From positions 1 through 64,000 of the forward strand of contig DATBHW010000021.1 in assembly GCA_036557285.1 (NCBI GenBank): 64,000 nt of DNA, read 5' to 3'. Shown one piece after another: positions 1-64,000 of the stretch (its first letter is position 1; each line of letters begins with the position of its first letter). This DNA is from Ktedonobacterales bacterium (GTDB taxonomy: Bacteria; Chloroflexota; Ktedonobacteria; Ktedonobacterales; DATBGS01). The notes under the pieces were generated by a model. That model searched no databases and was not told where the DNA came from. It worked only from the letters and a program-made list of their open reading frames with translations. Position numbers and translations under genes: made by a program.

Positions 1-264
1 AGTTTCAATCTCCAGCGGAGATTCAGCCAGCTTCTAACTTCATCTGTGCGCTTTTGTACTCCAGGTAGAACCTGAGTTTCAATCTCCAGCGGAGATTCAG
101 CCAGCTTCTAACTCTTCGTTGATGCTGTTGTCAAATTGAGACCATACTGTTTCAATCTCCAGCGGAGATTCAGCCAGCTTCTAACTTGTCGTCGCAGGCG
201 TCGCAGCGTCGCTATTCGTCGCAGCGTGTTTCAATCTCCAGCGGAGATTCAGCCAGCTTCTAAC
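1..264 (-). CRISPR. CRISPR array 1 (partial, runs off left edge)
   Basis: Four copies of a 37-bp repeat are seen at 2-38, 76-112, 149-185 and 228-264, separated by spacers of 37, 36 and 42 bp. On the minus strand the repeat begins GTTAGAAGCTGG and ends GGAGATTGAAAC, the same sequence and orientation as array 2 read outward from its own leader. The internal AATCTCC-GCT-GGAGATT forms a 7-bp stem, and the 3' ATTGAAAC is the usual type I 5' handle of the mature crRNA. The leader-proximal repeat is the one at 228-264. The array continues left of position 1, so its total length is unknown. Confidence 0.97.
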
Positions 265-455
265 TCTGCGCAGCTAGTATAGCACCATAAGCGGGGAGAA
301 ACAAGTATTTTCGAGTACCTGTATCTTTTGGGCCTTCTTAAGTACCATTGTCCATCTGCATACCTGCCCATCGAACCCGCTCCAGGCAGGTGAATACGGG
401 CCTGGTACATCTGCGAGCAGCAGCGCATATGATGCCCACAGCTTCACCTGCTCGC
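265..455 (-). promoter_or_regulatory. Leader and promoter of CRISPR array 1
   Basis: Read on the minus strand this is a near-copy of the leader of array 2 (11844-12034), with only scattered differences up to GCGAGCAGGTGAAG at 455-442. It carries -35 TTGTTT (304-299) and -10 TATACT (281-276) with a 17-nt gap, placing transcription start just before the first repeat. The conserved sequence next to the repeat is presumably also where Cas1-Cas2 inserts new spacers (known leader function, inferred here). Confidence 0.85.
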
Positions 456-551
456 AGGCCAAGGAGTTTACACCACAGCGCCACTTGACAAGCGCCGCAT
501 GATAAAAAGAGGGAACCCTACCAGGCGAGTGATAAGGAGGCCAGCACAGCT

Positions 552-1520
552 ATGTCACTCAATGAATCGCCCTACGCCCTCATTCCTCGGCTTGTCAAAA
601 CACTTCACCTGTTGCAGCGGCAGCCCACCACCGCACGCAAGCTTTGTGAAACAATCTCGCCTGAAACCCAGCCAGCAGGCGCCAGCGGACTGATGCGCAC
701 CATCCGTGATGTTCGTGCGCTTCGGCAGCTTGGGTTTCTCATCCAGGAGAGCGGCAAACCTATCACATTCACCCTCATCGGCTGGCCGATTCCACCCTTT
801 AGTAACGAAGAACTGAACACGCTCGCCTTAATTCGAGAAACATTCGGAGCGCCAGTTCCCCATTCCGGCAGAATACAGCAACTCCTCGAACGTCTCACCG
901 CCTCCCTCCCTGAAACACAGCGTCGGGTCTATCTCCGGCGTCCTGCGCTGCGTGTGCCCCTCCACACAGCCATAGACTATCGCCCCTATGAAAAGCTGAT
1001 CCTCTGGCTAGAAGAAAGCATCTCCAACCGTCATCAAATCGCCTTTGATTATCAATCAGTCACCTCTCAGTCTGTGGTGCGCCATGACCCGCTTGATCCG
1101 TATGAAATTGAATACTTCCACAATCACTTTTATCTGATTGCCTACAGCTATCGCTGGGGATATACGCAAGAGTTCCGCATTGATCGCATCATCGAAAACG
1201 AGAACAGCCCACAGCGCCTCCACACCCTTATCCCAGGCATAAAGTCACGTCGGCTCATCACCTTCACCTATCGCCTTCCAGCGCGCTTCGTTGAGCATGG
1301 TGTCAGCGAACGCTTTATCATCCTTGACCATTCTACCAAAGAAGAACCGAACGGAGAATGGGCTTATATTACGGCGCAAGGCCGCAGCGACTTCTGGATC
1401 ATCCGCACGCTTTTGGCCTACGCGGAAAACGCCGTGATCGTCGAACCAGCCTGGCTCAAAGAAAAATACCTCGCCACATTGAGAGCGATGCTGGCAGCGA
1501 ACGAATCACATTCGTTATAA
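552..1520 (+). CDS. WYL-domain transcriptional regulator of the cas locus
   Basis: 322 aa. The N-terminal ~85 residues look like a winged-helix DNA-binding domain (pattern of a helix followed by MRTIRDVRALRQLGFL). A WYL-type ligand-binding domain follows around residues 150-225, with FDYQSV, YEIEYFHNHFYLIAYSY and FRIDRI matching the family, and a WCX-like C-terminus. An AAGGAGG lies 11 nt before the ATG. It is encoded just upstream of cas10d, in the same direction, separated by 184 bp that contain a perfect palindrome. WYL proteins next to defence systems (for example BrxR/CapW and DriD-like proteins) commonly act as repressors or activators sensing nucleic-acid ligands. Control of this cas operon is inferred from position. 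Confidence 0.85.
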   Translation: MSLNESPYALIPRLVKTLHLLQRQPTTARKLCETISPETQPAGASGLMRTIRDVRALRQLGFLIQESGKPITFTLIGWPIPPFSNEELNTLALIRETFGAPVPHSGRIQQLLERLTASLPETQRRVYLRRPALRVPLHTAIDYRPYEKLILWLEESISNRHQIAFDYQSVTSQSVVRHDPLDPYEIEYFHNHFYLIAYSYRWGYTQEFRIDRIIENENSPQRLHTLIPGIKSRRLITFTYRLPARFVEHGVSERFIILDHSTKEEPNGEWAYITAQGRSDFWIIRTLLAYAENAVIVEPAWLKEKYLATLRAMLAANESHSL

Positions 1521-1596
1521 TTTTCCGCATTCTTGGACGATTCTCAGCCTCTTGCATCGCTCGGTATACTAAGCAAGAAGTCCTGATCTCCGCTTT

Positions 1597-1621
1597 GCAT
1601 CCGACAGAATATGTCGGATGC
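1597..1621. promoter_or_regulatory. Perfect palindrome, candidate operator before cas10d
   Basis: Arms GCATCCGACA (1597-1606) and TGTCGGATGC (1612-1621) pair perfectly around GAATA. No T-run follows, so it is unlikely to be an intrinsic terminator of the WYL gene. A TATACT (1565-1570) lies upstream and could be a -10 box, but no good -35 is visible. Position between a WYL regulator and the operon it probably controls makes an operator the best reading. Confidence 0.55.
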
Positions 1622-1704
1622 GTCTGCTACACTTGTATCAGAGACCGGCAAGCGCGAGAGAGTGGTTGAGGCGCCGGTAGTTCAATACTGAGGAGCGCGA
1701 CACT

Positions 1705-4626
1705 ATGGATGGCTACTCGTTTTCCGACTACTTCCAGATAGACGCTGAAGGGCAATCGCTGCTTCAGGACTATCTCGAAACCGTTGCCAAAGGACCATTC
1801 CGCCGCTACAAAGCGCTTGCCCAATACGGCAAAAAAGCGGGGGAATCGCTCTATACCCATATCCTCGATGGCATCCTCACCCTAAACCAATTATGCAGCC
1901 TGGTCGCCCTTGACGACACCGAAATGCGCACCCTCTTCACCGCCTTCACCCTTCACGACATCAACAAGCTCGATACATGGCCGCGCAAAAACTTTGTCGA
2001 AATTGCCACCCCGGAGAACGTCGAACGATTCATTAGTGAGTTTCGGCTGAACGAATTCTTTCCAGGCTACCTCCATTATCTTCAAGATATTGTCGAATTG
2101 ATCCTTGCCCATCCTGGGCACAGCAACTATGATGTAGCGCGGCTGGACCTGACGCGCGCGCATCTATTCGGGTTGTCGCTTGAGCGGCTGAAGGTACTCA
2201 TCCACCTCATCCGTTCCGCCGACAACCTTGACCTCTCCCAGACGCTGGATGAGTGGCGCGGCCACAAAGACAAGTTCCTCTCCGAATTCAACATGGCCTG
2301 CGACGATACGCAGTACGAGTTCTTTACTCATCGTCTCACCGAGCATCGTGGCTTGCTCACCAACATCATCCACAACAACATCAGCCAGACGCTTCAGGAG
2401 CGATGTCAGGCCATGCCGCTGCTGCTCTATCCTGAAGGCATCGCCTATCTCGTCAAGCGCGGCTCCAGCATCATCGTTGATGACGCCATGCTTGCCGATA
2501 TGGCCGGGCGAATTACCAGCGCCATTCAGGCCATGACCAGAGCGCGCTTCGAAGACTTTATCGAAGTCCGGCCTCTGGGCATTCGCATCAACGAAAAATG
2601 CCTGGAGCTAGGCATCCCCTTCAGCGATCTCATGCAAGCCGCCCGCAGCATCATCGAACGGCGGCGGCTCGATGCCACCGAACTGCGCCAGAAGGCGCAG
2701 GCCCGTGCCGAGCGGCGGCTAGCCGACATCCCAGCCAACGATCCGCGCCAGGCCGCCACCGCCGCGCTGCTGGCAAATCCAACCTTCGTACCCGACGCGG
2801 CTGACCGCCTGCGCGCCGCTGAGGCTATACGCACCTACTATATTTTTCTGAACGAGCATTTCAGCGCCGCTGTGGCCGACCCCTGGGCGCGCCTTTATGA
2901 TCTTTTCCAGCTTCCCCAGGATCAGCGCGCAGGCTATGAAGCATTCGACCCTCGCCTGGACCGCGCCTATGTCGTCATCAACGACGTGGCACTTTCCACC
3001 GGCGACATCTGGGAGCGCATCATCGCTGATGGCTCCGCCTTGCTGGGCCAGCGCCAGAACGCCGACCCGCGCATCCCGCTCTTCGTGGAGTATGTGCAGC
3101 AGACCGCGCAGTTCGGCTCCCCCGCGCAAGAGGAGCGGCCCAATTTCCAGCACTACCTCAAGCAATACACCACCAACCAGCACCGCCAGTGTGTGCAGTG
3201 CAGTGCCTGGTTCCCAACCGAACCCTGGATGAAGTCTGATGTGCGCTCGGAGATCAGTGTCAACACATTCTCTAATCGGCTGGCTGGTGGACCCGGCGAA
3301 CCCAAGAAATATATCTGCGCACTGTGTCAGGTCCAGTTCCTTGTTGAAAAGCTCGCCTTCCAGGAAGTGCGCGGCGAACATATCTTCTATCTGCATCTGT
3401 ATCCCTACTCGTTTTTGCCCGCCGCCTTCATCGAAGGAGTACGCGCCAATGTACAGCGCGACAGGAAGATGGATGCAACCGCCCAGGCGTTCTTTCTGCG
3501 CCCCGAAGACTATATTGCCCAATACGCCCCCAAGGAAGCGCCCCCAGAACTGCAATTCCTGACGCAGACGAAAGCTGGGAAACCGCACGTCAACGGCCTC
3601 TATCTCCCCAATTACTCAGAAACCATCGGCAACCTCATCATCGAACCCATCAATCCACCCGGCGACAACGACACCGAGCGGTTTCTGTATGTGCTTCAGA
3701 TGGCCCTGCTGCTCCAGCGTCATCGCGGCTTGAAAGCGTTGGTCAGCGAATCGCCAATACCGCCGCTGCGAAAAGACGACTTCCGCGACCTCTACCTCGA
3801 CCTGCAACCGCTCAGCATGCAAGGGCTGACTGAGGATGTCAACTTTTCCGCCTATCAGGACGGCGACCAACCGGGGAACCTGGAACCGCTCTGGGAACGC
3901 ATGAAAGCCATCATGACCTTGCGCAAACACCTCAATAGTATCAAAGATAAACGCAACCCGGTTATCGAACTGGCGCGGGCGCTCACCACGCATCCACTGG
4001 AGGTCTTCTATGTCGCCGAACGGCTGCTAGACAACCGGATGAGCGAGCAGCGCTCGTTTTCCAAGGGGCAGCAAATCTTCACCCGCATCAAGGAAGCGCG
4101 TATCTTGCTCCCGGCGCTGGAGCAATTGGCGAAAGCCACGAAAGGAGGACAGAAAGTGGCATCGGTCAGCGACCAGTTACAACAACTGGCAACCATTGCC
4201 TGGGCAGGCGGGCTGCGCGGGCGCTCGCTGGAGAAGCATTCGCTCATGGTACCCTTCAACGAATGCCTGAATCAACTCAGCCATCCCAGCAAAGCCTTCG
4301 ATGAAGCGGCGATCCGCGCCACCATCAACATGGAAATCTTCGAGTACCTCAAGCGTACCGCGAAGGAGGGATACAAGCCCGGCGCGCGCAAACGCGAGGC
4401 CATCAGAGCATTTGTGGACACTTTCTTTGATGGGTTGTATGGCGGCGTCTACGACAGGAACAAAGCCTTATTCCTCAACGATGAGCGTCGGCTGCGCTCC
4501 GCCTATCTCTTCTATATCTGGGAGCGCATCCCGCACAAGGGCGAAAACCTGCCAGAAGATTCCATCATCGATGAGCCAGACGAACCTGACTCCGAGGAAG
4601 TGTTGGAGTCAGGAATAGTTGAGTAG
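1705..4626 (+). CDS. cas10d: Type I-D large subunit Cas10d/Csc3 with HD nuclease domain
   Basis: 973 aa, the usual size of Csc3. It is the large subunit of the type I-D interference complex and also carries the DNA-cleaving HD domain. N-terminal HD residues are visible: H52 (YTHILDG), H84-D85 (LHDINKL), H136/H139 (AHPGHSN) and D173 (RSADN), so the nuclease looks intact. A zinc-binding pair CxxC is at C496/C499 and C538/C541. The C-terminal half is the divergent Cas10-like palm and helical region, ending in an acidic tail. First gene of the cas operon. Its TAG stop overlaps a possible GTG start of csc2. I-D systems carry HD here and not on Cas3, which fits the helicase-only Cas3' downstream. 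Confidence 0.95.
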   Translation: MDGYSFSDYFQIDAEGQSLLQDYLETVAKGPFRRYKALAQYGKKAGESLYTHILDGILTLNQLCSLVALDDTEMRTLFTAFTLHDINKLDTWPRKNFVEIATPENVERFISEFRLNEFFPGYLHYLQDIVELILAHPGHSNYDVARLDLTRAHLFGLSLERLKVLIHLIRSADNLDLSQTLDEWRGHKDKFLSEFNMACDDTQYEFFTHRLTEHRGLLTNIIHNNISQTLQERCQAMPLLLYPEGIAYLVKRGSSIIVDDAMLADMAGRITSAIQAMTRARFEDFIEVRPLGIRINEKCLELGIPFSDLMQAARSIIERRRLDATELRQKAQARAERRLADIPANDPRQAATAALLANPTFVPDAADRLRAAEAIRTYYIFLNEHFSAAVADPWARLYDLFQLPQDQRAGYEAFDPRLDRAYVVINDVALSTGDIWERIIADGSALLGQRQNADPRIPLFVEYVQQTAQFGSPAQEERPNFQHYLKQYTTNQHRQCVQCSAWFPTEPWMKSDVRSEISVNTFSNRLAGGPGEPKKYICALCQVQFLVEKLAFQEVRGEHIFYLHLYPYSFLPAAFIEGVRANVQRDRKMDATAQAFFLRPEDYIAQYAPKEAPPELQFLTQTKAGKPHVNGLYLPNYSETIGNLIIEPINPPGDNDTERFLYVLQMALLLQRHRGLKALVSESPIPPLRKDDFRDLYLDLQPLSMQGLTEDVNFSAYQDGDQPGNLEPLWERMKAIMTLRKHLNSIKDKRNPVIELARALTTHPLEVFYVAERLLDNRMSEQRSFSKGQQIFTRIKEARILLPALEQLAKATKGGQKVASVSDQLQQLATIAWAGGLRGRSLEKHSLMVPFNECLNQLSHPSKAFDEAAIRATINMEIFEYLKRTAKEGYKPGARKREAIRAFVDTFFDGLYGGVYDRNKALFLNDERRLRSAYLFYIWERIPHKGENLPEDSIIDEPDEPDSEEVLESGIVE

Positions 4627-4658
4627 TGGATAGTGAACAGGAAGGATACACCGCAACC

Positions 4659-5633
4659 ATGAGCATCATTGATCGCTACAGCGCCCATCTGCCAGCCACC
4701 TATAGCAACTCGCCCCAGGGGCGCTTTGTCAGCCTGCTGCTGGTGCGCAAAGTGGAATCAGAAGCCATCTTCCGCACTGAAGGCAGCGGCGAACCGCTCA
4801 ACCGCGAATTCGTCTTTGCCGGACGCCAGCATCGTGAAGGCCAGCCACCTATTCCGCGCATCGTCATCAGCAAGCGCAAACAAACGGCAGTCGAACGCCG
4901 CACCGGGCGCGAACTGCTGCGTCGCTATAACCTGCTCAAAGGCAAAAATGATCGTGTCTGTACGCTCAACACCAACACCCCATGCGAATGGTGCGTTGAT
5001 TGTATGCTCTATGGCTATGCCGCTGGAGGCGGTGGCTCGCAGCGCTCGCGGGTCATCACCGACGATGCCTTTAGTTTGCACTCCGCCGAGACGATCACCG
5101 GGCAGCGCCAGTTCAACGCCCTCTTCGACAGCAGCACCATGTATGATCGTGATACCGGGAAGCGCTCAACCAGCATCAATACTGACGAATATATCCGCCC
5201 GGAATCGCTCTTCATCGACATCGAAACCCTGAAGGATGTCACGCCCGACGAACTGCGCTACACGCTTGGCAACCTGTTCCGCTCAGCGCGCTATGGCGCG
5301 ATTTCCTCGCGCATCGGCAAGATAGAGAATATCCTGGCGGGCGTCGTCTTCAGCGATTGCGAACTCTTCTCTAATCTGGAACTGACGCAGACCGTCTTTG
5401 ATGTGCTGGGCGATGGTAAAGACCTCGACTTTCCGCTGCACCCAAGCCAGGCCGAGCGCGCTGTGCGCGAAGCGACTACTGGCTTGCTGCGTGACCTGCC
5501 GGGACGGTTTGTTGCGCTCTCCGAAGAGGAAGTGAACGACCTCCGGCGCGAGATCGTCGCGCTCTATTCCGACGAGTCGGCGCTTGAAAGCATGCTGCGC
5601 CAGATGACCGCGAGCTACGGCCCACGAGCTTAG
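4659..5633 (+). CDS. csc2: Type I-D backbone subunit Csc2/Cas7
   Basis: 324 aa from ATG 4659, which has GAAGGA upstream; a GTG at 4626 overlapping the cas10d stop would give 335 aa. Csc2 is the Cas7-type protein that polymerises along the crRNA in the type I-D complex. Recognisable family features: FVFAGRQH...PRIVISKRKQTAVERRTGRELLRRY, a cysteine cluster CEWCVDCMLYG, the glycine-rich loop AAGGGGSQRSRV, and the ARYGAISSRIGKIEN segment. It sits between cas10d and csc1, the order expected for signature I-D genes. Only the start is uncertain. Confidence 0.94.
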   Translation: MSIIDRYSAHLPATYSNSPQGRFVSLLLVRKVESEAIFRTEGSGEPLNREFVFAGRQHREGQPPIPRIVISKRKQTAVERRTGRELLRRYNLLKGKNDRVCTLNTNTPCEWCVDCMLYGYAAGGGGSQRSRVITDDAFSLHSAETITGQRQFNALFDSSTMYDRDTGKRSTSINTDEYIRPESLFIDIETLKDVTPDELRYTLGNLFRSARYGAISSRIGKIENILAGVVFSDCELFSNLELTQTVFDVLGDGKDLDFPLHPSQAERAVREATTGLLRDLPGRFVALSEEEVNDLRREIVALYSDESALESMLRQMTASYGPRA

Positions 5634-5646
5634 AGAGGGGACGACA

Positions 5647-6399
5647 ATGCCCCATATCTATCGCTGCGCGCTCGAACTGATGGAGCCAACTTTCTTTAGC
5701 AGCCGGGAGGTCAGCGCCATCTATCAGACCGAGCCGCTGATCGGCAACTATGCCCTGGCCTATGCGTTTGGTTTCTGCCAGGCGCCCTATCGGACCGCTG
5801 GCTCGCCGCGTTACCGCGAAGACCTGGGCGGCCTCAATCAGCGCGGCCTGTATGTCACACCGGCCACCATCCAGGGCGCGCCGCGCTTCACCGTCGGCGA
5901 ATTCAACGCGCAGACCGATACTTACTGGTACGCGATGGGAAATAATCTGCTGGTCACGCGGCCAGATGGCGCATGGGCAGAAGGAGCAATGGGCGCCTGG
6001 TATATCATCGAGCGCCCTGGCGAGAAAGGCCGCAAGCTCGGTGTAGAGAATCGGCCCCAGCATGGGCGCATCCGCTATCTGGCGCTTGGCAACGTTGCGC
6101 TTTGCTATGTCATCAGCGAGCAGGACATCACTATCCCACGCTATATTCGGCTGGGTAAGTTTATGAGTAAGGCCAGAGTGACCGCCGAGCCGGTTGCCTT
6201 CGAGCTGGTCCATGCGGAAAACGTCACTATTGGCTTCCTGCTGAACCCAGCCGATCTGCCAGCGGAACTGGCTATGACGTTCTGGGACACGATCAATGTA
6301 CCCCCAACGCCGCTCATCAAAAATCTGCGCTGCTCCGGCGCGTGCTATCGCATTGACCGTGACCGCTATCTCCCGGCGCGGATGGCCTTCGGCGTGTGA
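5647..6399 (+). CDS. csc1: Type I-D Cas5-like subunit Csc1
   Basis: 250 aa. Csc1 is the Cas5-family protein that caps the 5' handle of the crRNA in the I-D complex. The N-terminus (HIYRCALELMEPTFFSSREV followed by TEPLIGNYALAYAFGF) is typical of Csc1. It starts 14 nt after csc2 with GAGAGGGGACGACA before the ATG, so the genes are co-transcribed. Length matches the family. Confidence 0.93.
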   Translation: MPHIYRCALELMEPTFFSSREVSAIYQTEPLIGNYALAYAFGFCQAPYRTAGSPRYREDLGGLNQRGLYVTPATIQGAPRFTVGEFNAQTDTYWYAMGNNLLVTRPDGAWAEGAMGAWYIIERPGEKGRKLGVENRPQHGRIRYLALGNVALCYVISEQDITIPRYIRLGKFMSKARVTAEPVAFELVHAENVTIGFLLNPADLPAELAMTFWDTINVPPTPLIKNLRCSGACYRIDRDRYLPARMAFGV

Positions 6400-6464
6400 A
6401 CAAACACGCGTGGCGGGGGAAAGCAGGGCTGCTTTCCCCCACCTGCCCAGGAAAGGACTCTCTT

Positions 6465-8846
6465 ATGAAGATCAGGCTCCAGGCTCACGAAGAGAAACTC
6501 GCGCCCCCGCATCCGCTCTTTAAGCGGCGCGATGGACGGCCCCTGCTCTACCACCAGATACGCACGCCAGAAGCCCTTCAGACGCGCGATCTGGTGATGA
6601 ACACCTACAACACTGGCGCGGGCAAGACCATTGCCGGGCTGATGTACCTGCTGGATCCCGCCATGCAGCACAATAAGAATGTGCTGGTTATCGCGCCCAC
6701 CAACGCCCTACTAGAGCAGCATGCCAACGATATTAGCGACTTCGTGCAGAATGAGGGCCTGCGCTATCAGGTCCAGACCGTCACCGCCGCGACGCTCAAC
6801 CAGTTGAAGCCGGGCTATCATCTGCGCAAAGGCGAACTGCTCTATCGCCTCATCGAAAATCCACGCGAGTTCAGCGCCGATACTGCGGATCAAAGCAAAA
6901 AGCCGCTCATCATGGTCGTCAACCCGGATATTTTCCACTACGCGCTGCTCTACCAATACCGTCCAGTTGACCAGCGCAACGTCTTCGCCGCCATCGTCAC
7001 GGCGTTTACCTATATCATCATTGACGAGTTTCACTATTACGACAGCAGGCAGCTTGTCTCTTTTCTCTTCTTTTTCCTGCTCTCGAAAAAGTGGGGCTAC
7101 TTCGAGCGGGCAGGCCGCAAGATTTGTCTGCTTTCGGCCACGCCCACCGACGAGCTACGGCAATATCTGGATAACCTCTTTGGCGAGCGTTGGACTCAGA
7201 TCGCGCCGGAGAACGAGCCACCCGAAAGCGAGGACTACCAGCGTATCCCCGCCCTCGCGCCCCTGGAAGTAGAAATACTATCCGACGCCCTGCCAGAGTG
7301 GATCAGGCAGCACAGTACCCAGCTTGCCGACTGGAAAGCGCGAGGGCTGGACACCGCTATCATCAGCAGTTCGCTGCGCAAGATCAACGAGGTCTATAGT
7401 CATCTACAGCGGCAGGGACTAGAGGCCGGGCGCATCACCGGACCGGAGCCAGAAGAGAAGCGGCTGGCAGCCATCAAGAACCCCTTTATCCTGGCAACGC
7501 CAACAGTGGATATTGGCTATAACTTTGACCGCCCGGAGAAAACACCCAGACGCCAGCCCATTGATGTGATTCTCTTCGATGCGCGCTTTCATGATGAAGC
7601 GATTCAGCGCCTGGGGCGCGCTGGCCGCGTGCTGGGGCGGGATGTGACCGATTATCCCGGCCAGGCCATCGCCTTCTTGCCAGAAGAGGCCGCCCGGGCG
7701 TTGCAGCAGCACGATGGGCAGGAGATGAGCCGCCCGGATTTCAGCGCCCTGCTCCGCGCGCTGCCGGAGCTGCCCGCAAAGCATCGCCTCTTTCGCTATA
7801 TCAGCGTCTATGGCATGATCGAAACGTTCTTCCCCATCGCGCTGCACACCAGGCGCGAACAGGCTGATGGCCGCGAGGAACAGCTTGAGTCCCTCTTTAA
7901 GGAGATGCGCAGCGCCCTGGCTCCCCACAGCAAGCGCAAACTGCCGGGCCTGCGTTACGGATTCGAGGTTTTCCGAGACAACGAGCAGTTTGTGCAGGAG
8001 CGCCAGCGCAATCAGCGCTGGCTGCCTCCCAGCGACTATACCTTGCGCAAGCACCTGCAACGGTTCAGCGAGTGGTTTGACCAGACGGGAGAAGTGAGCG
8101 AGAGCCGCTCCTTTGAGCAGGAAATCGCTTTCCTCAAACGCAGGCCGTCGCTGGCGGAGCGCAGGCTGTCGCGCTTCATTCACGAGCAATATTATCTGAC
8201 GAAGGCGCTCTTCAGCTTCCGCGACGCTTTTTCTGGCCCAGCGGCCAACGTCTATGATCCTGAACGCCTGCTTTCTTCCGAGCCGATCAACAGCTACGAC
8301 CTGTTTCACATTCTGGAGAATTATCACTACGATGTGCGGTCAGCCGACCAGTTTCGCCAGCTTGCGGAGGGCTATCCTGAACGCCAACACCTGCTTGACT
8401 CGGACGCTGCGGTATCTCTCGTACTGAGAGGCCGACGCGAGGAGAAGCTGTACCTGACGCTTGCGCTTGATTTTGAGGATGAAGAGCAGGTCTTCGAGAA
8501 GCTGTACACCTGTCGCCCGGTTGCCTGCGCTGGCTTTACTCTGCAAACTGTGAGGTCGGGCAAAGAATCAATTCCCATGCCGCTCCCGCAAGAACTGGCC
8601 GAAGCGATCAAAAGCGAGTATCTCCCCTTTCTTGCTGTGCGCGATTCGGCTTCTCACCGGCTTATCCTGGTGATGCGCCAGGCTCCATTCTACAGCCGCA
8701 AGCTGCAAGTGACCTGCCGAGGCAAAACGGTTGATTATCAGGCCATCTTTGGCAGCGCCGCCTTCCACATTGACGCGCAGTATGGCTGGTCTCTGCGCAG
8801 CCGACAGCGCGATGAGGACGAGCGCCAGACGGCCATTATCATCTAA
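6465..8846 (+). CDS. cas3': Type I-D helicase Cas3' (no HD domain)
   Basis: 793 aa from ATG 6465, preceded by GGAAAGGA; the frame is open upstream but has no better site. Superfamily 2 helicase motifs are clear: motif I NTGAGKT (49-55), motif II DEFH (about 187-190), motif III LSATPT, motif V TPTVDIGYNFD and motif VI QRLGRAGR. No HD motif is present, as expected when Cas10d supplies the nuclease. It would unwind target DNA recruited by the Cascade-like complex. It lies between csc1 and cas6 and not at the head of the operon, a less common order. Confidence 0.93.
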   Translation: MKIRLQAHEEKLAPPHPLFKRRDGRPLLYHQIRTPEALQTRDLVMNTYNTGAGKTIAGLMYLLDPAMQHNKNVLVIAPTNALLEQHANDISDFVQNEGLRYQVQTVTAATLNQLKPGYHLRKGELLYRLIENPREFSADTADQSKKPLIMVVNPDIFHYALLYQYRPVDQRNVFAAIVTAFTYIIIDEFHYYDSRQLVSFLFFFLLSKKWGYFERAGRKICLLSATPTDELRQYLDNLFGERWTQIAPENEPPESEDYQRIPALAPLEVEILSDALPEWIRQHSTQLADWKARGLDTAIISSSLRKINEVYSHLQRQGLEAGRITGPEPEEKRLAAIKNPFILATPTVDIGYNFDRPEKTPRRQPIDVILFDARFHDEAIQRLGRAGRVLGRDVTDYPGQAIAFLPEEAARALQQHDGQEMSRPDFSALLRALPELPAKHRLFRYISVYGMIETFFPIALHTRREQADGREEQLESLFKEMRSALAPHSKRKLPGLRYGFEVFRDNEQFVQERQRNQRWLPPSDYTLRKHLQRFSEWFDQTGEVSESRSFEQEIAFLKRRPSLAERRLSRFIHEQYYLTKALFSFRDAFSGPAANVYDPERLLSSEPINSYDLFHILENYHYDVRSADQFRQLAEGYPERQHLLDSDAAVSLVLRGRREEKLYLTLALDFEDEEQVFEKLYTCRPVACAGFTLQTVRSGKESIPMPLPQELAEAIKSEYLPFLAVRDSASHRLILVMRQAPFYSRKLQVTCRGKTVDYQAIFGSAAFHIDAQYGWSLRSRQRDEDERQTAIII

Positions 8847-8868
8847 GCGGCCATGAAAGGGAACGACC

Positions 8869-9753
8869 ATGCAGCCTATACCCGCCAATCCTGATCTGTT
8901 TGCCTGTGTCCTGCGGCTGACGGCTCTGGACGAAGCCGAGTTGGAGCGCACGCAGGGCCACCGCGCCCACGCGCTCTTTCTTGCGCTGATGCAGCAAGCA
9001 GACCCATCGCTGGCAGCGGCGCTCCACGACGCGGGGCGCAGCAAGCCCTTTACCATCGCTACTCTTCAGACAGAAGCCCGACGCCTGCGACCCGGCAGCA
9101 GCTATCTCTTGCGGATCACTCTCCTGCGTGGGGAGCTTTTTGGCCCGCTGGCGCGCCTTTTTCTGCCAACTGAAAGACCGCTGCTGCGGCTGGGGAGCGC
9201 GCGGTTCGCTCTTCAGGATATGCTCGTTACGCCTGGCTCGCATCCCTGGGCTGGCGCAGCTAGTTGGGACTCGCTGCTGGACGGAGCCGCGCCAGCCGAA
9301 GAACTCACCCTCCACTTCGTCACGCCAACGGCCTTTACGCAAGGGGCCGATGCCAACGGCCACAAGCGCGTGGGCATCTTCCCTGAGCCAGCCGCCATGT
9401 TTGGCAGCCTGCTCCGGCGCTGGAACGACCTGGCTTCCACCCCTCTGCCCACTGATCTGCTGGAGCGGGTGGACCTGCTGCCCAGCAGCTATCAATTGCG
9501 CACCGAGATGCTCCAGTTCGCCAGGAGCCAGCAGGTGGGCTGTGTTGGGCGATGCGCCTATCTGGTGCGTGGGTCGGTGGCTGATCGCCGCCTGGTCCAC
9601 GCGCTGGCGCGCGGGGCCTTCTTCCTGGGAGTTGGCTATAAAACCACGCAGGGCATGGGCCTGGCGCGGCTTGATGAGCGCCGCGCAGCGGCAGTCACAC
9701 AAGCGGCCCCCGACACCGCTGAGGGCGGGCAGGTTGGGGCGCCTGCCTCGTAA
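8869..9753 (+). CDS. cas6: CRISPR pre-crRNA endoribonuclease Cas6
   Basis: 294 aa. Cas6 cuts the repeat transcript to release crRNAs. The protein shows the two ferredoxin-like halves expected: an N-terminal segment with HRAHALFLALMQQADPSLA and a C-terminal glycine-rich loop FFLGVGYKTTQGMGLARL (about residues 246-263). Its substrate would be the stem AATCTCC/GGAGATT in the 37-bp repeat. 22 nt after cas3' and 14 nt before cas4. The catalytic histidine cannot be assigned from sequence alone. Confidence 0.9.
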   Translation: MQPIPANPDLFACVLRLTALDEAELERTQGHRAHALFLALMQQADPSLAAALHDAGRSKPFTIATLQTEARRLRPGSSYLLRITLLRGELFGPLARLFLPTERPLLRLGSARFALQDMLVTPGSHPWAGAASWDSLLDGAAPAEELTLHFVTPTAFTQGADANGHKRVGIFPEPAAMFGSLLRRWNDLASTPLPTDLLERVDLLPSSYQLRTEMLQFARSQQVGCVGRCAYLVRGSVADRRLVHALARGAFFLGVGYKTTQGMGLARLDERRAAAVTQAAPDTAEGGQVGAPAS

Positions 9754-9767
9754 GGAACAAGGTAAAA

Positions 9768-10367
9768 ATGGACGACTACATCCCGCTTTCATACATCAAC
9801 GCGCTCGCGTATTGTCCCCGCCGTTTTTACTATGAGTACGTTGAGGCAGAAATGCTGGATAATGAACACGTGGTCGAGGGTCGGCTCTTGCATGGCCCCA
9901 GCGACGAGGGCGGCGCAGTGTGGCGCGAAAATGTCACGCAGCAGCGGCGTATCTATGTCTGGAGCGACCGATTGCTTCTGGCGGGCATCATTGATGTGGT
10001 CGAGTGGCGCGATGGGCAGCTTGCCCCAATTGAATACAAGCGTGGACGGTTGGGGCGCTGGAAAAATGACCACGCCCAACTCTGCGCGCAGGCGCTCTGC
10101 CTGGAGGAGCGCCTGGGTGTCAACATTCCTCAAGGCTATATCTTTTCCTTTGCCAACCAGCGGCGCGAAACCGTTGAGTTCACGCCGGCCCTGCGCGCCT
10201 GGACCGAGGAACTCGCCGCCCAGGCGCACCAACTGGCCGATCAGCTCACCGCGCCGCCACCTATCGAGGAACGCAAGCGCTGCTCAGCCTGTAGCCTGGA
10301 ACCGTTCTGCTTGCCAGATGAGGTACGGGCAATGCTGGCTACCCCAGGAGGCATACAGGATGATTGA
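9768..10367 (+). CDS. cas4: CRISPR adaptation exonuclease Cas4
   Basis: 199 aa, RecB-like nuclease with an iron-sulfur cluster. Visible: C16 (ALAYCPRRFYYE), nuclease residues in IDVVEWRDGQLAPIEYKRG (the D...ExK motif), and the C-terminal cluster CSACSLEPFC. Cas4 trims prespacers and helps choose the PAM during adaptation with Cas1-Cas2. The upstream neighbour is cas6. The stop overlaps an in-frame ATG of the cas1 reading frame (10360), but the better cas1 start is at 10432. Confidence 0.95.
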   Translation: MDDYIPLSYINALAYCPRRFYYEYVEAEMLDNEHVVEGRLLHGPSDEGGAVWRENVTQQRRIYVWSDRLLLAGIIDVVEWRDGQLAPIEYKRGRLGRWKNDHAQLCAQALCLEERLGVNIPQGYIFSFANQRRETVEFTPALRAWTEELAAQAHQLADQLTAPPPIEERKRCSACSLEPFCLPDEVRAMLATPGGIQDD

Positions 10368-10431
10368 TCCCAGGACGGAAAGCGAGCCGCGCGCTGCGGC
10401 TGTTCTCTATACAACCGGCGTGGAGGAACTT

Positions 10432-11484
10432 ATGGGCGCGCTCTATCTGACTGAACCCTACAGCCTCGTACAGCAAGAAGGCGAGGCGCTCGTTGTCAAC
10501 ATCCCTGCGAACAAGGCGCTGGCGCGGGAGCAGCGCAAAGTGCGCGTGCCGTTAATTCGGATCGATCAGGTGATCGTCTTTGGCGAAATCACCCTGACCG
10601 CCTCTGCTCTTCAGATGTTGCTTGAGCGGCGTATCGCGGTGCATTATCTCACCAGTCACGGACGATCCTATGGCTCAGTCGTGCCTGACCCCACCAGGAA
10701 CGCCGCCCTGCGCCTTGGGCAGTTCCGGGCCTATCACGAGTATCAGACGCGCTTTCATTTGGCGTCTGGCTTTGTCGCTGGCAAACTTCGCAATATGCGC
10801 ACAGTGCTGCTGCGCTATGAACGGAAGCGAGAGGAAGGCGCCGCTGGGGCCGCCGCCCGGCAAATCAAAACCGCGCTGCATGATCTGCTGCGCCTTCAGC
10901 CATCCGAGCATCCCGAACAGGACAAGCGAATGCACGGGCTGGGGCAGATATTGGGGTGTGAGGGGCAGGGAACCAACGCCTACTTTGCTGCGTTGGGAAC
11001 CGTTCTGCAAGACCCGTGGCGATTCATAGGGCGAAACCGCAGGCCGCCCCGCGATCCGGTGAACGCATTGCTCTCGCTGGGGTATACGATCCTTGCCAAC
11101 CAGACGGTCTCACTGATTACCCTGGTCGGACTCGATCCCTACATTGGATACCTGCATAGTCCCGGCTTTGGCAAGCCTGCGCTGGCGCTCGACGTGATCG
11201 AAGAGTTCCGCCCCTTAGTTGTCGATCCGGTTGTTGTTACCATGCTGAACACCAACGCCCTGCACGAGCGCGACTTTGTTGACGAGTTCGGAAGTGTGCG
11301 GCTGACGGACCGCGCCCGAAAAGCCTTCCTGGAAAAGCTGGAAGAACGTCTGAACACCACCATCCAGCACCCCTATTTTGGCTATAAAACGACCTACCGG
11401 CGGTGTATCGAGTTACAGGTGCGCCTGCTTGGCAAGGTGCTGTTGGGCGAGTTGCCCAACTATCAGCCTTTTATTGTGCGGTGA
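10432..11484 (+). CDS. cas1: CRISPR integrase Cas1
   Basis: 350 aa from ATG 10432, chosen because GGAGGA sits a few bases upstream and the protein then begins MGALYLTEPYSLV as Cas1 proteins do; ATG 10360 would add 24 residues. Cas1 integrates spacers at the leader end. The metal ligands are visible: Glu in LGCEGQGTNAYF, His in YIGYLHSPGFGK and Asp in LALDVIEEFRPLVVD. It is followed after 5 nt by cas2. Confidence 0.96.
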   Translation: MGALYLTEPYSLVQQEGEALVVNIPANKALAREQRKVRVPLIRIDQVIVFGEITLTASALQMLLERRIAVHYLTSHGRSYGSVVPDPTRNAALRLGQFRAYHEYQTRFHLASGFVAGKLRNMRTVLLRYERKREEGAAGAAARQIKTALHDLLRLQPSEHPEQDKRMHGLGQILGCEGQGTNAYFAALGTVLQDPWRFIGRNRRPPRDPVNALLSLGYTILANQTVSLITLVGLDPYIGYLHSPGFGKPALALDVIEEFRPLVVDPVVVTMLNTNALHERDFVDEFGSVRLTDRARKAFLEKLEERLNTTIQHPYFGYKTTYRRCIELQVRLLGKVLLGELPNYQPFIVR

Positions 11485-11489
11485 GCGCG

Positions 11490-11855
11490 ATGAAATCCCA
11501 GGAAACGACGTTGTACGTGGTCGCCTATGACATCTCGGATGATCGAAGGCGGACTCAGATACACAAACTGCTCTGTGGCTATGGCGACTGGACGCAGTAT
11601 TCGCTCTTCGAGTGCTGGCTTACCAGGCAGCACTTGATTGAGTTGCGCGCCAAACTCAAGAAAGTTCTGAGGTCAGGAGGCAGCCTGCGTTTTTACCCGC
11701 TCTGCAAAAGCTGTGTGGCGCGCGTTGAAACCGTGGGAAGCCCGCACCCGGCAGAACCACTTACCATCATTCTGCAGGTTTCCTCAGTTGCAAGGTTTAC
11801 TGGAACCCCTCTGTTCATATCAGAGCATCCGAATCCGGTATCTGCGAGCAGGTGA
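11490..11855 (+). CDS. cas2: Cas2 with an unusual C-terminal tail
   Basis: 121 aa from ATG 11490, immediately after cas1. The core is standard Cas2: LYVVAYDISDDRRRTQIHKLLCGYGDWTQYSLFEC, then RFYPLCKSCVARVETVG. Typical Cas2 proteins end shortly after this at about 95 aa. Here the frame runs on for about 25 residues (QVSSVARFTGTPLFISEHPN...) and stops inside the leader of array 2 (leader homology begins at 11844). The tail may have arisen when the original stop was lost by rearrangement of the leader; it may be dispensable. Confidence 0.94.
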   Translation: MKSQETTLYVVAYDISDDRRRTQIHKLLCGYGDWTQYSLFECWLTRQHLIELRAKLKKVLRSGGSLRFYPLCKSCVARVETVGSPHPAEPLTIILQVSSVARFTGTPLFISEHPNPVSASR

Positions 11856-12034
11856 AGGTGTGGTCAGCGTAGGCGGCGCTGCTCGCAGATGTACCAGGCC
11901 CGTATTCACCTGCCTGGAGCGGGTTCGATGGGCAGGTATGCACATGGACAATGCTACTTAGAAGGCCCAAAAGATGCAGGTACTCGAAAATACTTGTTTC
12001 TCCCCGCTTATGGTGCTATACTAGCTGCGCAGGG
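11844..12034 (+). promoter_or_regulatory. Leader and promoter of CRISPR array 2
   Basis: Near-identical inverted counterpart of 265-455. It carries -35 TTGTTT (11994-11999), a 17-nt gap and -10 TATACT (12017-12022), so transcripts begin about 12029, just before the first repeat at 12035. The left end overlaps the last codons of cas2. Confidence 0.88.
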
Positions 12035-14046
12035 GTTAGAAGCTGGCTGAATCTCCGCTGGAGATTGAAACTCTTTGGTGGCCTGGCGCGGGGGCAGGAT
12101 GTGTTCAGTTAGAAGCTGGCTGAATCTCCGCTGGAGATTGAAACTCGTCTACCAACGCATAGCTGTCATCTGCGACCAGGAGTTAGAAGCTGGCTGAATC
12201 TCCGCTGGAGATTGAAACTGATCACGGATATGCAGCGCATCATCCGTATTTTCGTTAGAAGCTGGCTGAATCTCCGCTGGAGATTGAAACTTACCTGGCC
12301 CGCAAATGGGGGGCTTATCGGCAGGGGTTAGAAGCTGGCTGAATCTCCGCTGGAGATTGAAACGGTGCAAACACGGCAACTGCCAAAATTGTAGATGGCC
12401 GTTAGAAGCTGGCTGAATCTCCGCTGGAGATTGAAACTACTGCATTGCCATATACGTCGTCCATGGCCTGGGGTTAGAAGCTGGCTGAATCTCCGCTGGA
12501 GATTGAAACGTCGGCTGCCGGATGATGGCGCTGTTCTCGTTGTGGGTTAGAAGCTGGCTGAATCTCCGCTGGAGATTGAAACCGTAGCTCTGGGATTACA
12601 CTCGTAGGCTCGTTGCAGTTAGAAGCTGGCTGAATCTCCGCTGGAGATTGAAACTATATCACAGCCTGCCCGACACTGACCATATCACTAGTTAGAAGCT
12701 GGCTGAATCTCCGCTGGAGATTGAAACGCATGCCAAAGTCAATGCCTGGCTGGACAGCCAGCGCCAGGTTAGAAGCTGGCTGAATCTCCGCTGGAGATTG
12801 AAACCTGACGGCAGGGGGCGAGCGGGGGATCGGCTTTCTAGGTTAGAAGCTGGCTGAATCTCCGCTGGAGATTGAAACAATGCGCAAGATGACTTGCATG
12901 CGGCGGCAGATGCGTTAGAAGCTGGCTGAATCTCCGCTGGAGATTGAAACATCCGATCCACCTGTATAGGCGCCCCCCGCTCGGAGAGTTAGAAGCTGGC
13001 TGAATCTCCGCTGGAGATTGAAACGATGATTGGGCGTCCCAACCACCCACGCACCCGAAAGTTAGAAGCTGGCTGAATCTCCGCTGGAGATTGAAACTTC
13101 TGCACTCATAACTGCCCACCTACTTCTTATTCTTGTTAGAAGCTGGCTGAATCTCCGCTGGAGATTGAAACTACTAACTTCAGGCGTTCAACATTCAACG
13201 AAAGAGGTTAGAAGCTGGCTGAATCTCCGCTGGAGATTGAAACAGGGCTTCGATCTCCGGCTCAAACGCAGCGACGGAGTTAGAAGCTGGCTGAATCTCC
13301 GCTGGAGATTGAAACGGCTTGCAGTGGGATGCACACCAGGACAGCCGACGGGTTAGAAGCTGGCTGAATCTCCGCTGGAGATTGAAACTATGCCGAGAAC
13401 TCAGCCTCTGGAAACTTCCAGCAGTGTTAGAAGCTGGCTGAATCTCCGCTGGAGATTGAAACAAATGGCTTACGCCTGTTACTAAAGAGGCATTTACGTT
13501 AGAAGCTGGCTGAATCTCCGCTGGAGATTGAAACCCTAGCGCAGACGCTCGGATGGCAGCATTATAACGTTAGAAGCTGGCTGAATCTCCGCTGGAGATT
13601 GAAACGAATATCCAAAGGCGCCAGAAGTGGGCGAGGCAGGTTAGAAGCTGGCTGAATCTCCGCTGGAGATTGAAACTTCCAGACATGCCCACGTCATGTA
13701 TTGACGATCACCGTTAGAAGCTGGCTGAATCTCCGCTGGAGATTGAAACCGGGCAAGGCTTACTGCATGTGTGGCAAAGCGTCAAGTTAGAAGCTGGCTG
13801 AATCTCCGCTGGAGATTGAAACTTGTCTGAGAGCGGTATCAGGCCATGGGGGGAGTTCAGGGTTAGAAGCTGGCTGAATCTCCGCTGGAGATTGAAACTC
13901 CGGTCGATCAGGGTCTCCATCTCTTGCATCTGCGCCACGTTAGAAGCTGGCTGAATCTCCGCTGGAGATTGAAACCATCAGAAAGCGCCGGGTAAAATAG
14001 ACGCCGAGGGTTAGAAGCTGGCTGAATCTCCGCTGGAGATTGAAAC
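12035..14046 (+). CRISPR. CRISPR array 2, 28 repeats and 27 spacers
   Basis: A 37-bp repeat starting GTTAGAAGCTGG and ending GGAGATTGAAAC recurs with a period of about 73 bp from 12035 to 14046. Start positions include 12035, 12108, 12182, 12254, 12327, 12401, 12473 and so on to 13862, 13939 and 14010. Spacers are 34-40 bp. No mismatch between repeats was seen by eye, including in the last one, where decay is usual. The array is transcribed from the leader at 11844-12034. Its distal end abuts a truncated transposase gene, so older spacers may have been deleted. Confidence 0.98.
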
Positions 14047-14049
14047 GGC

Positions 14050-14427
14050 TTGCCACATTCAGCGCAGAGCATCATCATCGAGCGCCAGGAGCCGAGCGAG
14101 GAACAGACGCAGGGGATGTGTCTCGACAAGGGTTATGACTATGACGGGGTGCGCGACATCCTGCGCGAGTTTGGCTTTACTGCCCACATTCACACGCGGG
14201 GAGAAGAAACCAGGGCACTTAAGAAGGAAGCTGGCTTCAAAGCGCGGCGGTGGGTGGTGGAACGAGCACATTCCTGGATCGGGCGGAATCGGCGGCTCTC
14301 GAAGGACTATGAATACTTGCCAGCCACGAGTGAGGTGTGGGTGTACTTGAGCATGCTCCGGGTGATGTTGAAACGCTTGGCGCACGAGCAGGCAGAGCCA
14401 GCCTTCCATTATCGCCGTGTTGCTTGA
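14050..14427 (+). pseudogene. IS5-type transposase remnant (C-terminal part)
   Basis: About 110 residues match the C-terminal end of IS5-family DDE transposases: [19 protein letters not shown], then [21 protein letters not shown], where the Glu of the catalytic triad lies in WVVERAHSW, and a tail [13 protein letters not shown]. The N-terminal half with the two catalytic Asp residues is missing; the CRISPR array ends right where it should be. The first few codons (from 14050) may be spacer sequence. No terminal inverted repeat was recognised. Confidence 0.8.
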
Positions 14428-14705
14428 ACCCAGGCTGGAAGCCCTCTCGTACAGCCTCTAGCGGCGCCTATACTAGCTGAAACTCGTGATTGCGCGCACG
14501 CCGCAACAGCTCCTGAAGCTTGTCTCGGTAGAAATTCCAGCTATCACCCGCTGCATAATCCTCAATAGCAGGCAAGACCTCGTAACCGCGCCCCCGAAGC
14601 CAAGCCTGCCCACCCAGCCGCACCGGCACAAAATATGCAGCCTGCAAATATCGGGCAGCGATAGTCTCTCTGGCGAATAGCGATGAGGCGCAAAGGAGCA
14701 AAAGC
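14428..14705. other. Intergenic stretch with leader-like scrap
   Basis: No convincing gene. CTATACTAGCTG (about 14468-14479) is identical to the -10 region of the CRISPR leaders and is directly followed by AAACT, as if leader and repeat end had been fused by a deletion. A 79-codon minus-strand frame (14707-14468, ending ELLRRARNHEFQLV) could be a gene remnant but resembles nothing I recognise. Confidence 0.35.
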
Positions 14706-15728
14706 ATGTTTCACCGGATTCTCGTGCCGCTTGATGGCTCGGCGCCGGCTGAGCGTGCGCTGCTTGTGGCTGCGCGTCTGGCTCGCTCCCTGAATGGCGC
14801 CCTGATCCTGGTGCGGGTAGTACAGCCGTCTTTTCAGTCGGCAACCTTTCTGTCGCCCGCGTTGGAGATGGAAACACAGATCCTCCCAGAAAACCTGGAT
14901 AGGGCAACCGCCTATCTCGCCGGAGTAACCCAACGACCTGAGTTGGCAGGGATAAAGTGCGAAACAGTGGTACTCGTCGGGTATCCGGCAGAGATGATCT
15001 TGAATGTTGTTCAGTCCGGCCAGGCTGATGTCATTGTCCTCTGTAGTCATGGCCGGACGGGCCTGCTGCGTTGGGTGCTGGGGAGCGCAGCGCAGCGCAT
15101 AGTCCATCAGGCTCCTGTACCTGTTCTGGTGTTACATCAGCAAGGGCCTGCGCCGACAACAGATGACCAGCGCCCGCTGCGCGCCCTTGTCCCCCTCGAT
15201 GGCTCCTGGCTAGCCGAGGCAGCGTTAGGGTCGGCAGCAACACTGGTGAGTCTGCTGGCCCCCCAGGGGCAACGGATAGTGCATCTTGTGCGCGTGGTAA
15301 AGTCCCCACCAGTTGAATCTGAAGCGGCCCCGAAACCATCTCCTGAAGCTAGAGCCAGAGAAGCCGCCTTGCTTGAGGCACAAGACTATCTGAGCCGCAC
15401 CGCAGAATACTTGCAGAGGGGACCGCTCGCTCAGCTTCAGGTCGAGACCACCTGGTCGGCTCTGGTTGATCAAGATGTCGCCGGAGCACTGGTCAATCTG
15501 GCGCAGCGCGTCCCAACAGCCACCAGCACAGAGGATATGGGCAGCTTTGATCTGATAGCTATGGCAACACATGGGCGTGGGGGCTTACATCGCTGGGTAA
15601 TGGGCAGTGTCACCGAGCGTGTGCTGTCTGCCACCAAACTCCCACTGCTAGTCATACGTCCTCAAGAGGTCATCGTCACCAACCGACTCAATGCTGAACC
15701 CTCTATCAGAGAAATGGTTCTCACCTGA
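14706..15728 (+). CDS. Tandem universal stress protein (UspA family)
   Basis: 340 aa made of two Usp domains. Domain 1 (about 1-150) begins FHRILVPLDGS and carries the ATP-binding pattern SHGRTGLLRWVLGSAAQRIVHQAPVPVLV. Domain 2 (about 160-325) begins LRALVPLDGS and ends THGRGGLHRWVMGSVTERVLSATKLPLLVIRP. Both nucleotide-binding loops look intact. Cytosolic protein of general stress survival. The next gene is a small heat-shock protein, so the pair may form a stress module. Confidence 0.93.
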   Translation: MFHRILVPLDGSAPAERALLVAARLARSLNGALILVRVVQPSFQSATFLSPALEMETQILPENLDRATAYLAGVTQRPELAGIKCETVVLVGYPAEMILNVVQSGQADVIVLCSHGRTGLLRWVLGSAAQRIVHQAPVPVLVLHQQGPAPTTDDQRPLRALVPLDGSWLAEAALGSAATLVSLLAPQGQRIVHLVRVVKSPPVESEAAPKPSPEARAREAALLEAQDYLSRTAEYLQRGPLAQLQVETTWSALVDQDVAGALVNLAQRVPTATSTEDMGSFDLIAMATHGRGGLHRWVMGSVTERVLSATKLPLLVIRPQEVIVTNRLNAEPSIREMVLT

Positions 15729-15834
15729 ATACCCTGCTTCTTTCAGGGCAGCGTCTTCTTACACCAGGCAAATTAAGAGTAGAAATGCAGATCGCAAACC
15801 GAGATGAACAGAGCAACACGGAAAGGATTGGAAA

Positions 15835-16467
15835 ATGCTTGATATTACTCGATGGGATCCCTTGCAAGAGATGATGAGTCTGCGCGAGGCCATGAACCGT
15901 CTTATGGAGGAGAGCGTGCTGCTTCCCAGCGCCCGCCTGGGAAGCGTGACACCAGAAACAGGCAAGCCCTCCGTCCGTGGGACGCACCTGCTGGGGACGC
16001 CTGCGCTCGATATTGAGGAGAAGGGCGATACCTTTATCGTCCAGGCATCGCTGCCAGGCGTCAAGCCAGAAGACGTACATATCGAGGCGCGCGGCAATCA
16101 GGTGACGATCAGCGGGCAGGTGGGGCAAGAGCAGGAGACCGAGCGCGGGAACTATCTCGTGCGGGAGCGGAGGATCGGGCAGTTCTACCGCACGTTTACG
16201 CTGCCGAGCGAGGTCAAGACTGAGGGCGCGGAAGCCACCTATGAGCATGGCATCCTGACGCTGAGCCTGCCCAAGAGCGAGGCAGCGCGCACGCACCAGA
16301 TTCCTCTGCGCTCGGCAGGGGCAGCACAGCGCCTGGAAAGCGGGCAGCCGCAGGCGCCCGCGCAAGGGCAGTTCCAGACGCCCTGGCAGAGCCAGGGGCA
16401 ACCTCACATGCCAGGACAAGAGCAATCTCAGACGCCAGGGCAGGGGCAGTTCCAGACGCAGGGATGA
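15835..16467 (+). CDS. Small heat-shock protein, Hsp20 family
   Basis: 210 aa with GGAAAGGA before the ATG. The N-terminus (RWDPLQEMMSLREAMNRLMEE) and an alpha-crystallin domain (about 48-155: PALDIEEKGDTFIVQASLPGVKPEDVHIEARGN ... YGTFTLP-like YRTFTLPSEV ... YEHGILTLSLPK) define an ATP-independent holdase chaperone. The last ~50 residues are a low-complexity Gln/Pro/Gly tail with near-repeats of QTPGQGQFQT, encoded by direct repeats at about 16360-16465. This tail is longer than in most Hsp20 proteins. Confidence 0.93.
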   Translation: MLDITRWDPLQEMMSLREAMNRLMEESVLLPSARLGSVTPETGKPSVRGTHLLGTPALDIEEKGDTFIVQASLPGVKPEDVHIEARGNQVTISGQVGQEQETERGNYLVRERRIGQFYRTFTLPSEVKTEGAEATYEHGILTLSLPKSEAARTHQIPLRSAGAAQRLESGQPQAPAQGQFQTPWQSQGQPHMPGQEQSQTPGQGQFQTQG

Positions 16468-16598
16468 GCAGCCCTGAACCAGAACCCTGCCTGAATAGCG
16501 CACCCGGAGGCCTGTAGCGGCGATCAACCGTTAGCTCCAGGCCCCCCGGACTTCTAGTCGCCAGGAGTCAATGCTCAGCCGGGGTGAGAACCTGAGCC

Positions 16599-16919
16599 TC
16601 ATTCCCAGATTCTGGACTGATTGTGTTGTTCTTTGGCGCGGAACGCTGCTTCGAGGTCAACGTGATAGCAGTTTGCCAGATCTAGCAGATAGCTGAGCAC
16701 GTCAGCAAATTCTTCTTCCAACGACATCTTCCCAGGTTTTGCAGGCTCTGCATACAACCCAGCCGTCTTGCGCAGCGCCTTGGCAAGTTCGCCAACCTCT
16801 TCGATAAAAAGGACAAACTTTTCAGCAGGAGTATCTTTCGTCCAGCCTCGCTCCTTGCAAACCTCAGCAACGTAGTGCTGGAGATCGCTCAGAGTAGGCT
16901 TCTCTGACAATTGAGCCAT
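16599..16919 (-). CDS. MazG-like nucleotide pyrophosphohydrolase
   Basis: 106 aa from ATG 16919, which follows GAGGAGGGG. All-alpha NTP pyrophosphohydrolase fold: WTKDTPAEKFVLFIEEVGELAKAL supplies the ExxE metal ligands and EEEFADVLSYLLDLA the second ExxD half. Such proteins hydrolyse NTPs or non-canonical nucleotides to the monophosphate (house-cleaning). Single-domain, shorter than E. coli MazG. Transcribed divergently from the SDR gene. Confidence 0.9.
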   Translation of the reverse strand: MAQLSEKPTLSDLQHYVAEVCKERGWTKDTPAEKFVLFIEEVGELAKALRKTAGLYAEPAKPGKMSLEEEFADVLSYLLDLANCYHVDLEAAFRAKEQHNQSRIWE

Positions 16920-16975
16920 ACACACCCCTCCTCAAGAACTATTCTCTGGCTGATGCAGCCAGTGTGCCCTGCTCG

Positions 16976-17022
16976 TGTTGGAAATGCCAACACTTGCAAC
17001 CCTAGTATATCTGAGCTATGCT
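16976..17022 (+). promoter_or_regulatory. Promoter with adjacent palindrome before the SDR gene
   Basis: -35 TTGCAA (16994-16999), 17 nt, -10 TATGCT (17017-17022). Immediately upstream, TGTTGG-AAATG-CCAACA (16976-16992) is a perfect 6-bp-arm palindrome that could be an operator. This lies in the divergent region between the MazG-like gene and the SDR gene. Confidence 0.5.
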
Positions 17023-17131
17023 ACTGCTGTGCGCCACACACTGAGGAGTGGGGGCGCAATTTTTGGAGCCAGGAGGTGCGGAGTTTCTTCTCGCCACCTG
17101 AAGGCGCGCGGGCAGTTATGCCGCAGTACTG

Positions 17132-18076
17132 ATGAACATTTTGCTCACCGGCGCGTTCGGCAACCTCGGCATGAGTACCCTGGAAGAACTATTACAGCAG
17201 GGGCATCAGGTGCGCTGCTTTGTATCCAGGCGCAAAGCCCATCAGCGCACTGCCAGACGCTTTGCAGGCAAAATCGAACTCATTCAAGGCGATATGCGCC
17301 AACCGGCAGACCTCACACAAGTTGTACAGAATCAAGAGGCCATCATTCACCTGGCCTATATGCTGCCACCGCAGAGCGAAGATCAGCCCGATCTGGCTCG
17401 CGCGATCAACGTAGACGGGACGCGGAGCCTGCTTGATGCCGCCCGCAGTTTATCCAGGCCGCCCAGGTTTTTGTTCGCTTCCAGCTTCGATGTCTTCGGC
17501 CATACCCAGGACCAAGCGCCGCCCCGTAAAGTGACTGATCCGGTTCAAGCCAGCGACCACTACTCCTCCCATAAAATCGCTTGTGAAGAGATGGTCAAAA
17601 CCTCCGGGTTGCAATGGGCGATTTTCCGTTTCGCAGATATTCCTCCATTGGGCCTGCGCAGCCCACATCCCATCATGTTCAGCATCCCACTCGCCACACG
17701 TTTCGAGGTCATACATACCCGCGATGCGGGGCTGGCGGTTGCCAATGCGATGCGCTCCGACGAGGTTTGGGGCAGAATACTGCTCATCGGCGGCGGCCCC
17801 ACCTGCCAGATTCGCTACCGGGACTACCTGGGGCGCATGCTGGATATGATGGGCATTGGTATGCTGCCGGAGCGCGCCTTCGGGACTGAGCAATATTGTA
17901 CCGACTGGCTGGATACCGAGGAAAGCCAGCATCTGCTCAACTATCAGCGCTCCTCTTTTGAGGACATCATGCAAGAACTGACGCGCATCGTCGGCTACAA
18001 ACGGCAGCTTGCAGCACTGGTGCGCCCGCTTGCGCGCTGGTATATCCTGCGTATGTCACCTTTTTACCGCGCCTGA
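17132..18076 (+). CDS. NAD(P)-dependent epimerase/dehydratase (extended SDR)
   Basis: 314 aa. Rossmann fold at the N-terminus with the nucleotide motif TGAFGNLG (6-13), the HLAYMLPP segment, and the active-site YSSHK (Tyr-x3-Lys, about 151-155). Extended short-chain dehydrogenases of this type act on nucleotide sugars or related substrates, but the substrate cannot be read from the sequence. The C-terminal substrate domain includes a cluster of Arg/Tyr. It converges with the downstream ERG2-like gene. Confidence 0.9.
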   Translation: MNILLTGAFGNLGMSTLEELLQQGHQVRCFVSRRKAHQRTARRFAGKIELIQGDMRQPADLTQVVQNQEAIIHLAYMLPPQSEDQPDLARAINVDGTRSLLDAARSLSRPPRFLFASSFDVFGHTQDQAPPRKVTDPVQASDHYSSHKIACEEMVKTSGLQWAIFRFADIPPLGLRSPHPIMFSIPLATRFEVIHTRDAGLAVANAMRSDEVWGRILLIGGGPTCQIRYRDYLGRMLDMMGIGMLPERAFGTEQYCTDWLDTEESQHLLNYQRSSFEDIMQELTRIVGYKRQLAALVRPLARWYILRMSPFYRA

Positions 18077-18089
18077 GCCTGGCATCTGC

Positions 18090-18734
18090 TCACCCTTGCG
18101 CTCTCTTCTTGCGGCGGCCTCCTGTTCCCCTCAGCCCCCACAGCAGCGTTGCTCCGGCCAGCGCGCCCAGGGCTATCTTCTGGCTTTTTGGAAGCTGCTG
18201 CATGAGAAGCGAGAAGTAGATCACCACCGTCTGTGCCACCGTCTTGAAATCCATCGTGCTAATCAAACCATCGGCCAGGCCAAAGGGCAGCAGCGATGGC
18301 AGCGCGCCGCGCGCATACTCTATCATCCACACATGATCGGGATAGTGCATACCGGCGCTCTGCCCCTTGCCTATAAAGATATGGTCCCCAGGTGTATAGA
18401 CATCGCGCTGAAACTGCCCCTCTTGATAGTACCAGGCTTCCCCATCAAGCACTGTATCGTAAAACTCGACCAGATGACGCCCGGTATGCCCTTCGCTACC
18501 GATGGGCGTCCCCCAGATCATCACGTACTCTTTGGTTGAGGCATGCAGCAGCTTCATCTGGAGCATCACCCCTCCAGCGTTGTTGAAAATCCAGGGCTTG
18601 GAATCATCTATCATGCCAGGGTAGCACTCCGACAGTTCCGCAGTAATGCTGGCAAACATCTGCTCAAGAGGCCGCCCAAGATGTTTACGGCTCATCTCGT
18701 GGATAACCTGGGGGTCAAATACATAGCTGGTCAT
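18090..18734 (-). CDS. ERG2 / sigma-1 receptor family protein
   Basis: 214 aa from ATG 18734, with AAGGAG upstream. The sequence aligns along most of its length with eukaryotic ERG2 (sterol C8-C7 isomerase) and the sigma-1 receptor: WIFNNAGGVM, LLHASTKEYVMIWGTPIGSEGHTGRH, YDTVLDG, TPGDHIFIGKG, WMIEYARGALPS and STMDF. D93 and E139 correspond to the sigma-1 ligand residues D126 and E172, and the 46-residue spacing between them is the same. Unlike the eukaryotic proteins there is no N-terminal membrane helix; instead a hydrophobic stretch lies at about 187-203 followed by a basic tail. Function in a bacterium is unknown; a hopanoid or sterol-like double-bond isomerase is possible. Confidence 0.9.
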   Translation of the reverse strand: MTSYVFDPQVIHEMSRKHLGRPLEQMFASITAELSECYPGMIDDSKPWIFNNAGGVMLQMKLLHASTKEYVMIWGTPIGSEGHTGRHLVEFYDTVLDGEAWYYQEGQFQRDVYTPGDHIFIGKGQSAGMHYPDHVWMIEYARGALPSLLPFGLADGLISTMDFKTVAQTVVIYFSLLMQQLPKSQKIALGALAGATLLWGLRGTGGRRKKRAQG

Positions 18735-18786
18735 GGTTGAATACTCCTTAGAATGCCTCACACAACCGACGGTTGGCCCCACCCCT

Positions 18787-18810
18787 GCCGCCTGGAAGGA
18801 CGGCGCTACA
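18787..18810. repeat. Copy of a GC-rich repeat also found at 47,893
   Basis: GCCGCCTGGAAGGACGGCGC followed by TACA differs from the arm at 47893-47915 by one inserted base. It is likely a half-copy of a dispersed palindromic repeat. Confidence 0.5.
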
Positions 18811-18953
18811 ACCCCGCCCCTGCTCGTGCGGAGGTTGTGTCAGGCGCTCTTAGCCTGGTGATTCTCCCTTCTCGTCAGGGAGCAGGACTCTGCTCTATTT
18901 TGCATGAGCCAGGAAGACACGTCAAGGGAACAAAAAAATGGCTTGCGCACGTA

Positions 18954-18982
18954 TTGCCAACTGCTGCTTTTTCTAGTATACT
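18954..18982 (+). promoter_or_regulatory. Promoter of the ThiS/MoaD-like gene
   Basis: -35 TTGCCA (18954-18959), 17 nt, -10 TATACT (18977-18982), about 45 bp before the start codon at 19026. Confidence 0.6.
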
Positions 18983-19025
18983 TGTTCTAGTTTGCGGGGT
19001 AGCCTCTCGCAGAAGGAGGTCGCTA

Positions 19026-19304
19026 ATGCCGTCTGTTACGGTTTTCCTGCCCGGCGCGCTGCGCGTGAAAGTTGGAGATCAGCCGGTTCTCACGGTCAAC
19101 GGCAGCACAGTACGTGAAGTCATTGACTCCCTGGAGCAAACCTATCCTGGTCTGCGCTTCCAACTGTGTTACGAGTCAGGCGAACTTCGTCCTTTTGTGA
19201 ATATCTTCCTGCACCGCGAAAACATCCGATACTTGCAGGGGCTGGATACTCCTGTTGCTCCTGGAGGGCAGCTATTTATCTTCCCGTCGGTTGCGGGCGG
19301 GTAA
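19026..19304 (+). CDS. ThiS/MoaD-family ubiquitin-like sulfur carrier
   Basis: 92 aa from ATG 19026, behind GAAGGAGG. Beta-grasp fold: VTVFLPGALRVKVGDQPVLTVNGSTVREVIDSLEQTYPGLR, then FVNIFLHRENIRYLQGLDTPV, ending FPSVAGG. The C-terminal Gly-Gly is what is adenylated and thiocarboxylated in this family. No MoaE or ThiG is nearby; the next gene encodes a BNR propeller. This pairing is one I associate with related loci in actinobacteria, but its role is unknown. Confidence 0.88.
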   Translation: MPSVTVFLPGALRVKVGDQPVLTVNGSTVREVIDSLEQTYPGLRFQLCYESGELRPFVNIFLHRENIRYLQGLDTPVAPGGQLFIFPSVAGG

Positions 19305-19352
19305 GAAATGTCTTCTGCTGCTTCTCCTCATGCTAAGATAAGGGGGATACCT

Positions 19353-20459
19353 ATGGCCGATCAACATCCGTATTCACCGGGAACCGTTGTTCTGGCGCTT
19401 GGCACCAAGCGCGGTCTCTTTCTCGCCACCTCTGCTGACAGAGTGAAGTGGGACGTTCACCCTACCTCCCTGGAAGGGCACCGAATCTTCCACGCCATCC
19501 TTGATCAGCGCGCTGGCCGTCGGTTGTTCGCTGCCGATAATGGCGATTTCTTTGGCAACTTTATCCGCTACAGCGATGATTGGGGGCAAACCTGGCAGGA
19601 GCCAAAGCAGGGGATTCAATTTCCCCAGGAAGGTGATCTTGCTCTGAAGAATATCTGGGTGATCGAACCAGGCAGAGCCAACGAGCCTCACACCGTCTAT
19701 GCTGGTGTCGATCCTGCGAGCCTGTGGGTGAGCAGGGATCGAGGCGAGACCTGGGAACCCAACAACGCTCTGCTGACCCATCCGACACGGGCGCGCTGGG
19801 AACCCGGTGCTGGCGGGCTTTGCTTACACACCATCATTGCCGATCCTTCCAAACCTTCACGTATGTGGGTAGGTATCTCAGCAGTGGGATGTCTGCGAAG
19901 CGATGATGGCGGCCAGAACTGGGTTTTTGCCAACAAGAATACCCGCGCCGATTTTTTGCCTGATCGCTATCCTGAATTCGGCCAGTGCATCCATCGGCTG
20001 GTCCAGCACCCCACCAGGCCCGATATTCTCTACCAGCAGAACCATTGCGGCGTCTACAAAAGTACGAATGGGGGCGAAGATTGGATCGACATCCAGCAGA
20101 ATCTCCCCTCGGATTTTGGCTTCCCTATCGCCCTGGATACCCACCATCCTGAGACAGTCTTTGTCATTGTCGAGGATGGTCGTGGACGCTATAACTTTGG
20201 CAACCAGTTTACCGTCTATCGCACCACGAACAGCGGGGAACACTGGGAGCCACTGTCGAAGGGCTTACCGACAGGGAGCCAGGTCAAGCTGGGCGTGTTA
20301 CGGCATGGGATGTGTACCGACAGTCTCAACCCTTGCGGGGTCTATGTAGGCACCAACACCGGCCAGCTTTTTGCCAGCCCCAACGGCGGAGACACCTGGG
20401 AGCTTCTTGCCGACTTCCTGCCGCCTATTTACTCGGTGACTGCGGCTGTTCTGGAGTGA
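19353..20459 (+). CDS. BNR/WD40-like beta-propeller (sialidase-like fold)
   Basis: 368 aa from ATG 19353 (AAGGGGG upstream); an ATG at 19308 would add 15 residues. Repeated BNR Asp boxes are visible: SDDWGQTW, SRDRGETW, SDDGGQNW, STNGGEDW, TTNSGEHW and SPNGGDTW, giving a six-bladed propeller. No signal peptide. It follows the ThiS/MoaD-like gene after 48 nt and is likely co-transcribed. Sialidase catalytic residues were not identified, so an enzymatic role is uncertain. Confidence 0.85.
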   Translation: MADQHPYSPGTVVLALGTKRGLFLATSADRVKWDVHPTSLEGHRIFHAILDQRAGRRLFAADNGDFFGNFIRYSDDWGQTWQEPKQGIQFPQEGDLALKNIWVIEPGRANEPHTVYAGVDPASLWVSRDRGETWEPNNALLTHPTRARWEPGAGGLCLHTIIADPSKPSRMWVGISAVGCLRSDDGGQNWVFANKNTRADFLPDRYPEFGQCIHRLVQHPTRPDILYQQNHCGVYKSTNGGEDWIDIQQNLPSDFGFPIALDTHHPETVFVIVEDGRGRYNFGNQFTVYRTTNSGEHWEPLSKGLPTGSQVKLGVLRHGMCTDSLNPCGVYVGTNTGQLFASPNGGDTWELLADFLPPIYSVTAAVLE

Positions 20460-20461
20460 TC

Positions 20462-20490
20462 GCTGCGGCTCAAATGAGCCGCAGCTTTTT
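20462..20490 (+). terminator. Intrinsic terminator between convergent genes
   Basis: GCTGCGGCTC-AAAT-GAGCCGCAGC followed by TTTTT. It overlaps the 3' end of the minus-strand kbl gene by 11 bp. Confidence 0.85.
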
Positions 20491-21654
20491 CCCAACCGTC
20501 CTGAAGAGATCAAGCGCCGTGGCTAAATCCTCCTGGGTATGCGCCGCTGAGACAATACAGCGGATGCGAGCTTTGCCCTGCGGCACCACCGGATAGGTGA
20601 ACCCTTGAGCATACACACCCACGGCGCGAATCTCCCGGCTCATCGCGGTGGCGCTCCCCTCATCTCCCAGCATGATGGGAACAATAGGCGTCACACTGGC
20701 GCCGGTATCAAATCCCAACTGCTGGAGGCCGCTGCGGAAGAAGCGGGTATTTTCCCAAAGCCGGTCCAGGCGTTGGGGCTGTGCCGCGAGCAGGTCCAGG
20801 GCGGCAAGCAATCCGGCGGCAACCATAGGCGGCAGGTGGCCTGTACTGAACATGAAGGGGCGGCTTCGCTGAAAGAGGTAATCAATCAATTCCCGGTCTG
20901 CCGCGATGAAACCGCCAACGCCTCCAAGCGCCTTGGAAAGCGTACCCATTTCAATAGCAACCCGCCCCTGCACTCCAAAGTGTTCGGCAATGCCGGAGCC
21001 GGTCTTCCCCAGGACGCCATCCCCGTGGGCGTCATCTACATAGACAAGCGCCCGGTAACGCTCAGCCAGATTCACCAGTTCGGGAAGTGGAGCCAGATCG
21101 CCATCCATACTGAAAACCCCATCAGTCACGATGAAGACGGCCCGCGCGCCCTGACTGGCACGCAAATGGGCTTCCAGCGCGTCCAGATCGTTGTGTGGAT
21201 AAATGCGGCGCTCAGCGCGCGAGAGGCGAATGCTATCTACAATGCTCGCGTGGTTCGCGCTATCGCTGATAATCACATCCCCTTCCCCGGTCAGCGTCCA
21301 GAGCGCGGTGAGGTTGGTATCATAGCCAGTCTGGCAGACCAGCGCGGCCTCGCGGTGCTTAAACGCCGCCAGACGCTCTTCAAGCTCCTGATGAACCTTC
21401 ATCGCATAGAGCAGGCGCCCTCCGCCAAGCCCAAAGCCATATTGATCGAGAGCATTCCGAGCGGCTTCTATCACCTGCCGATCCTGCGCAAACCCCAGGT
21501 AGTTATTGGAAGCCAGATTGATGTAGGACTGGCCTTGAATGGTGATGCGTGGACCCTGAGACCCTGACAGCGGTTCAGGGCGGTAATAGCGTCCATCCTG
21601 TTTCAACGTGGCGAGTTCTTGCGCCAGGCGCTGCTTCAGATGATCCAGACTCAT
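20470..21654 (-). CDS. kbl: Glycine C-acetyltransferase (2-amino-3-ketobutyrate CoA ligase)
   Basis: 394 aa from ATG 21654, behind AAAGGAGG. PLP enzyme of the alpha-oxoamine synthase family: NYLGF, GLGGGRLLYAMKVHQELEE, the Asp/His region VYVDDAHGDGVLG, and the PLP-lysine motif GTLSKALGG. The tail GVYAQGFTYPVVPQGKARIR fits Kbl better than BioF. It would cleave 2-amino-3-ketobutyrate with CoA to glycine and acetyl-CoA in threonine catabolism. No threonine dehydrogenase is adjacent, so 8-amino-7-oxononanoate synthase-like activity is not excluded. Confidence 0.82.
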   Translation of the reverse strand: MSLDHLKQRLAQELATLKQDGRYYRPEPLSGSQGPRITIQGQSYINLASNNYLGFAQDRQVIEAARNALDQYGFGLGGGRLLYAMKVHQELEERLAAFKHREAALVCQTGYDTNLTALWTLTGEGDVIISDSANHASIVDSIRLSRAERRIYPHNDLDALEAHLRASQGARAVFIVTDGVFSMDGDLAPLPELVNLAERYRALVYVDDAHGDGVLGKTGSGIAEHFGVQGRVAIEMGTLSKALGGVGGFIAADRELIDYLFQRSRPFMFSTGHLPPMVAAGLLAALDLLAAQPQRLDRLWENTRFFRSGLQQLGFDTGASVTPIVPIMLGDEGSATAMSREIRAVGVYAQGFTYPVVPQGKARIRCIVSAAHTQEDLATALDLFRTVGKKLRLI

Positions 21655-21731
21655 CTGCTCAGTCCTCCTTTGGTGAATAGTGAACCCAAGATAGCAGATG
21701 AGTCCCACCGGGTCAAGACGGGCGCGGGCCT

Positions 21732-23333
21732 CTAATGAGCTTTCGGCACAATGCTATACCTGATCTCAGTCCACGTATGACCGCCGTCATTCGTTCTGTA
21801 GAGTTGTTGAGGCTGATCGGTGTTCACCCAGTTGATAGCCCAACCTGTTGTCTCCGAAACAAAATCGAGTTGTTGAAGGGTGGAAAAACGCTGATTGATA
21901 CGAATCTGGTTCCAGCGTTGCCCGCCATTGCTTGTGACCCAGAGCGTATCAGCCTGGCTCCCCCCGGATGCAGCCGCCCACCCATGACTGGCATCGCTGA
22001 AGGAGATGGTCGCACTGCCGCCAGGAAGCATAGACCTATCCTGCCAGTTAGCCCCGCCATCATGGGTGAGATATAATTCCAGCCCACCACCCCCGCTCTG
22101 AGGCGTTCCTGCCCGTTCCTGCGAGAACTGGGGGATAACGTTTATATTGGCCCACAGAAACCCATCCTGGGCGTTCACAAACGTTGGGGGAGACACCAGC
22201 AGCGGCAGATCAATCGTTCCGCGCGGCAGAGCGAGCGATTGGCGCCGCCAGGTCTTGCCGCCATCATGCGTCACATAGACCCAGGGAACAATCGTCTGTA
22301 TTTCAAGCCCTGTTACCCAGCCATCTTGCGCGTTGAGGAAGACCAATCCTGTGAGAACGTCATTGTATGGCAAAAGGCCCGATTTGTTCTGGCCGGAGAA
22401 ACTCATAGTCTGCAACTTTGTCCAGGTCTGACCGCCATTGAGAGTCCGATAGATGCCGCCGTCCTTCCCAAGCACCCATCCATCCATCGCATTGATAAAG
22501 CTGTACTCCAACACCACTGCCGGGGCATGCGCCTTTTGCCAGGTCTGGCCGCCATCCGTTGTCCCGAAGAGCGTCTGTGGCAGGCTCAACACCCATGCTG
22601 TAGAATCGGTTAGGAAATGCGTAAGGACCGTATTTCCTCCGCTAGAGAGCGGACGGGAAGACGAACCGCTCAGGTGAGCCTGGGCCGCCGGAAAGCCGGG
22701 AGTCACGTCGTTCCAATGGAGACCACCATCGGTAGTACGCAGCACTTTAGACGCGGAGAAATTTCCATCAAATGGTAGAGACAGCGCCCAGCCGGTGGTA
22801 GCATCAATCATCTGGAACGTATCGAACAACAGGTTCACTGACTCAATAGGCGATGTCGGGGTAGGCGCGGCGCTTGTGGTGGCAGTAGGAGTAGCAGTAG
22901 CAGCAAAGCCGTGACTCGTTGTTGTAGGACGCCGAACCAGGACTAATCCGGCAACCAGACTACCCAACAGTACCGCGAGCAGCATCGTGGCAGCAATGGT
23001 TCCTGCCCGTTGGCGCGAATGACCCTCAGAGGCGGAGAAAAAGCGATTCATACGGTGTCGCCAATCGTTGCGTGAGCGCCTTTCCACAGCCGGGATCGCC
23101 CTCTGATTGACAGACAGGAAAGCAGCGCCTCTCTTCAACAGGCGCTTTCTAACAGAGGCCAATGACTCGGCATCAGCCTGTTGCTCAGGTGTATACATAT
23201 CCTGGAGCGCAGCAATCACCCGCCGCTCTGGCGTATGCGCTTCGCCTGGCAGGCTGGCAGGGAGCGCCTGAGTCAGTTGGTCAATTTGTTCATCCACTGT
23301 TTCAGGAGGGAATGGGAGTTCGTCGAGCGCCAT
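21732..23333 (-). CDS. Ycf48-like repeat membrane protein, candidate anti-sigma
   Basis: 533 aa from ATG 23333 (GGAAGGAGG upstream). The cytosolic N-terminal ~105 residues contain an acidic region and basic patch typical of proteins partnered with ECF factors, then one membrane helix (MLLAVLLGSLVAGLVLV), then a Ser/Thr/Ala linker and about seven BNR/Ycf48 repeats (TTDGGLHWNDVTPG, TTDGGQTW, TLNGGQTWTKL, THDGGKTW, THDGGANW, TSNGGQRW, TNDGGHTW). The start lies inside the upstream sigma gene (32-bp overlap), indicating translational coupling. A sensor/anti-sigma role is inferred. Confidence 0.8.
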   Translation of the reverse strand: MALDELPFPPETVDEQIDQLTQALPASLPGEAHTPERRVIAALQDMYTPEQQADAESLASVRKRLLKRGAAFLSVNQRAIPAVERRSRNDWRHRMNRFFSASEGHSRQRAGTIAATMLLAVLLGSLVAGLVLVRRPTTTSHGFAATATPTATTSAAPTPTSPIESVNLLFDTFQMIDATTGWALSLPFDGNFSASKVLRTTDGGLHWNDVTPGFPAAQAHLSGSSSRPLSSGGNTVLTHFLTDSTAWVLSLPQTLFGTTDGGQTWQKAHAPAVVLEYSFINAMDGWVLGKDGGIYRTLNGGQTWTKLQTMSFSGQNKSGLLPYNDVLTGLVFLNAQDGWVTGLEIQTIVPWVYVTHDGGKTWRRQSLALPRGTIDLPLLVSPPTFVNAQDGFLWANINVIPQFSQERAGTPQSGGGGLELYLTHDGGANWQDRSMLPGGSATISFSDASHGWAAASGGSQADTLWVTSNGGQRWNQIRINQRFSTLQQLDFVSETTGWAINWVNTDQPQQLYRTNDGGHTWTEIRYSIVPKAH

Positions 23334-23880
23334 GAGGCTTTCCTCCTTCCTGCTCTTCGTAGAGGGTTCGTAAGAGCCTGAGCGCACGCGAGAGCATCAT
23401 TCGCACCGCTCCCTCGCGCTTACCCAGGAGCGCAGCGATCTCAGGCGCGCACAATCCTACGGAAAAGCGCAGCCGCAGCACCTCTTGCTGAAGCCTGGGC
23501 AGCCGTTGGAGAGCGGCGCGCACATGGCTCTGTTCTTCCTGGCGCAGCACTACCTGCTCTGGCGCCAGAGCTTCATCCTCTTCAAGCGTGTCGGCGACAT
23601 CATCCAGAGCAACGCGGGACCAGCGTTTCTTGTACCGATAATGATCCACAAGCTTGTAATAGGCTACCCGGCGCAGCCAGGCCAACCGCTCTGCTTCAGG
23701 GACCGAGGCAAGCTGCTCATGCTCCAGCGCCGCAACAAAAACCTCAAGCAGCATATCCTCGGCATCCTCTCGTGATGCCAGGCGTCCGCGCACATAGGCA
23801 AAGATCGAGACGGCATAGCGATCATACAGGGAAGCGATGGGTGGGTCTTCCACTTGTACAGGACTTGCTGGTCGTTGCAT
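23302..23880 (-). CDS. RNA polymerase ECF sigma factor
   Basis: 192 aa. Region 2 is visible at about 17-85 (LYDRYAVSIFAYVRGRLASREDAEDMLLEVFVAALEH) and region 4 at about 118-170 (LQRLPRLQQEVLRLRFSVGLCAPEIAALLGKREGAVRMMLSRALRLL). It directs RNA polymerase to a stress or cell-surface regulon. Its 3' end overlaps the membrane protein gene that may restrain it. Confidence 0.92.
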   Translation of the reverse strand: MQRPASPVQVEDPPIASLYDRYAVSIFAYVRGRLASREDAEDMLLEVFVAALEHEQLASVPEAERLAWLRRVAYYKLVDHYRYKKRWSRVALDDVADTLEEDEALAPEQVVLRQEEQSHVRAALQRLPRLQQEVLRLRFSVGLCAPEIAALLGKREGAVRMMLSRALRLLRTLYEEQEGGKPHGARRTPIPS

Positions 23881-23964
23881 CCTGGCCCTTTACACATACA
23901 ACAGTTCGACAAAAGCGCGCTTTCATCTTTCTGTATCGAATCTGAGCCGGAAGTGTCACACCGC

Positions 23965-24591
23965 TCAGATGATTGCGGTGAACATCTTGAGCCACGCGCG
24001 CGCAATCAAAGCATGCCCCGCAGGTGATGGATGAACACCATCAGGGGTCCAGAAGTCCGGCTTGCGCTGCGTCGCCACCTGCGCGAATAAACCGTCTAAT
24101 GGGATGAACCGCGCCCGGTACTCCTGGGCAAGTTGGCGTATTGCCACAATTTTCAGGTCAATATCCTCGCGCCAGGTCATCTGGTCCCTGGATACTGGCA
24201 AAAGAAACGGCTCACAGATGATGATTCGTGCGTCCTGGGCAGTCGTGGCTTCCAGAATCTCCCGATACGCAGCCACAAAAGCACCCACCGGGGTAGGATC
24301 GTTCTGGTCATAGCGGCGCCAGGTATCGTTGATCCCGATCAGAATGGACACCCAATCTGGATGCAGCGACAGACAATCTTTCTCCCAACGGGCGCGCAGG
24401 TCACGAACCCGATCACCACTGATCCCACGATTGAAGAACTCAGTCTGCTTTTCAGGATACCGGGCAGCAAAATAGGAGGCGGCCATCATCACGTACCCGC
24501 TGCCCAGGTCCGTATCATCACGGCGGCTGCGCCCACAGTCTGTAACGCTGTCGCCTTGAAATACCACCCGCAGTGGTTTTTCCTGTTCCAT
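23965..24591 (-). CDS. SGNH/GDSL-type esterase or lipase
   Basis: 208 aa. Block I FQGDSVTDCG contains the nucleophile Ser, block II RGISGDRV the oxyanion Gly, block III IGINDTWRRY the Asn, and block V DGVHPSPAGH the Asp-His pair. No signal peptide, so it is probably cytosolic. Substrate unknown; acetyl esters of sugars or peptides are likely. Upstream spacing suggests its own promoter. Confidence 0.9.
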   Translation of the reverse strand: MEQEKPLRVVFQGDSVTDCGRSRRDDTDLGSGYVMMAASYFAARYPEKQTEFFNRGISGDRVRDLRARWEKDCLSLHPDWVSILIGINDTWRRYDQNDPTPVGAFVAAYREILEATTAQDARIIICEPFLLPVSRDQMTWREDIDLKIVAIRQLAQEYRARFIPLDGLFAQVATQRKPDFWTPDGVHPSPAGHALIARAWLKMFTAII

Positions 24592-24619
24592 GATCTCATC
24601 TTCTCCTGTACCTGAAATC

Positions 24620-27600
24620 TTAATCCTCGTTCAGCCGGAGGGTCCGAATGAGTGACGGTTTTGTCGCCATGCGGGTCGTGAGCATCACGGTCAGGAGAGC
24701 GATGATGGCAAAAACGACCATGACAAGACCCAGCGTCAGCGGCAGCACAATCTGCACAGGCAGCACATGCTGAATCACGTAATATTCTGTGCTGCTGATC
24801 GCGGCGCCGGGCATCGTTGGATTAGTAAAGACTAGCGCCGGTATGACTGTCACCACCAGAAGTACACCACAGACGGCTCCAAGCGCCAGCGCGACAGTAT
24901 AGACGATACCTTGCTCCCAGGAAAGCATACTGGCAATCTGGCGAGGGGTGCTGCCCAGCGCCCGCAGCACAGCAAAACTGAACAGGTGGCGGCGCGCGTA
25001 GAACGAAGAAAATAACAGGCTGACCACAAACGCCAGCAGCAGAGTGGCTCCAGCGCCCAGGATGAGCACACCACGCAGCGCGAGAAAGAGCGGGTCTCGC
25101 TGCATCTGAGCAAGCATAGCTCGTCGGTCGTAGACCATTTCCAGCGAGAGTGGGCTGTGCGTCAGCGCCTCGCGCACTGCTGCCAGGGCCGAAGTCGTAT
25201 CACTGGTGCGCAGCCAGATATAATTGATGGAGGGGGGTAGGTGGGCGCTGTCGCTCTGGTTATCCCGCTGGCTGAGCTGCTCAAAGGTCTGCGTATAGAG
25301 ATGCAGATCGACCAGAATCCCTCCAGGCGTGAGATAGTCCTGGCCCCCGGCGGTTTGCAGGCTATCGTTGATGGTGGGGATGTGCTGTACCTCAGTGATG
25401 GCTTGAAAAGTCATACTGACCGGGCTGCCGGTGATATTTAAGGTGAACCTGGCGCCAGGGGTCAACTGGAGCGCGTTCCAGGCGACAGCATCAACAAGCG
25501 CGGGTACAACGAGCGTATCGCCCGTACCCTGTTCCGAGACAGCGATGCGCGCCAGCAGGGTGGGGAGCGGCTGGCTGGAGTCCTGATCGGTCCAGATGGC
25601 CGTCTGCGCAAAGGTGTTGGTGTCAACAGCCCGAATCTGGAGCGAGGTCGCCTGCCCGCTCTCCTGGACAGTTCCATCGGTGGCATTGCCAATCGTGGCA
25701 GAGGTGACGCCAGGAATAGCGCGATAGGTGTTCTCAACCACGTTCGCCTCTGGATGGCTTCCAAACGGTATAGGGATAGGGCCGCTGAAGTCTGCGCCGA
25801 CCTGTTGCGCCGCCACATTGTTCATTTGCTGGGCTTCCGAGGCGCTGTAGACAAGGGTAAAGATAGCAAAGGAAACCGAAAGCGCCAGCGCGAGCAGCAT
25901 ACGAATGGATTGGTGCGGCGCGCGCGACATCTGCGCTAACGCCAGCGCAGGGGGCGCGGCGCGACGGCGGGTCGTCTGCCAGGCAAAAAACCGCAGCAGC
26001 CAGGGGAAGAGCCGCGCAAAGAGCAATACGGCAGCGATCAGTAAGAAGATTGGCGTCACCAGCGATACCGGCAGGAAGATCACCTGACTGGCGCGCGCAT
26101 CGAGCGCGCCAGAGCGGGTAATAATGAACGAGGCGCTGTAGCCGCCAAAAGCAATACTGGCGGCCACCATATCCAACCTTAGACGCTGCCAGAGCGGGCG
26201 ATGTTTCGAGCGAGCCGTCTCTTGCCGGAATCCCAGCAGTGTTTGCCGGGTCGAACCCCAGATCGAGAGGGCGATGATGATCATCGCCGCGACCACCACC
26301 GCTGTGACATACCAGCGCAGCCCAAGCGCAGCCTGTAATGGATCGGTAGAGACACTCTGAAGGGCGCTCTGATCTGAGGAAGAAAACATTCGGCTCACCA
26401 GCAACCGAACGATCAGCAAAGCAAACGCAGGTCCAGCAGCCAGGGCAAGCAGTAAAAGCGTCAGCATTTGCAGAGCAAACGCGCTAAAAACCTGGCGGCG
26501 ACTGGCTCCCCGGCTGCGTATCAAAGCCGTGACTTCAGCCTGGCGATCAACAGAGATACTCACCATCATGTTGACAAAAAAGAGGATCAGCCCTAACACC
26601 TGAATCGCCAGGATAAAGAGAGGAATGAGAATCACGGGGATGCGGTCACGAAAGCGTTCCAACGAGCCATGAGCGCCATAGATATTCATGGTCGGGCCGA
26701 TAAGCTGGGGATGCTGGAGCGCAGGTGTCTGGATCGCGTCCCCTCCAAGATGAATCTGCGCGCTGTTCAGACGAGCGATCAGGTTGTCCAGGTTGCTAAT
26801 CGTCACCCGCGAGGCATCCAGAAAGAAGTACAGGAGCATGGTCGGGGGAGCATCGAACTCGGCCATCGTCCCCCCATGCGCCTGAGCAAGCTGTGTAACC
26901 GTCGCCAGAAAGGCGGCGCTGGACATGATCGCTCTGTAGCTGCTCGCAAAGCCAGCGCGCGCCGGCTCGAAATCCTGCGCGTGCCAGAACGGATCGCTCC
27001 CATCAAGAGCAATAACGCCAACCACATGCAGGGGCAGTTGCAGCGCGATATAGTGCTGTGGATGCTCTACAGGAGTCTGTTCGGCGTAGAAGGGAAATTG
27101 CAAGGGAATAATGGAGCCGGGCGATACTTGCAGACTGGTCGCGCTCCGTTGAGTGAGAACAACCTCCAGGTCGGGGCCGGATGAGCGCGGTAATCTTCCC
27201 TGAAGCAGACGCAGATGAGAACTGGCCTGATCTATTGAAACGCCTGTCAGAAACATTGTATCGTTTTGCAGGCCAGGCGTGGCAAGGTTGATGCTGGACG
27301 TTTGCAGCACAAACTGTGAATAGTTGCTGAGATAGGGGCCGAGGTTGGCCTGGGTAAAGCTCCTGAGTTGTTTCAGCCCATCGGCGGCGATCTGGTTGGA
27401 CAGCGCCTTTGCACCGGCCTGCAACTCGATTTCCGGGTCTTGCGGGCTGGCAGTGAGGACCGCGCGTACCCCGGCGGTCAGAGCCACCTGTGAGAGGAGC
27501 GGCACTGTGCAGGCGATGACGATTGCCGCCATGATCCCCAGCCCCGTTACCACCAGCCAGCGCCAACTCTGGCCCAGACGCCAGTAAGCCAGGGTGACAC

Positions 27601-27658
27601 AGGGGGGAACCAGGCTCCGCTTAGCCAGCCGGGCTAACACCTGTCGTACCTGGGCCAT
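24620..27658 (-). CDS. Large FtsX/MacB-type ABC transporter permease
   Basis: 1012 aa from ATG 27658, which follows AAGGAGGTTGTGG. One membrane helix at about 30-55, a long extracytoplasmic domain to about residue 340, three helices (IPLFILAIQVLGLILFFVNMMVSI and the following), a second extracytoplasmic domain, and a final trio of helices with the FtsX signature FAVLRALGSTPRQIASMLSWEQGIVY. No ATPase partner lies in the window, so it would pair with one encoded elsewhere. It follows the PadR-controlled cluster but is separated by a terminator. Confidence 0.85.
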   Translation of the reverse strand: MAQVRQVLARLAKRSLVPPCVTLAYWRLGQSWRWLVVTGLGIMAAIVIACTVPLLSQVALTAGVRAVLTASPQDPEIELQAGAKALSNQIAADGLKQLRSFTQANLGPYLSNYSQFVLQTSSINLATPGLQNDTMFLTGVSIDQASSHLRLLQGRLPRSSGPDLEVVLTQRSATSLQVSPGSIIPLQFPFYAEQTPVEHPQHYIALQLPLHVVGVIALDGSDPFWHAQDFEPARAGFASSYRAIMSSAAFLATVTQLAQAHGGTMAEFDAPPTMLLYFFLDASRVTISNLDNLIARLNSAQIHLGGDAIQTPALQHPQLIGPTMNIYGAHGSLERFRDRIPVILIPLFILAIQVLGLILFFVNMMVSISVDRQAEVTALIRSRGASRRQVFSAFALQMLTLLLLALAAGPAFALLIVRLLVSRMFSSSDQSALQSVSTDPLQAALGLRWYVTAVVVAAMIIIALSIWGSTRQTLLGFRQETARSKHRPLWQRLRLDMVAASIAFGGYSASFIITRSGALDARASQVIFLPVSLVTPIFLLIAAVLLFARLFPWLLRFFAWQTTRRRAAPPALALAQMSRAPHQSIRMLLALALSVSFAIFTLVYSASEAQQMNNVAAQQVGADFSGPIPIPFGSHPEANVVENTYRAIPGVTSATIGNATDGTVQESGQATSLQIRAVDTNTFAQTAIWTDQDSSQPLPTLLARIAVSEQGTGDTLVVPALVDAVAWNALQLTPGARFTLNITGSPVSMTFQAITEVQHIPTINDSLQTAGGQDYLTPGGILVDLHLYTQTFEQLSQRDNQSDSAHLPPSINYIWLRTSDTTSALAAVREALTHSPLSLEMVYDRRAMLAQMQRDPLFLALRGVLILGAGATLLLAFVVSLLFSSFYARRHLFSFAVLRALGSTPRQIASMLSWEQGIVYTVALALGAVCGVLLVVTVIPALVFTNPTMPGAAISSTEYYVIQHVLPVQIVLPLTLGLVMVVFAIIALLTVMLTTRMATKPSLIRTLRLNED

Positions 27659-27708
27659 CCACAACCTCCTTGGAGACATTCTTAACTCATGAGCATACTA
27701 TAACAGAA

Positions 27709-27733
27709 ACCCCAACCCTTTTTGGGTTGGGGT
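27709..27733 (-). terminator. Intrinsic terminator after the HAAS-domain gene
   Basis: Perfect 10-bp stem, ACCCCAACCC against GGGTTGGGGT with a 5-nt loop, followed on the minus strand by TTCTGTT. Confidence 0.75.
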
Positions 27734-27755
27734 CTTCGGATGAGCGTTGAGGCTT

Positions 27756-29141
27756 CTAGATGCTGGCTGCGATGCGCTCTAGATCGCCCAGGCTTGCAGA
27801 TAGGCCCATCTCCGAGAGCAGATAGGAGACGCTTCCGCGCGTCCAGAGAATGTCATACCGATAGAATGGTGAGCCATCGGACCAGAATCCCTTGGAGATC
27901 ATGACCGCTGCGCTCACATCGCCCAGCGAAATCGTCGAAGTATTCACCTCAAGCGGATGCTGATGCCTGGCGCTGTCCTGATAGCTTCCTTGAGGCGGAT
28001 TGATCCGGGCGTTTGATTCTTCTAGCTCCACTGTTGCGCTAGGAGCAGCAAGCGTATAGATAAGCTGGACCGTAGATGACGCTTCGTTCCCGCACATCGA
28101 ACAGTGATCAAAGAAGACCTGCGTCAGATGCGCGCCGACTGGCAGGAATGCAGGCTGGTGGATAGGAAAAGGGGTGCGCGCTTGCGCCTGGGCAAGCTGC
28201 TGAGACGGAGTGAGCGCGGGCTGATGCGCTGCATTCCAGATGCGCGCAAACGAAACGATTTCTACGGCCAGGATAGCCACTATGATGAGGCTGAAGATGA
28301 CCCATTTCAACGAGAGGCGGCGTCGGGAAAGCGAGGCCAGGGCAGAGCGTGGCTGAAGCGCCATCTGCTGGGTATTGATGGCAAGTACACGCTGGCCAGG
28401 CAGGCGGGAGAGAACGACTGCGCCACAGCGCGTAATCAGCCCAGGAGAGGAGACACGCCAGGCATAGCCCAGGCCCGACGCCAGCACAGCCAGCGGCAAG
28501 ACCACCAGCGCGAGCATGCTCATATTGAGCAGCGACGAGTCTGTTGGAGTAGACAGGACGAAGAGCAGGCCATAGGTCAAGGGATTCAGCAGCGCCGCGC
28601 CCAGGCCATAGGCCAGCCCCGGCAGGAGCCAGCGTTTCGCCCGCAGACCCCAGGCATAGGGCAGTATGAGGTAGAGCAGCAGCACAGGCAGAAGCCAGTG
28701 CTGGCCGGAAAGTTCACCAACACTCACAAGGCTGAGCGGGGTGGAGAGGATGAGCAGGTGCAGTGGCAGGCTAGTTTTATCGGGCCAGACTGAGTTGTAG
28801 GCCAGTTGATTCAAGGCATTATTGACCACCAGTGGGTACGCCGTGGCCGTCCAGAGCGCCCAGACCACCAGCCCGCCAAGGAATCCAGCGCCCACGATGC
28901 GCCGGACATCCCAGCGCGCTGGATGGGCGGAAGCCAACCGCCGGGCGAGCGCGCCAGGTTTGCCAAAGGCGGCCACTGCCTGCTGCTCCGCTGCCTGGCG
29001 GTCCATGCCGCCCTCCAGCGCGTGCGCGGCGGCTTCCTCCAGATGCGCCCGCACTTCCTCCACAATGGCTGCCGTCTCAGCGGCGTCCAGGGGCAAGCGC
29101 CGGACAAGCGCGATCACATAGCGATCAATCGGATATTGCAT
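27756..29141 (-). CDS. Membrane protein with HAAS/permease-prefix domain
   Basis: 461 aa from ATG 29141, behind TAGGAGG. The first ~80 residues match the alpha-helical HAAS domain (IDRYVIALVRRLPLDAAETAAIVEEVRAHL ... AVAAFGKPGALARRLA), which typically partners PadR-linked membrane proteins. Then about six hydrophobic segments to residue ~320 (for example LLPVLLLYLILPYAWGL and WVIFSLIIVAILAVEIVSF) and an extracytoplasmic C-terminal domain with a CSMC pair. Function unknown. It is 6 nt downstream of the PadR gene, so the two are coupled. Confidence 0.8.
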   Translation of the reverse strand: MQYPIDRYVIALVRRLPLDAAETAAIVEEVRAHLEEAAAHALEGGMDRQAAEQQAVAAFGKPGALARRLASAHPARWDVRRIVGAGFLGGLVVWALWTATAYPLVVNNALNQLAYNSVWPDKTSLPLHLLILSTPLSLVSVGELSGQHWLLPVLLLYLILPYAWGLRAKRWLLPGLAYGLGAALLNPLTYGLLFVLSTPTDSSLLNMSMLALVVLPLAVLASGLGYAWRVSSPGLITRCGAVVLSRLPGQRVLAINTQQMALQPRSALASLSRRRLSLKWVIFSLIIVAILAVEIVSFARIWNAAHQPALTPSQQLAQAQARTPFPIHQPAFLPVGAHLTQVFFDHCSMCGNEASSTVQLIYTLAAPSATVELEESNARINPPQGSYQDSARHQHPLEVNTSTISLGDVSAAVMISKGFWSDGSPFYRYDILWTRGSVSYLLSEMGLSASLGDLERIAASI

Positions 29142-29146
29142 CACTG

Positions 29147-29575
29147 CTACCTCCTACCGCCGGATGCGGCGGCCTCATCCGTGATAAGCCGACTCGGAAT
29201 CCGGGCCGACTGTACGCCAGGGGCTTCGCCCAGCACGCGGGCCACGGCGCGGGCAAACAGATGCCATTCACTCAGCGCGGCCTGGAGCGCCTCCTGCCCG
29301 CGTGGGGTCATTCGGTAGTAGCGGCGGCGCGGGCCACGACGCGCCGCCTCAGTGGGCAAGGCCAGCCCCGGCGCGCCAGCCTCCTCCCAGGAAGCCTCAA
29401 CCAATCCCTGCCGCTCGAACTCATGCAGCAGCGGGTAGATTGCCCCATCTTCAAAGCTGAGCGTACCGCCGCTCTGGTCCCGCAGCCGCTCGCACAACTC
29501 ATAGCCATAGCTGGGCCTGGCCTGCAACAGATGCAGCAGCAGCAGCCCCAGTGAGCCTTTCTTGAGTTCACGCAT
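29147..29575 (-). CDS. PadR-family transcriptional regulator
   Basis: 142 aa. Winged helix: KKGSLGLLLLHLLQARPSYGYELCERLRDQSGGTLSFEDGAIYPLLHEFERQGLVEA, with a GPRRRYYRMTPRGQEAL wing. Short C-terminal part, a subfamily-2 architecture. Likely represses its own operon with the downstream membrane protein, and responds to small molecules. Confidence 0.93.
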   Translation of the reverse strand: MRELKKGSLGLLLLHLLQARPSYGYELCERLRDQSGGTLSFEDGAIYPLLHEFERQGLVEASWEEAGAPGLALPTEAARRGPRRRYYRMTPRGQEALQAALSEWHLFARAVARVLGEAPGVQSARIPSRLITDEAAASGGRR

Positions 29576-29669
29576 CGCCTACTCCTTGCCTTTTCCACTA
29601 TCATAGAGTCTGAGATAATGGGATTCTAGCTGGAGCAAGGCGCACTGTCAAGGAGGTGTTTGACACAGT

Positions 29670-30740
29670 TCACGGGATGTAAGACCAGATGCGCACGGTC
29701 CCATCCCCGCTGGAGGAAGCAATTTTCTTCCCATCCGGTGACCAGGCGAGTTGCCAGATTCTATCCGTATGCCCTCGATACAGCAAGGAGGTGTCTCCCG
29801 TCGTGACATCCCAGACCCGTATTACCTGCTCGTCTCCGCCCGAAGCAATATACTTGCCGTCGGGGGACCAGGCCAGGGCATACACCTCATTGGCGCTACC
29901 ATGCCCCTGATACCTCAACAGAAGCTGGCCCGTCGTAGCATCCCACACATCCGCTTCATTGTCCGAGTGAATCGGGTAATGAGCTCCCGAAGCCCCCGTC
30001 CCCGAAACGATGTGCCGACCATCGGGCGACCAGGCTACCTGCCAGACTGGCGTCCCCTTTGACTGGTTATAGGTCATCAGGCGCATGCCAGTTGCTGCAT
30101 CCCAGACCTGCACAACGCCATCATAGCTGGCCGAAGCGATGCGCCGACCATCGGGCGACCACGCCACGTGGCCCACAGCCTCGCTGTGTCCCCGATAGGT
30201 CACAAGCAGTTTTCCGGTAAGCGTATCCCAAACCTGGACCGTCCCAATGCTATTGCCAGAGGCAAGCCGTTTACTATCAGGCGACCAGGCAACTCCCCAA
30301 ACATCGGTCCCATCGCCCGCGTAGTTTGCCACCTGGTGCCCATTCGCCGCATCCAGGATCAGTACCTGACCAACATAGGCGCCAGCGGCGATGCGTCGGC
30401 CATCGGGCGACCAAGCGATTGCCAGCACATGGTTGAGAGGACGGCCAGAAAATGTAAAGCTCCAGTTCTTGCGCCCACTCACCGCATCCCACTCCTGCAC
30501 AGTTCCATCATCACTACACGAAACCAGCCGCTTGCCATCCGGTGACCAGGCAATTCCAAGCACATTGCCCATGTGTCCCTTATAGACGAGAAGCGAATCA
30601 GTGCGCATAGGAACAGATTCAGTGGGAGTTGTGCGTACAAGGGGCGTTGACGTGGGAGTGGAAGCGCAGGCCGACAGCATAGAAAGAAAGCAAACAAGGA
30701 AGAAACCTGGAAATACTCTGGAATAACGTACAAAGAACAT
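29670..30740 (-). CDS. WD40-repeat lipoprotein
   Basis: 356 aa from ATG 30740 behind AAGGAGG; upstream in-frame starts lack a site. The N-terminus FPGFFLVCFLSMLSACAS is a lipoprotein signal with the lipobox LSAC. Seven WD40 repeats follow, each marked by AWSPDG and a VWD/IWS ending, forming a seven-bladed propeller. No enzymatic domain. It is probably anchored outside the membrane and acts as a scaffold or binding protein. Confidence 0.88.
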   Translation of the reverse strand: MFFVRYSRVFPGFFLVCFLSMLSACASTPTSTPLVRTTPTESVPMRTDSLLVYKGHMGNVLGIAWSPDGKRLVSCSDDGTVQEWDAVSGRKNWSFTFSGRPLNHVLAIAWSPDGRRIAAGAYVGQVLILDAANGHQVANYAGDGTDVWGVAWSPDSKRLASGNSIGTVQVWDTLTGKLLVTYRGHSEAVGHVAWSPDGRRIASASYDGVVQVWDAATGMRLMTYNQSKGTPVWQVAWSPDGRHIVSGTGASGAHYPIHSDNEADVWDATTGQLLLRYQGHGSANEVYALAWSPDGKYIASGGDEQVIRVWDVTTGDTSLLYRGHTDRIWQLAWSPDGKKIASSSGDGTVRIWSYIP

Positions 30741-31021
30741 CGCCTTACCTCCTTGCGCCCGGCACAGGGAGCTATTTGCCGGAAGAAATGCTCTCAACGG
30801 AAAAAAGAGAAATGCCGGACTCATCCAGGTACATGCCGCAACATATGCGAAGAGAGTCTCTCTGGTAACTACGTAACGGGCATTATTTTTCTCTCAAAGT
30901 ACATATAAGGCCGATTGGGCAGCGGAAACCAGTCCCCCAAGACTCAACGGGTGCCTGATTATTAGTGAAATCCTGCTGTGGTAGGATATGTTCAGTCACG
31001 CAGGGAGAGTGAGGATACCCG
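30741..31021. other. Divergent intergenic region, no gene seen
   Basis: Contains the ribosome-binding site AAGGAGG of the WD40 gene and a GGGAGAGTGAGG-like site before 31022. AT-rich patches around 30870-30900 may hold the divergent promoters, but no pair of boxes stands out. Confidence 0.4.
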
Positions 31022-32566
31022 ATGAACTCAATTGTGGAAGCCCTGTTCACGCGCGCGCAGCAGCAGCCGGAACGCCTGGCGCTCCTCTTCGAGGAGCAGG
31101 CAATCAGTTATGGGCAGTTGGCGGCGGAAGTTGAAGACTTCGCTCACGCCCTGGTCGCCTGGGGTCTCCAGCCAGGGGAGCGAATTGCTTTGTTCCTGGA
31201 GAATAGCCCCGCGTTTGTCGTGGCCTACCTTGGCGCGCAGCTCGCCGGAGGCATTGTCGGGCTGGTGAATCCGCAGTACCGCCGGGTCGAATTACAGCAC
31301 ATCCTGACCGATGCAGGCGTGCGGCTCTGTGTGACCAGCGCCGCAGGAGCCGATGCGGTGCAGCCCTTGCCGCTGCCACAGTTGACAACGCTGGTGATTG
31401 CAGATGATCTGAGCGCCCCGGCGCTCAACAGCCCACCGGAACGTATCGCCTTCGCGGCTTTCGTCGCGCAGAGCCGCGCGGCTTCGCGCCGCCTGCTGGC
31501 CCTGCCAACTCCCGATGCCCCGGCGGTCCTTGGCTATACGTCAGGCACCACGGGGCGGGCGAAAGGCGCGCTCCTCAGCCATCGCAACCTGATCGCAAAT
31601 ATCACTGCGCTGACGGCGGCGTGGCGCTGGACAGACCAGGATCGGCTGCTCCTGGTACTGCCTCTGTTTCACGCGCATGGGCTGATGGTTGGCCTGCACG
31701 GGACGCTCTTCAGTGGGGCCAGTGCCGTCTTGCGGCGCGCATTTGATGCGGCTGATGTCCTCGCCATGCTCAGCCGCGATCCCAGCATCACTCTCTTTTT
31801 TGGCGTCCCCACGATGTATGCTCGTCTGCTGGCTGAAGCCGAACGGCAAGGAGCGCCCTCGCATCGGCTGCGCCTCTTTGTCTCTGGCTCCGCGCCGCTG
31901 AGCGCGCACCTCTTCGCCGACTTCGAGCGCGTCTTCGGCCAACGCATTCTGGAACGCTACGGTATGACCGAAACGATCATGAACCTTACCAACCCCTACG
32001 AGGGGGAACGACGCCCTGGAACGGTAGGAGGGCCGTTCCCCGGCCAGGAGGCGCGGGTTGTGGATGTGCGCGCCCGCCAACCGCTGCCCTCCGGTGAGAT
32101 CGGCGAGATCGAGGTACGCGGCCCACACGTTTTTGCGGGCTATTGGAATCGGCCCGATGCCACCGCCGAAGCCTTCAGCGCCGATGGTTGGTTCAAGACG
32201 GGCGACCTGGGCTGGCGCAGCGCGGATGGGTATTACACCATTACGGGGCGCGCCCGCGAATTGATCATCAGCGGCGGCTACAACGTCTACCCCCGCGAAG
32301 TCGAAGACGTGCTGGCGGCGCATCCGGCAATTGCCGAAGCCGCCGTGGTGGGCCTGCCCGATCCCGACCTGGGCGAGCAGGTGGTTGCAGTGGTCGTACC
32401 CAGGGATGGCCTTACGCCCAGCGCCGACGACATCATCGCTTTTTGTCGTGAGCAGCTTGCCAGTTACAAGAAACCGCGCCGCGTAGCGTTTGTCGAGGCG
32501 CTGCCGCGCAACGCCCTGGGCAAAGTGCAGAAACATCTGCTGACCGAGCGATTGCGGGCTGGATGA
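31022..32566 (+). CDS. Acyl-CoA synthetase, malonyl-CoA synthetase-like (MatB)
   Basis: 514 aa, ANL superfamily. ATP motif A3 YTSGTTGRAKGALLSH (about 176-191), the A5 motif YGMTE followed by NPYEGERRPGTVGGPFPG, which is characteristic of malonyl/methylmalonyl-CoA synthetases, A8 GRARELIISGGYNVYPREVE, and A10 NALGKVQKHLL with the catalytic Lys. It activates a carboxylic acid to acyl-AMP then acyl-CoA. Malonate as substrate is a sequence-based guess. A possible partner is the HpaI-type aldolase immediately downstream. Confidence 0.85.
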   Translation: MNSIVEALFTRAQQQPERLALLFEEQAISYGQLAAEVEDFAHALVAWGLQPGERIALFLENSPAFVVAYLGAQLAGGIVGLVNPQYRRVELQHILTDAGVRLCVTSAAGADAVQPLPLPQLTTLVIADDLSAPALNSPPERIAFAAFVAQSRAASRRLLALPTPDAPAVLGYTSGTTGRAKGALLSHRNLIANITALTAAWRWTDQDRLLLVLPLFHAHGLMVGLHGTLFSGASAVLRRAFDAADVLAMLSRDPSITLFFGVPTMYARLLAEAERQGAPSHRLRLFVSGSAPLSAHLFADFERVFGQRILERYGMTETIMNLTNPYEGERRPGTVGGPFPGQEARVVDVRARQPLPSGEIGEIEVRGPHVFAGYWNRPDATAEAFSADGWFKTGDLGWRSADGYYTITGRARELIISGGYNVYPREVEDVLAAHPAIAEAAVVGLPDPDLGEQVVAVVVPRDGLTPSADDIIAFCREQLASYKKPRRVAFVEALPRNALGKVQKHLLTERLRAG

Positions 32567-32648
32567 TTCAAGGGATCACCAGGCAAAACAAACCTGATAA
32601 AGAAGCGCGCTGAAGAGAGAGAAGCGTTCTTAGAAAGAGGTGGCAGCG

Positions 32649-33422
32649 ATGAGAACAAATCATGTGAAAGAAAAATTACAGCGCGGCGAACCTGCACTGG
32701 GAGCCTGGCTGGTGCTTCCCAGCGTGGCTTCGGCCAGGGTGATGGCACGTCTCGGCTTTGATTGGCTCGCTGTGGATACGGAACACACCGCCCAGCATCC
32801 CGCGCTGATGGCGGAGATGATTGCCTGTATCGCTGATGCTGGAATCGCTGCTCCCCTGGTGCGCCTGCCTGCGAACTCCGTCGAGTGGTTCAAGTGGGCC
32901 TTGGATGCAGGGGCGTGGGGCGTTATTGTCCCGATGGTGCAATCGAGAGTAGAGGCTGAGCGCGCGGTTGCGTGGTCCAAATATCCTCCGCTGGGTACAC
33001 GCAGCATAGGTGGGGTTTTTGGCCCCTATGGGTTCGGCGTCACCGACTGGGCCAGTTATGGGCAAGTAGCAAATGACCAGATTCTGGTGGCGGTCCAGAT
33101 CGAGAGCGTCCAGGCACTCCAGAACCTGGACGAGATTCTGGCCGTGTCGGGGATTGATGTCGCCTTCGTAGGGCCAAATGACTTGCATGCCCACCTTGGG
33201 CTTGCACCCAGCAGCGAGGGTGCTGAACCCGCCTTTCTCGCAGCCCTGGAGCGCATCAAGGCAGAAGCGAAGAAACAGCAGATAGCACTGGGTATCTTCA
33301 GCAGCAGTGGGGAAGCTGCGGCTGAACGGGTACGGCAGGGGTTCCACATGGTCAGCGTGACGACGGATGTAAGCAGCCTGATCGTCGCGGCAACACAGCA
33401 CCTGCGCCTGGCACGCGAGTAA
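32649..33422 (+). CDS. HpcH/HpaI-type class II aldolase
   Basis: 257 aa from ATG 32649 (a GTG at 32640 is also in frame). TIM barrel with FDWLAVDTEHTAQHP, VPMVQSRVEAERAV, YPPLGTRSIGG and VQIESVQALQNLDEILAVSGIDVAFVGPNDL, where the Glu and Asp ligate a divalent metal. These enzymes cleave 4-hydroxy-2-oxo acids to pyruvate plus an aldehyde. Substrate unknown. It lies 82 nt after the acyl-CoA synthetase gene. Confidence 0.9.
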   Translation: MRTNHVKEKLQRGEPALGAWLVLPSVASARVMARLGFDWLAVDTEHTAQHPALMAEMIACIADAGIAAPLVRLPANSVEWFKWALDAGAWGVIVPMVQSRVEAERAVAWSKYPPLGTRSIGGVFGPYGFGVTDWASYGQVANDQILVAVQIESVQALQNLDEILAVSGIDVAFVGPNDLHAHLGLAPSSEGAEPAFLAALERIKAEAKKQQIALGIFSSSGEAAAERVRQGFHMVSVTTDVSSLIVAATQHLRLARE

Positions 33423-33584
33423 GCATGCTATCCTCAGCGCGTTTATCCCCCACAATATTTCCTGATTTCGAGCGCGCTGCCGTCTCTTGCTTCTTCCCCT
33501 GTCTGCTCTCGTGAGGTTGCATCGGCGTGCTGAGTTTTGCTATGCTAAAGGCGAAAGAGCAGTGGAGTAGCAAGGCAGGTTGAC

Positions 33585-34808
33585 ATGAGCCAGCGCCCAA
33601 ACGATCCACCTTCTCCTCCTGAAGATCAGGATGCCGGGGAACACTTACCTCTCATCGAACTGGAGACGCTGCTCAACCAGCCCCCCTCCCAGCGCAAGCG
33701 ATTGGTCCAGATCAGTCTCATGCTGGCAGCGTTCCTGGTCGTGGTCGTGACTTTTTGGGACACCATCGTACCCAGTCAGCCATCAGTCCCGCCGCTTCCT
33801 GTCCAGGCGCCTCCTCCCCCACCCACAGTAAGCATCATGAGCAACGTCAACTACGGCGCTCTCACGATCAACGGCCAGCCACAGCGCGGCGTTCTCCCGC
33901 TGACCATCAAGTTGTCAAGCCAGCCCCCTTACACCATCACATTGAACGCGCCGCCATTCCAACCACGCACCTGTCATTTTCCTCCGCCCATATCTATCGT
34001 GCCGTATGCTTTCCATCCATGTGATGCCGGGCGTACCACCGCTCTTAACCAGGAGGCATCGAATACCCTGGAGATACTCTTCACCCTGGCTGATCTGCCA
34101 GCAGCGCAGCGCCAGCAGATTACAGCCCTGATTTCGCGTGAACTTACGGCCCAGCAAACGATCAATGTACCTGCCCAATCCTTCATCGTCACTGGCCTGA
34201 ACCGCGACGGAACACTGAAGACCCGGCGGCTCACTGGACCACTGCACGCCAGCGCCTTGCTGGTTCCAAGCGCCCCAAACGCCCAGCGGGGTGTTTTCTG
34301 TTTTAGCTTCACCTGTGCTGTTCTCGGCGGATTTCCACATGACTACTCCGCGAGCGGCCAGTTCTGGCAGGTGCGAACACCTTTCGCGCTGCGCTGGCGC
34401 TTTACCACCGCCAGCGGACAGGTTGTCAGTGATATACTGTTCCCAGCATCCCCTACCTTGCTCAGCCTCTTTCTCACCTATGATGCAGTGGCTGGCTGGC
34501 AGTTGGGGCCGCTTCCCTCGCAGTATGTGAGCCTGAGCTACCAACTGACTCAGCTTGTCTGCATAACAGGCGTGCAGATGCTCAGCGTTGAGCAGAAACG
34601 CTCTCTGAGAGGCGCAGGGTGGAATATCACTATCCTCCACGACCAGGGAGTCGCGGGCTGTGAGCTTGAACTTCAGCAGAATAACGTTGACCAGGGGCGC
34701 TTCGTCTGGCGTTTTGGCGTCTTGTTGGCCGCCGATGCCAGGGCGCACAAGACCCTTCCCACTCTCCCTATCGCTCCATCGGGTGAGTTGGCTGCCGTTG
34801 GGGGGTAA
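33585..34808 (+). CDS. Membrane-anchored extracytoplasmic protein, function unknown
   Basis: 407 aa. A Pro/Asp-rich cytosolic N-terminus (about 1-38), one membrane helix (LVQISLMLAAFLVVVVTFW, about 40-58), a Pro-rich linker, then an extracytoplasmic domain starting SIMSNVNYGALTINGQPQRG that resembles PEGA-like beta domains. Eight Cys residues are spread across it, possibly in disulfides. Not recognised otherwise. Confidence 0.75.
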   Translation: MSQRPNDPPSPPEDQDAGEHLPLIELETLLNQPPSQRKRLVQISLMLAAFLVVVVTFWDTIVPSQPSVPPLPVQAPPPPPTVSIMSNVNYGALTINGQPQRGVLPLTIKLSSQPPYTITLNAPPFQPRTCHFPPPISIVPYAFHPCDAGRTTALNQEASNTLEILFTLADLPAAQRQQITALISRELTAQQTINVPAQSFIVTGLNRDGTLKTRRLTGPLHASALLVPSAPNAQRGVFCFSFTCAVLGGFPHDYSASGQFWQVRTPFALRWRFTTASGQVVSDILFPASPTLLSLFLTYDAVAGWQLGPLPSQYVSLSYQLTQLVCITGVQMLSVEQKRSLRGAGWNITILHDQGVAGCELELQQNNVDQGRFVWRFGVLLAADARAHKTLPTLPIAPSGELAAVGG

Positions 34809-34866
34809 AGAGGCGTCCCAATAGCCGGGTGGGCGGACCTGTACGCCCACAGACTGGAGACCTTCC

Positions 34867-35823
34867 ATGACTTCTGACCCTCAGCAGGCGCCTGCCGCTT
34901 CGATTGCCCCAGGAACCCAAATGGGTCTGGTTTCCGTGGCCGTCGCCGACCTTAACAAATCTCTCAGGTACTATACACAGGGACTCGGCTTCGCCGTCCT
35001 TGAACAACACGAGGGCAGTGCTACTCTGGGTGTTCCGGGTACACCGCTCCTCTTCCTCACTGAAGAACCCGGCGCGCAGCCCTTCCCGCATGACCGCTAC
35101 GGCTACACCGGGCTTTACCACTTCGCTATTCTGGTACCGAGCCGCGCCGATCTTGGGCGATGGCTTGGGCACTGGCTTGCAGCGGGCCTTCCCTTCCCCG
35201 GCCAGGGCGACCATCTGGTCAGCGAAGCCTTCTACATCACTGATCCTGATGGCAACGGCATCGAGGTCTATCGTGACCGTCCCCGCGAGGAATGGCCCTA
35301 TATCAATGGGCAGCTTCAGATGGCGGCAGATCCCATTGATATTCAGGGCGTGCTGGCGGCAGCCGAGCAGGAGGGAAAGTCATGGAGCGGCATGGCGGTG
35401 GGCACACGCCTTGGACACATGCACTTGCAGGTTGGCGCCATTGATCAAGCCGAAGCCTTCTATCATGGGGTGCTTGGCTTCGACATCATGGTCAGGATGC
35501 CCACCGCGCTCTTCATTTCCGCTGGAGGCTACCATCACCACATCGGCATGAACATCTGGCACAGTCGCGGTGCTGGGCCAGCTCCCGCTGGAATAGCCGG
35601 GCTGCGCTGCTTCACCATCGAGATGCCCAGTCAGGAAGCGCGTACCGCCGTCCTTGAGCGGGTTCGCGCGGCGGGTCTTTCCTTCACTGAGACAGGCAAT
35701 ATTGCCACCCTTGAAGACCCCTGGCGCAACAAGATCGTCTTGACTATCGGGCCAGTGGCCGTCGCCCAGGTAGCGACAGAGCTCACCTTTGTGAAGAGCC
35801 TTTATTCCCACGATTCTGCTTGA
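34867..35823 (+). CDS. VOC-family dioxygenase, CatE-like two-domain protein
   Basis: 318 aa with two vicinal-oxygen-chelate domains: about 18-140 (MGLVSVAVADLNKSLRYYTQGLGFAV ... HFAILVPSR ... YITDPDGNGIEVYRDRP) and about 180-300 (LGHMHLQVGAIDQAEAFYHGVLGFDI ... HHHIGMNIW ... LEDPWRNKIVL). Candidate metal ligands are the His of LGHMHLQV and of YHHHIGMN; the closing Glu is replaced in DPWRNKI, so iron-dependent extradiol activity is uncertain. The 3' end overlaps the opposite gene by 41 bp. Confidence 0.87.
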   Translation: MTSDPQQAPAASIAPGTQMGLVSVAVADLNKSLRYYTQGLGFAVLEQHEGSATLGVPGTPLLFLTEEPGAQPFPHDRYGYTGLYHFAILVPSRADLGRWLGHWLAAGLPFPGQGDHLVSEAFYITDPDGNGIEVYRDRPREEWPYINGQLQMAADPIDIQGVLAAAEQEGKSWSGMAVGTRLGHMHLQVGAIDQAEAFYHGVLGFDIMVRMPTALFISAGGYHHHIGMNIWHSRGAGPAPAGIAGLRCFTIEMPSQEARTAVLERVRAAGLSFTETGNIATLEDPWRNKIVLTIGPVAVAQVATELTFVKSLYSHDSA

Positions 35824-36502
35824 AAGCATCGAGTGTCGCCAGCAGCACCTGACCAGCGGCTTCTTTAATCACGTCCTTGAGCGCAATGACCGGCCCATTG
35901 ACACGTATCACCTTGACCGAACCCATGATCGTTTTCAGGCGAATCTCCAGGTGGGGCGCAGGACTTGCGGAGGGGATCTCTGACGGAAACTCCTCATTGA
36001 GACGAGCGAAAATGCCGTTGCGCTCCTCGCCCATCACCTGTGTCTCGCCAATCAGCGAGAACGCCCGCACCGTGACGTGGACTTCGCGGGGTACATAGAT
36101 CACCGCCTCACCTACCGGCACAAACACCTCTAACACGCTGTCTGGCGGCAGCGTCGCCAGGCTCAGGTCCAGCTTGATCTCCCCAACCCACAGCCTGAAG
36201 CTGGTGTGCGGCTCCAGGCGCCAGGGACGCCGCATCCGCTTGAGTTCGCCGATGGTCCCCACGATTCGCTGGATGGGCGCCGCTGCTGGCGCTGAAGGCG
36301 GTTCTGGGCGATGCAGCACACTTGTAGCCGTAGTAGAAGGAAGTTCCGCTACAATCGTCTGGCACTCCTCCGGCGTTTGGGCCACAATGAGCGCATTGAG
36401 CGCATATTCAAATTGCTCGAAAGTAAGGATGCCCTGCTCGTAGCGGGTGCGCACGAGCTGAATTGCCTGCTGCTGGGCAGTAAGAACTGGTTGCTGTTGC
36501 AT
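35783..36502 (-). CDS. LiaF-like protein with N-terminal SHOCT/DUF1707-like helix
   Basis: 239 aa from ATG 36502, behind GGAGGCGGG. The N-terminus (VRTRYEQGILTFEQFEYALNALIVAQTPEECQTIV) is the short helical motif common at the start of cell-envelope stress proteins. The C-terminal half (EIKLDLSLATLPPDSVLEVFVPVGEAVIYVPREVHVTVRAFSLIGETQVMG) resembles the LiaF C-terminal domain. No membrane helix. Likely linked to envelope stress; convergent overlap with the VOC gene at 35783-35823. Confidence 0.75.
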   Translation of the reverse strand: MQQQPVLTAQQQAIQLVRTRYEQGILTFEQFEYALNALIVAQTPEECQTIVAELPSTTATSVLHRPEPPSAPAAAPIQRIVGTIGELKRMRRPWRLEPHTSFRLWVGEIKLDLSLATLPPDSVLEVFVPVGEAVIYVPREVHVTVRAFSLIGETQVMGEERNGIFARLNEEFPSEIPSASPAPHLEIRLKTIMGSVKVIRVNGPVIALKDVIKEAAGQVLLATLDAFKQNRGNKGSSQR

Positions 36503-36528
36503 CAATCCCGCCTCCTGGGAATGCTCTG

Positions 36529-36558
36529 TTGTGTCACAATCTATCACACAAGTATAAT
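36529..36558 (+). promoter_or_regulatory. Promoter before the 36628 gene
   Basis: -35 TTGTGT (36529-36534), 18 nt, -10 TATAAT (36553-36558). TTGTGTCACAA at 36529-36539 is a small palindrome overlapping the -35. Confidence 0.5.
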
Positions 36559-36627
36559 CTATACGATTGACTTCCTGCTGATGTGACCAGGGAGTAGGGA
36601 ATCATAAACGTTGGGAGATAGTTATCT

Positions 36628-36987
36628 ATGAATGTTGACCTTCAACACCTGGCTGACGACGACTTTTGTTACCTGACCACCACTGGCCGCCGTTCAGGCC
36701 ATCCGCATACCATCGAAATCTGGTTTGCCCTCCACGGGCAGACCATTTATATGCTTTCCGGTGGACGCGACAAATCGGATTGGGTAAAAAACGCACAGCG
36801 CACCCCGGAAGTCCAGGTGAGAATTCGTGAGAGAGTCTTCAGCGGGCAGGCGCGGCTGGTCACAGACCCACAGGAAGACGCGCTCGCCCGAAAAATCGTC
36901 TATGATAAGTATACCCCACGCGACAGCGACGACCTGAGCGATTGGTCACGCACGTCGCTTCCTGTGGCCGTTGACGTAGCCATCTAG
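36628..36987 (+). CDS. Nitroreductase/deazaflavin-dependent (Ddn-like) split-barrel protein
   Basis: 119 aa. FCYLTTTGRRSGHPHTIEIWFALHGQTIYMLSGGRDKSDWVKNAQRTPEVQVRI is characteristic of the small split beta-barrel flavin/F420-binding family (DUF385/Ddn-like). It likely binds F420 or FMN and carries out a redox reaction on an unknown substrate. Short, single-domain, cytosolic. Confidence 0.85.
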   Translation: MNVDLQHLADDDFCYLTTTGRRSGHPHTIEIWFALHGQTIYMLSGGRDKSDWVKNAQRTPEVQVRIRERVFSGQARLVTDPQEDALARKIVYDKYTPRDSDDLSDWSRTSLPVAVDVAI

Positions 36988-37063
36988 CCGAAGCGCACCT
37001 CCTGATCGGACGTTTGCTTGACAACTAGAAAGAGGCAGACTGGCAACCCCATCTTTTCAAGGC

Positions 37064-37092
37064 TTGACAAGCTCCTTGCCTCTCCCTATAGT
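37064..37092 (+). promoter_or_regulatory. Strong sigma-70-type promoter before the CocE gene
   Basis: -35 TTGACA (37064-37069), 17 nt, -10 TATAGT (37087-37092). The leader of about 95 nt ahead of the start includes CCCCAGGC-ACAG-CCCTGGGG (about 37144-37161), a small hairpin. Confidence 0.7.
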
Positions 37093-37195
37093 AGCGGGCG
37101 AGGATATTAACATATACGATACGGTGTATGCCAGCCAACATTCCCCAGGCACAGCCCTGGGGCATCCCATATTGCTACTCATGGGAGGGTGTTCG

Positions 37196-38839
37196 ATGAG
37201 TCTCACCAGCCGTCTCATCAGCTTATTGCTCCGTTTGCCGCCAGCCGAAACCCATGACCTTGTAGTCACACACGACCTCTCGATACCCATGCCCGACGGT
37301 GTAGCCCTACTTGCCGACCATTACGCGCCCCGCACTGGCGCTAAGCGCCCAACCATCCTGGTCCGTACTCCTTACGGGCGGCGCGGCTTCTTTGGCGCTA
37401 TCTATGCCCGCCCGTTCGCCGAGCGCGGCTATCAGGTTCTCATCCAAAGCTGTCGTGGCACTGCTGGCTCTGGTGGAGAGTTCAGATATGCCCGCCACGA
37501 GCTTGATGATGGGCTGGCAACCATCGCGTGGATCAAGCAGCAGGAGTGGTTCTCAGGCGACCTGGCTATGATCGGCGGCAGCTACCTTGGCTTTGTCCAG
37601 TGGGCGGTAGCCGCTGAGGTCGGGCCAGAATTGAAAGCACTGGTACCGCAGATCACTACCGCCGATTTCAACCACTTCCGCTTCCAGGGCGGGTTTACCC
37701 TGGAAAGCTCGCTGGGCTGGTCCACCATGATGACCCAGCAGGCCGCCACTGGAATGCGGCTGAGCGCCCTCCTGGGCCAACGCAAGCAGGAGCGCAAACT
37801 CGCCCAGGCGTATATGCATCTGCCGCTCAAAGAAGCTGACCAGCTTGTGGTTGGTCAGCCCTCCCAATCCTTCCAGAACGTCATTATGCACGGGCCAGAC
37901 GACGATTACTGGAAACTCGTTGACTACAGCGCCCATGTTAGTGAAGTAACTGCGCCTATCTATCTTCAGGCTGGCTGGTACGATCTCTTCCTTGATTGGC
38001 AGCTAAAAGACTACCAGACCTTGCGCGCGGCGGGTCGCCAGCCCTATCTGCTCATTGGCCCCTGGACACATGGGGAGTTCCCCAGCCTGCCCACCATGAC
38101 GCGCGAGACACTCGCCTGGCTGCAAGCGCACCTGAAAGGGGACCGCAGCCAACTGCGCGAGGCTCCCGTTCGGCTGTTTGTGATGGGGGCCAAGGAATGG
38201 CGCGATTTCGCCGACTGGCCGCCGCCAGCCAGGAGCGAACGCTGGCATCTCCAGCCAGATGGTGCACTGGCTCCGACCACGCCGCCCGCCTCCGAGCCAG
38301 ACCACTACCGCTATGATCCTGGCGATCCAACCCCGGCGGTAGGCGGCAATTCCCTGGGGGCGCAGGAGCGTATGGGAGCAAAAGATAACCGCGCCCTGGA
38401 GGCGCGCGCAGATGTGCTGGTCTATACGAGCGCCGTACTGGAACAAGACCTGGAGGTCATTGGCCCGGTCACTGCCGACCTCTATGTCCAATCCAGCCTG
38501 GAACATACCGATTTCTTTGCGCGGCTCTGTGTCGTGGAGGCGTCGGGTAAATCGCTCAATCTGTGCGATGGCATTGTGCGCCTGACCCCCGACAGTTCAG
38601 TCCCGGAAGCAGATGGAAGCCGACATATCCAGATCGATCTCTGGCCTACCGCCTATCGCTTCCGCAGCGGCCAGCGCATTCGTGTACAGGTCTCCAGCGG
38701 CGCGCATCCGCGTTTTGCCCGCAACCTGGGGAGCGGGGAGCCGCTGGCTACAGGGGCTAAACTCCTGACCGCCGACCAGACCATCTACCACGACCCGGAC
38801 CATCCTTCTGCCATTCAGCTGCCAGTTCTCGGCGCCTAA
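37196..38839 (+). CDS. CocE/NonD-family serine hydrolase
   Basis: 547 aa from ATG 37196, behind GGGAGGG (an ATG at 37181 is also in frame). The N-terminal alpha/beta-hydrolase part shows VTHDLSIPMPDGVALLADHY, RTPYGRRG, QSCRGTAGSGGEF and the nucleophile GGSYLGFVQW. The S15-type C-terminal jelly-roll follows (DVLVYTSAVLEQDLEVIGPVTADLYVQSS ... RIRVQVSSGAHPRFARN). It hydrolyses esters or peptide-like amides; substrate unknown. Confidence 0.92.
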   Translation: MSLTSRLISLLLRLPPAETHDLVVTHDLSIPMPDGVALLADHYAPRTGAKRPTILVRTPYGRRGFFGAIYARPFAERGYQVLIQSCRGTAGSGGEFRYARHELDDGLATIAWIKQQEWFSGDLAMIGGSYLGFVQWAVAAEVGPELKALVPQITTADFNHFRFQGGFTLESSLGWSTMMTQQAATGMRLSALLGQRKQERKLAQAYMHLPLKEADQLVVGQPSQSFQNVIMHGPDDDYWKLVDYSAHVSEVTAPIYLQAGWYDLFLDWQLKDYQTLRAAGRQPYLLIGPWTHGEFPSLPTMTRETLAWLQAHLKGDRSQLREAPVRLFVMGAKEWRDFADWPPPARSERWHLQPDGALAPTTPPASEPDHYRYDPGDPTPAVGGNSLGAQERMGAKDNRALEARADVLVYTSAVLEQDLEVIGPVTADLYVQSSLEHTDFFARLCVVEASGKSLNLCDGIVRLTPDSSVPEADGSRHIQIDLWPTAYRFRSGQRIRVQVSSGAHPRFARNLGSGEPLATGAKLLTADQTIYHDPDHPSAIQLPVLGA

Positions 38840-38854
38840 ATGGTTCGCTGGCAG

Positions 38855-39367
38855 CTAGCGATAGAGAAGAAACCCCAGGAGGCCCGCCAGCCCTAAAATC
38901 AAGAGTACATTTACCTTGCGGCTTAGCGCCAGCCCGAAGGCGCCCACGGCGATCAACAGCCCTTTCCAGTCTACTCCAGGCTGGCGCAAGATCGTCCAGA
39001 CCACTGTGAGCAGCAGACCCACAACGGCAAGGGAGACCCCTTGCATTGCCCCCTGGACCCAGGCTCGCTGCTCAATGCGAGCATAGCCAGCGGCAATGAC
39101 GAGAGACAGAAGCGCGGGGAAGGTAATCGCCAGCAGGGCCAGCAATGCGCCCGAATAGCCATAGGTCAGGTAGCCCAGGCTGATGACCCATAAGCCGTTC
39201 GGGCCAGGGCTGATCTGTCCAATAACGATTGATTGCCCAAAGTCGGCTTCTTTTGCCCAGCCGTTGGTGAGCAAATCCTGGTGCAGACTGGGCAGATTGC
39301 TGAAGCCGCCAGTGGAGAAGAGCGAGGCTTTCAAGAACAGCAGGAAGTAGAGGATGGGATTAATCAT
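38855..39367 (-). CDS. Chromate transporter half (ChrA-type)
   Basis: 170 aa from ATG 39367, with about five hydrophobic segments. STGGFSNLPSLHQDLLTNGW and VIGQISPGPNGLWVISLGYLTYG match the conserved half of ChrA, including the PGPNG motif. The ATG overlaps the stop of the upstream half (ATGA). Two short ChrA halves made as separate proteins form a heterodimer in other bacteria. Confidence 0.88.
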   Translation of the reverse strand: MINPILYFLLFLKASLFSTGGFSNLPSLHQDLLTNGWAKEADFGQSIVIGQISPGPNGLWVISLGYLTYGYSGALLALLAITFPALLSLVIAAGYARIEQRAWVQGAMQGVSLAVVGLLLTVVWTILRQPGVDWKGLLIAVGAFGLALSRKVNVLLILGLAGLLGFLLYR

Positions 39368-39978
39368 AGCTGTTCCCCTGGCTCTTCCGGCAGCGGCGTC
39401 ATTGATCGCGGCGCAAAGAAGGCCGCGCCGAGACACGCGGCGCCAAGCACAACCACAATCACCGATAGATTGAAGAGGATAACGACCAGCGCACTGGCGA
39501 TTATCAGCGCACCGCTCGCCAGCACATACCGAAATCCGACTTTATAAAGCCTCTCAAGAATGGGCCGCGCAAAGTTCAGCCCAACGAGCAGCATGATTCC
39601 TCCCGTCGCCGGGACCACGCCTCGCAACACAGCCTGGACCGCTGCTCCTTGCTCTATCTTGACAAAGAGGGCAGCTAACAGGCAGGTGATTATTCCACTG
39701 GGCAGGAGCAGACCAGCAAGAGAGGCAACAACACCCCAGGCTCCTCCCAGTTTCTTGCCAAGCAGAATAGTGAGAGCGATGAGATTGATACCTGGAGTCA
39801 GCAGGCACAAATTCCACAGACGCAGAAACTCTTCCATTGACAGCCAGCGTCGCTTCTCGATAAACACGCGCTGGATTAAGAGCGTGGTTGATGCCCCGCC
39901 TCCAAAGGACTGCAATCCAATACGTACCCAGATGCCAAAAAGCTGCCAGGCTCCAGGTCTGGAGTCTTGTCTGCTCAT
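39364..39978 (-). CDS. Chromate transporter, other half (ChrA-type)
   Basis: 204 aa from ATG 39978 (GGAGCG upstream); an ATG at 39993 is also in frame. RIGLQSFGGGASTTLLIQRVFIEKRRWLSMEEFLRLWNLCLLTPGINLIALTILLGKKLGGAWGV is the ChrA motif with PGINLIA in place of the usual PGPN. About five membrane helices. Paired with the downstream half by ATGA overlap. Confidence 0.88.
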   Translation of the reverse strand: MSRQDSRPGAWQLFGIWVRIGLQSFGGGASTTLLIQRVFIEKRRWLSMEEFLRLWNLCLLTPGINLIALTILLGKKLGGAWGVVASLAGLLLPSGIITCLLAALFVKIEQGAAVQAVLRGVVPATGGIMLLVGLNFARPILERLYKVGFRYVLASGALIIASALVVILFNLSVIVVVLGAACLGAAFFAPRSMTPLPEEPGEQL

Positions 39979-40108
39979 AATAACTCGCTCCATTTTCTTT
40001 TGAGAGATTGCCTTGAGGAGAAGCAGCACATCCATACCAAACCACCATCCGCAGATTCCTGGGTTGGCATCAGAGCCAGTTTCGCCTTTTCCGGTGTCAA
40101 CAGGCCGA

Positions 40109-41194
40109 TCAGTTCACGGCAGCCAGGCGCAGTTGCGCCCGAATCGCGTCGCCCAGTTGGCGCGTGGTCGCTGTGCCTCCCAGGTCTGGCGTCCGTACCT
40201 TTCCTTCGGCCAGCACCGCCTCGATGGCCTGCATCAGCATCGCTGCCGCCTCCTGCTCACCTAGAAAGTCGAGTAGAAGCTGGGCCGACCAGACCGAGGC
40301 AATAGGGTTAGCCACCCCTTTGCCTGCAATGTCGGGAGCCGACCCGTGAATCGCCTGAAAAAGACTCGGATAGCGCCGATCCGGGTTGAGATTCGCGCTG
40401 GGAGCCAGCCCCAGGCTGCCGACTACTGCCGCGCCCAGATCGGTGAGGATGTCGCCAAAGAGGTTCGAGGCCACGATCACATCCAGGCTCTCTGGCCTGG
40501 CAACCATCCGCGCAGCCAGAGAGTCGATCAATTGTTGTTCATGGGCAATATCGGGGTACTCGGCTGCCACCTGCCTGAACACGTCGTCCCAGAAGACCAT
40601 CCCATACTGCATGCTGTTCGATTTTGTGGCGCTCGTTACCAGCCTGCGCCTGTGCTGACGAGCATACTCGAAGGCAGAGCGGATAATCCGCTCTGTACCT
40701 TTCCAGGTAAAGACGCTTGACTGGATCGCCACCTCATCTGGCGTCCCCTGATGCAAGCGGCCTCCCACGCCAGCGTACTCGCCTTCGGTGTTCTCTCGGA
40801 TGCAGACCACATCAATAGCGCCGGGGCTTTTGCCTGCCAGGGGGCTTTGCACGCCAGGCAGCAAGCGCATGGGCCGAAGGTTGACATACTGATCGAACCC
40901 CTGGCGGATGGGCAGCAGCAAGCCCCACAGCGTCAGATGGTCGGGCACGCGCGGGTCTCCGATGGGACCAAGCAGGATACCATCGAAGCCGCCTCGCTCC
41001 AGCGCCGCCAGCCCATCCTTCGGCATCAGCGCGCCTTCCCGCAGATAGCGTTCGGTCCCCCAGTCGAAAGAGACTGTATCCAGATGGAAGCTGCCACACA
41101 GCCCGGCGAGCATCTCAAGAGTCTGGATGCTCTCTGGAATAACCTCCGGGCCAATGCCGTCACCCGGCAGTACAGCAAGCTGATAGTGGCGCAT
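40109..41194 (-). CDS. Tartrate/isopropylmalate dehydrogenase-family beta-decarboxylating enzyme
   Basis: 361 aa from ATG 41194, behind AGGAGGAG. LAVLPGDGIGPEVIPES starts the fold; LLGPIGDPRVPDHLTLWGLLLPIRQGFDQYVNLRPMRLLPGV and IRENTEGEYAGVGG fit tartrate dehydrogenase better than LeuB. The catalytic Lys region is VTSATKSNSMQYG and the metal/NAD part is SNLFGDILTDLGAAVVG and HGSAPDIAGKGVANPIA. NAD-dependent oxidation and decarboxylation of a 2-hydroxy acid. Confidence 0.86.
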   Translation of the reverse strand: MRHYQLAVLPGDGIGPEVIPESIQTLEMLAGLCGSFHLDTVSFDWGTERYLREGALMPKDGLAALERGGFDGILLGPIGDPRVPDHLTLWGLLLPIRQGFDQYVNLRPMRLLPGVQSPLAGKSPGAIDVVCIRENTEGEYAGVGGRLHQGTPDEVAIQSSVFTWKGTERIIRSAFEYARQHRRRLVTSATKSNSMQYGMVFWDDVFRQVAAEYPDIAHEQQLIDSLAARMVARPESLDVIVASNLFGDILTDLGAAVVGSLGLAPSANLNPDRRYPSLFQAIHGSAPDIAGKGVANPIASVWSAQLLLDFLGEQEAAAMLMQAIEAVLAEGKVRTPDLGGTATTRQLGDAIRAQLRLAAVN

Positions 41195-41222
41195 GACTCC
41201 TCCTGATTCTTCTATCTCATGC

Positions 41223-42218
41223 CTATGCCGCGACTTCAGCCCAACCAGCCGTCCTGGCGCTGGCAAACACTGCTTCAATGACGCGCATGTTAGCAACAGC
41301 GTCTTCTATCGGCGTGGGTACAGCAGCATTCGTGAGAATCGCCTGCGAGAAGGTATCGCCCTGGAGTGTATACTGGTTGCAGGTATCCAGCGTGATCTCC
41401 TCGATCTTCCCATCGTGTTCGTACCAGACCTTGCAAGGCCGATCAGGTGGAGCATTGAAGGGGATTTCAATCTCGATGCGCCCCTCGGTGCCGAAGATAT
41501 TCACCCGCTGATACGGCGCGAGCTGCGTCCCACAGGTGAAGACCGCAGTACCAGAACCGAAATCCAGCATACCTGAAGCCAGGCGATCTGTTCTGAAGCG
41601 GGGGTCGTATTCCACAATGCCAGAAACCCGCCTGGGTTCAGCGTCAAAGATAAAGCGCGGCACTGAAACAGCATAGCAGCCAATATCCATCATAGCCCCA
41701 CCGCCCACATCAGCGATGTTGCGGATATTCTCTCCATCGTCAAGATAGTAGGAGAAAATCGTCTGAACTGTGCGCAGTTCGCCAACTTTCCCGTCAGCCA
41801 CCAGTTGCCTGGCCCGCTGCCATTGGGGATGATGCCGATACATAAAGGCTTCCATTACCTTCAGTTGGGGATGCGCTCTGGCCGTATCCACCAGGGTTTG
41901 CGCTTCAGCAGCCGTCATCGCAATCGGCTTCTCGCAGAGGACATGTTTGCCCGCCTGCAACGCCTTGAGCGACCAGGGTACATGCAGATGGTTGGGCAGA
42001 GGATTGTAGATAGCGTCAATAGTGGGATCGGCCAGCAGTTCCTCATAGGAGCCGTAGGCTTTGGGGATACCCAGTTGCGCCGCCGCAGCCTGCGCCGCCT
42101 CCAGGTTGCGCGATGCCATCGCGCTTATCTCACAGTATTTACCCTGCTGCATGGCAGGAAGAACCTGCTTCAGACCGATGTTAGCGGTACTCAGGACGCC
42201 CCAGCGAACCTTGTCCAT
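41223..42218 (-). CDS. Gfo/Idh/MocA-family oxidoreductase
   Basis: 331 aa from ATG 42218. Rossmann fold (WGVLSTANIGLKQVLPAM), the conserved ALQAGKHVLCEKPIA with the catalytic Lys, and the C-terminal sheet domain (ADVGGGAMMDIGCYAVSVPRFIF). NAD(P)-dependent oxidation of a sugar or inositol-like compound. Next to the tartrate-dehydrogenase-like gene, 29 nt apart on the same strand, so probably one operon of sugar-acid catabolism (inference). Confidence 0.9.
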   Translation of the reverse strand: MDKVRWGVLSTANIGLKQVLPAMQQGKYCEISAMASRNLEAAQAAAAQLGIPKAYGSYEELLADPTIDAIYNPLPNHLHVPWSLKALQAGKHVLCEKPIAMTAAEAQTLVDTARAHPQLKVMEAFMYRHHPQWQRARQLVADGKVGELRTVQTIFSYYLDDGENIRNIADVGGGAMMDIGCYAVSVPRFIFDAEPRRVSGIVEYDPRFRTDRLASGMLDFGSGTAVFTCGTQLAPYQRVNIFGTEGRIEIEIPFNAPPDRPCKVWYEHDGKIEEITLDTCNQYTLQGDTFSQAILTNAAVPTPIEDAVANMRVIEAVFASARTAGWAEVAA

Positions 42219-42380
42219 TCTCTTTCTCCCCCAGATGGTCTTTTTACTAAACAACATGATTCACTGATTCGGAAAACCTGCCCTTCAGGCGCAAAGGGCA
42301 GATACAACCCACGCGGCAGAAGAAACGCATGCTCCCTGTGGATGAACAGTGTATCACACTGCTCAGATGCACAGAGAATA

Positions 42381-43346
42381 TCACAGGGGGGTAATACCTT
42401 CTGAAACGGTCTGCATAATCGTTTGGGCCAGCCGCTTCAGCGCCTCCAACAGTTCCTCTGGCTGCTGCACGCGCAGGGGACATCCCAGCCCGACAAGAAA
42501 ACGCGCCGCGTGATCTAAATCCCGCTCATACGCCCGCAGCAACACCCCATCAGCCCGTTCCTCCAGCTTCGCATACTCTGGTGGAACCAGCGCCTGAATA
42601 TCCTCCAACGTCGTTTCCAGCAGCGCCTGGACGTGCCACGTATCAGGAATAGTGGCAATAATCCCCACCACAGCGGTCCGGCTATCAAAATCCGTTGGGC
42701 GCACAAAGCGCTCGTCGCTCAGTTCGGCTTCCAGCACGCGATCTAGCCGAAACACGCGAATCTCCTGGCGCAAGTGGCAGTAGCCGACAGCATACCAGCG
42801 CCCATTGCGATAGAGCACCCCATAACAATCAAATACGCGCCGCGTCTGCTCGCCGCTCCCAGCCTGATAGCGCAGGGTAAGGCGCCGTGTCTCCTGCGCG
42901 GCGGTGCTAAACGTTTTGAGCCAGTCCGTTGCAGGCAAGCCTTTCTGTATATTCAGGTCCAACGTTACATTTTCCTGCACCGCCTGGACGCGCTCGCGCA
43001 CTGCGATTGGCAGAACGCGCTCGACTTTCGCCAGCGCCCCCTCTACGGCTGGAACTGTGCCGCTCAATCCGAGTTGGCGGGCCGCCAGCAGGCCCAGCGT
43101 CACCGCCAGCGCCTCATCCTCGGTCAGCATCAACGGAGGCAGCTTATACCCTGGGCGCAGCCGGTAGCCGCCATACCTGCCACGCCCTGCCTCAATTGGC
43201 ATCCCCAAATCTTGCAGCATCGTGATATAGCGCCGGGCGCTACGACTATTCACTTCGAGCCGCTGGGCAAGCTGCGCGGCGGTAATGGATGGCCGGGCTT
43301 GCAGCAGTTCAAGAACCGTCAAAAGCCGTGTTACTGGAGAGTACAT
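42381..43346 (-). CDS. YafY-type WYL transcriptional regulator
   Basis: 321 aa. DeoR-like HTH (RLLTVLELLQARPSITAAQLAQRLEVNSRSARRYITMLQDLGMPIEAGRGRYGGYRL), WYL domain (about 150-225: LTLRYQAGSGEQTRRVFDCYGVLYRNGRWYAVGYCHLRQEIRVFRLDRV) and WCX C-terminus. Divergent from the toroid-fold gene at 43467, the probable target or one of them. Confidence 0.92.
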   Translation of the reverse strand: MYSPVTRLLTVLELLQARPSITAAQLAQRLEVNSRSARRYITMLQDLGMPIEAGRGRYGGYRLRPGYKLPPLMLTEDEALAVTLGLLAARQLGLSGTVPAVEGALAKVERVLPIAVRERVQAVQENVTLDLNIQKGLPATDWLKTFSTAAQETRRLTLRYQAGSGEQTRRVFDCYGVLYRNGRWYAVGYCHLRQEIRVFRLDRVLEAELSDERFVRPTDFDSRTAVVGIIATIPDTWHVQALLETTLEDIQALVPPEYAKLEERADGVLLRAYERDLDHAARFLVGLGCPLRVQQPEELLEALKRLAQTIMQTVSEGITPL

Positions 43347-43466
43347 AGATGCCCTTTTCTTTCATGTCTGCACATTATCTCGTTAATTAGGACCAATTCT
43401 AACCACATTCCCTGGTATACTGCAATTGTATAGACACGTACAGATTCATCTTTTAGGAGGCTCGAT

Positions 43467-44294
43467 ATGGACACGCTTGCAAAAGCGCAGCAGTTTTTCC
43501 AGCACAATGGCCGAGATATTGACCAGGCACAGTGGGCATACCATTTCGCCGATCAGCCGCTCGATCATCTGCTTGGCGTCCTGGCCCGCTATCAGAATCC
43601 TGATGGTGGCTTTCATGGCCTGGAGGTGGACATCAAAGCGCCCGACAGCAATCCCTTTGCAACAGAAATCGCCTTACTCATCTGCCTGCAAGCTCATGCG
43701 CCCCAGGAGCATCCCTTGCTCTCAAAAATGGTAGGCTACCTTGAGCAAACCCAGGAGGAGAATGGGAACTGGCGTTTTGCGCCAGGAGTCTATAACCATG
43801 AGCTTGCCCCCTGGTTCCAGGGCTGGCAGTGGCCGAACCTCAACCCTTCTTGCACCCTCTCTGGCCTGCTCAAAGAACTTGGGTTGGGGGCCGAGACTCT
43901 CCATACGCGAGTTGAACGCCTCTTTGCAGAGCTGGCGCGAGTAGACGATCTCATAGGCGACGAGTTCTATAACGTTCGTCCATATGCTCACTACTTCCTG
44001 CCTGAGTGGAACCACCCGCAGCGCGAACTCTATCTCTCCGGCGTTCTCTGGTGGCTGATACGCCAGCATACTGCCGAGTCGGGCGTGGATAGCAACCACT
44101 TCTTTGCCTATGTTCGACGCCCGCAGACCTATACCGCCAGGCATCTTCCCGAAAACATTCTGAAGGAACAACTGGACCGTATGGAAGCTGAGCAGGAGAA
44201 AGATGGCGGCTGGCCCACGCCATATGACGCAAACTGGAGAGGCTGGACGACGATCCAGAATCTGCTCGTCTTACGGGCATTCGGCAGAATCTAA
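43467..44294 (+). CDS. Terpenoid-cyclase-like alpha/alpha-toroid protein
   Basis: 275 aa with a GGAGG-like site before ATG. Repeats of helix-turn-helix with NPDGGFHGLE, ENGNWRFAPGVY and KDGGWPTPYD resemble prenyltransferase/squalene-cyclase repeats. The catalytic DxDD of cyclases is absent, so this is not an obvious cyclase. Function unknown; may bind or process a hydrophobic or polymer substrate. Divergently transcribed from a WYL regulator. Confidence 0.8.
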   Translation: MDTLAKAQQFFQHNGRDIDQAQWAYHFADQPLDHLLGVLARYQNPDGGFHGLEVDIKAPDSNPFATEIALLICLQAHAPQEHPLLSKMVGYLEQTQEENGNWRFAPGVYNHELAPWFQGWQWPNLNPSCTLSGLLKELGLGAETLHTRVERLFAELARVDDLIGDEFYNVRPYAHYFLPEWNHPQRELYLSGVLWWLIRQHTAESGVDSNHFFAYVRRPQTYTARHLPENILKEQLDRMEAEQEKDGGWPTPYDANWRGWTTIQNLLVLRAFGRI

Positions 44295-45352
44295 TCGCCG
44301 CGCCCCGCTGAAGTGAAGCTGCTGGCGAAGATGCTGAGAAGCTGACCAGGGTCAGGTCCGGTCAATACCTCGACACGCGCAAGCCATTTGACCCATTCCA
44401 TGCCACGATGGCCTGGGGCAACTAGGCGGAGAGGGAACCCATGATCGTAGGAGAGCGGCTCATTCCCAACATGCGTCGCCAGCAGCGCCGCTCTCGCTTC
44501 CTCCAGCGGCAAGCTCCAGCGATAGCTCGTCACCGAGATAAAACGGACGTTGCTCGCGTCTGCATTAAGTTCAACCTGATCGAGCAGCCGCCCGATACGG
44601 ATACCCCGCCAGCGTTGAGTGCTAAAAAATCCGCTTGTACAATCGAGCGTCGCCTCCAACTCATCACCTGCTGCGACCAGTTCATCGTAGGAAAACGAGC
44701 GAGGCGTTTTCACAGCGCCATCCAGGACAAGCTGCCAGGTCTCTGTGTCAATCGGGCGTGGATGGTCGGCTACCCAGCTTGAGGCCGGGAAGACATTGCC
44801 AGCGTAGCTGCTTATCTCATGCGATCCGGTGAATCTTCGCTTGGCCCCAGGCAGACGAAGAACTTGTTCGCCGAACTGCTGAATCGGCCAGAGCGCCATC
44901 CCGCCGACGAGCAAAGCGCCGAATTGCAGCGCCCTTCGCCTGCCAACGAGATCGCGCTTGCGTAGCCGCTTCGCGCGAGCGAACATATGAAAGAAGATTG
45001 CTGCCGCGAGGGTAAAGCCGAGGATGATATGCCAGTTCAATAAACCGAATCCGGCAACATCAAGATCGCCACCTGCGGCCCACCAGATGCCGGAACCGAG
45101 CGTCACCAGAACAAAGATGGTTGCCAGCAGCCCCAGGACTGTGCGGCGATCCCAGCGCCGCAGGCGGAACAAACGAGGCCAGACGCGCCGCAGTTTCCCC
45201 CATAACAGCAGCAGCAGCCACAGTCCCCCGATGCCATGCAGCGCAAAGATGAACCAGTCCGATGGGAGGCCGCTGAACAGGCTGAGGAGACCAGTCGTCA
45301 GCGCAATAGCAGCAGCAAGCGCAATGCTCCAATCGGTGAGGCGCGGGGACAT
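44291..45352 (-). CDS. Molybdopterin-dependent oxidoreductase with membrane domain (YedY/sulfite-oxidase-like)
   Basis: 353 aa from ATG 45352. Four hydrophobic segments in the first ~180 residues (for example WSIALAAAIALTTGLLSLF, FALHGIGGLWLLLLLWGKL, TVLGLLATIFVLVTLGSGIWW, NWHIILGFTLAAAIFFHMF) with His residues that could bind heme. The C-terminal ~170 residues are a sulfite-oxidase-like molybdopterin domain with the Mo-ligand Cys in ATLDCTSGFFSTQRWRG and the tail LRLVAPGHRGMEWVKW. A fused version of the usual YedY-YedZ pair. Its 3' end overlaps the toroid gene by 4 bp. Confidence 0.85.
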   Translation of the reverse strand: MSPRLTDWSIALAAAIALTTGLLSLFSGLPSDWFIFALHGIGGLWLLLLLWGKLRRVWPRLFRLRRWDRRTVLGLLATIFVLVTLGSGIWWAAGGDLDVAGFGLLNWHIILGFTLAAAIFFHMFARAKRLRKRDLVGRRRALQFGALLVGGMALWPIQQFGEQVLRLPGAKRRFTGSHEISSYAGNVFPASSWVADHPRPIDTETWQLVLDGAVKTPRSFSYDELVAAGDELEATLDCTSGFFSTQRWRGIRIGRLLDQVELNADASNVRFISVTSYRWSLPLEEARAALLATHVGNEPLSYDHGFPLRLVAPGHRGMEWVKWLARVEVLTGPDPGQLLSIFASSFTSAGRGD

Positions 45353-45537
45353 AGCCAACCCATCCTTCAGGGCATCCTTGTATAATGCCCTGATAAGCAG
45401 TACGCGATGAGATACAACATCATACAAGGATGCTCTTTGCCCCAGGGGCAGAAAGAAAACCTTGAGAGGATTCGGCCCCTGGGGTCAGGCCGCCAGGAAA
45501 CACTGCGCCTGGCAGCCTGGGCCTGCCGCTCCGGCGC

Positions 45538-45798
45538 TTACGGTTTCTTGCGTCCCCGCTCGCCGCCAGTTTTGCCAATCCGGCTGTAGAAGGCCGAGCC
45601 ATGATTCTGTTTGGTTGCCTCGCCGCCCATCCTACCGATTTGCGAATAATGCTCTGATCCCAGTTTGGCTTTGGCAGCCTCGCCGCCCTTCTTGCCGATG
45701 CGTGCATAGAACTCCGGGCCATACTTCTGACGTACTGCCTGCCCGCCATGTTTGGCCTTCTCGGAGCCTGGCTCTGGTCCGCGCTTAGAGGTAGTCAT
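45538..45798 (-). CDS. KGG-repeat general stress protein
   Basis: 86 aa from ATG 45798, with AAGGA upstream. Three near-tandem repeats of the type YGPEFYARIGKKGGEAAKAKLG are the 'stress-induced KGG' motif of con-10/GsiB-like proteins. Highly hydrophilic, probably protective under desiccation or salt stress. Confidence 0.9.
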   Translation of the reverse strand: MTTSKRGPEPGSEKAKHGGQAVRQKYGPEFYARIGKKGGEAAKAKLGSEHYSQIGRMGGEATKQNHGSAFYSRIGKTGGERGRKKP

Positions 45799-45927
45799 CG
45801 TGTTTTTCCTTTCTTGTTTCATGCGCTATCAGCGGCTTATTGCTAGTATAACACAAGAACGCATCGTCAATAGCCCATTTGGCTTCTAGAAAACTGACAC
45901 TTCTGGCAAAGGCACGTGCAAGCGAAC

Positions 45928-46143
45928 TCAAGTAAGTATGATCAGAACGTCGCCTTCGCTCACACTCTGCCCTTCCTTGCAGCGTATCTCTGCAATTTTC
46001 CCGCCAACTGGCGCCTCTAGCGGCAGTTCCATTTTCATTGATTCAAGGATCATCAGCACATCACCTGCATTGACCACATCACCTACGTTCTTCTCAATTT
46101 TCCACACCAATCCACTCACCTCTGAGGATACCCTGGTTGGCAT
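45928..46143 (-). CDS. Biotin/lipoyl carrier protein
   Basis: 71 aa from ATG 46143 (GAGAGGAG upstream). Biotinyl domain with the modified Lys in LESMKMELPL and a typical hammerhead pattern. A stand-alone carrier for the carboxyltransferase encoded 17 nt upstream; no biotin carboxylase is in the window, so the enzyme must use one encoded elsewhere. Confidence 0.92.
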   Translation of the reverse strand: MPTRVSSEVSGLVWKIEKNVGDVVNAGDVLMILESMKMELPLEAPVGGKIAEIRCKEGQSVSEGDVLIILT

Positions 46144-46160
46144 GCCGTCTCCTCTCTCAA

Positions 46161-47711
46161 TCATGGTCGCGTACCGTGTGATGGGCGTCCTGACTGGGCA
46201 GGAAGCAGCCTGTAAGCATCGTGTACCCATTCACAGAGAAGTGGGCGGCTGTCCCTGGGATCGATGATCTCCTCTATCCCGAAGCGTTCGGCGGTCCGAA
46301 ATGGCGAGCGAACCGCATCCAGGCGCGCGCGAATCTCCGAGGCAAGGGCTGTCGGGTCGTCGCTCGCCTCCAGTTCGCTGCGATAGGCCACCTCAAGACC
46401 GCCTTCAATGGGGAGCGACCCCCAATCACCCGACGGCCAGGCATAGCGTTGGACAAAGCGATGCCGATTCGTCATGCCCGCGCCGCCAACGCCAAAAGCC
46501 CGGCGAATGATGATCTCGCCTGCGGGTACCGTTGCCTGGTACACCGCAGCGATAGCGCGCACGCCATAGCGGATAGTTCCCCGACGCTCCGCGCTGCGGC
46601 CAATCACCAGCCCGGGTTGGTCGGTTAACGTGACGATGGGTAGATGAAAAGTCTGACACAAGTCAACCAGCCGAATCATCGCTTCGGACCCTTCAACCGT
46701 CAGGCCACCTCCACCGATAAACGGATCGGCTGCCACCACCCCAACCGGATGGCCGTCTAGCCGCGCCAGCGCCGTGACGGTGGCTCGCCCATAGTGAGCA
46801 AGCTCAAAGACCGAGCCTGTGTCAAAGAGCGCCGCCAGAATCGGGCGAATGCGATACGGTTGGCGGCGGTTGCGTGGAATGGCAGACAGTAGAAACTCAT
46901 CGCGCCGATGGGGCGGGTCTTGCGAAGGCTGCACCGGGGGAAGCTGAAAAACGTTTTGTGGCAGGTAGGATAAGAAACGGCGAATCTGGGCAAACGCCTC
47001 GTACTCCGTCTGCACAATCACGTCAACGGACCCGCTGTAGCGATGAATATCGGCCCCACCCAGTTCCTCCTTCGTCAAGTCTTCGCCCATGCCAAACTTC
47101 ACCACCGGCGGACCGGCCACAAACAACTGCGCCGTACCTGCAACCATCACCGAAAAATGCGACGCCACAAGCCGCGCCGCGCCCAGGCCAGCTACTGAAC
47201 CCAGGCACGCAGCGGCAACCGGAACCAGGCTCAGGTTGTCAACCACGTAATCCCAGCCGGGATTTGCTGGTACATAGGTGTGGCCGTGTTGTTCCAACAA
47301 CTTCACGCTGCCGCCGCCGCCAGTCCCATCAACCAGCCGCACTATTGGCATCTGGAGACTGTTGGCAAGCTGTTCAGCGTAAATCTGCTTGCCAACTACC
47401 GAGGCGTCTGCTGCTCCACCGCGAACGGTGAAATCATCCCCGCCCACCACCACCTTGCGACCCTCGATAGCGCCAGTGCCAACCACAAAGTTGGCCGGAC
47501 GAAATGCTGTCAGGCGCCCTTCACTGTACTCAGCCGCTCCTGCCAGCGCACCAACCTCGTGAAACGTTCCGGCATCGAGCAGCGCCTCAATCCGCTCCCT
47601 GACGGTGAGCCGACCCTGGGCATGGTGTCTGGCAACCTTCTCTTCTCCGCCCATGCGGCGGGCGAGATGTTCGCGCTGATGAAGTTCATCTATCTCCGGC
47701 TGCCAGGTCAT
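46161..47711 (-). CDS. Acyl-CoA carboxylase carboxyltransferase (propionyl-CoA type)
   Basis: 516 aa. Crotonase-fold N half with GGDDFTVRGGAADASVVGKQIYAEQLANSLQMPIVRLVDGTGGGGSVK and C half with FIGGGGLTVEGSEAMIRLVDLCQTFHLPIVTLTDQPGLVIG. The family carboxylates acetyl-, propionyl- or methylcrotonyl-CoA. Operon order beta subunit then carrier protein. Substrate unresolved. Confidence 0.9.
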   Translation of the reverse strand: MTWQPEIDELHQREHLARRMGGEEKVARHHAQGRLTVRERIEALLDAGTFHEVGALAGAAEYSEGRLTAFRPANFVVGTGAIEGRKVVVGGDDFTVRGGAADASVVGKQIYAEQLANSLQMPIVRLVDGTGGGGSVKLLEQHGHTYVPANPGWDYVVDNLSLVPVAAACLGSVAGLGAARLVASHFSVMVAGTAQLFVAGPPVVKFGMGEDLTKEELGGADIHRYSGSVDVIVQTEYEAFAQIRRFLSYLPQNVFQLPPVQPSQDPPHRRDEFLLSAIPRNRRQPYRIRPILAALFDTGSVFELAHYGRATVTALARLDGHPVGVVAADPFIGGGGLTVEGSEAMIRLVDLCQTFHLPIVTLTDQPGLVIGRSAERRGTIRYGVRAIAAVYQATVPAGEIIIRRAFGVGGAGMTNRHRFVQRYAWPSGDWGSLPIEGGLEVAYRSELEASDDPTALASEIRARLDAVRSPFRTAERFGIEEIIDPRDSRPLLCEWVHDAYRLLPAQSGRPSHGTRP

Positions 47712-47817
47712 GCTTATCCCCTTTCTGGAGTCGCCTGCTTTGAGAGAATATCACTGGTTGCAGCATTCTAGCCGCTGCGATAGCAAGCGTCAAGTCCGAA
47801 AATCAGCCCTTATTGGG

Positions 47818-47938
47818 CTTGTTCTCAACCATGAGGTGTTGGTAAGCGAGGCGTGTTACTTGTAGCGCCGCCTTCCAGGCGGCCAGCGTTGAGCCGCCTG
47901 GAAGGCGGCGCTACAGGTGGCCTTGTTCCCAACCATGA
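47818..47938. repeat. Palindromic element with flanking imperfect direct repeats
   Basis: Perfect 23-bp arms at 47861-47883 and 47893-47915 (beginning TGTAGCGCCGCC) surround a 9-nt loop, a strong hairpin. Seventeen-base direct repeats lie outside, 47818-47834 and 47922-47938, with one mismatch (CTTGTTCTCAACCATGA). A related half-copy is at 18787-18810. The region 47712-48001 has no gene otherwise. Confidence 0.7.
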
Positions 47939-48001
47939 TATGCTATAGTGCATACAACATCTGTGGCCGCAAGCCATCGCAAATAGCAGAAGGAGAAGCG
48001 G

Positions 48002-48217
48002 ATGCAGCCTGTCACCTTCGCGGATGTTCTACGCGCTCAGCGCCGACTTCGCCCTCATCTGGCGCCTACTCCCCTACACAGCTATCCAGCCTTGAATGCC
48101 TTCATTGGCGCCCAGGTGTACATCAACGACAACTGGACACCTATCAAATTTCGTTTTTCGCTGGGCAGCGGTGAAACACAGCATATCGTCGTTCACGAAT
48201 TCTCGTGCTGGGCGTAA
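48002..48217 (+). pseudogene. Truncated threonine dehydratase-like paralogue
   Basis: 71 codons from ATG 48002 behind AGAAGGAGAAG. Residues 3-50 (VTFADVLRAQRRLRPHLAPTPLHSYPALN...) match the start of the intact gene on the other strand (VSFPTLQDILKAQTRIRPYLAHTPLHSYPAIN). The match ends before the PLP-binding Lys; the remaining ~20 residues read into the 3' end of the opposite gene. A fragment left by duplication and deletion. Confidence 0.75.
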
Positions 48218-49188
48218 GGTGCCTGCTGGCCGAGGGCGAGGCGCAGGTGTTCCAGGGAGGTATTCCCCCCGGAGCAGATGACGCCCACCTTCTTGCCGGT
48301 CAGTTCGTCGCGCAAGCGATACGCACCGGCCAGGGCTGCTGCGCCCGCGCCTTCGGCCAGGGTATGTGCACGTTCAATCATCCAGACCATAGCCCGCAAA
48401 ATCTCTTCCTCGCTCAACAACAGAAAATCATGCAGGTGTTCGCGCATGATGGCCTGGGGGAGTTCAAAAGGAGCGCCAGTAGCCAGGCCCTCAGCGAAGG
48501 TGCGATTGGGCGCCGTGACGGGCCGGTGCTGCTTCCACGTTTCATAGGCCGCCGGAGAGGCTTCCGATTGCACGCCGATGACTTGTATTGACGGGTTAAT
48601 GGCGTGCGCGGCGATGCCAACGCCAGCCGCGCCACTGCCCCCGCCGATGGGGACGAAGATGATGTCGAGATCTGGCTGCTCTTCCAGCATTTCCAGGGCC
48701 TCGGTGCCAACGCCCGCGATGAGCAGGGGTTCGTTGCCGGAATGGATGTAGCGATAGCCATGCTCGCGGGCAAGTTCCTCGCAATGCAGCTTGGACTCGT
48801 CGAAAGTCGCACCGTGTTTGATCACCTGCGCGCCCATGCCCTCCATAGCGGCGACCTTGCCCGGATTGGCCTGCTCCGGGACAATAATGATAGACTGGAC
48901 GCCGAAAAGCCGGGCAGCGAAGGCAACGGACTGCCCATGATTGCCGGTGGAGGCGGCGATCACTCCGCGCTCGCGCTCCTCTGGGGTGAGCTGGGAAATA
49001 AGGTTGATCCCGCCGCGTACCTTGAAGGCCCCTACCGGCTGGTAATTCTCGTGTTTTATAAACAGCGTGGTTCCGACTAATTTGTTGATGGCGGGGTAGC
49101 TATGAAGCGGGGTATGTGCCAGATAGGGACGGATGCGTGTTTGTGCCTTCAGAATATCCTGCAACGTCGGGAAGGACACGGGAATCAC
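48193..49188 (-). CDS. Threonine/serine dehydratase (PLP fold type II)
   Basis: 331 aa from GTG 49188; a GTG at 49179 would be a little better placed relative to GAGGTG, but the truncated paralogue aligns with 49188. HTPLHSYPAIN, the PLP-Lys motif QPVGAFKVRGG, ASTGNHGQSVA, and the glycine loop VPIGGGSGAAG identify a dehydratase of IlvA/TdcB type. Ends with SGGN and no ACT domain, thus the catabolic type. Deaminates threonine or serine. Confidence 0.9.
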   Translation of the reverse strand: MIPVSFPTLQDILKAQTRIRPYLAHTPLHSYPAINKLVGTTLFIKHENYQPVGAFKVRGGINLISQLTPEERERGVIAASTGNHGQSVAFAARLFGVQSIIIVPEQANPGKVAAMEGMGAQVIKHGATFDESKLHCEELAREHGYRYIHSGNEPLLIAGVGTEALEMLEEQPDLDIIFVPIGGGSGAAGVGIAAHAINPSIQVIGVQSEASPAAYETWKQHRPVTAPNRTFAEGLATGAPFELPQAIMREHLHDFLLLSEEEILRAMVWMIERAHTLAEGAGAAALAGAYRLRDELTGKKVGVICSGGNTSLEHLRLALGQQAPYAQHENS

Positions 49189-49335
49189 CTCGCTTTCAGT
49201 TCTCGTCGTGCAGAGTATACAGCACTGGTATAGAGTGTTATACCTTACAAGTGGGTATAGAGGTCAAGATCAAACCTGGCAGGGAGTATAGGTTAGCCGT
49301 CGGACCATCGGACACCTGTGTGCGAAATATTCTCT

Positions 49336-49545
49336 CTAGCGTTTGACTTGACCGTCACCGTCCGGCATTTCAGCCTCCTCTAAGGAAGTATCGCGGCGGG
49401 GATGACGAGATGGCGACGAGCAGAGGATAGCTTCCATCTGCTCAAGCAGTTCTAGGAAGTTAATTGTACCAAAGCGGTAGGCGTAGAGCAATTCGTACAC
49501 GTGCCGAATGCCTTCGCCGTTACCAGTAGGTTGTTCTGGCCTCAT
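49336..49545 (-). CDS. Small hypothetical protein
   Basis: 69 aa. No family recognised. Predicted helix VYELLYAYRFGTINFLELLEQMEAIL. Part of a run of three small minus-strand proteins at the left end of the mobile region (this, 49624-49968 and 50056-50259), whose RFGTINFLELLEQ pattern is loosely echoed by NGLITLKERIRLSQ in the third. Confidence 0.5.
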   Translation of the reverse strand: MRPEQPTGNGEGIRHVYELLYAYRFGTINFLELLEQMEAILCSSPSRHPRRDTSLEEAEMPDGDGQVKR

Positions 49546-49623
49546 CAGTGTTGCCTCTGCTCTATGGGATATGCAGCATCCCGCTTGGCATTGTACCTTG
49601 CAGGGTTTTGTTGAACTTATGAG

Positions 49624-49968
49624 CTACACAACCACCTTGGCAGGCTCGATAAATCGTACCTCTACCGTTACTGAGTGGGTGTACAAAGTTCGCTGCCGAA
49701 GACGAGCGCACCATTCAGAGAGTTTGGCTCCGATCAGTATATCTTGCTCCTCGCTTACTACCGTGCTTATTCGTGCCGACCAGTCGGTGTAGACCTGTTG
49801 ATCATTGCCTCGCCATTGCCCGCGCTGCCGTGTCTCGCTGTAGCCGCCAACTATCTCCAATAACTCCAGGCAGATCGTATCTATTTCTTTCTGGAGGTTG
49901 TGGCCCTGGTTATCTTCAAGCGGGAAGACAATGACCCGCTCGAACATTGCTGCTTCCAGTTGTTGCAT
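49624..49968 (-). CDS. Hypothetical protein
   Basis: 114 aa, ATG behind AAGGTG. FERVIVFPLEDNQGHNLQKEIDTICLELLEIVGGYSETRQRGQWRGNDQQVYTDWSARISTVV reads as an alpha/beta protein of unknown family. Likely part of the mobile element cargo. Confidence 0.55.
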   Translation of the reverse strand: MQQLEAAMFERVIVFPLEDNQGHNLQKEIDTICLELLEIVGGYSETRQRGQWRGNDQQVYTDWSARISTVVSEEQDILIGAKLSEWCARLRQRTLYTHSVTVEVRFIEPAKVVV

Positions 49969-50055
49969 GGTAGCACCTTAGAAGAATAAAGGTGTGAGAA
50001 CGGCGGAGAGACTGCCTTGTCAGCTCGAGGCCGTTCTTTCAGGATGAGGACGCAC

Positions 50056-50259
50056 TCAAGAATCCAGGTATTCGTCGGCGTACGCGCCTTCGAGCATCTC
50101 GTCAGGCTCGTCCAACACCAGTGACGACCATTCCTGGCTTAAACGTATGCGCTCTTTGAGCGTTATCAGGCCGTTGGCATAAGCGTCGGCGATGGCTGCC
50201 AAGCCAGACCGCAGCAGTTCATCGTCACGGGTAGAGAGGTGCGGTTGTGGTTGCTGCAT
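50056..50259 (-). CDS. Small hypothetical protein
   Basis: 67 aa from ATG 50259 (GAGG upstream; ATG 50283 would add 8). Acidic, helical; ends DEPDEMLEGAYADEYLDS. No family recognised. Confidence 0.5.
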   Translation of the reverse strand: MQQPQPHLSTRDDELLRSGLAAIADAYANGLITLKERIRLSQEWSSLVLDEPDEMLEGAYADEYLDS

Positions 50260-50317
50260 GTGGCGCCTCGTGGTAATCTGCAAGAGCGAACGTCGGGTCG
50301 TATTTGGGTAGACAGTT

Positions 50318-50350
50318 AAAGAAGCTTCCGGCGCAATCGGAGGCTTCTTT
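50318..50350 (-). terminator. Bidirectional terminator-like hairpin
   Basis: AAAGAAGCTTCC and GGAGGCTTCTTT arms (one mismatch) around a 9-nt loop, with T-rich sequence on both sides. It sits just after the replication-relaxation gene stop. Confidence 0.6.
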
Positions 50351-50354
50351 GTTT

Positions 50355-51203
50355 TTACATCGCTAACAGCACTACAGGGGTATCATCGAACGCCGTGTAC
50401 CACCTCCTCTCTAGCCAGCAGCCCGGCTCAGGCGGTTTATCGAGAGTGGCGAAGTAGAAGGCGTGCCAGATAGTCTCAGGCTCGCTGGTCGATGCCAGTT
50501 CAGCCTTTGTCCAGCGGCGCATCTGCTCCAGCCGCGCTTCATCTCTGAACGTCGTAAACGCGATGGTAATTGCACCTACGCCGAACAGTTCTGCTTGCCC
50601 GCGTTTGTGCAGGAAGGTGACGTAGCGCCTGATCTTCAGCCGGAAATCCTGCTGGAACTCCGTACCCCGGTCGTGCTCAAGCGCAATCGGCATCTGCATA
50701 ACGCCGCCTGGGGTGCGCGTCTGGAAGTTCAGAAAGCCGTCGGGTATCAGCGGGCGGCGGCCAAGCATATAGGGCTTGCGCTTCAGATCGTGCTCGTGGC
50801 GGTAATCATCCAGCCAGTACGCGGGATTGGCCTTACCGAGCAGCATCGCTGAGATAAGCAGGTCGTTCACCTCTAGGGTATGGCGGATAAACGGCGAGTC
50901 ATCCTCTGCCTTGCTGCCCCGGTAGGCTTTGACCTCCATGCCCGCCCGGTTCAGGTATTCAGCACCTCGTGCACCCAAGGCATAGTAATACGGGCTAGAG
51001 CGCTGTTTCGTCGGCAAGGCATCAGAGACAATCAGGCCGTTACCCGTCATGGCTTTCAGTTGCTTCTTGACGTACTTGAGACTGCCCGACAAGTAATGCA
51101 GGCGCGTCAACTGGTCGGCGGTCGCCAGGTGCAACTGGGCAATGCCCAGCGGCACCTGGTCGTCACCCCGAAGCAAACGGTCATGCACTGGGGTGATAGA
51201 CAC
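50355..51203 (-). CDS. Replication-relaxation family protein
   Basis: 282 aa. Winged-helix start (LLRGDDQVPLGIAQLHLATADQLTRLHYLSG ... YVKKQLKAMTGNGLIVS) followed by the nuclease-like domain with FIRHTLEVNDLLISAML, RRPLIPDGFLNFQTR and PIALEHDRGTEFQQDFRLKIRRYVTFL. Found on plasmids and integrative elements, with a proposed role in replication initiation. Adjacent to the ATPase at 51206 (2-nt gap). Confidence 0.8.
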   Translation of the reverse strand: MSITPVHDRLLRGDDQVPLGIAQLHLATADQLTRLHYLSGSLKYVKKQLKAMTGNGLIVSDALPTKQRSSPYYYALGARGAEYLNRAGMEVKAYRGSKAEDDSPFIRHTLEVNDLLISAMLLGKANPAYWLDDYRHEHDLKRKPYMLGRRPLIPDGFLNFQTRTPGGVMQMPIALEHDRGTEFQQDFRLKIRRYVTFLHKRGQAELFGVGAITIAFTTFRDEARLEQMRRWTKAELASTSEPETIWHAFYFATLDKPPEPGCWLERRWYTAFDDTPVVLLAM

Positions 51204-51205
51204 AC

Positions 51206-53167
51206 TTACACCTGCTCCCAGCGGCTGATAGGCACGCCTTCGCCATGACTGATCGGCAGCACCTCATCATGGAGTAAGGCTTGCTCGACATCCTCGCGCG
51301 GGTGGCAGTACTTCGCCCTGGTCTGCTGGCGGATGGTTTGCAGCCGGGTACCAGCCTCAGCAGGTCCGACGGGCGCAGGCGTGGCGCTGGTGTAGATAAC
51401 CCCAATATCTTCGCCGGAGCGCACGAAAGCCGCGCGTTTCGGGAGATTGCTGAGCATTTGGGCAATATCCGCCGGTTTGGTCCTGGTCTCCTTGCCTATC
51501 GGTTCTTCGGCCAGTTGGTTCATGAGCGACCGCAAACAGTACAAGAAGAAGTAAAACGTCTCCTTGCCGTTTTCTGGCTCGCGGGTCCATCGCTGATCAC
51601 CCTCGGCAGTCCTGACAACAAGGTGAGCCGGGAAGCGGTCCATCATTTCCGGGCCTAGCTCCCAGTCTTTCGCGCCGCGTGCGGCTGCAAAAAAGCCCTT
51701 GCCAGAATTCGCAAAACCGCGCGGGATTTCGTAGGGTATCGGCAGGAGCCAGTTCCCGGTACGCATCACGTCATACAGCAGGCGGTCTAAGAAGTACGTC
51801 GGGTCGTCCACGATAATCGCCTGCCCGACCGTTTCACCGCTGCTTTGTATGTCAATAATCGTCCGGCGCAGATCGAAACCAGGGTTGACGATCTCGGTCT
51901 TGCCGCGCCCGCGCCGGTAGCGTTGGAGCGGTTGCAGGAAACCGTCAACAAAGCATTCGGCAACTATGCCATAATCGCTGGCCCGCATGAGCAATGTTTC
52001 GGTGACGTGCGGGTCAATGTCTTCGGGCTTGATGGTCGTTTCCTGGCTCGGATACACATGCGCCATTTCGCGCCCGTCTTCCGGGGTCGTTTGGAAGCAT
52101 ATCTTGGTGCGCGCGGTCATGGTGGACTGCTGCAAGAACTCCGGTAACTGACCGCGGTACTGATGTGCCACATGGGTGCGGATAGAAAATTTCCTGCCTT
52201 CAGTGAAAAGTTCGGCGAAGTCGGGCGTCGCAAAGTGCTGGAACTCATCAACATACAGGCTGAACCCCGGTCGCTGCGCTTCGGGTATATCCGCAAAACT
52301 GAACAACGCCGCGTGCAGTTGGGCGATAATCACCGTCCCCAGCAAGCGCGCATCTTGGGTGAGCGTCTTAACTGGCAGGCGCACAAACACAATCTCACGG
52401 CCCTCGATAGCCTTGCGCCAATTCACCGTCGTCTTGCTCTGCCCGACGATGTTGCGGACCAGCGTCCGGCCCAAAAACAACGCTTCCAGGCGGTTAATGA
52501 GCGGCTGCACGCGGCGGTTCTGCTCTGTGTCTGAGAGGTTATCGTACTGGGTCGCCCAAAACTGCTTGATCGTTGAGTCGGTGACTTGCGCTAGCAAGCG
52601 GGCGCGGAAGTGCTCATCCAGCAGGAAGGTGTGCATGTCCACCAGCGTTGCGCCAGGGTTGGCTAAGAGTACCAGCGTGGCGGCACGCACGTAGCGCGGC
52701 AGGTTCTGCTGCGAGAGCACCTCCGGCCATAGCACTTCAAAAATGTGCATCAGCCGGTCAACGGCCTGCGCCTGCGCGAGCGAGGTGGTCAGCTTGGCAT
52801 GGGCAAACACATTGACGCCGAAGGGAGCCTCCTCATCCTCCATATCCAGCAGGTAGGCACGTTCCAAGCAAGCGGATGGAAGCTGCGCGATACAGTTTTT
52901 CGTCAGGTCGCCATGCGGGTCTATGACGATAGCCGCCCGGCCAGCGGCGGCGTCCTGGGCAATCAGGTTCTCTAACAGGCCGGACTTCCCCACCCCCTGC
53001 ACACCGAGCACATAGGTTCCGGCGTAGCGGTCGCCGTCTGGGATGAGCAGCTCGTCGCGGGTTTCGGGATGGTCGCCGAGCTTGAGGTGACGGCGGCGGA
53101 AGGAGGTTCTATCTGCGGCTGGCAGGTACTCCAGGTAGCTATGCGATACGAACGGCACAGGCACCAC
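51206..53167 (-). CDS. HerA/VirB4-like DNA-transfer ATPase
   Basis: 653 aa, GTG start. Walker A GVQGVGKS (55-62), the following IDPHGDLTKNCIAQL segment, Walker B YVDEFQHFATPDFAELFTEGRKF and HQYRGQLPEFLQQS are those of plasmid-encoded type IV secretion/coupling ATPases with a TraD-like C-terminus. A second coupling-type ATPase is at 59096. Likely part of conjugative transfer or replication of the element. Confidence 0.85.
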   Translation of the reverse strand: MVPVPFVSHSYLEYLPAADRTSFRRRHLKLGDHPETRDELLIPDGDRYAGTYVLGVQGVGKSGLLENLIAQDAAAGRAAIVIDPHGDLTKNCIAQLPSACLERAYLLDMEDEEAPFGVNVFAHAKLTTSLAQAQAVDRLMHIFEVLWPEVLSQQNLPRYVRAATLVLLANPGATLVDMHTFLLDEHFRARLLAQVTDSTIKQFWATQYDNLSDTEQNRRVQPLINRLEALFLGRTLVRNIVGQSKTTVNWRKAIEGREIVFVRLPVKTLTQDARLLGTVIIAQLHAALFSFADIPEAQRPGFSLYVDEFQHFATPDFAELFTEGRKFSIRTHVAHQYRGQLPEFLQQSTMTARTKICFQTTPEDGREMAHVYPSQETTIKPEDIDPHVTETLLMRASDYGIVAECFVDGFLQPLQRYRRGRGKTEIVNPGFDLRRTIIDIQSSGETVGQAIIVDDPTYFLDRLLYDVMRTGNWLLPIPYEIPRGFANSGKGFFAAARGAKDWELGPEMMDRFPAHLVVRTAEGDQRWTREPENGKETFYFFLYCLRSLMNQLAEEPIGKETRTKPADIAQMLSNLPKRAAFVRSGEDIGVIYTSATPAPVGPAEAGTRLQTIRQQTRAKYCHPREDVEQALLHDEVLPISHGEGVPISRWEQV

Positions 53168-53195
53168 TTCCTTTCAAGAGGTGGCTAGGAGACGA

Positions 53196-53486
53196 CTAAC
53201 GGGGCTGACGATCTTCGAGCGGGGCTGGGATAAACAAACGGGTACTGCCAGTGCTGGAGATCGGCGGCGCTGCCTGAGGCGTGACGAACGTGCTGGTGAC
53301 GTCCGTTTGCACCTGGGTGGACAGACGCACGTCGCGCCGCCACTTGTAGTACCAGATACCCCAACACACAGCGGCGGGGAGCGCGAGGGGGAGCCAACAC
53401 CCCCAGACTTTGGCGAGCACGCACAACATGAACAACATTGCGCCGGTACATACCAGCGCAACGGCCAAGGCTTGCCCTTTGGTCAT
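53196..53486 (-). CDS. Small membrane protein of the mobile element
   Basis: 96 aa, GAAAGGA upstream of ATG. Two membrane helices in the first ~45 residues (ALAVALVCTGAMLFMLCVLAKVW and LPLALPAAVCWGIWYY), then a polar, Thr/Pro-rich cytosolic or extracellular tail. Upstream of the ATPase and likely in its operon. Confidence 0.65.
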   Translation of the reverse strand: MTKGQALAVALVCTGAMLFMLCVLAKVWGCWLPLALPAAVCWGIWYYKWRRDVRLSTQVQTDVTSTFVTPQAAPPISSTGSTRLFIPAPLEDRQPR

Positions 53487-53715
53487 TTTGGGTGTCCTTT
53501 CATTCGAGCTAGTGCCAGCGGAACTACGAGGACGCCTACGAGGTTTTGTCTACATGAGACTGATCTATAGAAATGTTACCCAATGTTTGCGCCTATAGTC
53601 AAGATTTTAGACGCAGATTTTGGTCAATTTGGATGCAATTCGTATGTATTTCACAAAATACCGGCGATGGGTCGTTACGTTGTGAATATCACAGAGTTAT
53701 CAGGGGTAATACTGC

Positions 53716-53745
53716 TTGACTGATGCCGGTATATACCGGTATACT
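53716..53745 (+). promoter_or_regulatory. Promoter with overlapping palindromic operators
   Basis: -35 TTGACT (53716-53721), 18 nt, -10 TATACT (53740-53745). The spacer holds CCGGTATATACCGG (53726-53739), a perfect 14-bp palindrome, and TATACCGGTATA (53732-53743), a second overlapping one that covers the -10. Repressor binding here would block transcription; the repressor is not identified. The stretch from 53487 to 53865 has no other gene. Confidence 0.65.
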
Positions 53746-53865
53746 GTGAGAGGTAAGCAAGGAGAGAAACATCGAACACGGCGAAGGAACATAAAAAGGC
53801 CAGCGGTGGCACGCTGGCGAGCTATCCAAAATAACCTACTAAGCACTTTAACATAGGAAACCGAC

Positions 53866-54084
53866 ATGGACAAGATACTACGCAAGGTTGCGGATGTGCT
53901 TGAAAAGTCTATAAGCGGCGTTGCCGCAAGCGTCGAACTCGTTTTGATAGACCTTGTATTCGGCAAAGCCAAGTACCGGCGGCACGGGCCGAAGATGCGG
54001 CCAATCATTCACCGGACATATAACAAAACGGTGATTGTTCGTGAGCCGCTCGAACGGGTGCACATCGTCAAGACGAGGCACTAA
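53866..54084 (+). CDS. Small hypothetical protein
   Basis: 72 aa. Begins with an amphipathic helix (MDKILRKVADVLEKSISGVAASVELVLIDLVFGK) followed by a basic part rich in Arg/His/Lys. Transcribed from the regulated promoter at 53716; unidentified. Confidence 0.55.
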   Translation: MDKILRKVADVLEKSISGVAASVELVLIDLVFGKAKYRRHGPKMRPIIHRTYNKTVIVREPLERVHIVKTRH

Positions 54085-54138
54085 CCGCCTGGCCGGAGCG
54101 TTATCCGGCTAATCCACGTTAAGGAGGAAAAGGGAGCA

Positions 54139-54225
54139 ATGACAAAGAAAAATCAGGGAAGAACTGTTAATCTGCAAAGCCCGGTATGGAAGACCATAGC
54201 GAAAACGCTTACTCCTAAGCAGTAG
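54139..54225 (+). CDS. 28-residue microprotein
   Basis: Begins MTKKNQGRTVNLQSPVWKTI and ends LTPKQ; it follows AAGGAGG with ideal spacing. No homologue recognised. Basic, short, in a row with two other small plus-strand genes. Confidence 0.5.
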   Translation: MTKKNQGRTVNLQSPVWKTIAKTLTPKQ

Positions 54226-54292
54226 GCGACTGGAGCGATAGTGTTGCCCTGAGCATGGCACAAAACTGCTCACCTTATAACGGAGAATCGCT

Positions 54293-54499
54293 ATGGCAAA
54301 ACACGGTTGGGAAATCTACGGCGTACCGGAAGAGGTGCGTTACCTCTTCACGAAATATACCGAACTGAAAGACAGGAACTTAGGTGAGGCGGTCGGCGAA
54401 GCATTGCGCCAGTATGTGGCTGGTAAGCTATCGCCAGCAATGATCGAGGAGATTTTGGCGGACCAACCCCAAGAATTGACGGCTGCGCCTGCTGAGTGA
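54293..54499 (+). CDS. Small ribbon-helix-helix-like protein
   Basis: 68 aa. GVPEEVRYLFTKYTELKDRNLGEAVGEALRQYV has the pattern of a CopG/RHH dimer (short strand, two helices). May regulate the cluster or the overlapping palindromes at 53726-53743. Confidence 0.5.
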   Translation: MAKHGWEIYGVPEEVRYLFTKYTELKDRNLGEAVGEALRQYVAGKLSPAMIEEILADQPQELTAAPAE

Positions 54500-54680
54500 T
54501 ATTAGGAAGATCACGAAGCAGTCAGGAACAAATCGGCGCGTATATTTACGGCACCCGGTTGCTTCGGCGGTGGTCAGCGCCTGCCATGTCGAAAGGCCAT
54601 AGGGTACGCCGTGGTGTGCGACGCAGCATCGTACTGTACATCGCTCCTGCCGTCGCATTGGTTCATAGGGAAAAGTTCTG

Positions 54681-55256
54681 CTAATACTTCACAGTTTCGG
54701 CGGCTAACTGCCGCTCATTGATGCACAGCCAGGCAAAGTGCTTCGCCCTTCCCTGCCCTGGCTTATCATGCTTAACTTCTTCGGCGGTGATAGCCCACCG
54801 CTCGACATTGACACCTTTCCAAATCTGCTTGTAGATGAAGCTGTTGACTTTGGTGCCAATCCGCTTGGCGACACGTTCAGCGGTCTGGGCCACCTGTCGG
54901 AGCTTCGCCAGATACTTCAGTGCCCGTTCCCAGTTGGTCGGCGTACCTTCCTGCCCCGGTGCGGCTGTCGTTTTCGTCGCTCTCGCAAACCAATGGCTCG
55001 GCTTGTCTTTGGTCCGAGCAATGGCGGCTAATTCGAGAAGATCACGTGTATGCCCTTCCCTGACGAGCTTCTTGAACTTGTTGCGGTACATTTTGTTGTC
55101 AATCAGATCATCAATTTCCTGCGGAAGTTCTATAGAAGTGTTGTTAGTAACTGTACTAACAGTATCTTCTATAGAAGCTTCGTTGCATTTTTGTCGCTGA
55201 CTCACCCGTGCGCCGTATCTGCCTTGCAGCGCCTCACTTAGTTGTATGGTACTCAT
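54681..55256 (-). CDS. Hypothetical mobile-element protein
   Basis: 191 aa from ATG 55256. N-terminal ~50 residues polar; DDLIDNKMYRNKFKKLVREGHTRDLLELAAIARTKDKPSHWFARATK and a helical C-terminus rich in Lys. Not recognised. Basic composition suggests nucleic-acid binding. Confidence 0.6.
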   Translation of the reverse strand: MSTIQLSEALQGRYGARVSQRQKCNEASIEDTVSTVTNNTSIELPQEIDDLIDNKMYRNKFKKLVREGHTRDLLELAAIARTKDKPSHWFARATKTTAAPGQEGTPTNWERALKYLAKLRQVAQTAERVAKRIGTKVNSFIYKQIWKGVNVERWAITAEEVKHDKPGQGRAKHFAWLCINERQLAAETVKY

Positions 55257-55374
55257 CAAAATCCCTTTTTTAGGGCACGCAGAATAGCCCAGGAGCGGCT
55301 TTGCTGTGCCTGGTTAGGTTTGTATGGATCGGCGTTGCCCGCGCGGACTGCGGCCGATTCCGAGGGCAAAATAA

Positions 55375-55393
55375 AAGCCCCTAGTCGGGGCTT
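55375..55393 (-). terminator. Terminator-like hairpin
   Basis: AAGCCCC-TAGTC-GGGGCTT; on the minus strand followed by TTATTTT. It lies in the gap between 55257 and 55801, which otherwise has no gene and holds the two following regulatory features. Confidence 0.5.
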
Positions 55394-55410
55394 AAGGTTT
55401 TATAAGATTT

Positions 55411-55537
55411 GCAGTAACAAAACGTCGCAAGACAATTTTAGCACTGCCCGCTTTCTCGGTCAATACCTTACAGCGGCCTGCCTCTTACCCCGGTTGTTCA
55501 CCTAACAGCCTACAAAACTGCGACGTCTTGTTACTGC
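55411..55537. repeat. Inverted repeat, 19-bp arms
   Basis: GCAGTAACAAAACGTCGCA (55411-55429) matches the complement of 55519-55537 with one mismatch, 89 nt apart. It lies 46 bp before the octad array and could be part of an origin or a regulatory RNA. Confidence 0.6.
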
Positions 55538-55582
55538 TAGGTTGCTAGTATCATACAGCCAGCGTTTTTACCCTGTCTAGCC

Positions 55583-55735
55583 GTACTACAGTACTCCCGT
55601 ACCACAGTACGTCCCGTCCCCTGGTCCCCTAGTACGGGCGTACCGTGGAACCACGGCGCCGGAGCACCCTAGTTCCAGAGAACTATCGTACGAGGGTACT
55701 CTAGTACCATAGAACCAAGGGACTAGGGTACCCCT
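55583..55735. repeat. Phased array of ~19 octads GNNCnnnn, candidate centromere
   Basis: GTAC occurs at 55583, 55591, 55599, 55607, 55632, 55640, 55688, 55696, 55704 and 55728. From 55616 onward every 8 bp starts with G and has C at place 4 (GTCC, GTCC, GTAC, GTAC, GAAC, GCGC, GCAC, GTTC, GAAC, GTAC, GTAC, GTAC, GAAC, GGAC, GTAC), and the first four units are also 8 bp apart with one 9-bp step at 55607. Tandem short units like this are bound by RHH dimers in type Ib partition systems (omega/ParG). It sits upstream of parA. Confidence 0.75.
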
Positions 55736-55801
55736 ACATATGCAGCAGGTGCAACAAAATAGCATTGACAGTACGCTTGCTGCTGCATTAAGCTTACCGT
55801 T

Positions 55802-55978
55802 ATGAAGGCGTATCTCAACGCATCCGAGGTCGCAAAACTATTGAGGGTAGACCGGGCCACGGTCAGCCGCTGGCTCAAGAAAGGCCGCGTGAAAGGGGCA
55901 ACCAGAGTTGGTAGTGCAGGGCAGTGGCGCATTCCATTAGAATCATACGATAAGCTTATCAGAGGCGGCCAGCAATGA
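55802..55978 (+). CDS. Small MerR/excisionase-like HTH protein
   Basis: 58 aa: MKAYLNASEVAKLLRVDRAT followed by SRWLKKGRVKGATRVGSAGQ and WRIPLESYDKLI. The helix-turn-helix with a wing is typical of excisionase-like or small DNA-binding proteins. Stop overlaps the parA start (ATGA), so it is part of the partition operon. Confidence 0.8.
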   Translation: MKAYLNASEVAKLLRVDRATVSRWLKKGRVKGATRVGSAGQWRIPLESYDKLIRGGQQ

Positions 55979-56736
55979 AGGTGGTTAGCTTCTCGATATT
56001 CAAAGGCGGGACAGGGAAGACCACCTCCACTGTCAGCACAGCCGCCGCGCTGAGGAAGAAAGGGAAGCGCGTTTTGTTGGTTGACCTTGACCAGCAGGCG
56101 TCAGCGACACGGTATCTTGATCTTGACCCAGAGGCAACCCCCAGTCTCTACGATGTCTTTCTTGGGGCGAAGTCCGCCCAGGCTGCGATCAGACATACTA
56201 AGTTCGGCATCGATGTCTTGCCATCCCACTACCTGCTTGCAGCCATTGAAGAAGCGCTGGAGCCTGGTGAGGAGCAAAAGCTCTCAGGTATGCTAAATCC
56301 GTTGAAGCAAGAGTATGACTTCATCCTGATTGATACGCCGCCTGGCAAGGCTATGCTGGCGTTTAACGGTCTGGCCGCCGCCGACCTGATTGTTATACCA
56401 GCCTCTGCCGAACGCATGGCAGTAGACGGCGTAGCAGACCTTATATCGCATGTCCAGAAGATCATGTGGTCAAAGTTCGCTCTGGGCCATCAGGAGCTAC
56501 GCATCCTGTTTACCATGTACCGGGCGACGACCAGTCATTCACCGGCTATCGTCGAGAATGCCCGGAAAATCTGGCGCGAAAACGTGCTGAATTTCAAGAT
56601 ACCTCATGCCACCATCTTCTCGCGTTCCTATGACGAGAAGACACCAATCGGTATGTTAGACCCATCCCACCCTGGTGCAATTGCTTATGACCTGTTTGCG
56701 GATTGGTTAATCGACAGCAGCAATGAAGCAGCCTAG
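55975..56736 (+). CDS. parA: ParA-family partition ATPase
   Basis: 253 aa. Deviant Walker A KGGTGKTT (10-17), Walker A' VDLDQQASAT, Walker B LIDTPPG. No N-terminal HTH, so ATPase core only, as in type Ib partition. Forms nucleoid-bound gradients that move plasmid complexes with a centromere-binding protein. Overlaps the HTH gene start and the RHH gene, so translationally coupled. Confidence 0.92.
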   Translation: MKVVSFSIFKGGTGKTTSTVSTAAALRKKGKRVLLVDLDQQASATRYLDLDPEATPSLYDVFLGAKSAQAAIRHTKFGIDVLPSHYLLAAIEEALEPGEEQKLSGMLNPLKQEYDFILIDTPPGKAMLAFNGLAAADLIVIPASAERMAVDGVADLISHVQKIMWSKFALGHQELRILFTMYRATTSHSPAIVENARKIWRENVLNFKIPHATIFSRSYDEKTPIGMLDPSHPGAIAYDLFADWLIDSSNEAA

Positions 56737-57085
56737 AACCAGTGATTTTGACCCGAACGCTAAAGAGCATAGCCTCAAGTCTTCGATGGCCGACTTCCCG
56801 GCTATAGAGAAGCCGAGGCCGGTACAGCCCAAAATTGCTGCCAAAGAGCAGGGGACTCCAGGACCAGAGGACCAGAGTACCAGGGTACCCCTGACATCCG
56901 CCGCTGAGCCGAAGCGAAAGATTAAAAAGCGGCACCCCTTCGACATCTATGAAGATCAGATTGAGGCGCTTCGGCAGCGCTCTATTGAAGACCAGAAGCA
57001 GGGAGGGATTGGCAGCCAGAGCGCGATGGTTCGGGAAGCGCTAGATGACTGGCTCGCCAAAGTCAGGGGAAGAATGGCACCATAG
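56723..57085 (+). CDS. RHH centromere-binding protein, partner of ParA
   Basis: 120 aa. N-terminal ~70 residues disordered and Pro/Lys-rich, C-terminal RKIKKRHPFDIYEDQIEALRQRSIEDQKQGGIGSQSAMVREALDDWLAK in ribbon-helix-helix pattern (strand ending HPFDIYED, two helices). ParG/omega-like place in the operon, overlapping parA by 14 bp. A second octad cluster lies inside this gene at 56853-56892. Confidence 0.8.
   Translation: MKQPRTSDFDPNAKEHSLKSSMADFPAIEKPRPVQPKIAAKEQGTPGPEDQSTRVPLTSAAEPKRKIKKRHPFDIYEDQIEALRQRSIEDQKQGGIGSQSAMVREALDDWLAKVRGRMAP
56853..56892. repeat. Second octad cluster within the RHH gene
   Basis: Five consecutive units at exactly 8-bp spacing: GGACtcca, GGACcaga, GGACcaga, GTACcagg, GTACccct. 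The last unit is identical to the last unit of the 55583-55735 array. Encodes part of the linker (approx. GTPGPEDQSTRVPLT). Confidence 0.65.
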
Positions 57086-57306
57086 GTCCGCTCTGGACAT
57101 GAACTATGGTTCCTCACCTATGAGATACAAGCAGGATTGGCCCTCCTTATATGACCTCTGGAGGCTTACCTTACGTTGATCGTAACAAACCTGCTATACG
57201 TAAAAACCATTCCACCGCACTTGTTTGTATCTGGGGTATTGATACAGTAAGCAGGGGCGCAGGCTACCTTCTGGGCATTTGGGTGGCCGGCCCCCGCGAG
57301 GGAGCG

Positions 57307-57501
57307 ATGACACGAGCAGAGCAGCGGCGTAGAGTCCTAAAAGCCAAAGTAGCTTTGGCGCTCTACAGCGAGTACGGCAGAGTACCCCAGGAAAAACAAA
57401 TTGACGAGGTGTACCACGTAACCAGGGTGCTGTATAAGGCTGCCCTCAATACTCATTACTTGCGGAAACGGCTGAAGACCGGGCAACTGGCGCTGTTTTA
57501 G
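57307..57501 (+). CDS. Small hypothetical protein
   Basis: 64 aa from ATG 57307, with GAGGGAG upstream; the longer frame from 57151 is less likely. RAEQRRRVLKAKVALALYSEYGRVPQEKQIDEVYHVTRVLYKAALNTHYLRKRL, helical and basic, unknown. Confidence 0.5.
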   Translation: MTRAEQRRRVLKAKVALALYSEYGRVPQEKQIDEVYHVTRVLYKAALNTHYLRKRLKTGQLALF

Positions 57502-57515
57502 GTGAGAGAACAGCT

Positions 57516-57700
57516 ATGCTGATAGGCTACGCCCACGTCTCTCCCAGGACCAAACGCTACACATGCAGACCAACGACTGAAGGCGGCTGGCTACGACCTC
57601 AGCCACATTTCCGCTGATACTATCAGTAGCTCTACGGTTGACCAGCCAGGCTTATGCGAGGCACTGAGCCACTGGCCGAGGTTTGGACACCACGCCCTGA
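57516..57700 (+). pseudogene. Decayed serine resolvase
   Basis: Starts MLIGYAHVSPRTKR (compare GYARVS of resolvases). After a frameshift, LKAAGYDLSHISADTISSST and DQPGLCEALSHW follow, clearly the same family. The catalytic Ser of YARVS is present but the gene is truncated after ~60 codons and shifted. The gap 57502-57999 has no other gene. Confidence 0.75.
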
Positions 57701-57873
57701 ACGATCAGAAGCGTCCAGGCAGACCAGCAGGGCATTGATTACCGCTTCTTTCTGGCCTTCCCATCAGTCTTGTATATTCCTTTCTAGCCTACTATTCATG
57801 CCACACCGTCGGCAGCGTTTTTTACGCGGCACCTCGCCAGAGGTGTAAAGTAATTCGCGGGCAAGCTAAACCA

Positions 57874-57944
57874 CTGCATGCCTTGCGAGCGGGCTGTATA
57901 ATGACAGCCTACGACCGTGACCGGAAGAGCCATAAAGCGGCTCT
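57874..57944 (+). promoter_or_regulatory. Promoter and hairpin before the mobilization genes
   Basis: -10 TATAAT (57897-57902); the best -35 17 nt upstream is weak. AGAGCC-ATAAAGC-GGCTCT (57926-57944) forms a hairpin, and the 57850-57999 gap is the natural place for the oriT of the relaxase genes. No nic site was recognised. Confidence 0.35.
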
Positions 57945-57999
57945 GATACTTCCCGCGCATCACCCCAACGCGCTAGAGACGACAAAGCCATAGGCCACC

Positions 58000-58599
58000 A
58001 TGCAAAACGATGCGAACGACAACTGGCATCATGTGCCAGCAGATGAAGAAATAATCCTGCGGAGCGGAAGGCAAGATAAGAACGCAGATGAGCGCGAACG
58101 CGCACCCAAGACGTTCTCTGTAACACATAAAAAACCGGCGCGTTCGCACCCCAAACGGCAGACCGAGTACGTCATGCTCTGGGTCAAGCGGGGCGTGAAG
58201 CGGGAGCTTCAGCGCATCGCCGACGCCGAAGGCTTGAGCCTGTCGCGCACCGGAGCCGCCGCGCTTGAGGAGTGGCTGGCACAACGCCTACACATGCAGC
58301 ACGCGGGCCTATTGCAGCCCATTATCGAGCGGGCTATCGCCACCCACATGCGAGCGTACAGCAGCCGGATAGCCACACTGCTCGTCAGAAGCATGTTTGA
58401 GAGCGAGCAGACCCGCGCCATAGCTACGAACATCCTAGCCCGGCAGCAGGGCGTTACCCAGGCTGTGCTGGAACAAATCCTTGACGGTTCAAGCGACACC
58501 GCGCGCCGCAATATCACCCGCGTGACGCCCCAATTAGAAAGCCTGATACGCGAGGTAGAGCGCTGGCTGGAGCGGAGCGCCGAAGCCACTCAAGAGTAA
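58000..58599 (+). CDS. Relaxosome accessory protein (MobC/RHH-like)
   Basis: 199 aa. N-terminal ~50 residues polar and basic, then an RHH-like segment (QTEYVMLWVKRGVKRELQRIADAEGLSLSRTGAAALEEWLAQ, about 54-95), and a long helical C-terminus. Directly upstream of the relaxase gene (2 nt apart), the place of MobC/TraJ-type oriT-binding proteins. Likely recruits the relaxase to oriT. Confidence 0.7.
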   Translation: MQNDANDNWHHVPADEEIILRSGRQDKNADERERAPKTFSVTHKKPARSHPKRQTEYVMLWVKRGVKRELQRIADAEGLSLSRTGAAALEEWLAQRLHMQHAGLLQPIIERAIATHMRAYSSRIATLLVRSMFESEQTRAIATNILARQQGVTQAVLEQILDGSSDTARRNITRVTPQLESLIREVERWLERSAEATQE

Positions 58600-58601
58600 C
58601 A

Positions 58602-59102
58602 ATGACCGTTGTGAAGGCCAGTTATACCCGGCAGGGCGGGATTGCAAAGGATGCAGTCCGCTATATTGAAAGCCGTCCCGGCAGGGAGCGCGCCAAGATG
58701 CAGAGAACCCTGTTTAATGCGGATGGAAAAGTGCAGCGGCAGGAAGTATACGCCATGATCGACCAGGCCGACCAGGGCTGCTACTTCTTTCGCCTGGTTA
58801 TCAGCCCGGACCCGTGTGGCGAGGATAGAGACAGAGAACTCTCGCTCAGAGATATCACTGAGCGCACCATCCAGAGCCTGGAAGCTCGTTTCCAGCGTCC
58901 CTTGCAATGGGTAGGCGCAATACACGCCGACCATGCCGGGCATCGGCACGTCCACGCGCTTGCCATCCTGCCGGAGCGCCTACAGAAGCAAGACCTTGAC
59001 CGTCTACGCGAGGCGGCTACAGAAGCAGCGCTGGAGCAGGTCCAACAGCTTGCGCTGGCCCGCAAGGAACGGGAACGTGTGCAGGAAGAGTTGTCATGGT
59101 AG
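58602..59102 (+). CDS. Minimal relaxase (HUH-type mobilization nuclease)
   Basis: 166 aa, much shorter than most relaxases, which exceed 300 aa. YTRQGGIAKDAVRYIESRPGR and the triad-like HADHAGHRHVHALAIL (H108, H111, H114, H116, H118) give the relaxase motif; Y8 or Y21 is the candidate nucleophile. No C-terminal helicase or primase. It would nick oriT and start transfer. Its 3' end overlaps the coupling ATPase by 7 bp. Confidence 0.78.
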   Translation: MTVVKASYTRQGGIAKDAVRYIESRPGRERAKMQRTLFNADGKVQRQEVYAMIDQADQGCYFFRLVISPDPCGEDRDRELSLRDITERTIQSLEARFQRPLQWVGAIHADHAGHRHVHALAILPERLQKQDLDRLREAATEAALEQVQQLALARKERERVQEELSW

Positions 59103-60532
59103 AGCAGGTACTCCATCGGGCACGTTTTGCCCACACCCGCGAACTCTGGCACTTGCTGTCTGACTCATTTATTCCTGATGGGGTGCTGCTCGGAACAAGG
59201 CGGCTGTTTCTCTTTGGCAAGCCGTCCGTGACGGTCAGGAGATCAAAGCAGCGCCCGGAGATCGGTAATCTTTTGATCGTTGCCCCCACCAGAGGCGGGA
59301 AGGGGCTCCTGGCGGTCAGCCAACTGCTCACCTGGCATCACAGCGTGATCGTCAATGACATCAGGGGCGACCTCTTTGCTCAGACTGCTGGATTCCGCAA
59401 CCTGCTCGGGCCGGTCTATGTGCTTGACCCCACCGGAGCCGGGCACGCCTACGACCCCTTACAAGGGAAGACCACCGAAGACGCCCTCTACGCCAGCGCC
59501 GCGCACTTGCTGTACCAGACCGAGGAACGGGAGCCGATCTTTACGCAGCGAGCCACGACGATGCTGATGTGTATCTTTGCCGCGGCCAAGCAGGAAGGAG
59601 TAGCCGCCCTGCCATATGCCAGGGCGCTGCTTCGCTCAGGTCTGGCCGCTTGTGCGGAGCGGTTGCAGACAGTATCCCCAGACCTGGCGACCCTGTTTCT
59701 TGATGTGCGCCTGGAGCAGGCTCATCTTACCGACCGCTTTTTGCTGTCGGCCTGGGGAACCCTCACGGCCAGGATGCGCCCGCTGCTTACGGAGACGGTT
59801 GTACGGTCGCTGGCACGGACAGACGTTACTGCTGAACAGATTATGACCGACAAGAAGCCGGTTACGGTGTATCTGCGCTGGAAAGAGCAAAACCTGCTGG
59901 CCCTATCGCCACTGGTCCGGCTCTTATGGGGGTCTCTTATAGATGAGTTAATCACGACCTATGACCAGCGAGCGGGAAGCGGCTGCCAGCCGGTCCTGTT
60001 GCTGATCGATGAAGGCGGAAGAACGGCTATACCCTCGTTGGCCGACCACGCTACGACGGTAGTGGGCCGCGGTATCAGCATATGGCTGGCGGTGCAATCC
60101 CTCTCACAGCTAGAGGTGGTATACGGCAAGGCCCGCGCCCAGGTGCTCAGAGACAATATGGAGAGCCAGCTTTACTACCGGCCCACCGATGTAGCCACTG
60201 CTCGCTATGTAGAAGAACGTTGCGGTAGACGATCAGCGTATGCCCGCCATACCACCGAACAGCAGGGCGGCCACGCCAGCGAGGGACGATCAGAGCAGGC
60301 CGTACCACTGCTGAGCGCCCAGGAGTTCTTGCGGTACAAAGACCATGAGGTTATCGGCTTTCACCGGGCGTTGCCGCCGATCAAGCTAGAGCGCATGGAC
60401 TGGCGGCAATACCCCTTACTACAGAAGCGGCTATCTGTACCTCCACCGAAACTACCCACTCTTGCGGACATTGCCGATCTGCCTATGATGCGGGGAATGA
60501 ACCAACCTGTGTACATAGACCCTGACGGGTAG
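59096..60532 (+). CDS. VirD4/TraG-type coupling ATPase
   Basis: 478 aa. Walker A APTRGGKG (63-70) and Walker B LLLIDEGGRTA, with the intermediate motifs VNDIRGDLF and VLDPTGAGHAYDPL typical of VirD4. No N-terminal membrane helices are apparent, unlike most coupling proteins, so it may be a soluble TraG-like variant. It would link the relaxosome to a secretion channel that is not in the window. Confidence 0.88.
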   Translation: MVEQVLHRARFAHTRELWHLLSDSFIPDGVLLGTRRLFLFGKPSVTVRRSKQRPEIGNLLIVAPTRGGKGLLAVSQLLTWHHSVIVNDIRGDLFAQTAGFRNLLGPVYVLDPTGAGHAYDPLQGKTTEDALYASAAHLLYQTEEREPIFTQRATTMLMCIFAAAKQEGVAALPYARALLRSGLAACAERLQTVSPDLATLFLDVRLEQAHLTDRFLLSAWGTLTARMRPLLTETVVRSLARTDVTAEQIMTDKKPVTVYLRWKEQNLLALSPLVRLLWGSLIDELITTYDQRAGSGCQPVLLLIDEGGRTAIPSLADHATTVVGRGISIWLAVQSLSQLEVVYGKARAQVLRDNMESQLYYRPTDVATARYVEERCGRRSAYARHTTEQQGGHASEGRSEQAVPLLSAQEFLRYKDHEVIGFHRALPPIKLERMDWRQYPLLQKRLSVPPPKLPTLADIADLPMMRGMNQPVYIDPDG

Positions 60533-61630
60533 ACGCCGGATGGGCTGCAATCAAGGGGAAGAACGGACCTACGCGCGCTCTAGGGGAGGCAGCGCCGACT
60601 GATACGCTTGCGCATACGATGGCTGTTCTGACAGGGCATGGGTTTAGGCAAGCACTGCTGCCTCTGGTGCCCAAACGGAGGTTCCGTGCCTGCATACTTG
60701 GGTAATGTAAAGCTGCCGTTCGGTAGCAGCCATCCAGGTACGCTCGCCTGTGCAACGCCGCGGCGTGTGTTGCGTTCTTCCTCAGAGAAAAGAGGAGAGT
60801 CCCGTCGGCCAATCGAGTAAGGGCCTCCGTCTGGCGGCAACCTGGCCCTCCGCTCAGAGTCATCTCGGGTACTGGCCTGTCATACGGTACCGTTGTTTTC
60901 CGTCTCCCAAGCACGCATGGCTAACCGCTTGCTCATCGTGGCCGATGCAAGGTCAGTGTCTGGCAACCCTAAGGTTATATAGGTCGGTGCGCCCTGGCCT
61001 CTAACAGTCGTGTCACCAGGTTGCTTTAAAAGCTTAGGGGTATATTGTGGTGCGCGTTCCCCGTTTGCACAGCGCCAGGTGCTTCTTGACGAATACTGGC
61101 GAGCTGTTCTCGGCCAAAGTGCTGCTTAAATCTATTAAGCATGCCAGCTAATACTGTATGCTTGCCGTCAATAGTCTGCCCTATAAATGGAGGTGCTTGC
61201 ATTGGCCCCGACCGCTAGACCAGGGCACCGCTTTATGATTGATGCTTGACCGTTTTGGGACGGCAGTATGGGCCTGATTTTGTCAGGAATTGTCGGTCGG
61301 CTGTGGATAACTGATGATACCAATCAGGCGGCAGAGTGAGATGTAGTCCTAAATACAACCCTTTTCCTGTGTGGCGTAAAACGTTGTATCGCACGCAACG
61401 GATTTTTGGCCGGATATGTTGCTCGTGCGCCGCTTCCAGGCGTTGTATCGCACGCAACGGATTTTTAGCTGGATATTTTGTTGGTGAGCTTCACATAGCG
61501 ACTGCACTTTATCTCCGAATTTGTTCTTGTCCGGACCCAGAAACGCTGGGAAAATTGACACAGGCCCATTCCTGGGCCAAAGACATAAACATAAAACAAA
61601 GCTTTGGATACAAACACTGCTAAAACCAAG
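60533..61630. other. Long non-coding stretch (about 1.1 kb)
   Basis: No convincing gene. It contains the 26-bp direct repeats at 61382 and 61441, an AAGCAT...ATGCTT inverted pair at about 61137-61165, and near the 3' end TTGACA (61555-61560) with GGCCCA-TTCC-TGGGCC, which may be part of the promoter or attenuator of the surface protein gene. Candidate for an untranslated RNA or the element's origin. Confidence 0.5.
61382..61466. repeat. 26-bp direct repeat, period 59
   Basis: Copies at 61382-61407 and 61441-61466 are identical, beginning CGTTGTATCGCACGCAACGG; similarity continues to about 61423 and 61482 (GGATATGTTG/GGATATTTTG). Each copy contains CGTTG...CAACG, a short inverted pair. Confidence 0.75.
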
Positions 61631-64000
61631 ATGCTCATAAGCCCCGCGCTCGCCAAGTATGTGCCGGGGCTATCTATTGTTCTTGCCTGTTTGTTTCTCT
61701 CCTCCCTGCTATTCCCTCAGTCCGCGACAGCGGCAACCAGCAGCACGATCAATTTTCAGGCCAGGCTAGAGACATCATCTGGTGCTATCGCCGCTGATGG
61801 CGACTATAATGTTGAGTTCAAGCTGTACGATGCCAGTAGCTCTAGCGGTTCCTCGCAAGGCTCCTGCACGGGTGATGCAGACTGCTTGTGGACTGAAACA
61901 AGAACGGGGGGTAATCAAGTCCACGTTGCGAACGGCTACCTGACCGTCAACCTCGGCAGCGTCACCTCATTCGGCAGCATCAACTGGAACCAGCAGCTAT
62001 GGCTCACTATGAATATTGGCGGCACAGGCGGTGCGCCTAGCTGGGATGGGGAGATGAACCCGCGCCTGCTGCTGACCGCAACGCCGTATGCGTTCCAGGC
62101 CGGGCAGCTTGGCGTTACCAGCGGCAGCAATATAGCAACGCTCAGCTTCACGGCACCAACGGCCACAGACTCTATTGTCCTGCCGGACGCTTCGGGTACG
62201 GTGTGCTTGCAGAATGCGACCGCCTGCGGCTTTGCCCCGGCCAGCGGCGGTAGTGGCTACGTCCAGCTTCAGGGCAGTACACCAGGCAGCGCCCAGACAG
62301 GAAACTTTAATATCAGCGGGACTGGCATAGCAGGCACGCTCCAAGCCAGCACCGTTGATACTGCCAGCAGCGGCGCGCTGAACATCGGCAACACCAACGC
62401 GACCAGCATCAGTCTGGGCAACACCGGCAGCAACATTCTCACGACGATCAATGGCACGGCCCTGGTAAAGCCAACCAGCGGCCACGATAGCGCTACTGCG
62501 TTCCAGGTGCAGAACGCAGCCGGAGCCGGGTTATTCACGGTAGACAGCAGCAACACCGCTCTTGTGCTGGGCAACGACGGCACCCCAAGCGCCTTGACCG
62601 TGCGCGGCGGCGCGGCCAGCGGAACCGACGCAGCGGGCGCTAACCTGACCTTCGATGCCAGCAATGGCACCGGTTCTGGTGGCTCAGGAGATATTATCTT
62701 CAGAACGGCCAGCGGTACCGGGCCAAATGTGACGTTTGACGCTCAGTCGTCAACGAATGCGAACAGCTCATCACTCTCATGGACGGACACTATCGGTGCC
62801 CATCCCAACATGCTCCTGGTCGTGTATGTGGGTATCAAATGGAACTTTGGTGGTCCGCACGTCAACTCGGCCACCTATGACGGAACCAACCTGACGAAGC
62901 TTACTGCACAGTCTTGCAACGAAGGGACCAACAACGACTGTAACGCCGAAATGTGGTACCTGCCGTTAGGCACCACCACCGCCGGATCGCACACGGTGGT
63001 AGTCAATCTGTCCGGTAGTTCGCAAACGACCGTTGCTGCTGTAACCTACTACAATGTAAACCAGACGACGCCGCTTGGGACTGCGGTAACGGCGTACAAC
63101 AGTAACTTTGCATCCACGAGCATATCCCTCAGCGTCTCTACCTCCAGTACCAGGCAGTTGGTCATTGACGGTGTGACGCATACCTCTTGTATTCCTTCTT
63201 CGCCTGGCTCTGGTCAAACAACAGACTGGTCGAACGGCAGCGGCGAACCGTCTGCCGGGTCGGAGGCAGAAGGTACGACGCTACCTGTAACGATGAGTTG
63301 GGGGCCTATGGGGTGCGGTGCGCCGTCGGCTCAGATTGGTGTAGCGATAAACCCGGCCACTGCTGGTGGCTCGTCATCTGATCTACTTGAAGACAAGCTG
63401 CACATAGCAAGCGATGGCAATATTGGCATCAACAACAGTACCCCACAATATACGCTTGACGTGAACGGTTACGGTCACTTCAGTACCGCCGTCCAGACAC
63501 CACTACTCCAATCCGCTGCCAGCACCGCCCTGACCATCACCGGCAATGCCGCCAGCACCTGGAGTACAACGGCTGGTGATTTGACCATCCAGGGTGGCAG
63601 CGGCAACGTCTCACTCGGTACGTCAACAGTCCTGACGGCCAGCGGTTCCCTTGCGATTCAGCCTGGTACCGCTGGCAGCACATTGACTGTCGGCGTCAAC
63701 AATATGACCGGCAACCTGACGTTCGGTAACTCCACCGCAGGCCAGACCATCAATATCGGGCACGCGACCGTAGCCAATGGCAAAACGCAGAATATCAACA
63801 TCGGCGATGCGGCAACTGGGACCGGCAAAGACCAAATCACCATCGGTAATACCAATGGGGCGTCGTCGCTCACCCTGCAAGCCGGGACCGGCAACTTCAG
63901 CCTGACGGGCGCAGCGGGTACGACCTATACCATTGGCGCAGCGGGCACCACCGGCCAGACGACCCTCGGCCAATCCACCGCTAGCAACACCATCAGCATT
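61631..64000 (+). CDS. Large secreted repetitive surface protein (partial)
   Basis: Open through the right end, at least 790 codons from ATG 61631. Signal peptide: LSIVLACLFLSSLLFPQSATAA. Then INFQARLETSSGAIAADGDYNVEFKLYD, WTETRTGG...VANGYLTVNLGSVTSFGSINWNQQLWLTMNIGG, PRLLLTATPYAFQAGQ: the same start is seen in surface proteins of candidate-phyla bacteria (from memory). Then repeats like LNIGNTNATSISLGNTGSN and a region NMLLVVYVGIKWNFGG. Low-complexity Ser/Thr/Gly/Asn composition suggests a beta-helical fibre or adhesin. Anchoring to the element is likely recent. Confidence 0.85.
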   Translation, partial: MLISPALAKYVPGLSIVLACLFLSSLLFPQSATAATSSTINFQARLETSSGAIAADGDYNVEFKLYDASSSSGSSQGSCTGDADCLWTETRTGGNQVHVANGYLTVNLGSVTSFGSINWNQQLWLTMNIGGTGGAPSWDGEMNPRLLLTATPYAFQAGQLGVTSGSNIATLSFTAPTATDSIVLPDASGTVCLQNATACGFAPASGGSGYVQLQGSTPGSAQTGNFNISGTGIAGTLQASTVDTASSGALNIGNTNATSISLGNTGSNILTTINGTALVKPTSGHDSATAFQVQNAAGAGLFTVDSSNTALVLGNDGTPSALTVRGGAASGTDAAGANLTFDASNGTGSGGSGDIIFRTASGTGPNVTFDAQSSTNANSSSLSWTDTIGAHPNMLLVVYVGIKWNFGGPHVNSATYDGTNLTKLTAQSCNEGTNNDCNAEMWYLPLGTTTAGSHTVVVNLSGSSQTTVAAVTYYNVNQTTPLGTAVTAYNSNFASTSISLSVSTSSTRQLVIDGVTHTSCIPSSPGSGQTTDWSNGSGEPSAGSEAEGTTLPVTMSWGPMGCGAPSAQIGVAINPATAGGSSSDLLEDKLHIASDGNIGINNSTPQYTLDVNGYGHFSTAVQTPLLQSAASTALTITGNAASTWSTTAGDLTIQGGSGNVSLGTSTVLTASGSLAIQPGTAGSTLTVGVNNMTGNLTFGNSTAGQTINIGHATVANGKTQNINIGDAATGTGKDQITIGNTNGASSLTLQAGTGNFSLTGAAGTTYTIGAAGTTGQTTLGQSTASNTISI

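Follow-up and report, generated by a model that had tools for sequence, protein, structure and literature searches.

The mechanism considered here is drawn by analogy with the type Ib partition systems (PMC5016525, PMC9499535, PMC7308502). In the ParFGH system of TP228, a small ParA is followed by a small downstream protein with a flexible N-terminus and an RHH C-terminus, and 4-bp boxes recur every 8 bp, in runs upstream of parF; in a TP228-type ParFGH system of an IncX1 plasmid (L254), ACTC boxes are found at 965, 973 and 981 and again at 999, 1007, 1015 and 1023. In delta-omega-parS of pSM19035, an RHH protein acts on contiguous short repeats, at least 4 of which are required by omega, with several arrays per replicon (PMC9499535). 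Tandem 8-bp boxes, AGACGTCT, are also bound by the RHH protein MetJ (PMC4239095). In ParA-ParT-parS of Streptomyces SCP2 the gene for the centromere-binding protein contains the centromere site in its coding sequence (PMC12260392), while SegAB of Sulfolobales combines a ParA-type ATPase and an RHH partner with sites that are mostly intragenic (PMC12284271).

The window analyzed in this work is a stretch of 64,000 nt (positions 1–64,000 of contig DATBHW010000021.1 from a Ktedonobacterales bacterium with a genome of 5.1 Mb), whose features of interest are collected in Table 1. We consider this locus likely to be a type Ib-like partition module, of the plasmid or ICE type, in which the RHH-like protein encoded by gene 3 reads an array of octads as the centromere. 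The original prediction described a ParA-RHH operon, and the ParA and RHH-like genes do adjoin, but the operon consists of three genes overlapping end to start (HTH, ParA and gene 3), with the HTH gene standing between the array and parA and its stop overlapping the parA start (ATGA). The ParA also gives a PHROG ParA-like match (6e-56) and profile matches to solved Soj/ParA chains, and it has the type Ib trait of being small and without an N-terminal HTH extension, AAA_31 beginning at residue 1. Among NCBIfam models, the HTH protein matches BldC (2e-7, below the cut-off) and TIGR01764 (above its own cut-off). A TTGACA-like hexamer is found in most relatives, and a lag-9 repeat lies just 5' of the -35 hexamer in most family loci, with a mean of 7.0 of 9 positions matching.

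Table 1. Features of the candidate partition locus (positions in the window).
Feature	Position	Strand	Basis or remark
Array block 1: four octads, all GTACNNNN	55583..55614	.	Read in 8-bp steps
Array block 2, candidate centromere core: fifteen unbroken octads GNNCNNNN	55616..55735	.	
9-bp direct repeat TGCAGCAGG TGCAACAAA, candidate HTH operator	55741..55758	+	Lag-9 repeat
Promoter-like TTGACA-17-TTAAGC ahead of operon	55765..55793	+	Sequence reading
HTH_17 protein, BldC/excisionase-like, 58 aa	55802..55978	+	Pfam HTH_17 1.6e-10
ParA ATPase, 253 aa, deviant Walker A KGGTGKTT	55975..56736	+	Pfam AAA_31 1.2e-41
Gene 3, RHH-like protein	56723..57085	+	N-terminal motif, linker, C-terminal RHH-like domain
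Array block 3: five octads within gene 3 linker codons	56853..56892	.	

The upstream region holds 4 + 15 octads, with a 1-bp slip between blocks 1 and 2, and GTAC is present in 10 of the 19; the original prediction (about 19 units, ten of them GTAC) had counted these correctly, and the unbroken phase it reported for block 2 holds in a direct reading, each of the 15 octads having G as its first letter and C as its fourth. The five further octads that it placed within the RHH gene are present as block 3, with cores of GGAC, GGAC, GGAC, GTAC and GTAC in order and with the ending GTACCCCT that is shared by the upstream and internal blocks. Since G1 and C4 are found in all 24 units, upstream and internal, the outer positions of the octad core have two-fold symmetry. 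The periodicity check that had been proposed was run and gave an 8-bp peak above shuffles in both blocks: the lag-8 self-match of 55580–55740 is 0.536 vs. 0.258 for dinucleotide shuffles (z = 7.3, reached by 0 of 5000), and that of the internal block is 0.628 vs. 0.270 for shuffled sequence (z = 4.8, 0 of 5000). Lags of 16, 24 and 32 are raised as well in the upstream array; 8 is the only short lag to be raised, and lag 7 is at background. The phased G..C run of 15 octads is longer than any obtained when the whole window was shuffled 50 times, the longest of those being 6.

A weight matrix built from the upstream units alone finds the internal block with 27.5 bits for 4 units, and a scan of the 64 kb with this matrix gave nothing comparable beyond the internal block, the next best score being 10.4 bits. 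In pattern scans of the 5.1-Mb genome, runs of 7 phased G..C octads occur only at this locus, four phased GKAC octads are confined to these blocks, and block 1 is the sole place with four phased GTAC octads. The internal block is not a by-product of the protein sequence, since 8 is no multiple of 3 and the lag-8 signal lies above that of synonymous-codon shuffles, 16 of 2000 of which reach the observed value.

The gene 3 protein, the predicted reader, is laid out as a conserved N-terminal motif (PRxxDFDP...PxIEKP, within residues 1–34), a variable linker and a C-terminal domain at about residues 69–116. The C-terminus forms a strand-helix-helix stretch with a weak match to RHH families: the RHH_1 match of the window protein is weak (E of 0.12), and those of two relatives are stronger (RHH_1 at 0.0025 in L072 and RHH_3 at 0.009 in L127), all three lying below the curated cut-offs. 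AlphaFold models are of low confidence (pLDDT 66 and 53), and two C-terminal helices are predicted after a strand-like segment. From the weak profile matches together with the helix pattern, we infer that the C-terminal domain adopts the RHH fold. No match to the window protein was found in PLSDB, where 761 records match ParG; in this search no kinship of gene 3 with ParG was detected.

Relatives were obtained from one scan of a genome collection and several searches of sampled genomes, and an order-level repeat from another centre returned the same genomes. Fifteen loci (L064–L073 and L123–L127) were found, most of them in Chloroflexota MAGs, with a ParA 48–79% identical to that of the window; searches of PLSDB, viral contigs and phage records gave no close relatives. 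Two further ParA relatives, L132 and L133, were set aside as a Soj-ParB pair and an unrelated system. A clear 8-bp-phased stretch is present in 11 of the 15 relatives (L064–L073 and L125), within the codons for the gene 3 linker, immediately 3' of the gene, or both (L064 is without an internal block), while in the other four (L123, L124, L126 and L127) GAAC/CCGAACGG-type repeats stand at non-8-bp spacings in the gene 3 linker and/or just after it. Short tandem repeats, a type Ib centromere trait at the sequence level, are thus found at the operon in the window and in most relatives. The search of homologous parA neighborhoods suggested at the outset supports a candidate centromere beside the operon, with units inside the gene of its putative binder, in the relatives as well as in the window; the arrays are kept, but their cores are lineage-specific and some spacings depart from 8 bp.

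Best lag-8 scores have a mean of 0.615 over the 16 family loci and of 0.475 over 58 other ParA loci, although some of these unrelated loci also score high (top control 0.69), and among lags 5 to 13 only lag 8 shows such a rise. In L126 and L127, CCGAACGG repeats occur 12 and 16 bp apart in and 3' of gene 3, which suggests relatives with an altered dimer spacing. Two of the controls, L026 and L039 (ParA 33–37% identical), likewise show array-like units where an RHH-like gene further downstream encodes its linker, and the feature may thus extend beyond this family. Four phased GTAC octads turn up at at least 120 sites in viral contigs, but just 2 of 80 such sites have a ParA-sized P-loop gene within 2.5 kb, and neither a ParA nor an evident RHH gene was seen next to the arrays that were inspected. 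Since viral GTAC arrays mostly stand without a ParA-size gene, GTAC octads alone are not diagnostic of a partition site. Viral contigs L177, L164, L159, L202 and L181 carry degenerate phased GTAC octads, of up to 12 units, with no ParA nearby.

The position of the array differs between loci, being upstream of the operon in the window and inside and downstream of gene 3 in most relatives. This bears on an alternative in which the octads serve mainly as an autoregulatory operator of the RHH protein, with a roadblock in the gene and little or no role as a centromere. RHH partition proteins are usually repressors as well (PMC5016525, PMC7308502), and the internal block is well positioned to control elongation. 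However, the window array lies upstream of the promoter elements and not over them, and the larger array, which is 3' of gene 3 in most relatives, cannot be an operator of the operon promoter. We therefore regard a mainly regulatory role as unlikely.

To identify the protein that reads the array, we compared array similarity, taken as 6-mer content, with protein similarity in partial Mantel tests, treating flanking arrays and linkers separately. The array correlates with the C-terminal domain of gene 3, given ParA, with r = 0.70 for flanking arrays and 0.74 for linkers (both p < 0.0002), whereas the correlation with ParA, given the C-terminal domain, is 0.34 and −0.02, respectively. With near-duplicates removed (n = 12), the values for the C-terminal domain are 0.34 for flanking arrays (p = 0.007) and 0.61 for linkers (p = 0.0004), and those for ParA are 0.04 and −0.27. 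As judged from these tests and from the natural domain swaps described next, the array follows the C-terminal domain of gene 3 and not ParA or the HTH protein, although physical linkage of the linker, domain and downstream array could explain part of the co-variation.

Two natural swaps argue against the HTH protein or ParA as the array reader. Locus L066 resembles the window clade in its ParA (76–78%), HTH protein (47–55%) and N-terminus of gene 3, which is of the window-clade type, yet its C-terminal domain is 51–61% like those of L068–L071 and L073 and it carries their GGTATCAC octads; there is no assembly gap from the N-terminus to the C-terminal domain, and two N lie between parA and gene 3. 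Similarly, L125 is close to L126 and L127 in its ParA (77–78%), HTH protein (56–70%) and N-terminus (66–69%), but the C-terminal domains are 16–20% identical and the arrays differ (CAACCAAN vs. CCGAACGG). An exception is L064, whose array is partly GGTATCAC-like and whose domain is of the window type. The pattern suggests that the reader domain and its site are exchanged together.

The swaps also weigh on a second alternative, in which the HTH protein, and not gene 3, binds the octads head-to-tail and the array serves as an operator or a site of excision. The BldC and excisionase families bind direct repeats, BldC in a head-to-tail fashion; the HTH protein matches these families and the array lies just upstream of its gene. 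Nevertheless, L066 combines a window-type HTH protein with an array of the other type, and the HTH proteins of L125 and L127 are 70% identical while their arrays are different. In the relatives the arrays are within and 3' of gene 3, a long way from the HTH promoter, and the separate 9-bp direct repeat by the -35 element in most loci would suit the HTH protein. Reading of the octads by the HTH protein thus seems quite improbable.

Near the operon are Replic_Relax, coupling-protein and weak MobL-like genes, and the left portion of the window appears to be chromosomal, so the module is probably on an integrated or plasmid-like mobile element. The relatives carry Replic_Relax, coupling proteins and TOTE-type primases, with large serine recombinases in L064 and L071. 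In two of them (L067:3718–4752 and L070:3614–4723), a fusion of a TOTE-type archaeo-eukaryotic primase with a CHC2 zinc finger lies just 5' of the partition operon. That the arrays are iterons or oriT accessory sites, with the RHH protein a relaxosome or replication accessory factor, would suit the coupling-protein and Replic_Relax genes of the element and the action of the RHH proteins MobC (PMC4175270) and PcfF (PMC6514445) at oriT, but we find it very improbable, as gene 3 is directly 3' of parA, often overlapping it, and not beside a relaxase or rep gene, and the arrays go with parA and gene 3 across differing gene neighborhoods.

Elsewhere in the window, an imperfect inverted repeat (TGCAGTAACAAAACGTCGCAAG ... 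CTGCGACGTCTTGTTACTGC, 55410–55540) is found about 45 bp before the array and is a possible terminator, origin or recombination site. The start of a resolvase-like reading frame, apparently broken, is seen at 57518–57600, and a CRISPR-like array with the 37-bp repeat GTTAGAAGCTGGCTGAATCTCCGCTGGAGATTGAAAC at 12107–14047, with large open reading frames upstream (552–8846). Neither an RNA family (Rfam) nor a tRNA was detected.

In the partition module that we favor, the short N-terminal motif of gene 3, followed by the flexible linker, would contact and act on ParA, presumably as an activator. The RHH-like domain would bind the octads as side-by-side dimers, one per 8 bp, on the 19 upstream units and on the 5 units embedded in the codons of the protein's own linker. 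Once loaded, the array would serve as the centromere that is moved by ParA over the nucleoid. The window blocks of 4, 15 and 5 units compare with the minimum of 4 for pSM19035 omega. The internal block would lengthen the centromere and may double as a roadblock limiting expression of gene 3, while the HTH protein would control the operon promoter via its own 9-bp direct repeats.

Because the reader domain adjoins the internal units and, in most relatives, the main array, a recombination event within the linker could swap specificity with the ParA contact kept. We lean, by a little, toward a family of partition modules whose centromere DNA also encodes the linker of its reader; the reader domain and its cognate centromere would then be passed on and exchanged as a single cassette via linker recombination, switching plasmid incompatibility while ParA is retained. 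If so, site specificity would change in a single recombination step, which would explain the matched protein and site; the natural reader-site pairs (GTAC, GAAC, GGTATCAC, CAACCAA, CCGAACGG and others) would bear on how RHH domains choose their boxes, and plasmid-type partition would be extended to little-studied Chloroflexota mobile elements.

The 8-bp phase itself is not new, since TP228-type ParFGH boxes stand 8 bp apart and MetJ binds tandem 8-bp boxes; the original prediction, which set the octad as a novelty against the 7-bp units of omega, has to be withdrawn on this point, both of these systems (for MetJ, PMC4239095) already having 8 bp. In the part of the literature that was covered, no report was found of an RHH partition protein whose linker codons carry a phased array that recurs in a family and is exchanged with the DNA-binding domain, and priority is unproven. 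Compared with ParFGH, which has an ACTC core and AT-rich spacers, the window has GTAC/GNNC and spacers that are not AT-rich, and ParFGH has neither boxes arrayed in parG nor an HTH gene. The omega protein of pSM19035 reads 7-bp asymmetric WATCACW heptads over promoters, whereas the window has units of 8 bp whose G..C frame is symmetric, some of them within the gene of the predicted binder. MetJ is a SAM-responsive metabolic repressor of methionine genes with few boxes and no ParA, in contrast to a GTAC/GNNC core and a gene within a parA operon. ParT of SCP2 is a ParB-like clamp on a single 18-bp inverted repeat with no phased RHH array, and the sites of SegAB are palindromes scattered over the chromosome, with no phased arrays in the gene of the partner. 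As far as we found, what is new relative to these systems is the recurrence of putative centromere units in the linker codons of their reader, together with the exchange of reader domain and array as a pair.
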